From: Auxenochlorella pyrenoidosa
Lineage: Eukaryota > Chlorophyta > Trebouxiophyceae > Chlorellales > Chlorellaceae
Assembly: GCA_001430745.1 (NCBI GenBank)
Contig: KQ482057.1
Span: 242,052 to 306,051 of the forward strand
Direction of reading: 5' to 3'
DNA: 64,000 nucleotides
Position numbers and translations under genes: made by a program. A model generated the notes under the pieces. It ran no database searches. It worked only from the letters and a program-made list of their open reading frames with translations, and was not told the DNA's origin. Shown here piece after piece: positions 1 through 64,000 of the stretch (its first letter is position 1; every line of letters starts with the position of its first letter).

Positions 1-1506
1 TGTCCAAGGTCCTCCAGGCCCCGAACGTCACCATGTTCAACGCCACCGCTGGTGAGCTGGCCCCTGGTGGCTGCGCCGCAGACATGTGGCCTGGCCCCTG
101 GCCTATGGTGTTTGGGAGTGCAAATGCCAACCCCAACCTTGTGTCTCTGAACTCTCATGTGCCGATCCAGCGCTGAGCTATAACGTTTTGCCTCCTCCGC
201 TCTGCTCTCCCTGCAGCCGAGGATCTGATCGTGAAGCAGGACGAGAAGCGCGGCAAGTACGTGGCTGGCTGCGTGACTAACTGGACCCTGGTTGCCCTGA
301 ACCACCACACCCAGGTAGGCAACAGGCTGCATCCGCACTGCCTCGGCACGCCTGTTGCATGCTCCTTCCCAAAAGGATGTATGCCTTTGGAGTGCGCACA
401 AAGCGTCACTCAAGCATGCCACCCCGAGCTTGCCAGCATTGCATCTACTGAGCATGCTGCGCCTCCTTTGAGCGTGAGCATGGCTTGGTATATGCACTAA
501 AAGCCACTTTTCGCCATCCCTCCTGGGCTTGTGCCACCTACAGATGTGCATGGACCCCAACGTGGTTGAGGCCAAGGTTAGTTGCAAACTCTCATGCGGA
601 GTGAAAGCGCCAGGCAGGGTGCAGCTTGGGCCTGGTTTCCCAGCAGCTTAACCCAAGTCAATACTCCTGCGGTTGCGGCGGGCCTGACTGAGCATCTACG
701 TCTCAATGCACACCTCTCAACCATGCCCATGCACCACCTCTATGGTTTCCACAGGTCATGGTGTCCTCCTGCGGCCACGACGGGCCCATGGGTGCTGCCG
801 GCGTCAAGCGCCTGGCCCGCCTGGGCATGATTGAGCAGGCTCCTGGCATGGGCGCGCTGGACATGAACACTGGTAGGTGGTGTGCAACAGAGATTTTTGG
901 GTCTGCATTGTTGTGTCCGCTCCAGGCATCTAAGCTGCACGGCTCCCGATGGTTGGCTCTCCCTTGCAGCTGAGGATGCGATTGTGGACCAGACGCGTGA
1001 GATTGTGCCTGGCATGATTGTGTGCGGCATGGAGGTGGCTGAGGTGGCTGGTGAGTGAAGAAGCATGATTGAGATGCCTGATGGAGCTGCCAATGCTTTT
1101 TTTTACACATACACACGTACATAACGTGTGCCTCACAGCAAGCAAAAGTTTTCACCTGGATTCCTGGCACGGTAACATCTTGTGCGCACCAATCACTCTG
1201 TGCTGCAACCTGCTTCTTTGCAGGCTCTCCCCGCATGGGCCCCACCTTCGGCGCCATGTTCATCTCCGGCCAGAAGGCCGCCCACGTGGCGCTCAACACC
1301 CTGCGCCGGTGAGTGCTCCACCCACCCACTCGGTGCCTGATTTGCTAAGGAACACAATTGCATGTAGGATCTAGAATCTGATGATGATAGCAAGCATGTA
1401 TTTATGTTGACCTCTCGTCGCATGGTCCGCATCCTTTTTGTGCAGCCAGCAGCAGGAGCAGTCCAACGAGGACAAGGAGCAGCAGAAGGAGCTGGTGTCC
1501 GCCTGA
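1..1506 (+). CDS. THI4: Thiamine thiazole synthase THI4, 3' part (5' end outside window)
   Basis: Makes the thiazole half of thiamine from NAD and glycine; the plant and yeast enzyme is a suicide protein that gives up the sulfur of one active-site cysteine (family knowledge), and in plants it is plastidial. Seven exons read in one frame: 1-51, 217-314, 544-576, 755-872, 970-1050, 1224-1308, 1446-1506, all GT-AG. Exon 4 carries [18 protein letters not shown], which contains the donor Cys context, so the protein looks like the suicidal Cys type rather than the His type. Exon 6 carries [20 protein letters not shown], typical of the C-terminal half. The tail is Gln/Glu-rich and ends at TGA 1504-1506. 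The start and the FAD/NAD-binding N-terminal part lie left of the window. Convergent with PEX4. Confidence 0.93.
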
Positions 1507-1830
1507 GCACCAGGCAGCCATGCTAAGATACATACTAACATGTTGCACATAGCAACTTCAGCCACCATTCTTTAGCTCATGCATCTGCACACTGATTCTT
1601 GCTTCCTGGTCGGTTCCTAGCTTGCACATTGAAGGTAACTTAGCTGCTTTCGACACACCAAGAGGTGAAGGCAAGGACGAGATGGGGGGAGATGAAGTGA
1701 GGTGCATGACTGGGCTTTAGGTGCCAGGGACAGATGGTAAAGCAATCTACAGATGGTGCAGCCCAGGTTAGCAGAGACTACCGGCGGCAGCTGCATTGTC
1801 AAGATGGCCATCATCACCACTATTGCTGCC

Positions 1831-2830
1831 TTATCGTCCCCGGCCCATGGCATGCTCCACAGTGAACATGCGCGCCATTGAGTTGTACCCACGGACGTCG
1901 CCGCCACGCAGCAGGTTGCCAGCATCGCAGTTGAGCGGCGAGTCCGCCGCAGGATCTGTCAAGGAGACGCAATGTGTTCGATCAATGCGGATTGGAATGC
2001 AAGCTGTCAGGTGTTGGCTTGTATGCGGCTGTTTCGCAAGCAAGCAGGCTCTTTTCCGACTTGACCGCACGAGCTTGCCTGACATCAGCGCCACGATTGC
2101 CTGGCATACAGAGTGCAGCGTCCACGCGGGGCTCCATGCGTTCTTCAGAATGTCCAGGCAAATCTCACCGGTCTGCAACCGCATGGTTCGGCTTGCAGGG
2201 CCAGAGCCATGGGACAGGCACCCCTGGAGCTAGAACAGTAGGCAGGCAGGCTGCTGGCATGCCGCAGAGTGGCTGCATCAAGCGACTGCTACTGGGCAGG
2301 AGTGCGCACCTTCCAGTGTACGTTTGGGTGGAAGATCTTGGTGTGGTACCTGACTGCAGGCAGGGCGGGTGTTCATGTATTGTACGGCATCCAATTTTTA
2401 AATACTCAGGCAGATCCCATCTCCATGTCATTGCGCACCTGCGGGTGCCACCAGCGGGTACTGCTCTGGCACCAAGATGGCCAGCTCAAAGGTGCCACCC
2501 TCGTAGGGAGTGTCGTTGGGGCCCTGCGCAGGTCAGGAGGCAGGGTATTCCTCTCTGGACCAACAAGGCGGCAGCCGGGCCAGCCATTCTCGCATGCGGT
2601 GGTTGCACACATGCCTTGATCAGAGCGCGCCACTGGAAGATGTTGCTCTCATCCGGACAAAGTTCGATGCCAGTGGCCTCCTTGCTCCGTGTTGACTCCT
2701 TGAGCTCCTGGCACAGGTGGTACGGCGAAAGTACGGAGGTCAGGGAATAAAGATCACTGCAGGGCCCTCCTTACAGGCGCCCCAGCTCTGCAACTGCACG
2801 CACCTTGAAGAGCCGCGTCCGCGCCGACAT
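1831..2830 (-). CDS. PEX4: Peroxisomal ubiquitin-conjugating enzyme E2 (PEX4/UBC21 type)
   Basis: Ubiquitin-conjugating enzyme that, with PEX22, monoubiquitinates the PTS1 receptor PEX5 so that it can be recycled from the peroxisomal membrane (family knowledge). Six exons, read right to left: 2804-2830, 2615-2707, 2439-2523, 2310-2353, 2079-2172, 1831-1955. They give about 156 residues, matching the plant PEX4 length. Landmarks in order: MSARTRLFK start, FQWRALIK, GPNDTPYEGGTFELAI, KIFHPNVHWK, the catalytic Cys in TGEICLDILKNAWSPAWTL, then SPLNCDAGNLLRGGDVRGYN, which is diagnostic of PEX4 among E2s. Two introns use GC donors: after 2615 (AAG|GCATGT) and after 2079 (CAG|GCAAGC). Both are needed to keep the frame. 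Followed on the same strand by nothing until the convergent THI4. Confidence 0.93.
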
Positions 2831-3257
2831 GGCAGCAGTGGTGCGCCGCCGCCAGCGGCTCCCAGCAGCGTGTACAAGCTAGCACCCTGGGGACCGCCCC
2901 CGCCAGCGCGATATCTCCCTGTGGGCCCCCCGAGAAAGATCCGCGCTGGTAAATTGATGCAAGCGAGACGTCCGACTTCTGTGCTCGTAAGGAGCACGGC
3001 AAAGCGACCTTCAAAAGCGCCTGCAGGGAATGTCGAGGGGGGGATCAACATCAACATCACAGAGAAGCCTGCTGAAGCCCCTCTGCGATGCCTGCACAGC
3101 AGCCCCAGCGTCGGCCGCCACCTGGGTGCGACCTCCTGAAACACCTTGTCTATTCCACCGAATGGCATTACATAGATGGTCGCCAGTCGTCATTACAGCC
3201 TGCAGTGACAACGCGCAGCACGCTGCACAGAGCGGGCCTGTAACCGTCGGGCTGCCG

Positions 3258-5244
3258 CTACACCAGGCCGGCCTTCTTGAGCTCCGCCGCCAGGATGCCA
3301 CAGAAAGCCTCGTTGCTGGCCAGCGAGGAGAGCAGGCTGGAGACCTTACTGCGCAGCACGCGGTCTGCCGCTTCTGCCAGGGGGGCGCAGGGTGCATGCA
3401 TGTCCTTCAGTACTCAGTAGACAGCAATGCAAATGAGAAATGCAAACAAGTGCTGGCAGACCCTGCCCCGCACACCGACCTGTGATGTCAACCGGGCGTG
3501 GCAGCGCCACGGCTGGAGCTGCTGCTGCTGTTGTGGGCGCTGCACCAGACCCACGCAGCAGGCTCTGCAGCAGTGTGGTGCCAGCTGCTGCTTCGGGTGC
3601 TGCCTCCGCTGGCGCGGTCACAGCTGCACTTGCCGCCTCCTGCTGCAGCAGCTGGGGCGTCAGCAGCTGCATGGGAGCAAAGGGTGCCGGGGCAGCCGCA
3701 CCGGGCGCGGCTGCCGGTGCAGGCGCCGCGCTGCTGTTGACCTTGATGCCGGCAAACAGGCGTGCGATGTCGTTGCTGCCTCCTGCTGCTGCTGCCTGAG
3801 CTACCGCCTGGGGCTGCACCTGCGATGCAGCCTGCAGGGCAGCCTGCCCGTTGGGCTGCTGGGTGGGCAGCGGCAGGCTCACGCCCGACCCCTTCTCAGG
3901 CACCGCTACCTGCCGGTCCCAGAAACTGTCATCGCCACCGCTGGCCTGGGGCGCTTCACCCTTAAGTGCGGCTGAGTCGTCTGCAGCGGGCGCTGCAACC
4001 GCCTGCAATGCAGCGCAAAGCAGAGCCGTTGAGGAGTGCGCAGGCCCTGAGCACCAGGCGAGAAAGACGAAAGGGCTTCATCACAAAAAAGAAGGGAGTT
4101 CTACGGTACTCAAACTGGCATCCCGGCGCAGCTGGCCTCGGCACATGGCGGCCAGGTGATGCTTACCATCGGCGCTCCCGCGCCCGCCTCAGAAGGTGCT
4201 GCAAAGGTGCTCGCGATGCGCTGCAGCAGCGCTGAGATGCGGTCGCAGTCGGCATCGTCGTAGAACCAGATGCCCACCACCTGTAGAAGAGGCGTGACCC
4301 GTGATTGATGACACTTCCTCTTCAAACCACCCCTTCAAGGACAGGCTCTACAACCAGGAAGGTGCTGCGTGGGATGCTGCCTGGGCGATGGCCAGCCCGG
4401 CACCCTGCTCTGCGGCAGGAGACCCCAAAAGCCACGGCGCACCGCCACATGTCAGTGAACGGGCCCGCAAAAGCGACGCATCGCTCACCTCGTTGGCCCG
4501 GTTCCGGTACAGCACGTATGGCTTCTGCACTTCGCACTGGAACCCTCCGTGCACATCCTCAACAAAATTGTCGGTGCCCACTGCAGAGGATTGAGAAACC
4601 GAGGACAGAGCATCACCAAGGCAGGGCAGGGCAGAGAGCAGCTATCTGCACATGCGGAGCAATCTGCTCCAGTCAACCAGGCGGGTCCCACGGTGGCAAT
4701 GCCACGCGCTTCCCGGCATACGCCCACCAGCGCTCTTTTTGTTCAAAATGATGAACTGGAAGCGCGGCTGGCTGCGTCGCTTGACCAGAAACAGTGACCC
4801 CTCAACATCCTTGCGGCTCTGCAGGACCAAAGGCCGGGCAGTGCACGAAGATCAGCTGGAGGTCATGCGGCATGCCAGTATGCGACGTCAGGCAGGCGCC
4901 CAAGTGCTCAGCCCAGCACGCATACACGAGCAGAGAAGCGTTGCCAGCTTGCATGTGCATTTTGCTGGGCCCGCACCCAGCGCTTGGTGGGGATGTCGAA
5001 ATCGTACAGTGCCACATGGCCGGCAGTGGCGAGCAGCTGCAGAAGGTAGGACAGAGGCAGCCAAGCCAGTCACAGGCCGGAGGAAGGGGCCACGGGAAGG
5101 AACCAGTGAGGCAGCGGTCAGGCAGCCGGCGGCAGAGGCAGCGGCGGCGGTCACCTCCTCCACTTGCGGGTCGATGCGCCGCAGCACGTTGAGATTCATC
5201 TGCTCCGCTGCCCTCTGATCGATCACCGGGCGGCCAGTCGCCAT
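3258..5244 (-). CDS. DCP1: mRNA-decapping enzyme subunit 1 (DCP1)
   Basis: Activator of the DCP2 decapping enzyme in cytoplasmic mRNA decay bodies. Exons right to left: 5155-5244, 4977-5036, 4728-4818, 4489-4580, 4167-4280, 3480-4002, 3258-3412, about 375 aa. The first five exons make the EVH1 domain: MNLNVLRRIDPQVEE, GHVALYDFDIPTKRW, VEGSLFLVKRR, RFQFIILNKKS, YVLYRNRANEVVGIWFYDD, DCDRISALLQRI. Exon 6 is a long Ala/Gln/Pro-rich linker, as is usual between EVH1 and C-terminus. The last exon gives a short helical tail (SSLLSSLASNEAFCGILAAE) resembling the trimerisation region of plant and animal DCP1. The start is the first ATG, 188 bp from the divergent ALG5 start. Confidence 0.92.
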
Positions 5245-5432
5245 TTTGCTTGCTTTATGGAGGGAGCGGAGAGCGGAGTAGGGCGCGGCAGCAGGTTTTC
5301 AAGTCGCGATGCAACTACTTCCAATGCTCAAATAAACCCAGGGCTGTTGGGAACCGGCCTCTGCTTCCCGGCGTGCTTTGCTCACCTGTGCACTGCTGTG
5401 ACGCTCCCGCCGTCCCCGAGAGAGGCTCTCTT
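5245..5432. promoter_or_regulatory. Shared DCP1/ALG5 intergenic region, presumed bidirectional promoter
   Basis: Only 188 bp separates the two divergent start codons, so both promoters and 5' UTRs must lie here or overlap the neighbouring transcripts. No clear TATA box was seen. The function is inferred from the arrangement only. Confidence 0.5.
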
Positions 5433-8044
5433 ATGTATGACTCCATGTTGGCGCTGATCATCCTCTCGGTGAGTGTGAGGTCCGACCTCCGGCCCGGCCT
5501 GCGAAACCCAGGTCAAGCCCCTGCAGGCTTCCGAAGAACACTGCCGATGGCCTTTGAGCACACACGACGCAGCGCACAGACAGCTCTCCAGGAATGCAAT
5601 CCTGGCCTGCCGCCCATTGCGGTCGGCGGCGGACCCGTGCCGTGTCGACCGTTGCTGTGTGTTTTTCTCATACCAGAGCGCAACCTGCACCTCATGCCGC
5701 AGGTTGTAGCCGTGTCAGCTATGGCCAAGCTGGTGTGGGGCGCATTTGCGCGCCTCAATGCTGACTCGCAGCTCAAAGTTGCAGACTTTGCATTCGAGGA
5801 TCCCAGCAGCCTGAAGAAGGTGGGCCTTGGCAATGCGCAGCAGCCCTGGCCCAAAGCACGCTGCATGGCTTGCTGTAAAGATGGTTGGAACCTGGTGCAC
5901 CACCGAGCCTGCACGCGCGGCTTGCTCCACGCATGTCTGCATCCGCCTGCTGCAGGTGCCCTGCCCGAGCATCTTTAGCGAGCCTTCCAAGCAGCTCACG
6001 GTGGTCATCCCTGCGTACAATGAGGAGCAGCGGCTGCCTGCCACCCTGCAGGAGACTCTGAGGTGGGGCACTCCAATGCTTGGGGTGTTGCAAGGCGGCA
6101 GCGCTTGCGATGCCTCCTGGGCGTTTGCTGCTCTCCCCAGCGCCTCCCTGGCTCGCTTGCCACGTCACAGCAGGACGCCCGCCCAATGCCCAGCACGCGC
6201 TCTGGCTGCCCGTGTCGCACAACCCCCATCGCTTGTGTTCGTCACAAGCTTTGTCTTGTTGATGCCGCTTTGCCTTGCAGCTATCTGCAGCGGCGGCGTG
6301 ACCGGCAGGGTGCCTCGTTCACGTATGAAGTGATCATCGTGGACGATGGCAGCAGCGACGGCACTGTGCGCGCTGCTTCTGAGTTCGTGCGCAAGCACGG
6401 CTTTGACGCGGTGCGCGTGCTCCGTCTGCCACAGAACCGCGGCAAGGGCTACGCAGGTGAGGAGCGCTGGTTGGTTGCAGAGAGGGCAGGCCAGGAAGTG
6501 CGAACTCGCCCCCACACAGAGCCCGGGTCGGCTTGCTGCACCCAACAAGCATCATGCATGCTCATGCCTCTGCATGGCCACCAATGTTTCTGCAGTCAAA
6601 TCGGGCATGCTGTGCTCCCGGGGGCAGCGCCTGCTGATGATGGACGCCGATGGCGCCACAAAGGTGTCTGACTTGGAGCGCCTGGAAGCCAAGCTGGCAG
6701 AAATCTCCAGTGAGTGCAGACAGCGTGAGTTTCTGATTTGAGGTGGCCACAGGAAGGGATGGAGAGCCCAAGGCGTGCACAAAGCGTGCTACCTGCTGCT
6801 GTTGCCCACCCAGCACCATGCCTGGGCCTGTGTTGTGCGCAGGCTACAAGGAGGACCCGGTGAAATCACCACGTGCCAACAAAGCCGCAGCTGCTGTTGC
6901 CGGCCCAAGCGCACCTCTAGGCTTTGTGTTGGGCAGCAGAGCACACATGCAGGTGAGGAGCCCGGAAAAGACCGTGTCCTGTTCCCCCAGCTGGGCACTT
7001 TTGTCGGCCTGCTGGCTTTGCAGCTGCACTCCTGTCTGGAGCCAGCCCTTGGTGTGTGCAGCTTCCCAGGGCCTAGCAGCTCGTCCACATGCTTTGCAGG
7101 ATTCTGCCACCGCCAAGCGCAGCGCACTTCGCAACTTCCTGATGCACGGCTTCCACGTACTGGTGATGATGGTGGTGGGCAACCAGATTCGCGACACTCA
7201 GTGCGGCTTCAAGGTGCGTTTTAGGCGGGGCAGTGACTGAGATTGGAGGGCAGCAGGTCCTGCATGCAAGGCTGGCCAGCACGCACACCAAGCTGCAGCA
7301 TGCACCCTCTGTCTGCGCTCTTGCCATGACAAGACCAAACTGCCAATGCAACATTTTCCACCTGAGGCCTTTGTTGCCATGCAGCTGTTCTCACGAGCAG
7401 CAGCGCAGCAGCTATATAGCAACCAGCGGCTGCAGCGCTGGTGCTTTGACGTTGAGCTGGTCTACTTGGCGCAGCAGCTCAAGGTGTGGGGTAACGCCAG
7501 GGTGTGCGTGGACTGCTGCTTCGGCTGACTTTCTGAAGAGCTTGCTGCCTGCTACTGTGCCTGAGGGGAACCACTAATGCCAGTGCATTGTAGATAATGC
7601 ATGTTTGCCCTCCAGCAGAGCCATTATCAAACCATGCTCTGCGCTCTCTTCTGCACCCCCTTCCAGGTACCGATGGCAGAGGTGCAGGTCAACTGGACAG
7701 AGATTCCCGGCTCCAAGATTCGTGTCACCTCCATGGCTCACATGGCGCTTGAGCTGGCCATGATCAAAGCTGGCTACGGCGGTGAGAAGCTAGCGCGGGT
7801 GTATGCTGGCGGCGATACGTAGCATTGACAGCACGGCGCAGATGGTGCTTGCCTGGGCGGCCGGAACAAAGCACTCCGTACTCGAGTCTGTCGGAAGACT
7901 TGCCACTTGCCAACACCTGAGAGCAACCCAGATGAGCACTGCCTTCCCATCGGCCTGACTCACTGCTGGCCCTCCCTAACCTCTGGCATTGCAGGTGGCC
8001 TGTGGACAGTGCGTGGTCCACAGGAAGTGGGCAAGCTGCACTGA
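5433..8044 (+). CDS. ALG5: Dolichyl-phosphate beta-glucosyltransferase (ALG5)
   Basis: Transfers glucose from UDP-glucose to dolichyl phosphate at the ER membrane, supplying Dol-P-Glc for N-glycan precursor assembly. Ten exons: 5433-5468, 5703-5819, 5956-6062, 6281-6456, 6596-6709, 6843-6952, 7100-7213, 7385-7483, 7667-7781, 7995-8044. The N-terminus holds one hydrophobic segment (MYDSMLALIILS then VVAVSAMAKLVWGAF), the expected membrane anchor. GT2-family landmarks: LTVVIPAYNEEQRLP, VIIVDDGSSDGT, LPQNRGKGYAVKSGM, the metal-binding LLMMDADGATK, LRNFLMHGFH, NQIRDTQCGFKLF, RWCFDVELVYLA and VNWTEIPGSKI. The order and spacing match ALG5 rather than dolichol-phosphate mannose synthase. Confidence 0.95.
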
Positions 8045-9342
8045 CACCGGCTTGGAATTGGCCGCCGCCAAGATTTGACCGATCGCAGGGACACCTGCCA
8101 CCTGCTCCCAGAATGATGGGCGACCCGGCCCCTGGGCGCCCAAGTCCCAGCGCGAGTGCCAGCTCTGTAATGTTGTTGGGATGTCATGCGGTCGCTTCCT
8201 TGGCTGAGGCAGTTCTTGGGGTTGCCTGGCATCGGAACTTGTGCCACCATCGCACCATGGGTGCAGAGCTGCAGCTGAAGAGACAGCGCACAGATGTTGA
8301 GCAAAGCACATGAGGAAGCGGTGCACAAGCTGACGTCTGGACTGGATGTCACGTCCGGCCTCCACTTGTCGGCAGCAGCTTTGTTATAGCTCGAGGGCCG
8401 TTTGGGTTATAGACCTTCCTTGCCGATTTTTTCGATCTGCAGCCTGTTTAGCCTGTTGGCAATAGACAACATCTCACTGCATCCAGCAGGCGTATGCTGC
8501 CTGCGGGTGAAGTATGAAGTGAATGCTGCTTGCATGGCGACGTGCGTCTGCTGTGGAATGAAGAGAGGCGGTGGGGAATGTGTCCTGCGTGAGGTAGCGG
8601 AGGCTGCTCCAATTCAACAGCTTTGGCTGATGCCCACACCTGTCCAGCTGGCTGGTGAATGGAGAGCTGGCATGACCGCAACCCCTGCGTCCTTTCATCA
8701 GTGGCCGCCCTACTGGCATTACAGGAGAAGTCCCCGGCCAACCTGCATAGCAGGCGTGCTGAGCCGGGGGCCGAAGCCCGCGACGAGGACACCTCAAAGT
8801 CAAAGCCAACCTGCATGCCCCCTGCGCATGGTTGCCCCCATTTGCTTAGCCTCCATGCCTTGTGCCCAATCTTGCACGCAAAAACATTCCAACTACGCCA
8901 CAGCCACTTTTGAACGAGGCGGGCGGCCCGCCAACAGAGGCCGCCGCCGACCCGGCAGGGGTTTAGCATCTCTGGGCTCTCGCGCGTGAACAGCGCGCCT
9001 CCAGGCATCCTGCAGCTGACATACATCAAGGAGCATCGGCGAGTGTTGGAATGGGGCTGAGAGTTCTGTCATGCTGCCAGGTGCTGTGACATGGCATTCC
9101 TTCAAGCGAGCTTGCAGCCCCTCATCCACACGTCCTGGCGAGGAGGACGGCAGTGCAGCGCGGAGCTTGACCGGCGAGCCCCCGGCACGCAAGGCGAGCG
9201 CTCTGCGAGTTACCGGCGCTTTCCGACGGTGCAGCATCGAAAAGCGGCCGTTGGAGGCGAACGCGGCACGCCAGAGACGCCGTGCGGGAGAGCCAGCAAA
9301 AGTTGTGCTCGGCGCTCTTCGCTAAGGCTGTCGTTTTGCGTT
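8045..9342. other. Intergenic: ALG5 3' UTR and upstream region of the RRM gene; no gene seen
   Basis: The longest open frame here is about 190 codons on the minus strand (8448-9029). It shows no family motif, no transit or membrane character and no splice-consistent extension. The last 300 bases are GC-rich and probably hold the promoter and 5' UTR of the next gene. Confidence 0.5.
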
Positions 9343-12300
9343 ATGACGTCCGATTCGGTCGTCCCCAGCGCGGAGGTGGCCTCCAAGTCACTCTGGGTGC
9401 GAGGAATGGGAGGGACACGGGGTGGGAGGTCTGGGGTCTCAGCAGCAGCCCGCTGGCCCCCGGCGGGCCTGCCCGAGCCCACAGGGATGCTGCGAGACTG
9501 CTGCTGGGGTGCCGCCCGAAGCGATCAGCGGCAAAGTGAGCATCTGCCGCTTCCCCGCCCACCCCCCGCGACCACGAGCAGCCGGGCCTCCTCACCTGTG
9601 CAGCCCTAAGAATCCTCCATGTGCACCGTACTGCTGCAGGTGGGCGACCTCCAGCCATGGATGGATGAGAGCTTCTTGTACAACATCTTTGTGGGCACCA
9701 ATCAGGCAAGCAGGCAGAGTTTGGCCAAGACGTGAGCTGCACGTGTCCTCGCACAAACCCCGGGTGCCCCGACCTTTCCCGCTTCACTGGCAGGGCGTCT
9801 GGCATGCCTCTTAGAAAGCCCGCCTCACCGCTCTGCCGCTCACCATTCGCTCTGCGCTGCAGCTGGTTAGCGTCAAGCTCATCCGCAATCGCGCAACGGG
9901 GCAGAGCGAGGGTGCGCTGAGGATTGCCAGGCTTGCATTGTGCTGCGTTGCAGGGCCAACGTAGCCCAACGGTGTGCACCCGTTAGCCCGACGGTGTGCA
10001 CCCGTACTTCCTAATTATTTGCAAAGTGTTACTGTTGTCGCCAGCCCATGCTCCTGCGCTCTGCCCGCATTCGGCCCAACCTACGCGTCGTCTGTTCTCG
10101 CTTGCCCGCAGGCTATGCCTTCCTGGAATTCCGCACGCATGAGGCGGCCGATATGCTGCTGAAGAGCTACAATGGGCAGCCAATTCCAGGGACAGATCAG
10201 GTCGGCGCTGGGCCGGTAGAGCCAAGTTTGCGTGCTTTTTGGGGCCCTGCCAGCGCAGCCCTGCCGCGCAGTGTCGTGCGACCTCTGACCAATGCCTGGT
10301 GCACAACCGCAGTCCCACAGCATGCCCTCCTGCCCGTTCTTCAGGTCTTCCGGCTCAATTGGGCGGCCTACGGTGTGGGCAAGGCGCAGCCAGCCGGTGA
10401 AGGTGCGGCTCGCAGCCTCGACGCCTGGCCATGGCCACTGATGGCTGCATGTCGTCTGTTTGCAGCCTGTGTGCAGTGCCAACCTGCCACTGACATTTGC
10501 CGCAGTCGCACAAGGGCCTGCATAGGCAGATGAACACACGTGTTGCTACGCTCACCCTGCTGCTGGTCTGCCCTCCTGTCTCACTGCGGCGGGGCCCCCT
10601 GCAGACTGTGCTTCGCTGTTTGTAGGCGACCTTGCACCAGATGTCAGCGACATCATCCTTCAGGTGCGCTTCTGTGGAAACAGGAACAAGTGGGCGTTAA
10701 AGGATGCGTCGTTTTTGGCGGACTGTGCGTGTGTTTTAATCAACTGAGATGCGTCAGTGAGCAGCGAGGATCCACGACGCTTTTTGCTGTCCGTGATGCT
10801 TTCCCTTCTTCAGGAGTACTTCCGCCAGTTCTACCCCTCGGTGCGCTCCGCCAAGGTCATCACGGATGCGAGCACGGGCCGGTCCAAGGGCTACGGCTTT
10901 GTGCGGTTCAGGTAACAGGGCGAGAAGATGGGCATGCTCTGTTTGCAGGCAGCCAGCATTGCCACATCAGTCTCACGGCTTGCTGGCTGCGTTGCTGCCT
11001 CCTGCCTGCGACTCCCCTCTTAAGCATTGGTTTTTCATCAGCTGCTGCTCCTCTTTCACGCGCCCCTCCCCTTCCCGTGCTCAGCCAAGAGAGCGAGCGC
11101 GATAAGGCACTGACGGAGATGAACGGCCACTTCCTGTCCAACCGCCCCATCCGCGTCAGCCTGGCCACCGCCAAGAAGAATGCCAACACCACCACCGCGA
11201 GCGCGGTGCAGGCGCCGCATCCCTCTGGTGCGCTACACAGCGCAGAGAGCAAGGTTGGCAGTTCGTGTTCTCGTAGCATCCCGCGAGCCTCAGCTGTGCC
11301 AGGAGCATGATTACCTGATGCACACACCAGCCTGCGGTTCCGTGTGCCTCTCAAGCTGCCCCAGTTGCTGGCTCCCCTCGCACGCAGACTTTGACCCTAC
11401 CAACACCACGCTGTTCATCGGTGGCCTGAGCGGCGGCGTGACCGAGGACCAGCTGCGCGCCGCGTTTGCGCGGTTTGGGGACATCATTTATGTCAAGATC
11501 CCGGCGGTGAGCAACCCACCAGGCACCCCTGATTTACAGCTGTTGGGCACAGTGCTGTTCCACGCATGAAGGGGAAAGGGAGCAGAACTGCACCCAAAGG
11601 TGTCTTTTGTTCTGTCACGTCCTGCCTCGATGAGACTGGACTTGCTCTAGGGCCACGCCGCATCTCAGGCTGTCCCTCTCCCACACACCATCACTACCAC
11701 TTTCTTGGTCCTGGCAGGGCAAGGGCTGCGGCTTCGTGCAGTTCGTGCTGCGCACTGCAGCGGAGCGCGCCATGGCGACCATGAATGGACAGGTGCTGGG
11801 CGCATCGGCGATGCGCATCAGCTGGGGCCGCTCCTCCTCACGCGTGGCCAACCAGGCGCAGCAGCAGGGCGGCATGGGCGGGCCCCACTTTGGGGGAATG
11901 CACGGCGCCCCCTTTGGCATGCCTGGCCCTTTCGACCCAGCGGCCGCGGCGGCCATGGCCGGCGCCTACCAGCTGGGCGGCATGCCTGGCGGCGATCCCT
12001 ATGCTGCAGCAGCGTTTGGGATGCAGCCGCAGCCAGATGCCGCCATGTTTCAGGCCTACCAGCAGGCCAATGGTGCAGCGCTGGCTGCCTCCCTGATGCG
12101 GCCCAACGGCATGGGCCCTGGCGGGCCGCCCCCCGGCTCTGGCGGCCCCAGCCCTGCGCAGGGCGGCGCCTCTGCTGCTCCGCCTAGCGGTCCCAAACCT
12201 GGGGCGGGCAACCCTGGCAGCGGCGGGGGCAGCACCCCTGCCAGCGGCGGCACGGCCAGCGCGCCGCAGGCGATGAATGGCAAGCCGGCTGCGGCTCAGC

Positions 12301-12615
12301 CGGCCGAGGGTTCTGACAGCATGGACAAGGGCAGCACGCCGGGTGAGCCTGCACCCGGGGTGGCTCGCTGGCAGGCGTGGTGAACGGGGCAACCCAGCAA
12401 CACAGTTGAGTAGACAAGCAGAGCTGGTTGGGAGGTGGTGTTTAAAGGTTTGCTGCATCCAGCTTGGGCAGCTTTGTAGGAATGCTCCTCACATCGCTGG
12501 CCTGTGCCTTCTCACCCTGCTTTGCTATCTCTTCCCTTTTTTTGCAGGTAGCTACCCTGGCAAGCCGAACCCTGCACTGCTTGGATCTCAGCTGTTCACA
12601 ACATTCATGGGCTAG
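9343..12615 (+). CDS. Three-RRM RNA-binding protein, RBP45/RBP47 (Nam8-like) family
   Basis: Likely poly(A)/U-rich RNA-binding protein of the nucleus and stress granules, by analogy with plant RBP45/47. Eleven exons: 9343-9396, 9640-9705, 9863-9911, 10112-10200, 10345-10396, 10626-10663, 10814-10911, 11085-11227, 11388-11506, 11718-12342, 12548-12615. RRM1 has LWVGDLQPWMDE (RNP2) and GYAFLEF (RNP1). RRM2 has VSDIILQEYFRQFYP and SKGYGFVRF. RRM3 has TTLFIGGLSGGVTEDQL and GCGFVQF, then AMRISWGR. The WVGDLQPWMDE opening and short RRM3 are hallmarks of this subfamily. Exon 10 codes a Gly/Ala/Pro/Met-rich low-complexity tail of about 170 residues, suited to condensate formation. The intron after 9705 has a GC donor (CAG|GCAAGC). 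Confidence 0.92.
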
Positions 12616-14130
12616 ACAGGTCGACCTTGGCCTGTTCATTCGCTAGCTTTTGTTTCTGCGCTCAAAGGGCAGAGCAGTGGACGCCAACCCCTCGGGCGTC
12701 GCTTTGCCGGCGGCCCATCGGATTCCATTCTCTTCCCTTCCCCCTTACACCCCCCTCCTGCTGCCGCTCTTCCCATCCTATTTAGCTGCTCTGGTCTGCT
12801 TTGCTTATGCCCCATCACGCTTTGCTGTGTCCTGCACCTCCCTGACATGCCTCTCCCTGCACCCTGACACCCTCCTTGGCGACCTGCTGCACATACCCGT
12901 GAAGCAGTGCCGCCTTGGGGTCACGTGCCGGAAGTCGTCCTCCTTGCCAGGTTGCACCTGTCTTTGAATCGCACCTGTCTGTCCCAACTTCTGCGGCCAT
13001 CTGTTGCTGCGTGCTGCTCCATTCCTGCCCCTTGGTCTCGCTAACTCGCTCGCTCTTCTGGTGCTTTGCCTCCAGCTATTGGACATGCCCACGCCGCTGT
13101 TGCCTTGCCCTCCTTGCTCCATTCCGTAGCCACCTCCTCTGTTTGCGTCTCGCCTCAGCCTGTTCATCGGGCAGACCACTGCTCTCGACACCCCCTCTGC
13201 ACATGACGACTGCAGCGGGCACCAACCCTGCCACATAGCCACACGTTATTGTTGCCCAAAAGGTGCTACGCCTGTCCGCCCCTGCACTCTCAGCTCGCTC
13301 CCGCTTTGGCTGGCTCACATGCATGCGCTCTGGCCCCGACGCGTCTGTTCTTCATTTCTCGCCGCAGTTGCGCTCCCCCTTTGCAAACACCCCTGGCCAT
13401 TTGATTGTGCGCTGTAAGATTGGCAGATCACGCGCTCTAATGACCAGAGTGTGGCGGCATGCCTGATCCTGGACAAATCCTGCTTGATGCACCGAGCTTT
13501 AGAGTGGGCGGGCAAGCAGGCTGAGTGGATGTGGATGGGCTCACCGCGCCCCATGCAACAAGGAAAAAAACGGCGGTTTCCTGGCTGGCCTCATCAGTCA
13601 GCGGGGGCCTGTAGCAGCGTGCGTTTAACGGGTTGGGGAAAGAGGCAATATACAGCAGCCAGATGACAATTCATAAGTTCCTGTTTCTGCTTACACCACA
13701 GGCGCGGTGATGGCGATAGCAATGGTGGCAAGAAGCAGTTCAGGCAGGGGCAGTGCCCAGCACCGCCATATCCAGCTGTACATGGGCTTTGAATAGCTCA
13801 CACCATGGTTTCGTCTTACGGCATCAGCCATTCTGCAGACGTGAGCAACAGCTCCCGCTGCGACTCCATAAGCCTCGTGGTCCGCCCCGCCCTCGGATGT
13901 AGAGTCGTCCAACGCCAACTGCAGAGCGACATGTAAGTGTGCACACAGCCAGTCACCGTGACATCATGCCGGACAACCTGTGCAAAGCTGTCGCGCATGT
14001 GGGGTCGCCTCTTCGCACAAGGCACATGCAAAGGCACATGTTGTTGGTCACAGCCATTACACACCCATGCATGCGTCCAGTCCCTTGCCTGCTTGTGCAG
14101 GACCCTCACTCAGTACCACTCTCCACAAAG
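12616..14130. other. Intergenic, CT-rich; probable long 3' UTRs; no gene seen
   Basis: After the RRM gene stop the plus strand is pyrimidine-rich for about 700 bases (roughly 12700-13420), with only short frames lacking motifs. A minus-strand frame at 13816-14109 is open but unrecognised; it may be the 3' UTR of the minus-strand gene that ends at 14131. Confidence 0.45.
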
Positions 14131-14870
14131 CTAGCTCAGATCGATGTAACTGGTGCCTGGCTTCAACGTCTGCAAAGCAGAGAACACGCGGATGAGAGCG
14201 AATTGTAAGCCACCAACCTAAGGAAGAGCAGCTGCAAGACAGGCTTCAGGTGTGAAGAGAAAAGCACGACTGCGTTTTGTGCTGCTTCACCCCACCTGCA
14301 CCTCAATCATGGGCAGGCTGTTATTGCACGGCGATTTGGGTGGGCTTGGGTAGGGGTGAGGTGGCAGGCTGAACAGAGGACTTTGTGGGTGGGCGCGCGC
14401 GGGGTTGGCAGGTTGGGCTTGCGGATGCAGGGGTGTAGACACGTCTGGGCGGGGGCATAGTGTAAACGCCCACGAGCACCTCGCGAGGAACATACACATC
14501 GGTTTCTGAATGCTGGGGCGAAGCCAGCCTCACCAATGTACTGCAGCCCAGGCGGCCGCACAGCGCAGCAGCGTGCGGTTCCCTGCCTGACGATCTGACC
14601 CGCTGCCCCTGGCATGGCTGCAGCGCACCTGCACCAGAGTCGGGAGGGGTGCAAAAGGGTCCCGCATGTGGATCAGCGGCCGCAGCACCACCGGCGCCAG
14701 CTGCCCCGCCGCCCCAACGCTGCAGCTGGGCCTCTGCCCCGCCGGCCGCTGTTCGCAGCAAAACCCTAAACTCTTACACACGCGGAGCTGCCAGGGTGTG
14801 GCCACCCAGCGATCGGCATCCCTGTCCTCTGGAGAGCCAGTCAGTCCACGTGGCCGACCTGGGTGTTCCT
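14131..14870 (-). CDS. Unrecognised protein, probable spliced gene (approximate limits)
   Basis: I do not recognise this gene. Minus-strand pieces flanked by good splice signals can be chained: an open stretch from about 14870 down to 14641 with RPLIHMRDPFAPLPTLVQ ending at a GTGCGC donor; a short block ending GLQYI at about 14537; ETDVYVPREVLVG near 14465-14500; LPMIEVQ at about 14295-14315; and a last exon TLKPGTSYIDLS with TAG at 14131-14133. Phase is consistent between GLQYI and ETDVY and between LPMIEVQ and TLKPG, but the join between the middle two is unresolved, and no ATG start is certain. The block is soluble and compact in character. It lies divergent to NDUFA1 and would share its promoter. 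Confidence 0.35.
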
Positions 14871-14983
14871 TCTCTTGTATGCTTACACTTGATCGTGTTG
14901 CGGAAGCAGGGGCCCCGTTGCAGCCTGGTATTTGGCTGCAAAGAACACCGGGCGCCGCTCAGTCCTCTCAAGGTGCCCGCACA

Positions 14984-15395
14984 ATGGTGTTGGCGCCTTG
15001 GGTCGAGGCTATTGTGCCTCTAGCCCTCATCACCTCCTTCGTGGCTGCGATGGGAGGCCTCCAAGTGAGAAGGGGAGCAGGAAGTGCTGTGCGCGGCGCC
15101 TGAACGCTGCACGCTGGCTCCGCAGAAGATCATAAGGGGTGTGGCGTGGGCTGGCAGGCCTCGGCCGCTGCCCTGGGCTGGGTGAGGGCGAGGGCGGCGG
15201 CGGCGGCGGCGGCACGGATGCACGCGCTCTTGACTAGCTGCTCCTCGCAACCTGTTCTTCCTGCTGTAGGGAGCGGTGCAGCATGCGTTCTACGGCAAGC
15301 CCAAGGCAACAGGGGTGGACGACTGGGACAGGCTGGTTGCGGCGCGTGACGCGCGCATCCTGGAGGAGTGGCAGCAGAAGAACAAGCAGGGTTGA
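14984..15395 (+). CDS. NDUFA1: NADH dehydrogenase (ubiquinone) 1 alpha subcomplex subunit 1 (MWFE)
   Basis: Small single-span accessory subunit of mitochondrial complex I. Two exons, 14984-15064 and 15270-15395, give 68 residues, the normal size of plant MWFE. Exon 1 is the membrane helix with the family opening VLAPWVEAIVPLALITSF. Exon 2 gives AFYGKPKATGVDDWDRL, which aligns with the plant HKAYHGRPKHIG..EWD region, then a charged tail. The split falls where the helix meets the soluble tail. An alternative reading that keeps an extra block at 15127-15160 adds residues absent from the family, so I rejected it. Confidence 0.88.
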
Positions 15396-16542
15396 GGTCT
15401 CCGGCCTGCTGCCGGCAGCGCTGCTTTGTGATGCAGCTTTTTGTGCCAACAGCGCTGCAGCCTCTGCTGAGCAGCACGTGATGGCCCCAACACCGGCGCC
15501 TGCCGGCCCCTCCGTGTGTAGCCCGGTGTTCAGACCTGCCTGCTGCCTTCTCCTATAACAACGCACCCTGTATTGATTCAAACCCTTTTCTTGTCAGCTG
15601 CTTCCTCTTTCCTTGCTGCTGTTGTTTTCCAGCCGCCATTCTGTGTGTGGTTCCCACCGCTGCTTGACATCAACCTTTCCCCCCTCCACAGGATACCTGC
15701 CTGGCCTGAAGTCCCCACTGCTGTCTGCTTGCGAGGCTCCAGTTTTCACTCATCTCTCTGTAGCTGTCAAGCAGCAAGAGCCATCAAGAAGTGACAGCTT
15801 CAGGCTGTGCAGGGCGCTGTTTGCTGATTTGTTGCAGCGACAGTTGATGCACCGTTGCCACGCACAGGATTGTTCTGTCTTTTGGCCTTGCTGCAGCGTT
15901 CTGCGACCGGCATGCTGTTCAGAAAGAGATGCGCCGGCAGAACGGGGCATTTATTGCACCCCGGCCGAATGCACGACTGGTGCACGACTGGTCATCACTG
16001 TCCGCCTAGCGGCTGCAGATATTGTGGTGGATGGGGCAGTGAAGACGGGACTGTTATCTATGTTATGTTTTCTTGAGCGATTACCATCCTGCCGGCATCT
16101 GTGCAGCCTGCACCGGTTGTTCATGCTGCCTTCATGTCCATGGGCTGTGGCCCAACTGCTGGCACCAGCTGTAGCGGCTTGCCCCCTCTTCTGGTTGTGT
16201 CAAGTGGACCAGTCCCATCCAACGTTGGTGTCCAGGATCAGTCTGTTTTCCCGTCTCACAAGCAGGTGACAAGTAAGTAGTGAGTTGTTGAGCACGTTCA
16301 GCGCTTTGGCGCGTGCCTGAACGGTGCCTGAACAGCGCTCCGCCCCGCTGCGGCGCACAATCTGGCAGTTGCCAAAGGGGCGGTCTTTTGTGCTTCTGTG
16401 CGTTCGTTCGCGTGTCACTCCCTCGAAATTTCTCAAGGAAACTACGAACTCCGACAATTGCGCGCAGAGATTGGGGGGTTGAGGCAGAGGCGCAAGGGAA
16501 CTCTAGCCCTCGATAGGGGGGTACAGCCAACAAGGACTGCAA
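15396..16542. other. Intergenic: NDUFA1 3' UTR and promoter of the hydrolase gene; no gene seen
   Basis: Open frames up to about 218 codons exist on the plus strand but are Ser/Cys/Leu-rich, carry no motif and have no splice-consistent neighbours. Nothing else was recognised. Confidence 0.45.
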
Positions 16543-18485
16543 ATGACGGAGCAGCTGCTGCAACGCGCGCCCTGGGCCACCGCGGTCGCTGCGCCCCGGG
16601 CTTCACCCCGAAGGCGGGCGGCAGTGCGCGTGAGCGCTTCGCCTGCAGCCCGGGCGCAGCTACACACCCAGACCATCAATCGCGGCTCGCCTCTGCCGAG
16701 CAGCGCGCCCTCCCAGGCCCACCCACCACCGCCGCAGCAGCCCACCGCTGCCGTGCCATCTGCAGAACCGCTGCTGGTGAGCAGGAGGCTGTTTGCGCCC
16801 AAAAGTCCTTGTTTACCGTCTGGCGTCAGTGCATGCGGCATTCTGGGCGCAGCCGCGTGTCAGAAGCCCTCGGGTGCCCACGAATCGGCAGCACCACCGC
16901 CTGGTCGGGCTTGGGAGGGGCGGTGTTGGAAGTTTGCCAGGTGCCAGCTTTGTGTTTCTCCCCTCAATAGTGACCAACCGTGCATCACTGCCTCTCTTGG
17001 CCCCTCGAACCAGGCCTATGAGATCGTGCAAGGCCCGCTGGTGCGCTACAGCACCATGGGCCCTGGCCGGGCGCCTCCTACGGCCGTGCTGGTGCACGGC
17101 ATCCTTGGCAAGCGGCAGAACATGCTGTCCTTTGCACGGCGGCTGGTGGAGGGCTTCCCGCACTGGCAGGTGCGCATGGCGCGTTTGTCAAGGGCCTGCA
17201 TTGCACACCCTCTGGTCAATGTTGGCCGATCGGCATCCTTGGCAGCCCACGCAGCTGCGGCTTCGCAGCACCAGTCCACCAGCAGGAAGGTTTGAAAGCC
17301 GCCCCTCCCTCCTTTACAACTCCTGCACTGATGCTGCACTGCAGGTGGTGGTGGCCGACCTGCGCTGCCATGGCGAGTCGGCCGCACTGTCGCACGCGTT
17401 GCGGGGCCCCCACACCCTCGAGACGGCTGCCAACGACGTCATCAAGCTGCTGTCCGCCCTGAAGCTGTTCCCAGAGATGCTCATAGGGCACAGCTTTGGC
17501 GGCAAGGTGGTGCTGCAGATGACCAAGTACTGGTCGGCAACGGCGCGCCGAGTGCCGCGGCCTGTGCAGGTGCCCAAGGGCGGAGCACAAGGGGGTCGGT
17601 GTCGGCAGCTGCCTGGGTGCTGCGCGTCCGCCCCCACTCAGCAAGACGAGGCGCAGCATACCGCTCCAACCCCATGCTTCATCGCCGCACGTCTGCAGGT
17701 CTGGGTGCTGGACACGCTGCCAGGCGAGGTGCGCAGCGGCGACATGGGCGGCGCCGACCGCCCCGCCGACCTCATCTCCACGCTGCAGCGCGTGCCCCTG
17801 CCAGTACCCAACCGCCAGTGGCTCATCAGCCACCTGGAGGGCGCGGGTTTCTCGCGTCAGGTGGCGGCCTGGGCTGCTACCAACCTGGCGCCGCTGCCCA
17901 GCGGCGGCCTTGGCTGGGGCTTTGACCTCGCGGGAATCTCGCAAATGTTCCGGTGAGGGCTCTCATGGGATCCTGTTTCTTGCTGCTGCAACAGGTGCAG
18001 AAAAGCCAGCCAGAGTGCGTGCATCAAAGGAAGCAGAGACTGCAACCAGAACTGCTGTATCCACGCCGTTCCTCCTATGTCTGGTCACGCTGGCACCCGT
18101 GCTTCTCCCTGACGTGCACCCGTCCACTGCCCTCTCCCTGGGCAGGTCTTACGAGACAGCCGACCTCTGGCCGCTGCTGGCTACCCCTGCTGACGGCGTG
18201 ACGGTGTCCTTTGTGAAAGCTGAGCGGTCCACCTTCCGCTGGGGCGGCTCCGACGAGGCGCGGATTCAAGCTCTGGGCCATGCCGTGCATGAGCTGCCCA
18301 ATGCTGGCCACTGGGTTCACACGGATAACCCTGGGGGCCTCTTCCACATCCTGGCGCCCTCGTTCAACTCTGAACCCGATCTTCACGCGCAGCTCAGCCC
18401 GCGCAACAACGTGGTGGCATCTCACTCGCCCACAGCGGGAGCCTCCTCTGCTGGCTTGCGTCAGTTGACTGCACTTGAGATGTGA
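16543..18485 (+). CDS. Alpha/beta hydrolase, probably plastid-targeted (ABHD11-like)
   Basis: Predicted serine hydrolase; the substrate is unknown. Five exons: 16543-16776, 17014-17169, 17345-17569, 17699-17952, 18146-18485, about 400 aa. The first 75 residues are Ala/Ser/Pro/Arg-rich with few acids, resembling a chloroplast transit peptide. The fold then follows: AVLVHGILGKRQNMLSFARR (oxyanion loop), VVVADLRCHGES, the nucleophile elbow LIGHSFGGKVVLQM, a candidate acid in WVLDTLPG, and the catalytic His in LPNAGHWVHTDNP. The layout matches the ABHD11/YbfF-like group, which has plastid members in plants. The last about 45 residues are variable. It stands alone between intergenic stretches of about 1 kb. 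Confidence 0.87.
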
Positions 18486-19456
18486 GGCCTGCACTGCTGC
18501 CACGCCTGAGAATGAGTATGCCCCCTTGATCGCCCCAAACTCCTAATGTACCTGCTGCTGTTTCGCTCCCTACACTCGCCATCCTCCGCGCAATGTTTTA
18601 AATTTGCTTTCCCCCGTCTTGCCCTCCTCACCTCACCGTCCCCAACCAAGTGTTCTTTCCCCTGCTTCCTGCAAACTGCTCTTTCACCTGCACTTTCCAC
18701 TGGCTCCACCATCCCTGCCCTCCCTTGTCCCTTCCCCGGCCCAACCGGATTTACGACTGCTTACTCTGGCACTCTTGTGCATTGATGTACAAACACAACG
18801 GAAAGCACCAAGCGGCGCAAACACGACTGGTGGCAGTAGCAGCGATGGCTGCATCATACCCTGCCTCAGCGTAGGCTGTGCAGCAGGCATGACAGCGGGC
18901 AAGGGCAACAGTAAAAACACAACATAGCCAGGATGGCTGCTGCGCCGGCCATCTGCAACATTGACACAAGCACACAAGTATGAAAAATACGGCCAGTCCG
19001 AACCGTGCAGAAGCGCTCAAGAGCCGCGCTGCCGCCGCCGCCCAGCGGTGAAGGCAACACGCCTCCTGCCTGCACTTCTCGCTCGGCAGTATGGAAATAT
19101 CGTTCAGGGTGCAGTAGTGTTCTCAGCTGCTCGCAAACGCCAAACCCCATGAAAGCCACGGGGCCATCGCTGAAACCTGAACCCAGACGGGACTCAATTC
19201 CACCCCGAAATCGCTGTCCAAAAGGGATCTGTTATCGCAGTGCATCGGGCGGGCCCAGCGTGCTGCGGGTCGTCCGAGGCTCCCAGCATGAGTGCTTCTG
19301 GTGATGAGCTGATTAATCTGAATGGTCTGTGAGCTGCTGTCAGAACTTGCGGGACACGCTGTTGCCGCGCAGCCGCGCCATATAGCCATCAAAAAGTGGC
19401 ATAGCATCACACGTTTTCTGCAGAAAACGTTTTCTGCAGCTGACCTCACGCCCATC
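18486..19456. other. Intergenic: hydrolase 3' UTR and DapA promoter; no gene seen
   Basis: Pyrimidine-rich just after the hydrolase stop (18540-18740), then mixed sequence. A small inverted AAAACGTTTTCTGCAG-like motif occurs at about 19408-19440, just before the DapA leader. No convincing coding region. Confidence 0.45.
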
Positions 19457-21992
19457 ATGGCCTGCACTAGTGCGCAGGCATGCACGCCCGCCGCAGCGCG
19501 CACCAACATGCGTTGCCGTGGTGTGGCGGCGGCGCGGCGGCACTGCTCCGCCAGACGGGCCCGCACTTGTGCAGTGCTCGCTCCGCTGCAAGGCGGAGCA
19601 ACGAGCGCCGAGAGCAATGCTGAATCGATGAAGAAGCTGCGCCTCATCACAGGCAAGTGGGTGCGCAAAGGATGCAGCACTTGCCAGCCAAGATGGTTCC
19701 CCTCGGGCGCTGCCAAAATGTGCGCCACCCGCCCACCTGGTCTGCTCTGCAGCCATCAAGACACCCTACCTGCCCAACGGGAAGTTCGACCTGGAAGCTT
19801 ATGATGCGATGGTGGAGCAGCAGATCCAGGTCGGAGCCGTGGCGTTGCTTGCCGCCCATCCCGTGCAGGTGCCCTGCGCTGGCTTGCCCTCTGAAGCGCT
19901 CCTTGCCCCTCAATGCTGCAGCACGGCGTGGAGGGCCTGATCGTGGGCGGCACAACTGGCGAGGGCCAGCTCATGACGTGGGATGAGCACATTATGCTCA
20001 TCGCCCACACAGGTGGGTAGGCATCCCCGCTCGCCGCACTGCTACTGCCGCTCCGTCAGTGAGGGCCGGTTCATATGGCTAGCTTCTCCACCTGCAGTGA
20101 ACCAATTTGGGCGGCAGATCAAGGTGATCGGCAACACTGGAAGCAACAGCACGCGCGAGGCGCTGCACGCAACGGAGCAGGTGTGGAGCCGGTCCACCGT
20201 GGGCTCGTTCGACGTGTGCATCCCAACCATCATTTCAGCGGCGTGACAGGAGCCCACACTCAGGCTCTGTGCAGGACGCGGAATGCACAGAAGCGTCACC
20301 CTCCGCGCATCCTGACGTTGCATGCAGGGCTTTGCTGTGGGCATGGACGCGGCGCTGCAGATCAACCCATACTATGGCAAGACTTCCATGGCCGGGCTGC
20401 GCGAGCACTTCAAGTGCGTATGGTGTCTTGATGGCAGGTGTTTGCAGGTTGCAGCGGAGGGTCTGCGAGTTTCAGCCGTGTGGAGCATTCCTTGACAGTG
20501 AGCAGGCGCATGGCAGCACCACACTTACCAACCTTGTCCGGCTTAGCCTGCAGGGCCGCGCTGGCCGAGGGCCCGGCCATCATCTACAACGTGCCCGGCC
20601 GCACGGGTGAGCTGGGTTTTGCTGTCCGCAGTGAGGTCGATGCCTCTGTGTGCTCCAGTGTGCTGCCGGCGACAACTCGGTGCGCGCACCCCAACCAGTC
20701 GGCTGGCTTGATTACACTCAACCCATCCTGCGTGAGCACCTTCTCTCCCACAGGACAAGACATCCCGGATGATCTCATCCTGTCGCTTGCTGGCCATGAT
20801 AACTTCCTGGGCGTAAAGGAGTGCACGGGTGGGTTGGCACCTGAATGCAGCTGGCTGCCTGGCTGCAACTGGCAGCATGCAGCCACGCCCAAGTTGCCCC
20901 TGTAATAAGCGGTGTCAAGCCATGTTCCCATGAAAGGCTTCTGCGCTGGCCGCAACTTGTGCCTGCAGGCAATGCACGGATCGAGCGCTACCACCAGAGT
21001 GGGGTGCTGTGCTGGAGCGGCAATGATGACGAGGCGCATGCAGGACGGCATCAGCACAACGCGCAGGTGATGGGAATCCAGGCTGTGTGAGCAATGCACA
21101 GGGAACCGTAGAGTTTTGCGTGTGAGCGGAAACCACAACTTGATTGGACGCCTCGCTGATCTCCCTTGCAGGGCGTCATCAGCGTGACCAGCAACCTAAT
21201 TCCTGGCCTCTTCTCCAAGCTTATGACACAGGCAAGCAAGTCTGCATGTGCCTGCTGCAGTGCAAGGACGTTTGAGGCAGGGAGCGAGCCTTACGCAATT
21301 GCGATTCAGTCAGTACCCCCCGTGCCTCTTGCATTGGGAAATTGGGCAGGCCTGGCCCAACTGAGTTCAATACTTCTTCACGACTACGCCTCTGCAGAGA
21401 GATGATGAGCTGGCCAGCAGCCTGAATGACCTCATCTCCTGGCTTTTCTGCGAGCCCAACCCCATTTCTCTGTGAGCAAGCCAGCAACTGCAAGGCTCAC
21501 ATTGGACCTATGTCTTCCTGTACTTTGATCAGCGGCAGCAGTTCTACATTTGTGGTTTAATAAACCCGCTCGCAATGCCTCATTCTCGCCCACAGCAACA
21601 CCGCTCTGGCTATGTGCGGACTGGTTCGCCCCGTGTTCCGGCTGCCCTACGTGCCGCTGTCGCGAGAGCAGCGGGAGCACGGTGCGCAGCTGCTGCGGGC
21701 TGTTCAAGAGCACATTCCTGGCTGCAAGGTGAGGGAGGGTCGTGTTAGTGTGAGTGTGGAGCGCAACGCTGCGAGTGGAGCATTGTCCTTTCTCCAGCAG
21801 CAAACTCAAGCTGGCTGATCATGTGTGCAGTCAGGTCCTTGTGGCAGCAGCGGCTCTCCCTGTCGCCTTTATTTGTGCAATCCATGCAATTCGCATGGTC
21901 AATTGGCAAGTTGCTTGAACCCTTCACTGCTGCAGGAGGTGCGCGTCATGGAGGACGATGAATTCAAGCTCATTGCATCATCGGGCTACTGA
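19457..21992 (+). CDS. dapA: 4-hydroxy-tetrahydrodipicolinate synthase (DHDPS), plastidial
   Basis: First committed step of lysine synthesis: condenses pyruvate with aspartate semialdehyde via a Schiff base. Twelve exons: 19457-19652, 19753-19829, 19922-20012, 20098-20180, 20328-20413, 20554-20606, 20754-20828, 20969-21066, 21172-21231, 21398-21471, 21596-21728, 21936-21992. Residues 1-55 are Ala/Arg/Cys-rich, a likely plastid transit peptide. The TIM-barrel landmarks follow: [45 protein letters not shown], the catalytic Tyr in [10 protein letters not shown], the Schiff-base Lys in [24 protein letters not shown] and [13 protein letters not shown]. Introns 1 and 9 have GC donors (CAG|GCAAGT, CAG|GCAAGC); GC use is forced by frame. 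Convergent with MLH1. Confidence 0.95.
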
Positions 21993-22164
21993 GCTGAATT
22001 TTGGGGTGCCATGATTCCAGCCTTTCCACAGACCATTTGGGCACCTTACGCCGGGGCAACAAGCCACGGGAAATTGTTGCGCCGCGCTGTACTGGATGTA
22101 ACAGCGGAATGTTTCAGGCACACAGCTGGCAAAGCAAAGGCATTCGAGGCGGGCCCGTTCCTTT

Positions 22165-25100
22165 TCAGCAGCGCTCAAAGATTCTGTAAAGTGTCTCCAG
22201 CCGGGTCAGCTCCACCACTGTGCCGTCGCTTGCACGCTGGCGCGATGGCGCCAGGAACTGCCTGCATTCGCATATGGGGCAATGATGATGAAACCATGAC
22301 TACCTGCGACATGCACATTTTGGCTCAGGTTGAAGGCTAGCCCTTAGCAGTCCAGTCGTGCAAAGGGTAGCCCTTAGCAGTCCAACCGCGCAAAGGGACA
22401 GCGAGGGAAATGACCTCGAGACCAGAAAAGAGCTGGGTGTAGCAGCTGCACCTGAGAGCTGGCAGTAGAACATGCTGCATGGTCCACTCTTGCTGTCGCT
22501 TCTCCGCAGAGATTGCACTGTGTTGTTGCTGTGAGGTGCCCTCCTCCATGCTGACTTGAGCCTCGTCCACAGCTTTCGAGGCCGTTGGCTGCACTCGGTG
22601 CAGCTCCGCCAGTGCCTACAGCAGAAGACCAACCAACGCAGGAGGGAGAGTCAGTGTTTTAGTGAACGCCATGCCATGCGCTCAACCCACCAACCTGCGC
22701 TCGGAAGGAGGCACCTGCGCAAGACCCTGGAAGCAAGCCTTCTCTTCTGTCCAATCCACGTGTTGCCCGAGCGCCAGGACAAACTCAGGCAGGCGGTCTG
22801 CAGCCAAAAAGCACCGTTGGCGGAAGGGGGGTCATCATTAAAGGCTCAGAATAGTGATTATCCATTCCTTGGCTGGCCGTCCACCAGCCTGAAAAGACAG
22901 CATGATTTCCCGTAAGCAGCCCATGCTTTTGGAACTCACCAAGTTCAGGCACATACTGCTCGACCAGCTGCGGCAGTGAGGCTAGGCAACCATCTGCACA
23001 GGCATAGCAGTCGGAGGGGGCTGTGGGATCCTGTCTGAAGGGGCAATTGGCAGAAGGCGGGGAGGCTATGCCCTAGGTGGTGAGTAGCGTTTGTCTCCCC
23101 CAACCCCCCACTCACACCCACACACACAGAGCACATGGCGCACGTAGCCAGACCACACCTTCCGTAATCTCGATCCCAAAATACTCGGCCAGCATGCCCG
23201 CCTTGTGGCGCAGCAGTTGCACCAGCAGCGCAGCCACCTCGTGCTTGGTGCCAGTCTCTGGTGAATCGTGCCACCGTCTCAGCACCTCTTGCGCTTCAAG
23301 CGCAGCCAGCGTTAAACCTTCTAGTGGCAGAGGAGGCCGCAGCTGGATGCGGCAGAAGGTACCGAAGCGCCGCAGGACCTGCTGGTAGAACATGTCTGCG
23401 GACAACCGCTGGACATCAAGAAGATACAGGCGAGTGCGGTGCTGCGCACAGTTGGAAGCAGCAGAAGTGAGCGCATCGCTTGAACAAGACACTCTCGCCC
23501 AAGGTGCAAGCAGTCAGTGCAGATGGTTCACACTACATAGTACCAACCTGCACGAGCGCTAGTGTGGCATCTGCCATGCCGACAAAGGTATAGGAACGCA
23601 GAATGTCCTGCAGGCCTGCAGCGCATTACCACCAGCAAAGTGCACCGCGTTACTTAAAAGGAGAACTTGATATTGCACAGGGAAAGAAGCACAGATTGTG
23701 CATTTGCGCCTGTGCAGCAGCACAGATCTCCCATCTTGCCTGCATGTGGCCGGGATTCTGCCTCGCTCAGCAGTGCACGCACGCTGTCAAACTCGCAGTT
23801 GCTGCCAGCATCATGCTGCTGCTGCTGCTGCTGCAGCTGTGCCTGCCTCTGGTGCTGGGAAGCGGGATCCAGCTGGCCACCGCACGCTGCCCCTGCTATC
23901 TCTAATGGGGTTGGCCCAAACTCGAACTCTCCCAAGGTGTTTGCCGCCACGACGCCAGTTCGTCGCCGCCCAGCAGGTGGGCCCTCAACTGGGAGTACAC
24001 CACCGGCTGTGGCAGGCATGTGTCGAGGGGCATAATCTTCCTGCGGCCCCTCTGCTGCGCATGCTGTCTCCCCACGGGCAGCATCGTTTCTGCCACCCTG
24101 CTGCCTCAGCTGTGCTTCTGCTGACGTCACTGCTGCTTGCTGCTGCGTCATGCCGCCGCTGTTGCCGCCGCTGCTTCCCAGAAAGGCGTGCAGGGTCTGG
24201 GCCCTGTGATCTGCCGGGAAAGGGAGGATTGATTCGGGACTCGGTGCCATGATGCAACTTTGTCCAACCTGGGCGGCCTCTGCAAAGTAAGTGATGCGCC
24301 ATCTGCACCTTCCCCCTGACCTCACACCTGTGCGCACGAGCTTGTCAGGCCGGTAGTAGGCCGGCTGTGCCTCAGCTACTGCTGAGGCGTCAACTAGCGG
24401 CGCGCCAGGCAGCAGCATCTGCGCCAAATGCAGAAATGCGGGTTTGCTATCAACCAGGAAGGATCTGTACTGGCAGGAGTTTACCGCATACTGTGAACCT
24501 GCACGTAACGACAACTCACCTGTGCATACGTGCGCTTGCTGTTGGTGCTCAGCAGCTTCTCCTCCACAGCAGCACGCACAGCCTCAATCAGCTCCTCCTA
24601 CAGAGCGGTGCAGAGGGGGCACCCACACACATGTTGCCACGAATGTTAGAAGGCTGTGGGGCATGTGAAAGGGTGGATGTGGGGCAACCATAGCCAACAT
24701 GGGTGCTCACCTGGTGCAAGAAGCCAACCTCTTGCTTGGTGGGGTGCACATTCACGTCCACATGGCTGCCGGGCAGTCCTACCTCCTGCGAGAAAGGGGC
24801 TTCAGCAGGCACAGTGCAGCACAGCAAAATGCAGGCAACAACGGTGGGGGCTGTGTGGACAGGCCAGCATTCGTGCCCAGACGCTTTGTTGGCATGCTGC
24901 GCACGCTGCCACAGTGCTCTGAGCATGAGCTGCTCTTCAAAGAGGCCTCACCAAGAATATGAAGGGTTTGGCAGCCTTGGGAAGCACTGCTGCATACGTG
25001 GCTTCCAGAGCCCGCTTGAGCGGGGTGCACTCCACTGCAGCAGGCGTCAACTTGCGACAGTCTGGTAAACACGGTCCGGACCACAGACTGCTGTTTGCAT

Positions 25101-27448
25101 GCCCAGCTGCCCTATTTGTAGGCCAGCAGCCTCCCTCAGAAAGTCGGGGCTGAGCAGCCCAACCCACCAGATCGCCCATTGATGAACAACACCAGCTGCG
25201 TCTTCTTGCCACTGTAGTCAGCATTGCTGATGTAGCCCTGAGAAGGAAGGAAGGAAAGTTATGTGATTGAAACAGCCAAGCCTTGCCAGCCGAAGGAGAG
25301 CCAAAAAAAGCTTTCAGGGGAAATGGTGCACGCAGGAAGCCGGTGCAGGAGTGCAGACCATGCAGGCTGCCCCCCTTGAGCGCACCGTGACCTCACAGTG
25401 CACGCTAGCATCCGTTGCTTCCCCAGGACCAGGGCCTGCCGCGCCTCCTCCACAAGACAGCTCCAACGGCAGCACGTACTTGGAAACTGCCGCACCATAC
25501 ACCGCGCTGCACGTGACAAACATAGCCGGGGTGGTGGGCAGGCGCTGCAGACGTATCGTGGGCTTGCTTCATCACTCTACAAGCGTGCAGGGGGGCATAG
25601 TGCAGAGACGGGTACAAAGAGGGGTGCAAGACCATAGTGCTCATTCAACAAGCTGAACGCACCGGATGTTTTCAAGCCGTGTGGCCCCCGCCAGTGTGTG
25701 GAGGTCGGAGCGCGCCTCGCCTTGCCGCTTGACCGTCACGCTCACCCCTGCCTTGTACACTGCCATGGCAGGGTGGCGGGGGAGTGCGTGGAATTAAGTG
25801 TCAGGGCTATTGCCTCTCCGTGATTAGGCCTGCTCCTACAACCATCAAAGCCTTTTTGGTTGAAGGCATGCATGGTTCACAGAGGCTGGCTAAGCCTGCC
25901 TTCCCACCCACCAGCATAGCGCGAAGCCACATCCACAATTTGCGAGTATTCCTCTGCAGCGGCCTTCAGTGCCTGCAACAAGAAAGCTGGAACCAAGCGT
26001 TGGGGGCGTGGGTTTGAAGCCGGCCGGCAATCAATGTGCCCGCGCGATGTAGCCGGCGCCTCGGCCCATGGCGCAGCACGGGCAAGCTGGAGGAGGAGGC
26101 AGGCACGTGAGTTGGGGGTGGGGGGTTGAGGTGGGGTGGGGATGAGGCCCTGAGAGCGTGCAGGTCGGAGCAAAACCAAGGAGCCTGTCCACTACTGAGA
26201 GAGCTATTCCTCACCTTCTTGCGAAGAGGGACATTGTCAAACAGTCCCTCCACACTAATCAGGGTCCCCGGCCCACTGAAAGCAGTAGGCTTGGGGGCCG
26301 CAACCATCACACCTGCACAGCAAAATTGGTGGCGACTGGGCAGTCGTTTATGCAGCTCGAAACACAAAGTGCTTCTCATAGGACGCTGCTGTGCAGCACC
26401 AAGTTGCCCAGCTCATGCCAACTCCGCACCATCACTGTAAGCTACACGCCAGCCGTGCATCTGACCGCCTGTCATCGTGGTGACTGTGAGGCGTGCCACA
26501 TGGCTGATGCTGGCCAGCGCTTCGCCGCTGCAAGCATGCCAACAGCTGGCCAGGATCAGTGAAGATGCACAAGGCTTGGGGTGCACCATGCCATCGCCAC
26601 TGGTGGCACATGGCCCCACCCCTGGAGCGCACAAATTCATGCCAGCTGCATTGTGGCATATAGCTGGCATGGCCCGCGCCCTTCCCCTGCTTGCCGGAAG
26701 CCCAACGTCTGTATCCCTGTGAGGTCCTCAAACTGCCGCAGCTTGCTGGTGGTGTGTCGCTCGCACAGGATGGGCAGGTCCTCCTTCTGCAGTGCACCAA
26801 GGGCATGGATGCACACGCGGTGCTTTGCAAGCTAGAGGCTATGGGGAGGAATACGCCCATGCAGGACCCGCACGTTGTTCGGCACGGTGCGGCGGGGAAG
26901 GGGGTAGGCCATTGACGCCTGGACCGGAGCACCCACCCGAACGCCATGCCCATTGTCCTGGATCTGCAGCAGCGCCTTGCCCCCATCCTTGACAGTCACG
27001 CTGCAGGGCCAAGTGAGACATGCAAGCCGTGAGCGGGCCAGCGTTTGCCAGGTGGCAGCTGGGTGTAGCCCATGGGCCATGGGCGGTGTTCGTTCATAGG
27101 CCGTCGACCGGCCTCGTATGCGCGTCTCACATGACTTGAGTGGCGCCTGCATCCAGGCTGTTCTCCAGCATCTCCTTGAGCGCGTTGGCTGGGCGCTGCA
27201 GGTTGGCCGTGCAGGGGCGGCGTGGGCGGCGTGGGCAGCGGCGGCGGCAAGAGCCAGCAAACTAGTTACCGCGGTGGGCAAACAATCCTGTTTCGCCTGG
27301 ATCACTTCTCACGCCTACTGGGTGCGGTAATACGCAAGTTCGAAGCGAACGCCCGAAACCTCGCGACTTTTCTCGCCTGGATTACTTCTCCCGCCGCGAT
27401 CCGATTCACCACAGCCAAGTCCAGCGGGAGGATAGGGGCGGAGGCCAT
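22165..27448 (-). CDS. MLH1: DNA mismatch repair protein MLH1
   Basis: MutL-family GHKL ATPase that couples mismatch recognition to excision in the nucleus. Twenty-one exons, right to left: 27377-27448, 27131-27195, 26937-27000, 26695-26786, 26430-26527, 26215-26312, 25912-25972, 25663-25747, 25392-25506, 25168-25237, 24952-25034, 24711-24785, 24520-24597, 24328-24418, 23740-24210, 23548-23615, about 23159-23441, 22940-23030, 22715-22797, 22452-22615, 22165-22261; about 800 aa. ATPase motifs: [44 protein letters not shown]. Then [16 protein letters not shown], an Ala/Gln-rich linker with a CAG run (CTG on plus, 23815-23833), and the C-terminal domain ending in the invariant FERC. Introns 1, 4 and 15 have GC donors. 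The exon 17/18 join is uncertain: the best donor gives the wrong phase, and GGT|GTGGTC restores it. Confidence 0.94.
22338..22397. repeat. 30-bp tandem duplication in the last MLH1 intron
   Basis: Two head-to-tail copies of a 30-base unit beginning TAGCCCTTAGCAGTCCA, differing at only a few bases. They lie between exons 20 and 21, so they change no coding sequence, but if read through they would mislead a gene caller into a false C-terminus without FERC. Confidence 0.85.
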
Positions 27449-28113
27449 GTCGCAACCAAAAAAAACTTGTTGCTCGCTCGAAATTCGACTGCCCCGAATT
27501 ATGATGCTCCCAAAACTCCGCTGGTTACCAAGGTGCAATCATTGGAAAAAGCATGGTGGCTTATCACCCCCTCAGTCGGAAATTTGAACGGCCGTCACAT
27601 GCGCGGCGCATGCGCGGCCGTCACACATGATGCAGCATGGTGAGTTGCCGGACCGAAGCCTTGTGTGTCCCCACTTGTTGCGCTTGTATCGCTGCTCGCT
27701 GAACTGAACTAGCAGCGAGTCGCCGCACATGGCGACATGTGGTGGATTACAATGCTATGCAATGGCTTCGCAACCAATGCTCGGGGTGCAGTGTTGCATT
27801 TGCGGGTTTGTTGCCCACGCCAACTCTAGTACACTAGAGGTGGACATCGATTTGCGCAGGGCGATGGCACAGATGGCAGTTAGAGCAGTGGTGACAGACA
27901 GATGTTGCATTCGCCCCAAGCCATGCGCACCCAGCTGCTCTCCTTGTGTTATTCTCGTCCACTTCCATCTCGTTGGTCCATAATGACGAGCATACTTGAC
28001 GCGCATATTGACACAGAAGCTCCTCTTCACCCAGCATGGTATTACGTGTCACGCTGCGCCCACATTCGGCATGCGTGCAGGATAAATTCAGTTCCAGGAT
28101 GTTGTATCGATAT
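27449..28113. other. Intergenic between MLH1 start and the reductase stop; no gene seen
   Basis: Probable MLH1 promoter and the 3' UTR of the minus-strand reductase. The sequence is less GC-rich than its flanks near 27470-27600. No motif-bearing frame was found. Confidence 0.45.
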
Positions 28114-30609
28114 TTAATGTGCGGGTTGATCGTCGCTGGGTGCAGCGTTCATTGGTTTTGCATTTCCCAGCGGCACCACCCCATGCTCGTGCATACGATC
28201 CACCATGTCACGCAGGGACTGCGAGCATACAATGGGAACAAGATGTCCTTTTCAAAGACCACAGCAAAACACTCCCAACCTCCTAGTTTGGGGTCACTCT
28301 AAGCTGGCCTCACCTGCTCGAGCGGGATGAATGACAGACCCAGCTGCTGCCGTGCTTTGCTGCAGTCCACTGGACGCTTGTGGAACTCTTTAGTGACCCA
28401 CTGGATGCCCCTGTCAAGCATGAAAAGCCATGTGGTTTGTGGTCAGTGTGCAGCACATCCCCCACTCGTCAGCTCGGCCGCGGCAGGGAAACAACTCTAC
28501 CATCTGCCACAAGCAGGCAGAGCGGGGCTGTGTCCGCTCACTCCTGGTCACCCAACAGCCAAAGCACTGCCACGACCAGCCAGGTAGGCAAAACCCGAGT
28601 CGGCACCCTGTGCTGAGCGTACATGACCCTGCAAGAACACCAGGAATAATGCGTTGGAGAAGGCAGCATACCCAAGCCCAGGGTGGCTCGCCACGGCCCA
28701 AGGCAGCATTGAGGATGAGGCAAGCCCAAGGACAGCGCAAAGAGAGTCTCACCGCAGCATGCGAGCTATAGAGGGCAAGTCGGTCCCACACTCCGCCAGC
28801 AGGTATCGGCCCTCCGCCTCGGGAATGGAGATGGCCAAGACGTGGGCAGCCGCCACGTCGTCCACATCGCACAGGGCTGCCAGGCCTGCATGCAGCATGT
28901 TTGCATGTCATCTTGCTACTCGCCCTGCATCATCAGAACCTCAAGCAGTCTTCTCCAGAAAATCTGCTGCTGTCAGGTGCACAGCAGAGGCAGGCAAGTG
29001 GATGGGCAGACAAGAGGGCGGGCGGTTGACGCGTTGCAGTGTTCGCTCACCCAAAGGTGCGGCACCCAGGTGCTGGCTGCCATCGACCAGCCCCTTCACC
29101 ATCTGCGCTGATGCTGCGGGGACATCAACATGCCGGGGCAGGAAGCAATGGTGGTCAGCGCAGTGTGACAGAGTCTTTGGCAAAGACAACGACGGCACTT
29201 GCCGCAGGGCATGCAGGCAGATTGGTATGTTTGCTGCCTCGGGCGAGTGCCAGCTATTTTGAGACTCTCACCACTCTTGTAACTGGGAGCAATGGGAGGG
29301 CCCACGACTGAACCAGGACACAGGGTCACAAGGCGCCAGCGGCGTTGCTGGCCTGCCACTGCCCATGCGTGCCACTCTGACAATGTTTTGGCCCTGCAGG
29401 ACAGTGGGCAGATGTAAGACGATTTGGAAACTTTGGTGTCCAACAGGCTCTGCAAGCATCAATGTCCAGTGTGGTCTGGGCAACGCCACCTCAAGGTCAA
29501 CACGCTACCTACATTGCAGTGCCGGCATCGCTCTGACTCACACCTTCATCTGGCCTTGCTTACCCATCCTTGAACATCCACCAGGGACTCACATGAAGTA
29601 ACTCCCGCCTTGCAGGCATGCCAGGTTGAAATCATGCTCCGTGTGGACGTGGTGGGGAGGAACATCGTCATACACTGCTGCTGCCGAGGAGGTCATCACC
29701 ACTTCAGCACAAGAGGAGGGTTCAACGGGGCAGGGCTGGTGATGTAGGAAGCAGGGGGTGGCCCCTCGTAAATGCCCTTGCCGCTTGTGCGCCTCTGAAC
29801 ACTTGCTCCCAAACACGACTGAAACAGGTTCCTGCACACACCATTGAAGCTAATCACACATCTGCAGTCACCCACCTTTCTCAACTGTGCTTGAACGGTT
29901 CACGCTGCGCAGCACATTCTGGGTGCCATGCACTGCGGGGCCAACAAGGCGCTCGTAGGCCCTCTTTGCAGGCACGCCCATGATCAGCGGGCAGGCTGTG
30001 TGGATGACAAACCTACACAGGAACGTTGATGCATTTTTTTGAAGCGGGAGCACAGAGGCAGCTGTGTAAGCGCCTGTGAACCAGCTCGTTTCGGAGGCAC
30101 GCAGCTCACTGGTGGGGGCTAACACAGGGCAGGCAACAAACCAGGCGCATGCTCACTTGCAGCCTGCGATTGCCTCATCGAAACTGCCCTCTTCCAGCAG
30201 ATCAGCGGCGAACCAGCGCAGCCGTTCTTCTGCGCCTGGGAGCGCATCCAGGCTCTCCTTGACAGCGCGCGCGCCGCTGTCCTGTGCCTCGCAGTGCCGC
30301 CAGGTGGCACGCACGGTGTGGCCCGCTGCCAATAGGCGTGCCACCACACAGCAGCCAATGTAACCAAGTGCCCCTGCAGGGCAGAAGAGCGGGAGGTTTG
30401 TGCGTATCCATGCCCTTGAGCAGGAGTCGGCTGAGAAGGCGAACAGCCAACGCCGGTGCACGTCACTCACTCCAGCCTCCGCAACCCTGGCCGGGGCATT
30501 ATTGTCCAAACCTCTGATATCGTTTCTTCCTACCTGTTACGCAAACCAAAGCGGGCGGTGCTGAGCGTTCCGAAGGGTGCAAAGGCTTGCGCTTGAGCAT
30601 ACGCTCCAT
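28114..30609 (-). CDS. NAD(P)H-dependent extended SDR reductase, cinnamoyl-CoA/dihydroflavonol reductase-like
   Basis: Extended short-chain dehydrogenase of the CCR/DFR/anthocyanidin-reductase superfamily; the real substrate in an alga is unknown. Ten exons, right to left: 30534-30609, 30157-30373, 29876-30012, 29593-29701, 29272-29393, 29051-29113, 28753-28885, 28542-28607, 28314-28410, 28114-28218; 374 aa, all GT-AG, phase closed. The nucleotide-binding loop VTGGALGYIGCCVVARLLA comes at residue about 28. FVIHTACPL and VVMTSSAAAVY carry the catalytic Ser, and YFMAK is the catalytic YxxxK. LVTLCPGSVVGPPIAP follows, then VDDVAAAHVLAIS and the substrate-side VPTRVLPTW. The plant lignin motif NWYCY is not present, so a lignin role is not supported. 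Confidence 0.88.
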
Positions 30610-30859
30610 TGGGCGTTTGGATTGGCGCTCGATTTACTCGGGAAGTGTATAATCTGGCGTGCGGAGAAGTGTTTTGCTTCCGCAGCATGCTTGCTGAGAG
30701 GTGCGCCTCGTGCGAAGCATGCAACATGTCCGCCCATTCCCTGAGGTTTCAACACCACAATGATTGTGAATGCTGTAATCGAGCAGCAGGAACATTTCTG
30801 CCGCACATGCAGCAGGTGTTGAACTGCGCCTCCTTCCTGCCCTCTCCATCGGCGCCCCC

Positions 30860-31463
30860 NNNNNNNNNNNNNNNNNNNNNNNNNNNNNNNNNNNNNNNNN
30901 NNNNNNNNNNNNNNNNNNNNNNNNNNNNNNNNNNNNNNNNNNNNNNNNNNNNNNNNNNNNNNNNNNNNNNNNNNNNNNNNNNNNNNNNNNNNNNNNNNNN
31001 NNNNNNNNNNNNNNNNNNNNNNNNNNNNNNNNNNNNNNNNNNNNNNNNNNNNNNNNNNNNNNNNNNNNNNNNNNNNNNNNNNNNNNNNNNNNNNNNNNNN
31101 NNNNNNNNNNNNNNNNNNNNNNNNNNNNNNNNNNNNNNNNNNNNNNNNNNNNNNNNNNNNNNNNNNNNNNNNNNNNNNNNNNNNNNNNNNNNNNNNNNNN
31201 NNNNNNNNNNNNNNNNNNNNNNNNNNNNNNNNNNNNNNNNNNNNNNNNNNNNNNNNNNNNNNNNNNNNNNNNNNNNNNNNNNNNNNNNNNNNNNNNNNNN
31301 NNNNNNNNNNNNNNNNNNNNNNNNNNNNNNNNNNNNNNNNNNNNNNNNNNNNNNNNNNNNNNNNNNNNNNNNNNNNNNNNNNNNNNNNNNNNNNNNNNNN
31401 NNNNNNNNNNNNNNNNNNNNNNNNNNNNNNNNNNNNNNNNNNNNNNNNNNNNNNNNNNNNNNN
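30860..31463. other. Assembly gap (604 N)
   Basis: Unsequenced stretch directly after a C run, between the reductase start and the UPRT stop. Any gene here is invisible; long frames reported across it are artefacts of N. Confidence 0.99.
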
Positions 31464-31674
31464 CCCGATCTGGCCCACCACTGCGTGAAAGCCTGGCGGA
31501 CATGTTCAGGAGTCATTCTATTGTAATGCACGGGGGAAGGGAAGGTATCGTATTACAGCTATCACAACAAGAAAAAGCATCCCTGAGGGATTGGACGCTC
31601 CAGTGGTGTCCTCGGTGTAAGCTTGCTGGCTCAGCACATGGTTGCCACCTCAAAGGAGCAAAAGCCAGCTGCCC

Positions 31675-33274
<1,600 letters not shown>

Positions 33275-34821
33275 GGCTCACTACTGGAGCACCTAGCAGA
33301 CAGGCATCAACGGTGTGGCGCAAGGTCGGAGCAGGTCACACTTAGCGGCACCGCAGCGCTGGACAAGCAGTGACGGAGACGAGGGGCAAGCGGTGGTGGC
33401 GGCAGAGGGCAAGTGTGCGCGGGGAAGTGCCGAGCAGCCCTTCCCTCCGTCCCCCGAACCCCTCCTCTCCCTGACGGAAGCTCCGCTGGCGGGAATGGCT
33501 ACTCTTAGTAGCCATCTCGCGGCCTCACCCTTCAGAAAGGCGGTTGCCGCCCGATGGCAATGTGGAGTCAATGAAAGGAAGGAGCTGATATTATCAGCAG
33601 GGGAACGCCACTCTTGAGGTTCACTTGTTTTTTCTCGGGTGTCGGGCAGTGCTTGAGCCTCCCCACTCCTTGTTGCGGTGGCCAAGCCTCGGGGGAGCAG
33701 GAGGGCGGAAGCACACTGGGTGACTGGCATGGGGGCGATGCGCAGCAGGCTTGGCGGCGGCACAGCGCCATGTGCCTCTGCCAAACCCCGGCCCCATGTA
33801 CAGCAGGCCTACCCCGGGCTCTTGTCCAGCATTGCATGCAGTGGTACCCTGCCATTTGACCAATTTGTGGCAACTCAAGCTTGCTGCCATCTCGAAGATT
33901 GTGAAGAGCTCCTCCAGTGCTGCCCCTGGCACAGGGAAGACGCTATGCTGTAGTGTGTTGATCTGCATGGGCAGCAGCCACGGCAGTTCACAGCAGGTAT
34001 GAGGGGGTGCAGAAGTGCGATGCACAAGGGGACAGCTATCCTCGGTGTACCAAGATTACCACAATGTATGACCGGGTACCGCGCAACTGCGAGGCAGGTC
34101 ACGATGCGGGGAAACATTGCGGGCTGATGGACTGTGGTCTCTGATGCGGAAAGAGCAAACCCCATGATGCCAACATGACAGCACCAGGAATCTCGTCGCC
34201 AGTCGGGCACCTTGTGACCAGAGTTTCCGACCTGCCAAGCGCTGCACAAGCATGCGAGAAACACACGTCCCCACTTGCTCAGGGAGAGTTCTGCTTGCAG
34301 CTTGCAGGGTGCATTGCCCAGGCATTCCGCACCTCACCAGCCACACTGTTGTTTCCTCCTGCAAGATGTGCCCCTTGATGAGAGCAAACCATGTGGAAGA
34401 TGTCCTCCGCTTCACCTCGCTGCAATTTTCCCATGCTGTGCAGCACGCCCCGGAGCGCGGCTTCTGTGACGGAGCGGGTAGGCGACATGGTGCGTTCAGC
34501 GCTCCCCTCTCCCCTTCAATCTCCTTCGTGTGGCCGCGTGCTGGTGAGAGAGCGGCGTTCCAGTCGGGTCTATTCGCACTTCGACTTTGCGTTTGTAGTG
34601 CGGACTCCCCAAGGACAGCGCAAGCATCGCACGATCACGCACACACACCGATTGCTGCCGAGGCTTGCCGCCGCGGACATTTGATGCCGCCAGGCTCACC
34701 CCGGCCTGCCACCCGCCACCGCCGCAGGCTGTCTGCTAACCGGCCTTAGCGCTGCTGGTTGCAGTGTGAGACAGTGCGTCACGTAGCCCCGTGTACGCAT
34801 ACTCAGCATGCTAGGGCTGTG
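33275..34821. other. Intergenic between UPRT and BET1; possible small minus-strand gene, not resolved
   Basis: A minus-strand frame opens at 34488 (MSPTRSVTEAALRGVLHSM, about 45-70 codons) and ends near a GTGAGG donor at about 34329. A second block open from about 33995 reads VPGAALEELFTIFEMAAS behind a good CAG acceptor. I could not join them in a consistent phase or match them to a family. Either a short unknown gene or chance frames in UTR sequence. Confidence 0.3.
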
Positions 34822-35624
34822 ATGAGCATGTCGCTGGCAAGGTGGGCAGGGCAGGGGCTTACTGTCCAGCCCCCCAGCTTGCTGTCCTGCTCGATGCTCG
34901 TCGTGCCTCTTCTCCGCGCAGGCATGCTGCACAAATGACGTCTCCTCATGTGCATGCTCCCGCTTGTTTCAGGGATAGGCGGCAGCCTCTGTTTGGGCCC
35001 GCGCCCACCTCAGGACAGGTGTGCACCTGAGCATGGGTGCGCCGCTGAGCCACAGTCACCGCGCCATGTGCTCCATCCTCATGCCACGCTGGCACAAGCA
35101 CGTCATATTGCTGGCGCAGTCTGTGGCAGATGGTACCAACCCCCGCCTAGGTTCTTCCTCGCAACTCGTCGCCCTGGTGCTGGCCCACGCAGGACCACTC
35201 TCGGATAGACCTTGAGGGTCTGGAGGCGGAAAATGACCGAAGCATTGCAGCGCTGAGCGAGCGCGTGGGCGCGCTCCGGGGCATAACATCGGGCATCCAT
35301 GGCGAAGTGGAGTCGCAGCATCGCCTGTTGGATAGCATGGTGAGGCTGTGGGGTGATACTGTATGCTGTGAGGCTTGGGCGCGTTGAGATGGAGGCAGTG
35401 TAAAACCTAGTGGTGCCTGCATGTGCAAGGAAGATGTCTGAAGGGGGTCGGGCTTGTGTGCTCCCATGCAGGCTTTAAGCATGGGTGGCGTGCAGCTGAG
35501 CCTGCGTGCAACAGCAGACAAGATGGCCAAGGTTTTGAGCGAGCCGTTGAAACGGCGGGTTATCTTCATGGGCGGCGGTGTGGTGGTGGTGCTCTTTCTG
35601 CTCTACCTCTGGCTCAAGCAGTAG
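34822..35624 (+). CDS. BET1: BET1-type Qc-SNARE (ER-Golgi transport)
   Basis: SNARE for vesicle fusion between ER and Golgi, pairing with SED5/BOS1/SEC22 partners. Four exons, 34822-34841, 34973-35018, 35193-35339, 35472-35624, give 121 residues, the usual BET1 size. A short N-terminus (MSMSLARDRR) leads to the SNARE helix, from LEGLEAENDRSIAALSERV through SQHRLLDSM to KVLSEPLKRR. It ends in a C-terminal tail anchor, VIFMGGGVVVVLFLLYLWLK, right before the stop. The tiny first exon was chosen because it alone supplies an ATG in the right phase with a GTGGGC donor. Convergent with NTMT1. Confidence 0.87.
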
Positions 35625-35910
35625 GCTTTGAAAGCACCGCACCCCATCAGCAGGTCGACAATAAGGGGCGCTTCTTGCCGACATGGCGCAGGGGGAACAT
35701 GCACACACTTCCTGTCTTCTTCCACCAATGTGCGCAGCATTCTGGCGTCTCATGGCTTTGCTGAACTCCTGCCTGCCCCCCAACAATCGGTGCCTTCTAT
35801 AGCCAAGTAGGCAGCTTAGCTTGTTTACAACGATGGCCAGCAGGATGGTTGAAACAAACAGACTGCAAATATTCGCAGATTACACGCTCATCGAGCGTTG
35901 TCTGGTGCCA

Positions 35911-37572
35911 TCATGAGGCATTCCTGAGTGCATACATCCGCACTGCAGACGGAGGAGGGAAGAGGCAGTTTAACAGGAGCAGGGAGGAGGAAACCTGGCC
36001 CAGGATGGTGCTTGACAGTTATGCTGAGAGTATGGACAGTCACATGAGCTCTCAACGGCAGACTCGCCTTTAAACAGGCCCTTGGGAAAGTCTCTCTGAA
36101 GTGCGGTGTGCATCATGCGCAGGCCCGCCCTCTCAAACAGCTGCACGTAGTACTGGTGTGACCTGCGAGATGCGCGACAAGATGCATCATATGGAGGGGT
36201 GGCAGAGTGTCTTGCTGTGTCCTCCAGCCCAAGCTCAAGCATGGCTGCTTTTCTGCCGGCCAGAGCTGAGCACTGAACAGAGAGATGCATGCAGATGCGA
36301 GAGCGCACACGGCATCTGCCTCCTTCTGGAGTGCAACATAAGCGGGCTGAGCATGCCTGGTGACTGAAGCATCCGAGTTGTCCACAATGAAACCCTTGTC
36401 CGTCACATTCTCCTTGACAAACAGCATGCCACCGTCCTTCAGGGCTGCTGCTGAGCGTTGCAGAAAGGCGATGAGGTCGGCTGCAGCCAGGCACAGCTTC
36501 CGCAGTCAGACAGTGTTCCTTGGTTGGCATGAAGCGCGGCATGCCGCATTGGCATAATGCGTTTCCAGAAAGCGCATCATGCCGCTGACATGGAAGCTCA
36601 TGGCGGGCTGGCAGGGTGCTTGCAGGGCGGGCATTCACTCACCATCTGTGAGGTACAGCGCCGCCCACTGCAGCCAGATGACATCATACCGCCCTGCCAC
36701 TGGATGGTGCTGTTCCAAGCCTTGTTGGTAGAAGTTCACAGCGCGGTGGCCGCGCGGCATGCCTGCAGCGCCGCGGTTGCCCAGCCGCCGACGTGCCTCG
36801 TCGATCAGGTGCGCTGCAAGTTGGGCAGCGTGGTCTGTGGCGGGGTCTGGCAGGTTGTGGTTGAGCAGAGGCCCCACAAGGCTTCCGGCTCCTGATTTTG
36901 CCCCTACTGAGCAAAGTGCAGGCACTCCAGAGCAAGCTGCATATCTGCCGCACCCGAGGGCTCGACCAAGTCGACCTCGTAGAAGTGCTGCAAGAGGAGC
37001 TGCTCCGTCACCCGACCCACGCCAGCGCCGCAGTCGAGCGCTGTCAGCTGCCGCTGGCCTGCCTCTGCCTCTGCAAGAGCAGCTCCGAAGGCCTGCGAAC
37101 AGCACCAGCACCAACTTTCAGGTCTGGGTGTGGGATCCTCACGGCCCCATGGAAAATCAACAATCTTGCACCACCAACTGGCCGTTTCACGAGCGCATAT
37201 CTCAATCCTGCCGCATCCCAAACCTGCGGACCACCCATCTTGACCAACCGGACACCCACTTTGCGCAGGAAGGCGCGGCTGTCGCGCACATCTGCAGCGC
37301 TCAAATGGCCATATCCGCCCAGCACGCCGTCGTCGCTCGCTTCCTGCTGGTCCCAGTAGTCTACCGCCTGAGAGGGCACAGGGCACAGATGCCAAAAGCG
37401 CGCCAGTTCAGCACTCACATGCAAGGAGTCGGAGGCGGGGGCTTACGTCAGGGCTGCAGATTCTTGGGCATGCACCCACCTTGGTATACCACTGAGCATC
37501 CGCGGCACGCTCCCACAACTCGTTGGGTGAGTCGAAGACGTTGCCACAGTCGTCCACGCCAGCGGCATCCAT
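35911..37572 (-). CDS. NTMT1: Alpha-N-terminal protein methyltransferase (NTMT1 type)
   Basis: SAM-dependent enzyme that methylates the alpha-amino group of X-Pro-Lys N-termini (ribosomal and nuclear proteins). Seven exons, right to left: 37480-37572, 37260-37367, 36954-37092, 36643-36846, 36357-36480, 36068-36162, 35911-35942; 264 aa. Landmarks: ELWERAADAQWYTKAVDYW (family opening), VLGGYGHLSAADVRDS, SAM motif LTALDCGAGVGRVTEQLLL, VDLVEPS, YDVIWLQWAALYLTDADL, FVKENVTDKGFIVDNSDASV and the ending VRMYALR. An insert of about 25 residues (AGMPRGHRAVN region) enlarges the middle compared with human NTMT1. Introns 5 and 6 both have GC donors (CAG|GCATGC, AAG|GCGAGT); the last exon is only 32 bp. 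Confidence 0.93.
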
Positions 37573-38231
37573 GGGGATTGCCTGAGGGAACAGGGAAGGC
37601 GGTGTCGGAGGCGGCAGAGGCACCACTCCTGGAAAGCAGGTGTTTGGGGCGTGGATGTGATTGCATGATTCGCTGCTTCAACATCTCTCCCCCCCCTCCC
37701 CAACCCTCGCAAAGAGCCCAACAAATATAGGCAACAGTGCTGCAAAGCAAAGCTCAGCGAACCTCTCGCTTTGCTTGCGACAGGCTGCTCGGGCGCTCCA
37801 AATCAGTTATCAATGCTGTATAGAGAGCCGAGTGCTGTGGAGTCAGCAGAAGCACAAAAAGGCTCGCTAGGAACGCAGCGCTGCCAGACTTCAGCCCAGA
37901 GTTCTCACACAGAAAACAACTGCTGAACGCGGACAAAGGGGGGAGAGCGCAAATTATGTCGGAAGCAGGGGCAAAGCATGGCGCGGCAGCACGTGAACAC
38001 AACAGCGCTTGCCTGATGCCTCAGCCCATCCACACCCAGCAGCTCTTAGAACCCCTCCTGGCAATCCCTCATCCACTGAAGTCGGGCAAGAATGCATGAT
38101 GCCCCCAAGACGGAGCACACTGCATGCACCTCGAATCCAACACCAGAATAGCCACCTTGCCCAACGCAGGAGACTAAGGCATTGGTGCATCGCTGTCTTT
38201 GCCTTTTACTTGCCATTTTTGCATGCCTCTT
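37573..38231. other. Intergenic between NTMT1 start and GUP1 stop; no gene seen
   Basis: Holds the NTMT1 promoter and the GUP1 3' UTR. Short frames only; nothing recognised. Confidence 0.45.
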
Positions 38232-41200
38232 TCAAGCTGGGTGCCGCCTCTGCCGCATGCTGTCCCTGCTGACTGGGCAGCGCCTCTTCTCCCGAATCCA
38301 AAATTGAAGGTTGGCTGCCGACCAGAAAGCGACAAATGCGGCTGCTAGAAAGTGCGGGCTTGCCAGCATTTCTGAGAGCAGACCTGCACGTGGGAGCACA
38401 CCCAGGGAGGGGCAAGTGGGGTGGATAGCAGCAAGCTCCTGCCTGCTTGCCAGCATGCCCACTGTTTTGACATGCCCACCCCTGCCACCATTCGGCTTGC
38501 ACAGCGCCCTGCCACAGATCTGGCCCCACCTCGAAGACCATCCAGGCCAACCACGAAGCCTGCCAAATTAGCGGCCATCATGACTGAAATGTTGATGGCC
38601 GCAGCCGCAGCGCACACATGGCGGAACACTGCATTGCGAAAGTGGGCGCAAATACCCAAGGTTTGCAACTATTAGCTGTACAAACACATGCAACGCATGG
38701 CTGCACTGCCCAAGGCAGCGCTCTCATGCAAAATGCCTTACGTGTCGTGTCCCGCCATGCATCCAGGCGCGGCGACCCAGCCAGGCGCTTTGCTGCCATT
38801 TCCGGCAAGAACGCCAAGCAGACCAGCCATGCCCAGCTCAACAGACGCCACTGTGGGCATGGGCGTCAGCATGCCAGATGTTGGAAGTGAGGTGAAGCGT
38901 AAGAGAGGCCTGAGCGCAGGCTCGCAAAGCGTGCGGCGCAGGTGCGGGAAAGAGACTGCTCCCGCTCCTGTCTGTGAACAGCGCATTTCTGGTCTCAGCA
39001 GCCAGTTTCTTGTTCATTTGTGTGTACCTGAGATGTTGCGCAGACACCGCAGGAACACAGGAGAGCCGTCTCACCTCCAGGTCATGCCACAGCGCCACGA
39101 AGAAGAAGATGGGCCAGATGGCCAGCACTCGCCGCTGACGGCCCCCAAGGGGAACATACATGTAGCGCACCAGCCACTGGTTGAAGCTGGAGTGCCACCC
39201 GCGCCAGAACCCCTGGACAACGTCGGGCAGCCCGAAGAGCGCTTGGCTTGTCAAGGAGAAAAATGAGCAATGCTGCCGTGTCGTAGGGCCAGGTGAACGG
39301 AAGAGGCATGCAGGTCAATCAGGCAAGCACCGACCATTCGGCAAAGCGTACTTCGAGGTCGCAGTTGTTGGCAAAGCAGCGCTGCATATTTTCCGGAGGG
39401 TCCACACCGCCCAGCAGTGCTGCAAGCCTGCAATCAGCCGGTTGGTAGAAGTCAGCCTGCAAGGCCGATTGGACAGATCTGCACTTGGCCCAGGCCACCG
39501 TTCTTCTGACCTGAAAAACCGCCAAATGGTGGCAAATTTGAGCCACATGAAGCAGAGAACCCAAAAAGCTGTCAGAGCTGCAGGGGGACAGCTGAGTATA
39601 TTTAGCACAAGTCTGAAGTTGCATGCCAGACGCCACTGGCCGTGTTGCAGGCGCCATTGGTGCGCAGAGCACCATGCACACAACACAGATTGCGGCACTG
39701 GGTTGCCAGTAAAAGACTGGTGCAACAAGGGCTATGATCCACCAAGGGTTTCGGCCCGCCCAAGGCAAGCGCAACAGCTGGAAAAAAGGGAGCTTGTCAG
39801 GACTCACCCACTTCGAAAGGTCCGTACGACAGGCCGTACTTGCGGTAAGTGAGCCCAATTCTGTACTTGGCTATGCTATTAAAATAAAGGCAGTGTGTGA
39901 GCAACTCCAAGCATGCCCAGTCTGCCGCAAGGCGCGCCCCACAACATGCAACCTGTTGCAAGGGAGCAGCCATTGACAGGTGCTCTCTCAGCTGGCAAAA
40001 TGCGAAAGTTGGCAAGCTCTGCAGATGATTGCCTCGTGCATTGACACAAGCTCACCTCTGTCCCTACTGGCAAAGATCCCCTCTTCAATTGCCATGTGAA
40101 GTCGTGGAAAGTGATGATCGGACCGGCTAAGTAGAGAGGCGCATACAACACGTGAGCCAGATACATCAGCAGGCCAAAATCTTCCTCGCTAGAGGGAGCG
40201 GCCTGCTGCCTGGTGGGCGGCAGTTCAGCTCCCGGTTTGGTTTGGGATGTGCGCGCACAAAGCTCAGCATGCTGCCCGCTTTGTCTGCTGATGTCCTGGC
40301 GGTGCCGATGCAGGTCCAGAGCATAGCTCAGCATGCGCAGGATGCAGAGGTTGAAACAGATTTCCCAACGCATGACACCCCTGCACAAAACGCAGTCATC
40401 GTTGTCAGCGCTTTCCACAACAAGACTAGCAGCATGCCCTATTCTCAAGCTGATGTTCTTGTCGCATGTGCATGGAATCAAAGCTCAGCAACAGCAGTCT
40501 GCAGGAAAGGGTGCCTTGGAGCAGCACACAACGCACCTGTGCTTGTCCAGGGCAGCAAGCGCGCTGCTGATTGCATCAAACCGGAAGCCCTCGCACACCC
40601 GCGCCCATAAGAGCAGCGCGACATTGCCCATCCAGATAGCAGCTGCCCTGCAGCACGAGGCCACGGCATTCCTGGCACATGGACCATGCTTGCTATGGCA
40701 TGCAGCAGGAACGCTGCACACGGCTACATGGGAGGCAGCCAGGGGATGGCGGGCAGGCAGGCCACTCAGCATTCCACACCGGTGTGGAGCACTCTTACTT
40801 ACCCATGGCGGCGGCCGGCCGCTGCCTGCGCCAGACAAAAGCTGGCCAGAATCATGACAAGCACGAAAGCCATGCACGCTCCATGCAGATGCCCTGCAGA
40901 TGGAGAAGTCAGTCCCTTGTGCAGGCGTCCTGAGCAGCGGGAGCGCGCCCAGGTAAAGCACAGCTAGCAGGACCAGGCCAGCGGGGCACAGCTAGCACGG
41001 TCAGGCCAATGGGGCTTGCACACCTATGAACGCCAGCGAGAACAGCAGATGGCAGGATGCGCGGCTGGCGGGGCCAGCGCCTATACGACGTAGCCATCGA
41101 GATGCTGCCGCTGCGCTCACAAAGAGAGCCGCCATGGCAGGGAGCCCAGCCCGGAAGTTGCGCCATTGTACGTCTGACATGTCCTGCACCCTTGGTGCGA

Positions 41201-41714
41201 TACGAGTGACATGGCATGCCATGTGTGCATGAGCTGGGCAGAGCAAGGATGGCAAGCAGGGTTTGGCCAGCCCCAAGGAGCCCCTGCCGCCTGGCTCGTC
41301 GCCACTCACTACGCGCTTGCCCAGCGCCCCTTGTTGCAGCCCCAAGGAGGCATGCGTTCCTGCCGCCTGGCTCGTCGCCACTCACTACGCGTTTGCCCAG
41401 CGCCCCTTGTTGCAGCCCAGGCGCATAGCCGTCCCACTTCTGCCCGCGCTCAAACTGCCAAGAGAAGTGGTAGCCCTTCCAGGCGAACGACAGCGTTGCA
41501 AGGCAAACCACCTGCAGCAGGCAGCGGTGGCGGGTACGAGGAGCGGGCAGTTGCCGCGGGGCAAGTGCATGACGCGGGGCCTAGACGCGCGGAAGCGGAG
41601 GCGCACGCTGCTAAAAAGCCCCGGTCCGAAAAGCCAGGCTCACTAGCAACCTCCTCAAGCTTGAGCCCGCAGTGTTCTCACCGACGCGTGCAACAGCAGC
41701 TCCGTCAAGTGCAT
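38232..41714 (-). CDS. GUP1: GUP1/HHAT-like membrane-bound O-acyltransferase (MBOAT)
   Basis: Multi-pass ER acyltransferase; in yeast Gup1 remodels GPI-anchor lipid, in animals HHAT acylates Hedgehog. Thirteen exons, right to left: 41682-41714, 41386-41511, 41024-41183, 40803-40893, 40537-40647 (or to 40671), 40068-40380, 39808-39952, 39511-39577, 39352-39427, 39075-39212, 38742-38850, 38530-38628, 38232-38383; about 540 aa. Landmarks: DMSDVQWRNFRAGLPAM, HLHGACMAFVLVMI, APLYLAGPIITFHDF, FWVLCFMWLKFATIWRFFR, DPPENMQRC, the active-site region GFWRGWHSSFNQWLVRYMY, and the catalytic His in FFFVALWHDLE. The start is tentative: it is the ATG of a short first exon in phase. Confidence 0.9.
41269..41418. 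repeat. Tandem duplication (about 70-76 bp x 2) over the GUP1 intron-2 donor
   Basis: Two near-identical copies share AGCCCCAAGGAG and CTCGTCGCCACTCACTACGC, the latter at 41295 and 41371. On the minus strand each copy contains a GTGAGT donor with the same upstream exon-like bases, so one splice donor has been duplicated. The spacing between donors is 76 bp. Confidence 0.9.
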
Positions 41715-42101
41715 CCCGCCGATCGCCGATCGCCCATCGCCACAATGAAAGCTCTTTGGGTTCTCCGTGCCCAACTTTCATTTGTCCACATGGTCGCATG
41801 GGCTCCATGGGCTCCATGGGCACGGTCCACATTGGGATGTTCATCGGACTCTTCCAAATATATTTTCCCATCGCATTTCTCCTCGTCCCGCGCCCTCCCG
41901 CACCTCTATACTCGCCCGCGCTTTTCTGGCCCTGGCTTGCAACCTGGAGCTGCTGGAACTTCACGAGAGGCCTTGAGCGTGTTGTGTGTGTCAACGCTTT
42001 GTCCTCGCTTCACCGCTGCGACCGCTGCCCGCCACCGCCGCCGCTGCCAGCGCCTCGAGCGTCACACCGCCCTCTGTGATCGGGCTGCAGCAGCAACCAC
42101 C
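41715..42101. promoter_or_regulatory. Shared GUP1/PCID2 intergenic region, presumed bidirectional promoter
   Basis: 387 bp between divergent start codons. It contains a short GGGCTCCAT repeat (about 41798-41820) and a CCGCC-rich stretch just before the PCID2 ATG. No factor site was identified. Confidence 0.45.
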
Positions 42102-44479
42102 ATGTCACTTGCTGCCTACCTACAGGCGGTGGGAGCCTGTATAGCACGGCAGGATGGTGAGTGCTGGCCGCACGCGTGCTGGCGGCTGCTGGCACAACCC
42201 ATCGGCCCTCCTCATCTGTTTTGGGAGCACGTGCATGCCCAACTTGCTTGTTTGACCTGCCCCTGCAGGAGCGCAGCTGCGCGACCTCGTGGCAATCAAC
42301 AACGGTGTTGCGCAGCAGGCGGTCATGCAAGCACGCCAGGGCAACCCTCGGTGGAACCCGACGCACGCCACCAGCCGGCTACCTGAGGGCTGGGCAGAGT
42401 TCTTCTCCTCCCACTGCGCCTGCCTCGCGGCGCTGCAGGACGGCAACCGCGTCGAGGCTTATGAGAAGTCAGTAGCAGCACTGCAGCCCTTCCTCAAGGT
42501 GGGAGCGGCAAGGAGGATTGTTCCGCTGGAGCCATATGCAAAAGGAGTCAGGCACCTGCTGCGTTGCCAATGCCGAGGGTGGATAGCTAAGTGCCCCTCT
42601 GTTTAGCTGCCGCCTGCGAAATGTCTGCCCTGCAGGTGTTCCGTGAGGACTCGGGTGCCTGGGTGGTGGCACCGATGCACAGCGTGGTGCATAACTTGCG
42701 CAGCGTTGCAGAGGCGGCAGATCACGAGCTGCGCCGAGCAGGCCAGCGCCCCGACAAGCTTGGCGACTGCGGCGATCAGCTGCGCAAGTGCTTTGCGGTC
42801 AGCCTCCAGGCGCCTGGTGGGTGGGGCCAGCGGAACTTCGTGGTCCACAATTGTCAGTTCCCCTGGTGCAAGTTGTGGCTGGGATGGCACCAGGCGCGGA
42901 CAGCTCGCTTCCGCCTGTGTGCCCACGCGAGGCCCTCGTTCTGCAGGCAACAAAGACAAGAAGCTGGCAGCGCTGGACATTGTCAACCTGAGCATCAAGA
43001 TCTACTTTCGCCTGAACACGCTGAGGCTGTGCAAAAACCTGATGCGGACGGTGGAGTCGCGGCAGTTCGCTGCATTTGACGCCTTTCCCGCTGCGCAGCG
43101 CGTCACGTACAAATTCTACGTCGGCCGCCTGGCCGTATTTGATGAGAACTATGTGCGCGCACAGAATGGGAGGCCAGCAGGGAGCGCGCGTGGGGCAAAG
43201 CGGGGCGACCTGCTGTAGATGATCCCTGCGCTGCCTGTGACATGATGGTTGTCTTCCCGCTGTGATTTGCTGTTCAGAGAGAATTTGCACCACCCCATGA
43301 CATGCAGCAAGAGGCACGCGCAAGTTTGGAGTATGCGCTTCGTCACTGCCACACAGCGGCACAACAGAACAAGGCGCTGGTGCTGAAGTACCTTGTGCCG
43401 GTGCGCCACCTGAAGCTGCTTTTGCCCATGTGCTTGACGGAACCATACCGGCAGTGCAGTTGCATCTGTGGCAAGCAGGCCCAGCCCTGTCCCTGCACCC
43501 CCTTGCAACTGATGTTTGCAACTGATGTAAACACATCCCCCTTCCAAGCCGTGCAGGTCCAGCTGCTGCTGGGACACCTGCCCTCGCCAACCCTCATTGA
43601 CACACACCAGCTGCGGCAGTACGAGCCGATTATAGCGGCCATGCGGAGCGGGGATGTGAAGCTTTTCAGCGACACCATGAATGCGCTGCAGTTTCGGTTC
43701 ATCCAGGAGGTGCGGTCAGCATGTTCCAGGGCAGGCAGGGGGGTACTGTCAAGATTTGGCTGTTGCCTTGGTTGGACTTTTTGCTTGTGTCAAATCAAAG
43801 ACTGAGCGCTTATTCCGCTTGGCTTTCAAGCAGATGTATCGATACCCAGTTGGTGCCCTGTAGCAAGGTGAAACTGCTTTTGCCCCTGCAGGGCACCTAC
43901 CTGCTGCTGGAGAAGCTTCGGTATGCTGTGTTCCGCCGGCTGCTGCGAAAGCTGCATGCGGTGCGCGGCGAGCTGGAGCCAGAGAAGCGCGCACAGATCC
44001 CCTTGGCGCAGTTCCAAGCAGCACTGGCGATGCAGGTGTGCGCCCACGCTAGCAGCTGCGTGTACCTTGAATGCTTCTGTCAGTCGGCTTGCAGGTGCGT
44101 TGGATGTGCATTTTTTGAGGAGCGTATGCCACACGCCCATCGAAGGTGAGACCTTCAGTCGCAATGTGACGCAAAGCCATCTTCACCACGTCCAATGTGC
44201 CTCGTGCCTGTGCCCGCGCAGGGCGTCGAGCTGGACATGGATGAGGTGGAATGCATCGCCGCCAACCTAATCTTTCGAAAATATGTGAAGGGATACCTGT
44301 CGCACAAGGCTAAAGTCATGGTGGTGGCGAAGGTGAGAAGTGTCCCTCCCTGCATTCTCTTCGCGCTGTGCGCATACACATTTGCTGTTTTGCTGCCTCA
44401 TTGTGAAGAGTCTGTTTGCGCAATGCCTGTGCAGACGGACCCGTTTCCGCCGCTCGACACCGCCTCCCTGGCCGACTGA
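42102..44479 (+). CDS. PCID2: PCI-domain protein PCID2/Thp1 (TREX-2 subunit), CSN12-like
   Basis: Scaffold of the TREX-2 complex that links transcription to mRNA export at nuclear pores; binds SAC3 and DSS1. Nine exons: 42102-42156, 42269-42498, 42636-42816, 42947-43152, 43278-43400, 43557-43709, 43892-44035, 44222-44332, 44435-44479; 415 aa, the normal PCID2 size, all GT-AG. Landmarks: KKLAALDIVNLSIKIYFRLN, LCKNLMRTVESRQF, RVTYKFYVGRLAVFDENY, CHTAAQQNKALVLKYLVP, then the PCI winged helix with TYLLLEKLRYAVFRRLL, ELDMDEVECIAANLIFRKYV and GYLSHKAKVMVVAK. Confidence 0.93.
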
Positions 44480-44955
44480 CTGGGTGCTGCCGGCATGCCC
44501 TTGATGGTGGACAAGCTCGATACTGGACAACACGCTTACCTCTTCAAGCACGCCTGCCCACCACCACCTGCTCACCTCTGTGATGGCCAGCTGCTTGCGT
44601 GCATCAGGCGGTAACATCCGCTATGCTTTGTGAGGCCTGAGTACCAGTCCAGACTGGTGGCGAGCCACAGCTCAGTTTTATCGTGCACCCCAGGTCGAGG
44701 ATGCGCGATGAATGGCACTGCATCATGCTCTGGCCCACTGTAGAGCTCTGGTACGGCCATGCATGCGTATTGCCACCTGCCACCTGTCAACCCAGCTGCT
44801 TCGCTGAAGACATTAGGGCAGGGCTGGCTCTCTCGGTCGACAGGAACGTTTTATTTGCCCCTGTAAAAGAGCCAGGACACGGCTCTGGCTCCTCCGGACT
44901 GTTCCACTTCGCTTCACCCCAAACTCGCCCATCCGTCTTCCCCAGCTCTAGGGCG
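44480..44955. other. Region between PCID2 stop and the PKS start; presumed PKS promoter
   Basis: 476 bp with no supported gene. It must hold the PCID2 3' UTR and the PKS promoter and 5' UTR. No clear core element was seen. Confidence 0.45.
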
Positions 44956-47900
44956 ATGCCGGGCCTCGATCTGGACGACTTTGACCTGCTGGACAGCGGG
45001 GAGGAAGAGGAGGAGGTCAGCTGTGCCCGCCTTCGCCTTCTCCCATGACGGTCGCCGGGCGGGCGGGTTGCGCCCTCTAACCCTCTTTGCCCCTTCCTCA
45101 CTGACTGCGCAGGCTACCTTGGTCCGAGGCACCCCGGCCGAGACCCCGCCGAGGGTTTTTCCCCGCCTCGTCGCCACAGTCTGGCGTGGGCCAGCCCAGG
45201 CGCCCAGCGGCGACGCATCCCGCCTGGTATGCAACAGCCCTTACACAACTGGCCCCTGGAATGCGCTGCCGCACCAGTTTGCAGCCTTCACGGGTTGCAA
45301 TCCCTATGCCTGCTGCTGCCGCGCTGCAGGTGCCACCCAACCGGTGGGATGTGGAGCGCGGCTGGCACGGCGAGGCGTCGCTGCCGAGCCGCTTCGGCAG
45401 CTTTGTGGATGGCGCAGAGCTTTTCGACCATGCCTTCTTTCATGTATCCATCCAAGAGGTTCGTTTGTCTAGGTGTACTTTGCCCAGGGGCTGGCACAGA
45501 CTGCGCAGCGATGCTCAAGCCTGGCCTGCAGCGAAACGTGCAACTTGAGGCCCCGCCAGGCTGGGGGCTTCCCTGGAGGGACAGGCACTGCCCAGCTGGA
45601 CTGACTTACCCTCGGCGATCCTCGCGCCCCAATCTTGCTTGTAGGCTGCAGCCATGGACGCGCAGCAGCGCTTGTTGCTGGAGGGATGCTGGGAGGCGCT
45701 GGGTTCCAGTGTTCTGCAAAGGTCTGGCCAGCTGGATGCCGCGGCGGCCAGGGCTGTGGGCGTGGCTGTTGGAATAAGCTACAACGAGTATTATCTCAAC
45801 TCCGTGCCCCACCTCGGCATGACGGCATACACAGCAACCAGCGGCTCCCTGTCAACAGTATGCGGGCGCATCTCGTTCACGCTTGGGCTCAAGGTCAGCG
45901 GGGGGGCACTTGCAGGGCAGCAGACTGGGGCGGTGTGGGTCGGCAGCACCCAGCAGCATGCCCTGCTCTCTGCATGCACCTGTTGCCTCGTTAGTTTCGC
46001 CTAGTGCCACCTGGCCAGCAAGCCCTCCGTCCCTGTTTCCTGCCAGCAGGGCCCTAGTGTGAGCATCGACACCGCCTGCTCCTCCTCCCTGGTGGGCGCT
46101 CACCTGGCCTGCACATCCTTCCTGCCTGGAGGCTGCCTCCGCTCCTTGTCTGCTGGCGTCAACTTGACCATTCGTGCTGAGACAACTACAGTGCTGGCAA
46201 AGGCTGGCATGCTGGCTGCGGACGGGCGGTGCAAGGCCCTGGATGCCGCTGCAGACGGGTACATGCGCGGCGAGGCTTGCGTGGTGCACCTACTTGAGAC
46301 GTACATTGAGGGCGGAGTGGCAGGCTCACTGCCTGCTGCGGCCATTGTCCACGGCACAGCGGTGAACCAGGACGGCCGCAGCAGCAGCCTTACAGCACCC
46401 AATGGGCCCAGCCAGCAGGCTGTTGTGCGCGCGGCACTTCAGTGGGGCGGCGTGTTGGCACCTGACATCTGCGTTCTTGAGATGCACGGCACAGGCACAG
46501 CGTTGGGGGACCCCATTGAAGTGGGCGCCGCCTTTGCTGTGCTCCAGGTGCGCCCTTGCTGTCCGGTGCTGGGCTCGGGAGCAGGCCTGCGGGTTTTCCC
46601 GTGCCCTCGCAGCTCTCAAACACGTGCCCCTCAAAACTCCCTGCAGTATGGCGCACGAAGCCAGCCACTAGAACTGCAGGCAGCCAAGTCACGTGTTCTG
46701 CACACAGAGCCTGCTGCCGGAGCTGTGGGGCTCGCGCAGCTGGCGCTCCGCCTCGGCCAAGCTGGCAGGTTTGTACTTCTGAGTGTTGAGAACACTGTAT
46801 GTGCCCTTAGAAATGCAAGCATGACTGACAGCAGTAGTGAAGCATGCCAACTTGCATGGCAGCGCGATGCTGGTGAGCGACGGGTGAAAATGCCTTGCTC
46901 TATTCATTTTGATGTTCTTCCTCTGCAGGCACAACGTCCTCCACCTGCGAACTATCAACTCGCATGTTGCGAGTGTCATTGGCCATGACAGTGGTAGCGT
47001 GCGGCGGCAGGATGCACCGCGAGCTTCCAGGTACGCATTTTGCTACAAGTCTCTATATGTGTGTCCTTGTGCTCCACCCAACTGCAGTCCAGACGCCGGC
47101 AAGCTCAGCAAGACTTGCTCCCTTTTCCGCTGCAGAGCCTCTGAAGTGCACGGCAGCGTTAGCTCTTTTGCTTTTCAAGGCACAAATGCGCACGCTGTTC
47201 TGGGACTTGCCAGCCTGGCAGTTGTTAGGACGCCACAGGCTGAGGCCTGGCAGCGCAGCCGCCTTTGGTACCAGGCCCCCAGCCACCCCCAACTGCAGCA
47301 CTTCAGGGGTTTGTCTAGGGCATCAACCAGCGCAGAGCCATACGCGCTGGTGCAGTGCTCACTGCACCAGCCAGCAATGTCCTACCTGCTGGATCACAGC
47401 TTGCAGGGTGTTCCAGTCCTGCCCAGCAGTGTCTTGCTGGAGATGGCCTGGGCAGCGGGCAGGATGTTGTGCTTAGACACGCCCAACAGCAATACCGTTG
47501 CAGTCTGCGGAGCCTCCTTCCACCATCAAGTCGCCCTGGATTCTAGTACACTTGCAGTGACAACCTGCGGTGTTGCAGTTGGCGGCGGTGCGGTATGGCT
47601 AGCCGGCCAGCCACGTCTTGAGGGCGACCCAGCGTTGAAGCTCGTCTCTGCCTCCCTGCAATCAGTGGCAGGGCCAGACACAGGAGCCGCCCTGCCAGTT
47701 GACAGCCAACATCTGCCCTCCAAGGAAAGCGATGCCGCTTCAATTGATGCAGCTGCAGTGCCCGCTGCTGTGACCGTGCTATATCTGGCCTCGTTGCTGG
47801 CACGTGGTACAACGCAAGCCTCCCACACCAACACCAGCAGCATGCACGCTGACATGCCTTCTGACTATGGGGTGCCCCCAGCGGCTGCGATTGCTTGTCA

Positions 47901-50900
47901 GCAGCTTGCGTCTGTCAACGACATGCCAGCCATGTTTTCAGGCACTGTTCTGCCTGCAGCAGTTGGCGTATACGTTCCCCTACCGTGCCCGGCATGGGGA
48001 CAAGCACCTGCTGCATCAGCGACTGGTGACAGCCGTCGCAGTGCTCAGCAGCTCCATGGTGGATCCAGGCAGATGCTGTCTGTACTTGATAGCCAACTGA
48101 AGGCGATGACGCACCCGTCTGTAGAGCTGGGCATCGAACTGAACGCCGCAGCTGGCCTTCGCGATGCTACACCTGGGCAGATGCAGCTGCATAGCTCTTT
48201 GTCGCAGCCAACGCAGCAGCATATTTTGACGGTAATCCTTGAGACAGCCAGCATGCTACTGGGAAACAGTGTGGATGCAGATCAGCCGCTCATGGAGGCA
48301 GGGCTTGACTCAATAGGTGAGGTCGATCCTGGAATCTGAGAGCAGGGCAGCTTCTGAGCAGGCGCCAACATGCCTGGCCAAACTGCATAAAACAATGTCT
48401 GCCAAGGCAGCCATTGCATTAGCACCCACTCTGCTCTGCAGGAGTTGTTGAGTTGCGCAACTCTCTTCAATCTGCTTTCGACTTGGAGCTGCCAGCTACA
48501 GCCATTTTTGACTTCCCTACTGCTGCAAGTCTGGCGCAGCATATTGCATCCCGCATGGCTGCTGCTGCGCCTGTGCTCTCCGTGTCAACAACAGAAATTA
48601 GGGCACCAAGCCTGTTGGCAAATCCGGGCACAGCAACGGAGATTGTGGGTTGGGCGGCGTCCGCTGCCACGCCCGCTGAGCCCAGCGCATGTGCGTAGGA
48701 GGGCTTGCTCAGCTGGGCTTGCAATGCTGCCTGTGAATCATGCAATGTCCTGCCTGAGGCATCAGCACACTTCACAGCTTGACAAACAACAATTTGCTCG
48801 GCCCGTGTGCAGCCTTGATGCAACATTTGTACGACGCATCGGACTGTGTTTCTCCCGTGCCGCTGGGGCGGTGGGATCTGGAGCGAGCATCACATGCGCT
48901 TGACTCTGCGCAGGTAATCTCGTGTGTTTGGTGATGGCTTACACACGTGGCGCCTCTGTATGCACTAACTGTTTCTGTGTGCACGGTTGCGACTGCCTGC
49001 AGGCAGCAGCACTTCGCTTTGCAGCTTGGATGTCTGACATTGATCTTTTCGATGAAGGCCTCTTCCGGCTTTCTCGGTCGGAGGCTGTTGGGCTTGACCC
49101 GCAATGTCGTCGGCTGTTGGAGAACGTGTGGGCGGCAATGCAGGTATATTATATTGGCCCCCAGCAGCATTGGTGTGCTCCTTTTTCAAAAAAGCAGCCC
49201 CGTCACTGCACGACGTCGCCTGCTGACTGCCTATCCTCCCAGCGCTGGATGCTGCAGGGGGCAGCTCCTGGCCTTCCAGCTGCCATGGCTGCGACTACTG
49301 GAACCTATGTTGGCTGTGTTTGGAGCGAGTACATGGTTTTGCAGGAGTCTTATGGGGTGCAGCCCAGCATTGCTGCTCTGACTGGCAGCGGCCTTACCTT
49401 CCTCGCTGGACGTGTGTCCTACACTTTTGGCCTGCAAGGTGAATGCTCGCTAAGGGGCGAGCAGTAGGTGCTCGAGGCCAGATTGGAGAAATGATGGGCA
49501 AGGTTAATGGACATATTGCCCAACTCTGGTAGTGCGCCCCCCAAATGCTGGCTTGAGCTAATCTGCTGTCTGCAGGACCATGCTTGAGCTTGGACACAGC
49601 GTGCTCTTCCTCATTGATTGCTACTCACCTTGGCCACCGCGCTCTCCTCGATGGCGAGGCCAGTGCCTCAGGTTGGAATTGTTTTATTTTGCAAGCACAT
49701 GCATTGCATGACCAGCTCCTGCCAGTCTGCGTGTAAGCAGACTAAACAGACGTTTCGTATCGGAGCTTGGTCCCCTCCCTCGCAGTAAGCGCGGGCACCA
49801 ACATAATGTTGGTGAGCAGCACAACCAATAGCCTGGCACGCCTGGGAGCGTTATCAAGCAATGGGCGCAGCAAAACATTTGATGCCACCTCTGATGGGTA
49901 TGGCAGAGGAGAGGCCTGCATAGTCTTTGTCGCATGCAGCCTTGGCAGCGGTCAAGTGCCGCTTGCAACAATGCATGGTGAGTGACACCACAACACTCGA
50001 TGGGCTGGCTTCAATTCATTGGTTTTGCATCCATTAACCCTAGCGTAACTCACTCCACGCTGTTTGTGTGAACGCTCGGACTGTTGAACAAACATTGGGT
50101 GGTTGTGAGCCCCAAAATTCGCCCATACCATCAAGCTTCTGCTCATTCCACTGCAGGGTCGGCATGCAACCAAGATGGGCGCAGCAGCGGTCTCACGGCA
50201 CCAAATGGCCCTGCACAGACCGCACTTGTGCATACTGCATTGGAGCGTGCTGGGGTCCAGCCGCACGATGTTTACCTTGTGTCCATGCATGGCACTGGCA
50301 CACCGCTTGGGGACCCTATTGAAGTGACTGCCTTGGGAAGGGCGCTTGGAACCGCCCAAATGCGCGCTGTGGCACTGTGTGAGTATGGCCAGGGTGGGCG
50401 GCGGCGCGCTGTATATTGAGCGTGTGCCGACAGAATGTGGCATGCCACAGAGCGCATTTGTTTCGGCGCCCTGAATTTTACTGTCTGGTACACCTGCTTC
50501 ATTTTGCGCAGGCTCGGTGAAGGCCTGCTTTGGCCACACTGAGGGCGCAGCGGGGGCCCATGGTGCCCTTGCAGCTGCACTTACATTGAAGCAAGGCTCC
50601 GCACCCCCAGTGATGCATTGCCGCACACTTAACCCATATGTTGCTTCCTCATTTGAAGAGTGGCAGAACGCAGCCCACAGCATCCTGCCCCTGGTGGGCA
50701 GAGGCGCCACAGCTTGGCCGAGGTCGCCTGGTGCTCTGGCAGGTTGTAGCTCGTTTGGCATGAGCGGCGTGAATGCCCATGCGCTCTTCGCAGCTCCATA
50801 TGATGACAGCTGCAGCCTGGATATTGAGATGGCATGGCAGCAGCACCGGCATTGGCCAGTGCCGGATGCCCATCACATGCTGGCATCTGCCTTCACAGAC

Positions 50901-53900
50901 ACAGGCGGAGATGCCGGCTCAAGGTGCGCACAAATGGCCTGGCTCAGGTAGAAACACATGGGTTGTGCCAGCACCATAAACTTTTCATATGATTGCACAC
51001 TTTTGCCACTTTTGCCCCATGCCCAGGTTCCAAGGCTACTTGACTTCTGCCGCCCTTGGGTTCCTGCTTGATCACGTGGTGCAAGGCAACAGCATCTTGC
51101 CTGGTGCTGGCATGCTGGAGGCCTGCACCGCCAGGTCGGTGTTCGACCTTGGCACGGCCATCCTCGCCATGCTTTGTTCTGGTTCGCTGCTGCCCGGTGT
51201 GCGGCAGCCCATCACCTGCAGATGATGCATGCATCCGGATGCCTCTGAGCATAATTGTTGCCATTGTCTTTGCCATGTGCTATGCAGCATTAACACCCTG
51301 TTAGAGCAGGCAGGACAGCCCTTCCTGGCCGAATGTTCCATTCCGGCACCCTTGGTGATGGGCCCCGGCAAGGCAGTTTTGCTGGACTGCCTCACGAGCC
51401 GTGATAATGGAAGAGTGGCGCTGCGAAGCCTCCTAGGAAGTGGGGGTGCTGCCAGGCTACACTTTGTAGCGGCGGCATGCAGCACTTTGGACAAATCTCT
51501 GGATTGCAGTGCTTCTAGCACTCTGCCATCCGGCTTGCTGTTGGCCGCAGTGCAGAGCACAACATCACTGCAGAAAATCCTTGTCGGCTCACAGCCATCG
51601 CTGCCGCTCGAACTCCCAGCGACTGCCACCACAGCTGCTACTTGTGGCGTACGCTGCACGGCGCAAATCAGCTTAGCACAGAGCAAAACAGCGGGCTGGT
51701 GGGCACACCCTGCAGTGGCTGACAATGTCCTGCATCTTGGGCCAGCTACGGCCGATGTCGGAAGCCTGGCTGGCGATGCAGGCGTGACCAGGGTCGTGGC
51801 TGGCATTGCGGCATACGCAATCTGGCGCAAGGCAAGTGACTTGAAATTGCTTGGCTAGCTTTTCAAAACGACCATGCCTCCACCCTCAACAAGCACTTTG
51901 TGAGGCTAAATGCTGCAGGTGCCTGGGGGAGGCTGTGCCTGGACTTCTGCTGACCGTTCTCCAACAGGGCCTGATGGCATCGTCCTCATGTCGCATTCCC
52001 TTTCTACCCCAGCTGCTTCTTGCTCCCTACAAGTCAGCAACCTTGTTGGCAAGCCCATTGTCCTCGCTCGGGCTTCCAGCTCCATCTCTAATGCATCTGA
52101 AGCTGCCTTGGACCGTGCTCGCTTCGTATATGAGACCGACTGGCAGGTGGTCAGCAGACATGTTGAGCCACACTCATCAATCTTGGGGAGGGCTCCTTTG
52201 ACAGCACGACAACCCACCCTTGTTTTGAGACAGCAAGATGCCACGACATTGGAGTTTAGCCTAGCTTCTGCGTTCCTACTTGGGCATGCAACATCCCACG
52301 CTTTCTATGCAATGTCGACGTGCTCTGCCCATATTGCATGGACTCAAGAATTGGCGGCCAAGGCTGGCAGAGAAGCTGCTGCGGAACTGCTGACCTTTGC
52401 AACAGAACAAGTGCTTGGCAACGCAGCAGGAGTGGCCGGCAACCCAGCCTCCGTTGCAGGAGTGCTAGGCATGCAAAGCATGCAACGTGTTGCAGCAATG
52501 GAGCTAGGAATGGTCCGATTTGCTAGCGCAGATGTGGGGTTGGCCCATACACAGCCATTGGAAAGGTGAGCCTTTAGACAACAGCTGTGGCAGCTGACCA
52601 TGTGTGTGTGTGGTTACTCTGCTTGCGTGTTATGCCCCTTGCCCTCCAGTGCAATTCTTGGCAGTGCTATATCCCTGTCTATGTGCATTCAGGTATTCGA
52701 GTCACACGCTGCTGGATCTGTACAGAAATGAGACGCACGGCCTCGACATGTATGGGCGCCGTTTGCAAGCTAGTGCATGGGCTGCTCCAAGGCTAATGGT
52801 GCGCGAGCCATCCTTGACGCCAAAGGTAATTTTTGCTATATTCTCATGCTGTTGCACACACTTGTTGGCCAGATTACTCGGGCACTTCGAGCTGTTCCAT
52901 CTGGTGCTTCCATTTCTGGAGCGCTGACTGTTGTATTACTGCCCCCATGTTTCGATTCGTAACTGCCCTGCCCAACCGCCCTCGTGCCTTTGACGACTCG
53001 ACTGCATGCTTGTCCGCCGGCCTATGGCCCGCACATCTGCTGCTTCACCTGTTGCATGTGTTGGTGCACAAACAAATTGCTTGCAGGCTGGCCAGTGGAG
53101 TCCCACAGAACCCTCAACTTACCTGGGGGGCTTGATGATTGTCACTGGCGGCCTTGGCGCACTTGGAGCTCTTGTAGCAGCGTGGCTGAGCTGGCTTGGA
53201 GCCTGTGACCTCCTTCTTCTGGGCCGCTCAGGACGCACAAGTGAGGACTGCATTGGACGCACCGACTGAGCGCGTTGCTCGGTTGTTTTGTGTCGGGTAG
53301 TTGGCTGATGCATGAACACCTGCATGTGGTGTTGGCTTTTGTCACCCCAAGAGCTCCCTTCCCTGCCTGCAGGCAGTGATCCCTTGGCTCCCCAGCTTCA
53401 GAAGAATATGTCTCAAGTCCATTGCGCCAAAGGGGACGTGTCATGTGCCGAGGAGACAGCATGTATACTGGCAGGAACCAGCACATCCACCGACAGGCCA
53501 CTGCATGGCATCATGCACGCGGGTGCAGTATTGGACAGCAAGGTCATCACCAACATACGAGTTAATAGCATCCGCACCGAATTTTCAGGCTAGCACCAGA
53601 ATTTCCGTCGCCTGAAGAGCAGAACAACTAGCCAGGAAGGCGGCGTCTCGCTGCGAATTTGGGTCACCTGCAAGCAGTTTCACTTGCTGACGGCCCAACC
53701 CAGTCCCTCTTCTTTTGCAGGCAAAGTTTATGGGGCTGAGCATCTGCTGTATGGTTCCACGGCAAAGCCGCTCTCCATTCTGCAGCTGTTCTCCTCCTTG
53801 GCTGCTTTCAGCGGGGCAGCAGGCCAAGCAAGCTATGCTGCAGCTAATGGCACGCTCGATGCCTGGGCGCATACTGCCCAGGTGCAATCATCTTACTGCT

Positions 53901-54510
53901 GTTGAAACAACAACTCCACATGCCTGCCTCGCCTGATTACTGTCTGTGCCGAATTTCATGGTTGCTGCAGCCTGTCTCATGCACTGTCTGTCGCCATTCC
54001 AATGTCTGCTGCTCAATGCAGGGACAGGGGCGGCTTGGGCTTTCTGTGCAATGGGGGAATTGGGGCGGTGGCGGCATGGCAGTGCGGAACGATGGCTTCA
54101 TCCAGCGCATGGAGCGCATGGGCTTGGGCATAGGTGGGTTTGGTGAAGGTTGAGCCACTAAAATGGCAAGCAAAACCCCCTGACGTGGAATCCAGCCTTA
54201 GGCAACCGCCAACTGAGCATGGAGCTGGTGCCCGCTTTGTATGCAGTGGAACCGTACGTTGGCCTGAGCATCATGGCCCGTCTACTGCATCAAGTTGCAA
54301 AGGCAAACAACGTGTGGAGCTGGCAGCAGTCACAGTTTGTTGCAAACATCTTCTTATGGGATAGCATCCTGAAGCAAATGCCATCCGTCCCCTCGTTCCT
54401 TGGAGAATTCAAGCGGGACAGGTGGGGTGGAGCACCTCACATGTGCCATCACTGGAATTGTAATTGTACGTGCCAATAAGTTCGCACACACGCGCGCGCG
54501 CACGCACGCG

Positions 54511-54589
<79 letters not shown>

Positions 54590-57500
54590 TCACTCTGTGT
54601 TTCCTATCCTCCCCTGAACTCTGCCCAGACCCCTCCCAGCCAACCTTCAGCAAGTCAAGGGCGTTCCACAGTCGTTCAAGCCCTCTGGAACGCTGAAGTC
54701 CAGCATGCGCACACGCCCAGCTGGACTTTCAGGGCGACCCCGTGGCAGAGCAGCAGTCCACCTCTCAGAAACAGATGGAGGTACTCGTGCTCAAGACGTG
54801 CTGCCCGTGGTCCTTGGAATTCTGGATGGGCTTGGGATTCAGGCTTTACCAGAGCAGCCGCTGGCTGAAGCTGGCTTAGACTCTCTGGGTAAGCAGGGCA
54901 ATCGCATGCAGCGCATTTTCGAGTTACACTCTTTGCTAGTTGCCAAGTCTTAGCGGGGTTTTGATTTTGCACACTCCTTTGCAGGTTCTGTCCAACTGCG
55001 TAACGAGTTGTCTGCTGTGTTTGGCATTGAGCTACCAGTGACAGTAACCTTTGACCAACCGTCAGCGAGCGCTCTGGCTAGCTATCTTGCTGGGCGGGGT
55101 GCTGCAAAGGAGAGTGGGGCAAAACAAGATGCTTTCATTGCCCAGTCAGGTGTCCCCGAAGGCTTGCATGCTTCTGCATCAGCGGCATCCGTGCCGAGCC
55201 CGGTTGCTGAGGTTGGTGCCATCGTGGCATCCATAGTGGGCAGCGAGGTTGGCTTTGATGAGCCACTGATGGCTGCAGGGCTCGACTCCCTTGGTGAGAA
55301 ATTCGTGCAAATGACCCAGTTCCTCCCCCCATCCCCCGGTGATCCCTCCCAACCTTGCATTTCGTGCTCTTATGCACCCGGGAAGCCTCTACTAAGCTCC
55401 TCTTTTAAGGCCTGCAGGCGCCATCCAGCTTCGCAATGCCATTGGCCAGCGTTTTGGCATCGACCTGCCACCAACTGCGGCTCTGGATTTTCCCACCGTG
55501 TCATCTCTAGCAAGCTTTGTTGCTCAAAAGACACTTGGCAGTGGCTCTGGGGCGGCGGCGACGGTTGTGCTCAACTCCGTCGGAAGGATAGAAGATGTTT
55601 CAGGTGAGGGTAGGCCACAGCAGGCACCGCATGGCCTGCCACTGCATTCTGACCTTGAGGAGCCGCAAACAACATCCCATTGTCCACCATATTTGTCATA
55701 TCTGAAGATGCAGGTGAGTTGTCGTCTCAGATCGTTGGCCTGGGCTGCACCTATCCGGGTGCTGCCCAAATCAGCGGCGTAGCAGGCTTTGTCCAGTCTG
55801 CGATCAATGCGGCAGATCTACCGACTGCCATTCCATGCGGGCGCTGGGATATTGAGCAGCACTACTCGCCTGGCATAGAAGGTGGGAAGGCACATTCGTA
55901 CGTGTGGAACTAAAGGGTTGACCTGCCTCCATCAAACATCTCCACCATTAAGCAAAACGTGCCAGGAGTTTTAGAATTGCAAAAGTCCTGTCCACTGCAG
56001 TTGGCAAGATGTATGTGCGCTTCGCAGCAACTCTCCATGATGTAGAGTCCTTTGATGCAAGCTTATTCCGGTGTGTTCAGTGGGTTGGTATATTTGCACG
56101 ATCAGCATGGTTCCTGTTTGCAGCCATTTATGCCTGCATCACTGTGCTTGCACTCTGCCAGGCCAATTGTACTGTGATGATTTGGTTGTGGCAAGCTTTT
56201 GACGTGGCTTCACAAAGTAAATCATTCCTTGCACAGCCTGGGCCGCGCCGAGGCGTCTACACTGGACCCACAAGCCCGGGCATTGCTAGAGCAAACGTAT
56301 GTGTCACTTGCCGATGCCAGCACCAATACCCAGGAACCAACAGCACGCGAGACAGGAGTGTGAGTGCTACTGCTGTCTGCCCTCGTATGATCTTCCTCTG
56401 ACAGGCTCGCCATTCACCGCCTGAGGGCTGGTTTTGAAGGCCTGGCACTGCTGCATGTGAATGCGTGCCACTATTAAGCTCCATGCCTGGCTTAACAGAC
56501 ACATGGTTGACTGCTCCCTCGCTTTGATCCGCGCAAACTTCTTGTGTCAGTGTCCGAATCCTCACAATTGAACACATCGTTTGCTTCCTCCTGCAGCTAC
56601 GTGGGGGTTATGCACATGGAATTTGTGCAGTATTGCGTCGACCTAGGCGTGCCCGTTGGGCCGAACCTGACAACCGGCAATGGTATGGACTTCTTGATTG
56701 GCAGGGTGTCGTACAGCTTTGGCCTGACTGGTCCTTGTGCAAGGTATGACTGCACAGTGGTTAGCGGGGTCTGTGCAACTTGGGGAAGCGTTTTATTGAT
56801 GCATGTGCACTCTTGCGCTTGATGCGATGCCTGAAGCACTTGGAACTCTTGCGCTTGATGCGATGCCTGAAGCACTTGGAACTTATGCGCACTCCCTGCA
56901 GCACGCACACGGCCTGCTCGTCCTCTCTGGTAGCCACCCATTTGGCCCAATCGGGCCTGTTGAGTGGCGAGGCCAGAGCAGCCGTCGCCTGTGGGGTTTT
57001 CATGATACTTTTGCCTGGCACTATGAGTGCCATCAGCCAGCTGCAGGTGATTGATGTGGAGGTCGGTAGGTGATTTGACAGTGCAACATCACGGGCCCCT
57101 GGTGGTCGCCTGCTCTGCTCTGATCATTTCAGGCAAAGGAATGCACCCCTGCAGGCATTGTCACCCGTGGGTCGCTGTAAGACGTTTGATGAATCGGGCG
57201 ATGGCTACGGCCGCGGGGACGGCTGCGTTGTTGCAACAATGGTGCCTGGGACCACAGCAAGCGATGCCTATGCTTTGGTGCATAGCACGGTCGTCAACCA
57301 GGATGGGCGCAGCAGTAGTTTGACAGCCCCCAACGGCTCCAGCCAGACCTCCTTGGTGGCTGCGGCACTTGCTAATGCAGGTGCGCTGGGCAGACTCAGC
57401 AGCCCCTGCCCCTGCAGTGCTGGATCAACGCTCACTGTCAGCAGATCAGCGATGCGCGCACTCAGCCAAAGCCATGGATCTATGCTTGTTGTGCAGGGGC

Positions 57501-60500
57501 GTCCGCTGTGGCTATCAGTTACATGGCTGTCCATGGCACTGGAACGCCGCTTGGCGACCCGATTGAGATGGGGGCACTTGGACAGGCGCTAGCATGCCAA
57601 GGGGCTGAGAAAATGCACTGCATCGCCCTTGGCTCTGTCAAGTCTTGCTATGGCCATACTGAAGGAGCGGCGGGGCTGACAGGAGCGCTGCTTGCGTTGC
57701 AGGCGACTCGCTCTCAGGTGTGCCTACCACGTTTGACCCTTGTGCATGTTCTGTCTTTGTTGCGCCATGGTGCATATGAACATGCACACTTCCTGTCTTT
57801 TTCTGTCCCATGGCTGCTTTCTCTCACAAATGCTCTCGTCTGAACTTAAAATTTTTGCTTCGCACACTCCCGCGTGGCAGGTCTGCACCCCCATCCTAAA
57901 TCTGCGAAGCATGAATTCATACGTGGAGTCGACGTTTGCCGACTGGCACAAGGAACACCGCCTGGACCCCAGTGCCGCCCGCCAGGTTGCATCACTGCCA
58001 TGGCCACACCCCATCCACTTGTCAGGGACCAGCTCATTTGGCATGAGTGGGGTGAATGCTCACATGCTGCTGGAGGCAGTGCATGAGGTCTGTGAGGGCG
58101 CTGGTGGCGAAATTGGTGCCCTCCAGCGACGCCGGCATTGGGTTCTGGCGCCGGTGCATCATCTTGTTGGCCACGCAGTGCCGAGTGCACTGCACCAAAA
58201 GACCTGGTGTAGCCTGGCCATTGACCTCTCAAGGGCAGGCCTCAGCTACCTGCACGACCATCAGGTGGGTGGGTCGATGAGTTCGGCTCTGGGCCTTTTC
58301 TGCTGCAGGTTCAGTGCATGCGCAGAACAAATTTGATTCGCTTGCATCAATCGCTACATTAGTAGTGTCACATTTGTTCTATGGTTTTCAGGTCATGGGC
58401 AGGGTGCTGCTGCCTGCCACGGCCATGCTGGAGGCTTGCACGGCTGCTGCAAACACTTTGGCTGGCGCACCTGGTCAGAGTGGCATCGTCCTGCAGGGCT
58501 TTGGCATTACTGGCCCACTGATCATGCCCGCAACTGCGCCTATGTATGTTGAGATTGAGGTCAACCCACAAGGCAGCATGCAGCTGTTTAGCGTCCAGCA
58601 CTCAATGACGAGCAAAAGGCAGCTCCACTGCAGCGGAGGTGTGCGCTCACGGCTGCAGCGCCAGGTTTTAGCAGCTGAGCAGGTGGCACTGCCCATTGCT
58701 TCTGGTTCCCTGCGTCCCTCAACCAGGGCAGGCGCATGGACTGCGCGCTCGGTTCAAAGCCAGATGGCATTTGCCAGCATCTGGATGTCTGCAGTATCGC
58801 AGCACGGATACTGCTTGCACCCAGCAAAGGCGGATGCTGTGCTCCATCTGGCGGGTGCATTTGCTACAACAGCAGGCCCACTTCTTGTGCCCGTGGCCCT
58901 GTCTGCTCTCACCTGCCACAACACTGGCGTGTCTTACGACCGCTGGGTGCATCCTGCTGCTTTTTCAGATCTGGCAGGTGCAGCGGGCAGCGAGAAGGCT
59001 TCGCTGAGCTACCAATTGCAGGGTGACCTGCTGCCAGCGCTTGAGGTTGCTGGCGTGACCCTGAAGTCGGTGCAGTCTCAACCCGCAGCTCAAGCATCCG
59101 TCGACTCTGCTGAGCAACCATTCAACTCAGATATCAAGTACTGCATTGAGTGGCAGGTTTCTCGTGAACAGCCAATGTCTTCAGAAGCTGCGCCTGGTAG
59201 ACTGTCGGCGTGGGCTGCTTCTGTCTCCACTTCCCTGATTCTCCAGTACAATGCTGCAAGTGCAATTATGCCAGCAGCTGTCACAGCTGCTGCAACCACT
59301 GGTCTGGAGCTGCTTCAGCACAGCATGGCAGCGGGCGGCAACAGTACTTGCAGCCTGCAAGTGGCAGGAGCTCCAAGCAGCCTGCCAAGTGCAGGAGGTG
59401 GCAGCGCTTCTGTTTTGGCATCTTCCTCCGCTGCATCACTGGCAGCCCTTTGCAAGGTTGCTGCCATGGAGTCTGCAGACGTCACAGTACAAAGCAGCCA
59501 GCTGGAGAGTGCTACCATTCTGCCTGGAGAGTGGCCAACAGCTAGATTTTGTGGCAATGATGCATTTGGTACTGCAGGCAGCCATGGTGCCGTGTTGCGG
59601 GCCAGGCTGCTTCGGAGCTCAGACGTGATGCTGGCTGCCAACAGCCACCTCTTGCCATGTCCAAGAGGCAGCTTGCAATCACTCCGTCTCGTGCCGCACG
59701 CCAAGTCGACAGGTCTTCTTGAGACTGGACAAGTCAAGGCAAGCAAGGTGGAGCATTCGTGGTGCTCAGAATTGCCCTTCTTATGTGTTGCACGCTACTC
59801 TTGCGATGAGGTGTGCCCCACCCACAGAGAAGCCCTTTCCTTGTCCTGCAGATTACCATTCGGGCAGTCGGACTCAATTTTCGTGATGTGCTGAATGTTC
59901 TTGGCCTGTACCCTGGTGACCCAGGTCCTCCCGGTGGTGATTGTGCCGGAGTGATAGCCGCCGTAGGGCCTGGAGTGGAAGGGCTTGCCCCTGGTAGGTT
60001 CTTGCCCAAGTCCACCTGTCCTCACCCATGGGCTTTGTAACGGGCATGCATTTAGTGCCTTGAAGCTGAATTTAGTCCCCTAATCTACTCACTGCAGGCG
60101 ATGCTGTCTTCGGGCTCGCTCCAGGGTGCCTTGGACTGTCGGCGCTAGCGGCAGCTAAGCTTCTAGCCCCCATGCCCTCTAACCTCAGCTTTGAGGCTGC
60201 GGCAACCACCCCCACTGCTTACATCACTGCAATACTAGCTCTTCAACAAGGCAATGGCGCTCGGCCAGGAAGCAAGGTGTGAGGGCTGAACCCGAGGGCC
60301 ACAGTGGGAGATTTGTAGTAATGAGCCTGTCATTCAGTGGGTCAACACTGCCTCTGCCTCCTGGATTGCAGGTGCTAATGCCTGCGGGCTCTGGTGGCGT
60401 TGGCTTGGCCGCAACGCAGATTGCCCTGTCAATGGGCTGCAGCGTGCTGGCCACTGCTGGGTCTTCGCTGAAGCGCACTGCCGTACGCGGCCTTGGAGCT

Positions 60501-63500
60501 CCAATCGTCGGGGACTCGCGGACGGTGGGATGCACCAACTTGGTGGCATCGGCTACGAGGGGTGTAGGAGTGGACGTCCTGCTGAACTCGTTGACATCTC
60601 CAGGTCTGTGATAGCTGATGTAACGGATTGTTTAGCAGTCACTTGAAAGCTGGCTTTTGCATGGACCTTGCCTCCCATGCTTCTTGAGTGGAAGCGCATT
60701 TATGCCTGCAAGCTACAGCATCGCGTGTTGATGCACCTTTTACTCCCGGCAGGAGCCTCACTTAATTCTCTTCCTGCAGGCATGGTGGCTGCTGCCCTAG
60801 CATGCCTGCTTCCGGGAGGAAACTTTGTGGAGATTGGCAAGCGTGACATCTGGTCTGCTGCCCGAGTAGCACAAGGTAGCCAAGCTGTTCATCATTTGTT
60901 CCTGCTTCTGTGGAGACCAGAGTTTGCTCCGTGAGGATAGAGGGGCAGGTATGACAGCCCAGCCCTTTTTTTCTCCACGTGCAGAGCGCCCAGACGTTGT
61001 GCATCGCGTGCTTGCAATTGACTTCTTACCAGCCGGCAAATTGCAATCAAGCCTGGCTCAATTGGCGTGCTTGCTGGCCTCTGGGCGCGTTACGCCGCTG
61101 CACCACCATGCCTACAAGTTCAGAGATGCCATTGTCGCCTTGCGACAATTCACACACGCACAGCATATTGGCAAGATTGTCTTGCAAATTCCACCGCCTG
61201 CGAGCAATGATCAGCAAACGGAAGGCTGCTGGGCAGTTAGTGGCGGCCTGGGTGCCCTCGGCGTGCTAACAGCAGAATGGTTGGCGGGTCAGGGCCACAA
61301 GCAGCTACTGCTGCTAGGCAGGAGTGGAAGGTAAGTACACTGTAGGGGGTTGGGGACTTGTAAGGAAGGATTACATTGATTCATAAAAAGAAGATAGGAG
61401 AGCCTTTGAAAAGTCCAATGGCCCTGCTTCCCTGCAGGATGACTTCTGATCAGACTCCTTCTTGCAAGCACATCAGACAGACATGTGCCATGGTACACAT
61501 GGTACGGTGCAATACGGCTGTTCTCACCGAGGCCATAGCTGCACTTGGAACTGCCGCTGGCCATCCCTTGGCGGGACTCTGGAACAGCGGCGGCATCCTG
61601 CAAGATGCTGTCCTCAGGGCACAAACCGCTGCACACATCCGCGCCGTGTTTGCTCCCAAACTGTTGTCCGCATGGGCCATGCAGCATGCAACGTGTGGAC
61701 AGCCAGTGCAGCACCAACTGCTCTTCTCCTCGGCTGCGTCTCTCTTCGGCGCCCCTGGGCAGAGCAACTATGCTGCAGCCAATGCGGCGCTTGAGGGCTG
61801 GGTGACAGCCTCCACGGTTTCTGGGCTCAACCAGGTTGCTATCCAGTGGGGAGCATGGGCTGCAGGTGGGTGGTTCTCAGTGTTCCAGGCATTTATGATC
61901 TTTCCGCTTTTAGCATGAGGCATTTTGGGTCCTTTGTGATTGCTGAGCAGTTGGGTGTAGGTCGACATTGTACAGACCAAGACTGCATAAGCCCATCACC
62001 ATCTGCCATGCCCAATCGTGCAGGCATGGCAGCTCGGTCGGCTGTGGAACAGCGGGCCAAGCGCACCGGACTGGGCATGCTTAGCCCTGGAAGTGGCCTC
62101 GACGCCCTGCGCTCTATTTTGGATGGGTCTGTTGCATGCCCACTCAATACGTATGCCCTCACTGCAGTGGTCCCAGTAGCATGGCAGATTCTCCTGCGTG
62201 CCGCCCGTGGCAGCATACCTGATTTCTTTGCCGAAATGGTAGATGCTGCAATGGAAAGGCAGATGCTACCAACAGTACGGCTGCTGCCTGCTAGATCCCA
62301 CTCGCCAGTGCCTCCCGTGACAACACCTTTTACACCATCTACGTCTTTGACAACACGTGTGGATGAGTCCGCTGTGCTCGGTTTGGTCCTGGACACTATT
62401 CAGGGCATTCTGGGGGCAGACGTCAACGACACGCAGCCCTTGATGGAGGCCGGTCTTGACTCCCTGGGTGAGTCCTCTACAGTTCTACTTGCTTGCTGAG
62501 AAAGAGAGGGCTGGAGGAGTATTTGCACGAAGCTGGCACCTTGTGGCGTCGTTGCGATCGTTTTTTGGGTAAACTCTTGGGTGCGCCCCCCCCCCNNNNN
62601 NNNNNNNNNNNNNNNNNNNNNNNNNNNNNNNNNNNNNNNNNNNNNNNNNNNNNNNNNNNNNNNNNNNNNNNNNNNNNNNNNNNNNNNNNNNNNNNNNNNN
62701 NNNNNNNNNNNNNNNNNNNNNNNNNNNNNNNNNNNNNNNNNNNNNNNNNNNNNNNNNNNNNNNNNNNNNNNNNNNNNNNNNNNNNNNNNNNNNNNNNNNN
62801 NNNNNNNNNNNNNNNNNNNNNNNNNNNNNNNNNNNNNNNNNNNNNNNNNNNNNNNNNNNNNNNNNNNNNNNNNNNNNNNNNNNNNNNNNNNNNNNNNNNN
62901 NNNNNNNNNNNNNNNNNNNNCCGCAGGATCTGTCGAGCTGCGCAATGCTCTGGCTTTGAAGTTCGGCATGGAGCTGCCTCCCACCCTAGTTTTTGATTTT
63001 CCCAGCGCACAGAGCTTAGCCAAGCATATTGCATTTAATTTGGATGTCACCAAGCCAGTTGACGATGGGCAGGATATAGCTCGCGTGCAGCAGGCTAGAC
63101 GTGGCAGGCGCCCTGCCAGCTCTCGCCAAGAGCACAGATATTCTGCTGAGTCAAGGGAACATTATGCAGAAGTGAATCTGGAATCCCTCCTCACTGTGCT
63201 CTCTGAATTGACCCAGTCAGTTCTGGGGGATCCAGTCAGCCCCTCCCAGCCCCTGATGGAGGCTGGCCTTGATTCACTAGGTGATTCTGGCAGTAACTTG
63301 TTGACCGCAGCATGTGCTGGACTCTGCATCTGCAATGTGAAGAAGGCTGCTGGCTGAGAGAGTCAACATGTGTGCGTGCAGGCACAGTGGAGCTCTGCAA
63401 CCTTCTCAGTTCAGCCTTGGGAATCGATGTGGTGCCCACAGTCCTGGTTGACTACCCAACCCTGACGGCCCTTGCCTCTCATTTGGCGGGTGCCATGCCG

Positions 63501-64000
63501 CCGACAGCTTTGGCTCGGCTTGCAGGAGCACCTTCTAGCATGGTGCTTCTAACAGCAGATGGCCCCATCCAGGGTAACAGTGCCCCCCAATCTCCGTTGT
63601 CTTTCTTAAAACCAGCAGATCTGCCTGTGCTCACTGTTGCCGGCATTAGTGCTGCAATGCCCGGCGGCAAAGACATTGTGCCAGTGGCACGTGATGCTCC
63701 AACAGGTGCGGAGCTTACAATTATGTAGCTGAGCAGGTTCTGTTTGGTCTATAAAAGTGCCTTCCACAGCACCTGCTGTGCTGAACTGTCTGGCGGCAGC
63801 ACAGACAATGTTTCATGGCCCCACATATGTGCAGCCGTGCCATTGGAGCGGTGGGACACCGACGTGTCGGCAGCGATGATGCCGGCTGGGCGCAATGCAC
63901 GATTTGGCGGCTTTATTGAAGGTGCCCAGCTGTTTGATGCTGCTGCCTTTGGCATTGGGCCATCTGAGGCGCTGTACATGGACCCACAGCAACGTATTCT
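44956..64000 (+). CDS. Giant modular type I polyketide synthase without in-line AT domains (5' part; continues past window)
   Basis: Multimodular assembly-line PKS. Phase-consistent model of 47 exons from ATG 44956 to the window edge, opening with an acidic leader ([17 protein letters not shown]). Exons up to KS2 end: 44956-45015, 45113-45226, 45330-45458, 45645-45893, 46050-46547, 46647-46768, 46929-47030, 47136-48316, 48442-48690, 48813-48913, 49003-49143, 49258-49438, 49576-49671, 49786-49977, 50157-50378, 50512-50947; later exons are given under the domains. Domain order: KS-DH-ACP, KS-DH-psiKR-KR-ACP-ACP, KS-DH-psiKR-ER-KR-ACP-ACP, KS. No AT signature (GHSxG) lies between any KS and DH; only about 65-80 residues separate them, so no AT fits. 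Green algal PKSs with AT acting in trans are known. The product is unknown; in Chlamydomonas a giant PKS serves zygospore maturation. Introns at 51832, 53589 and 59739 have GC donors. Confidence 0.93.
45330..47203 (+). other. PKS module 1 ketosynthase (KS1)
   Basis: Starts at [12 protein letters not shown] and ends at [12 protein letters not shown]. Active-site Cys in [13 protein letters not shown] (codon 46077-46079), first His in [14 protein letters not shown] (46485-46487), second His in [18 protein letters not shown] (46701-46703), so the triad is intact and the domain should condense. The usual N-terminal strand (IVGxxCRxPG) that precedes the RWD block is not recognisable: exons 2-3 instead give an Arg/Pro-rich stretch. 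Either that strand is degenerate or an exon is missed. Confidence 0.88.
47376..48000 (+). other. PKS module 1 dehydratase-like domain (DH1), probably inactive
   Basis: First half keeps the DH signature HxxxGxxxxP in [19 protein letters not shown] (His codon 47395-47397). The second half, [16 protein letters not shown] then [12 protein letters not shown], aligns with the usual HPAxxDxxLH block, but the His is Pro and the catalytic Asp is Ile. DH2 and DH3 both keep the Asp. Module 1 also has no KR to make a hydroxyl substrate, so loss of function fits. Coded in one 1.18-kb exon (47136-48316). Confidence 0.8.
48221..48558 (+). other. PKS acyl carrier protein ACP1
   Basis: [13 protein letters not shown] carries the phosphopantetheine Ser (codon 48310-48312); the helix [17 protein letters not shown] and [13 protein letters not shown] follow. 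A phase-1 intron (48317-48441) cuts the Gly codon right after DSI. Confidence 0.93.
48640..50800 (+). other. PKS module 2 ketosynthase (KS2)
   Basis: Begins with a divergent [14 protein letters not shown] strand, then [15 protein letters not shown]. Active Cys in [14 protein letters not shown] (codon 49602-49604), His in [15 protein letters not shown], second His in [19 protein letters not shown]; ends at [14 protein letters not shown]. The triad is complete. Spread over nine exons (48442-50947) whose boundaries mostly differ from those in KS1 and KS3. Confidence 0.93.
51027..51831 (+). other. PKS module 2 dehydratase (DH2)
   Basis: Catalytic His in [20 protein letters not shown] (codon 51073-51075) and catalytic Asp in [16 protein letters not shown] (about 51706-51745), so it should be active. 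Exons 51027-51134 and 51288-51831; the next intron has a GC donor (AAG|GCAAGT). Confidence 0.9.
51919..54133 (+). other. PKS module 2 structural psiKR plus ketoreductase (KR2)
   Basis: 51919-52825 codes the post-DH strand (VYETDWQVV) and a structural psiKR half with [15 protein letters not shown]. The catalytic half runs 53087-54133: [17 protein letters not shown] binds [16 protein letters not shown] follows, and the active Ser and Tyr sit in [13 protein letters not shown] and [14 protein letters not shown] (Tyr codon 53833-53835), then [11 protein letters not shown]. The stereo-signature reads HAGAVLDS, lacking the second Asp of the LDD motif. Exons: 51919-52565, 52693-52825, 53087-53240, 53373-53588, 53721-53881, 54022-54133; the intron at 53589 is GC-AG. 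Confidence 0.9.
54519..54586. repeat. (CA)34 microsatellite in a PKS intron
   Basis: Uninterrupted CA dinucleotide run of about 34 units, preceded by a mixed CG/CA stretch from 54487. It lies in the intron between exons 54202-54421 and 54704-54888, upstream of the first ACP of module 2. Confidence 0.97.
54704..55603 (+). other. PKS tandem acyl carrier proteins ACP2a and ACP2b
   Basis: ACP2a: [13 protein letters not shown] (exon 54704-54888), then [17 protein letters not shown] and [16 protein letters not shown]2b: [14 protein letters not shown], then [17 protein letters not shown] and [13 protein letters not shown] (exons 54985-55293 and 55418-55603). Both keep the modified Ser. The same phase-1 intron follows DSL in each (54889 and 55294). 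Two ACPs in a row normally raise flux by offering two carriers (family knowledge). Confidence 0.93.
55714..58100 (+). other. PKS module 3 ketosynthase (KS3)
   Basis: Complete, with a normal opening [18 protein letters not shown] and [11 protein letters not shown]. Active Cys in [14 protein letters not shown] (codon 56915-56917), His in [15 protein letters not shown], second His in [19 protein letters not shown]; ends [15 protein letters not shown]. Exons: 55714-55881, 56001-56070, 56237-56359, 56597-56743, 56902-57046, 57155-57380, 57497-57717, then into 57881-58264. Confidence 0.93.
56811..56882. repeat. 36-bp perfect tandem duplication in the KS3 intron
   Basis: Two consecutive copies of a 36-base unit starting TCTTGCGCTTGATGCGATGC. 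They lie in intron 56744-56901, just upstream of the acceptor for the active-site Cys exon. The unit length is a multiple of three and both copies are open on both strands, so naive translation shows a false peptide repeat. Confidence 0.93.
58200..59090 (+). other. PKS module 3 dehydratase (DH3)
   Basis: Catalytic His in [20 protein letters not shown], split by an intron just after HDHQ (58265-58391). Catalytic Asp in [17 protein letters not shown]. Both catalytic residues are present, so an active DH is expected. Most of it is in the 1.35-kb exon 58392-59738. Confidence 0.9.
59110..59738 (+). other. PKS module 3 linker and structural psiKR half
   Basis: Starts at the post-DH strand KYCIEWQVS and includes [17 protein letters not shown], the usual psiKR landmark, which in reducing PKSs precedes the inserted ER. 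It ends at a GC donor (AAG|GCAAGC) before the ER exon. Confidence 0.75.
59852..61200 (+). other. PKS module 3 enoylreductase (ER)
   Basis: MDR-type [22 protein letters not shown] (family signature), [33 protein letters not shown], the NADPH loop [41 protein letters not shown] and [10 protein letters not shown]. Exons: 59852-59993, 60098-60276, 60372-60603, 60780-60875, then 60985-61330 shared with the KR start. The only ER seen in the window. Confidence 0.93.
61201..62150 (+). other. PKS module 3 ketoreductase (KR3)
   Basis: [19 protein letters not shown] (NADPH loop), [20 protein letters not shown], the stereo-signature [11 protein letters not shown] (keeps the second Asp of LDD), active site [20 protein letters not shown] and IQWGAWAAG. 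Exons 60985-61330, 61438-61865 and 62024-62467. Predicted active. Confidence 0.92.
62340..63500 (+). other. PKS tandem acyl carrier proteins ACP3a and ACP3b
   Basis: ACP3a: [13 protein letters not shown] (to 62467), then after the gap-bearing intron [17 protein letters not shown] and [13 protein letters not shown] (from 62927). ACP3b: [13 protein letters not shown] (to 63280), then [18 protein letters not shown] and [13 protein letters not shown] (from 63382). The phase-1 intron after DSL occurs in both. Exons 62927-63280 and 63382-63705. Confidence 0.92.
62596..62920. other. Assembly gap (325 N) inside the ACP3a intron
   Basis: Directly preceded by a run of ten or more C. The flanks rejoin in the expected phase (G|GA TCT GTC), so coding sequence is probably not lost, though a small exon cannot be excluded. 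Confidence 0.97.
63595..64000 (+). other. PKS module 4 ketosynthase, N-terminal part (KS4), cut by window edge
   Basis: [15 protein letters not shown] gives the KS opening, followed after an intron (63706-63834) by [36 protein letters not shown] and [10 protein letters not shown], the usual run before the active-site region. This shows at least a fourth module. Confidence 0.9.

What the first reader, a model, noticed from the sequence alone, without database searches (positions are those of the whole stretch)
48301..63385. All five ACPs carry the same phase-1 intron immediately after the phosphopantetheine Ser-Leu/Ile
Seen directly: introns start at 48317, 54889, 55294, 62468 and 63281, each splitting the Gly codon that follows DS(L/I), with the next exon always starting xxVxLxN. 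KS introns do not share positions in this way. Inference: the ACPs are copies of one exon-intron unit, giving a physical record of module and ACP duplication, and the exon border may help domain shuffling.
Basis: seen in the sequence. Interest (0 to 1): 0.75.

Follow-up and report, generated by a model that had tools for sequence, protein, structure and literature searches.

The report
Ancient intron splits algal PKS carriers
In a giant green-algal polyketide synthase gene most carrier domains are cut by an intron at exactly the same point beside their active serine, related sequences mostly share it, and it looks like an old intron copied along when the carrier domain was duplicated, a useful but not extraordinary record of how such enzymes grow.

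Summary
All five ACPs in the window carry a phase-1 intron in the Gly codon after DS(L/I), at the stated coordinates. The gene runs past the window: 9 ACPs were found, 7 with this intron (profile position 39.1), one with an intron just before DSL and one at 49.0. Two other PKS loci of the genome differ: C35 has 39.1 in 3 of 9 ACPs, C8 in 0 of 17. Of 21 readable ACP junctions in outside ORFs whose best genomic match is this gene, 20 break off exactly there (ACP1, ACP3 and ACP5 homologues). P0007 does not fit, and P0003, which reads through, may be a second exception. So the intron is older than those species. Tandem ACPs are joined by one symmetrical 1-1 exon in 3 of 3 pairs of the gene, and one homologue has an extra ACP of this kind.

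Not supported: one module copied throughout (modules fall in two deep KS clades), 'KS introns share no positions' (one recurs in 9 of 22 KS), and help with domain shuffling (the cut lies inside the ACP; no sign of a breakpoint). Best reading: an ancestral ACP intron spread by ACP duplication; repeated insertion is not excluded. Splicing was not tested with RNA.

The parts
48202..48316 (+). ACP1 first half, ends ...MEAGLDSI + first base of Gly
48317..48441 (+). ACP1 intron, phase 1 in Gly39 (39.1), 125 b
   Evidence: single match in the genome; same junction in 15 of 15 ACP1 homologues that read on, a 16th ends there
48442..48569 (+). ACP1 second half, VVELRN...
54831..54888 (+). ACP2 first half (modelled from profile position 20; the open frame runs on upstream)
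54889..54984 (+). ACP2 intron 39.1, 96 b
54985..55293 (+). single 309-b symmetrical 1-1 exon: second half of ACP2, linker, first half of ACP3; no stops
55294..55417 (+). ACP3 intron 39.1, 124 b
   Evidence: single match in the genome; same junction in P0008 and P0009
55418..55530 (+). ACP3 second half
62353..62467 (+). ACP4 first half
62468..62926 (+). ACP4 intron 39.1; contains an assembly gap (62596-62920)
62927..63280 (+). single 354-b symmetrical 1-1 exon: second half of ACP4, linker, first half of ACP5; no stops
   Evidence: 65% identical exon with the same two ends in P0001
63281..63381 (+). ACP5 intron 39.1, 101 b
   Evidence: single match in the genome; same junction in P0001 and P0002
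63382..63515 (+). ACP5 second half
48914..50511 (+). stretch with the six introns of KS2 (starting 48914, 49144, 49439, 49672, 49978, 50379), none at a position shared with KS1 or KS3
55882..57880 (+). stretch with the seven introns of KS3, none at a position shared with KS1 or KS2

Best explanation
The shared intron is one ancestral spliceosomal intron at the first base of the Gly codon after the phosphopantetheine Ser-Leu. It was present in ACPs of this PKS gene before the algae behind the homologous ORFs separated, and later ACP copies inherited it. Tandem ACPs arose by duplicating (or, in other lineages, dropping) a unit that runs from mid-ACP to mid-ACP: one symmetrical 1-1 exon plus one intron, which keeps frame and carries the intron along. 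ACPs outside the rule (ACP6 and ACP9 here, 6 of 9 in C35) have lost it and carry an intron elsewhere. Shown: position, phase, conservation in homologues, the symmetrical exons, and one case of copy-number difference by such a unit. Inferred: single origin, direction of change, and splicing itself.
For: 39.1 in 7 of 9 ACPs of the gene and 3 of 9 of C35. Homologues: 16 ORFs (P0011-P0025, P0027) have this gene's ACP1 exon as best match among the stretches of the three PKS loci, by a wide margin. In 15 of them GLDSI-G is followed by unrelated sequence, the ACP match ending at model position 38-43 with the Gly at 38; P0013 (named Micractinium tetrahymenae, partial) ends exactly at GLDSI. The residue after DSI is Gly in 15 of 15, as G|GT or G|GC demands, and then Glu or Lys in 8 of 15, as GTGAG/GTAAG would read. 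P0001, P0014, P0022 and P0025 re-enter coding as ...AG-SVEL. ACP5 homologues P0001 and P0002 and ACP3 homologues P0008 and P0009 break at the same point, though P0001 and P0009 show only about five residues beyond it. Tandem pairs: one 1-1 exon each, 309, 354 and 270 b. P0022 has a second ACP1, whose exon is flanked by the junction on both sides. No sign of a repeat family: each of 3 introns tried matches only itself.
Against: The ACP tree does not show one origin: 39.1 needs 7 changes, and 46 of 500 shuffles do as well. Tandem partners are not sisters in that tree. 39.1 ACPs belong to modules of both KS clades, so descent needs an intron older than that split and absence or loss throughout C8 (0 of 17). 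P0003 reads straight through Gly39 although its closest spliced ACP is this gene's ACP5 (score 212, next 195); it may be a transcript or an intronless relative. P0007, best match this gene by 1.6 bits, breaks after DSL but goes on with Asp, which does not fit 39.1. P0004-P0006 read through and cannot be assigned to a locus. Shared positions within C35 tandem pairs (2 of 4) are no more than chance gives (18,126 of 100,000 shuffles).
Confidence: 0.65

Rival explanations
1. Parallel insertion: the codon pair CTN GGN at a strictly conserved motif is a favoured target, so introns entered the same G|G site in several ACPs independently.
For: Another conserved Gly codon is hit again and again: KS position 273.1, the Gly of HGTGT, recurs in 9 of 22 KS over all three loci and does not follow the KS tree (7 changes, 294 of 500 shuffles as low). 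The ACP tree gives no single origin. Unassigned ACP ORFs read through the site (P0003-P0006).
Against: The four exon bases before 39.1 vary (ctgg, cttg, atag, ctag, ctcg). Random use of G|G sites never gave 7 of 7 in 200,000 draws, though only the 7 positive ACPs were put in. C8 ACPs with the same LGAVEL residues are intronless. No repeat family of introns was found for 3 of 3 tried.
Confidence: 0.2
2. Homogenisation: ACPs within the gene exchange sequence by gene conversion or ACP swapping, so that one intron state spreads through a gene whatever the module type.
For: Intron state follows the gene more than the KS clade: 39.1 in modules of both KS clades within C56, absent from C8.
Against: ACPs are strongly diverged (median end branch 0.54 changes per column), three introns tried match nothing else in the genome, and ACP distance follows the downstream KS (full ACP r=0.62 or 0.58, p=0.0002), which swapping would erase.
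Confidence: 0.12
3. Prediction artefact: the apparent introns are read-through or misassembly.
For: No RNA evidence; one of the five introns contains an assembly gap.
Against: Same junction with GT-AG ends in seven ACPs and in 20 of 21 readable ORF junctions from other sources; unless removed, the sequence splits each of these ACPs.
Confidence: 0.02

Closest known systems
Multimodular type I PKSs of chlorophytes, mostly trans-AT (Shelest et al. 2015, PMC4661987; seen: abstract, 12 of 13 found places, section 11)
   Same: Large multimodular green-algal PKS; module duplications and an ACP duplication in Volvox module 5 are described there
   Different: What I saw says nothing of intron positions in ACPs; 'intron' occurs twice in its text
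Exchange units of bacterial trans-AT PKSs (Evolution-Guided Engineering of Trans-Acyltransferase PKSs, 2024, PMC11260071; seen: 12 of 22 found places)
   Same: KSs evolve with the modifying domains directly upstream; here ACPs likewise track the downstream KS
   Different: Their unit border lies behind the KS (LPTYPFx5W), not inside the ACP
Symmetrical 1-1 exon repeats of eukaryotic multidomain proteins (recalled)
   Same: In-frame repeat unit bounded by same-phase introns
   Different: Here the border splits the domain beside its active serine, so a unit holds the back half of one ACP and the front half of the next
Introner elements of green algae (recalled)
   Same: Would also give introns at recurring sites
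   Different: Three of three introns tried match only themselves in the genome

Membership tests
Modular type I PKS | several KS and ACP domains in one collinear gene | tested here: met
   6 KS and 9 ACPs on the + strand at about C56 286-321 kb; that they form one transcript was not tested
trans-AT PKS | no acyltransferase domain inside the modules | not tested
   no AT family was searched
Symmetrical exon repeat | copies bounded by introns of one phase, exon length a multiple of three, no stop | tested here: met
   three tandem pairs: 309, 354 and 270 b, phase 1-1, no stops
Symmetrical exon repeat | copy number changes by whole units | tested here: inconclusive
   one case, P0022, with one more ACP1 unit than the window, P0014 and P0025; direction unknown, seen in an ORF only
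Introner elements | many near-identical introns in the genome | tested here: not met
   introns of ACP1, ACP3 and ACP5 each match only themselves at E<=0.001 (the search skips very common words); ACP2 and ACP4 introns not tried
Intron shared with the type II plastid ACP | intron at the same codon in the free-standing ACP gene | tested here: not met
   the one gene found (C57) reads GADSLDTVEIMMA without a break; its introns follow TDLDK and come after EIMMA

The most novel reading that the evidence does not exclude
The mid-ACP introns make the stretch from one phosphopantetheine serine to the next the real unit of growth of this megasynthase. Recombination between these introns adds or removes ACPs, or whole KS-to-ACP stretches, in frame, leaving each ACP a hybrid of two copies. 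This would be a eukaryotic counterpart of the carrier-domain fusion points used in engineering bacterial assembly lines (recalled).
Probability: 0.15. Interest if true: 0.7.

Novelty: new member of a known kind. Interest (0 to 1): 0.42.

Why it matters
Chlorophyte PKS proteins are predicted in the MDa range (abstract of PMC4661987), and their ACPs are too short for resolved trees. A conserved intron that is copied with the domain gives an independent character for following ACP gain and loss. It may also help gene prediction: the one named homologue (P0013) is annotated as partial and stops exactly at this junction.

Tried and rejected
ACP tree as a test of single origin: unresolved. Mantel tests for a breakpoint at the intron over 19 slots: a breakpoint should tie the first half to the upstream KS and the second to the downstream KS. 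The first half follows the downstream KS (r=0.41/0.38) and not the upstream KS (0.15/0.16); the second half follows the downstream (0.50/0.49) and in part the upstream KS (0.28/0.43). Within C56+C35 alone (9 slots) nothing is clear (C-half vs downstream r=0.46, p=0.05). Shared intron with the type II ACP: rejected. Introner family: not found for 3 of 3 introns tried. Homologous DNA in viral contigs: none. A first impression that the last ACP of each locus shares an intron near position 52 was wrong: they are 49.0, 55.0 and 49.2. A match-score hint that P0022 might belong to the C35 gene was set aside, where its ACP1 exon matches C56 best (135 bits). In checking, overturned two statements of my draft: that no ACP has two introns (three have a second one near the front), and that P0003-P0006 are C8-type (tblastn favours the unsplit C8 ACPs). 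The odds of the best reading were lowered from 0.68 to 0.65 for that. Dropped before counts: the C2 hit, modelled at 24 bits without intron, not PKS-like. Literature: the searches showed me no title or abstract opening on ACP intron positions in PKS genes; listings were capped and most papers were not opened. PMC12633428: passages only.

Full report
Setting. The window is G000:C56:242052-306051 of a 51.6-Mb genome in 65 contigs. The only named homologue is from Micractinium tetrahymenae, about 62% identical (P0013). The PKS gene runs on the + strand past the window end, with 6 KS and 9 ACPs found. The same genome holds two more PKS loci, C8 and C35. Counts are of what searches found in the stretches fetched.

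Observation. I aligned an ACP profile to genomic DNA with introns allowed (D36 S37 L38 G39). The five introns of the finding are at the stated bases, phase 1 in Gly39 ('39.1'), with GT-AG ends. Beyond the window ACP7 and ACP8 have it too. ACP6 has an intron splitting a Gly just before DSL, and ACP9 a GC-AG intron at 49.0; these two were read by eye. So 7 of 9. In C35 the 9 ACPs have 39.1 (3), 33.0 (3), 44.2 (2) and 49.2 (1). In C8 12 of 17 ACPs have none, and the others 41.1 (2), 55.0 (2) and 66.1 (1). Three ACPs (C8 1157 kb and 1214 kb, C35 19.5 kb) are modelled only from profile position 11-18, and the sequence before it shows a second intron near the front of each.

Is it special to ACPs? 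In this gene yes: 21 shared positions of 36 possible over ACP pairs, 2 of 64 over KS pairs. In C35 it is 7 of 36 against 6 of 40, in C8 2 of 10 against 14 of 238. Over the three loci KS domains share 273.1, the Gly of HGTGT, in 9 of 22, and 179.0 in 4. KS introns come from the same kind of alignment and were not checked one by one; six of the 22 KS models are cut short.

Homologues. I used three exons of the window that end at these introns as protein queries. The hits behave like ORFs called without splicing (my reading; the tool does not say so), so an ORF that turns to nonsense marks an intron. Of 30 proteins, one (P0010) is the window itself. Sixteen (P0011-P0025, P0027; 13 lineages if the three pairs of 88-91% identity, count once) have this gene's ACP1 exon as best match among the three loci. 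Fifteen of them read GLDSI-G and then unrelated sequence; P0013 ends at GLDSI. P0022's second ACP, the ACP5 homologues P0001 and P0002, and the ACP3 homologues P0008 and P0009 do the same: 20 junctions. P0007 also has this gene as best match, by 1.6 bits, and does not fit (Asp after DSL), so 20 of 21. Four ORFs re-enter coding as ...AG-SVEL, fitting an acceptor GCAG|G. Five ORFs read through Gly39. P0028 is of C8 type (191 against 85 bits). P0003-P0006 cannot be placed: by spliced comparison their nearest ACPs are this gene's ACP5, C8, C35 and a tie within C8. P0003 is thus a possible exception for ACP5. P0026, P0029 and P0030 show no ACP motif. The intron in ACP1 is therefore older than the split of these lineages; for ACP3 and ACP5 the evidence is two ORFs each.

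Copying. Between the two ACPs of each tandem pair in this gene lies one exon, phase 1-1, without stops: 309, 354 and 270 b. In C35 two pairs are joined by symmetrical exons of other phases (0-0 and 2-2) and one by an asymmetrical exon; like positions in 2 of 4 C35 pairs are no more than chance gives. P0022 carries an extra ACP in module 1 compared with the window, P0014 and P0025, as one more 1-1 exon with its intron. Its two first halves are 17 of 38 identical, so the event is not recent, and gain cannot be told from loss.

What speaks against a simple story. KS domains form two deep clades (100/100) and 39.1 ACPs occur in modules of both, so the intron is not the mark of one duplicated module. 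ACP distances follow the downstream KS (r=0.62 or 0.58) more than the upstream KS (r=0.27 or 0.40). The ACP-KS pair is therefore the better evolutionary unit, and nothing shows a breakpoint at the intron. The intron is not at a domain border. The ACP tree cannot exclude repeated gains.

Verdict. The reading as copies of one intron-bearing ACP unit is likely; the readings as module record and as shuffling aid are not supported. The phenomenon, an intron copied with a repeated domain, is of a known kind; I found no report of it for PKS ACPs in the searches listed.

Noticed in passing
C56:312288-312391 and 8 other KS domains in C8 and C35: A phase-1 intron in the Gly of the KS motif HGTGT recurs in 9 of 22 KS over three PKS loci without following the KS tree; flanks are mostly acag|gca.
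   Followed up: partly
G000:C8:1188557-1189645: Three tandem, nearly identical, intronless ACPs in one open frame.
   Followed up: no
G000:C8:1222720 and 1223180: Two ACPs with GLTST in place of GLDSL: the serine stays, the aspartate is replaced.
   Followed up: no
KS introns of all three loci: 10 of 108 predicted KS introns start with GC (GCAAGN) instead of GT.
   Followed up: no
window 62596-62920; L027 about 1576-1792: Assembly gaps lie next to a C-run or G-run, one inside an ACP intron of the PKS and one in or at an intron of the plastid ACP gene.
   Followed up: no
window about 54490-54590: Long AC/GC dinucleotide run upstream of ACP2.
   Followed up: no
C56, C35, C8: ACPs resemble each other according to the KS that follows them more than the one before, as described for bacterial trans-AT PKSs.
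   Followed up: partly
P0004, P0005: These ACP ORFs begin with MQ just before the ACP (P0006 has MQ there inside), as an intron ending ATGCAG would read: perhaps an intron at the front border of the ACP in other algae. Three ACPs of the window's genome also seem to have an intron near profile position 12-18.
   Followed up: partly
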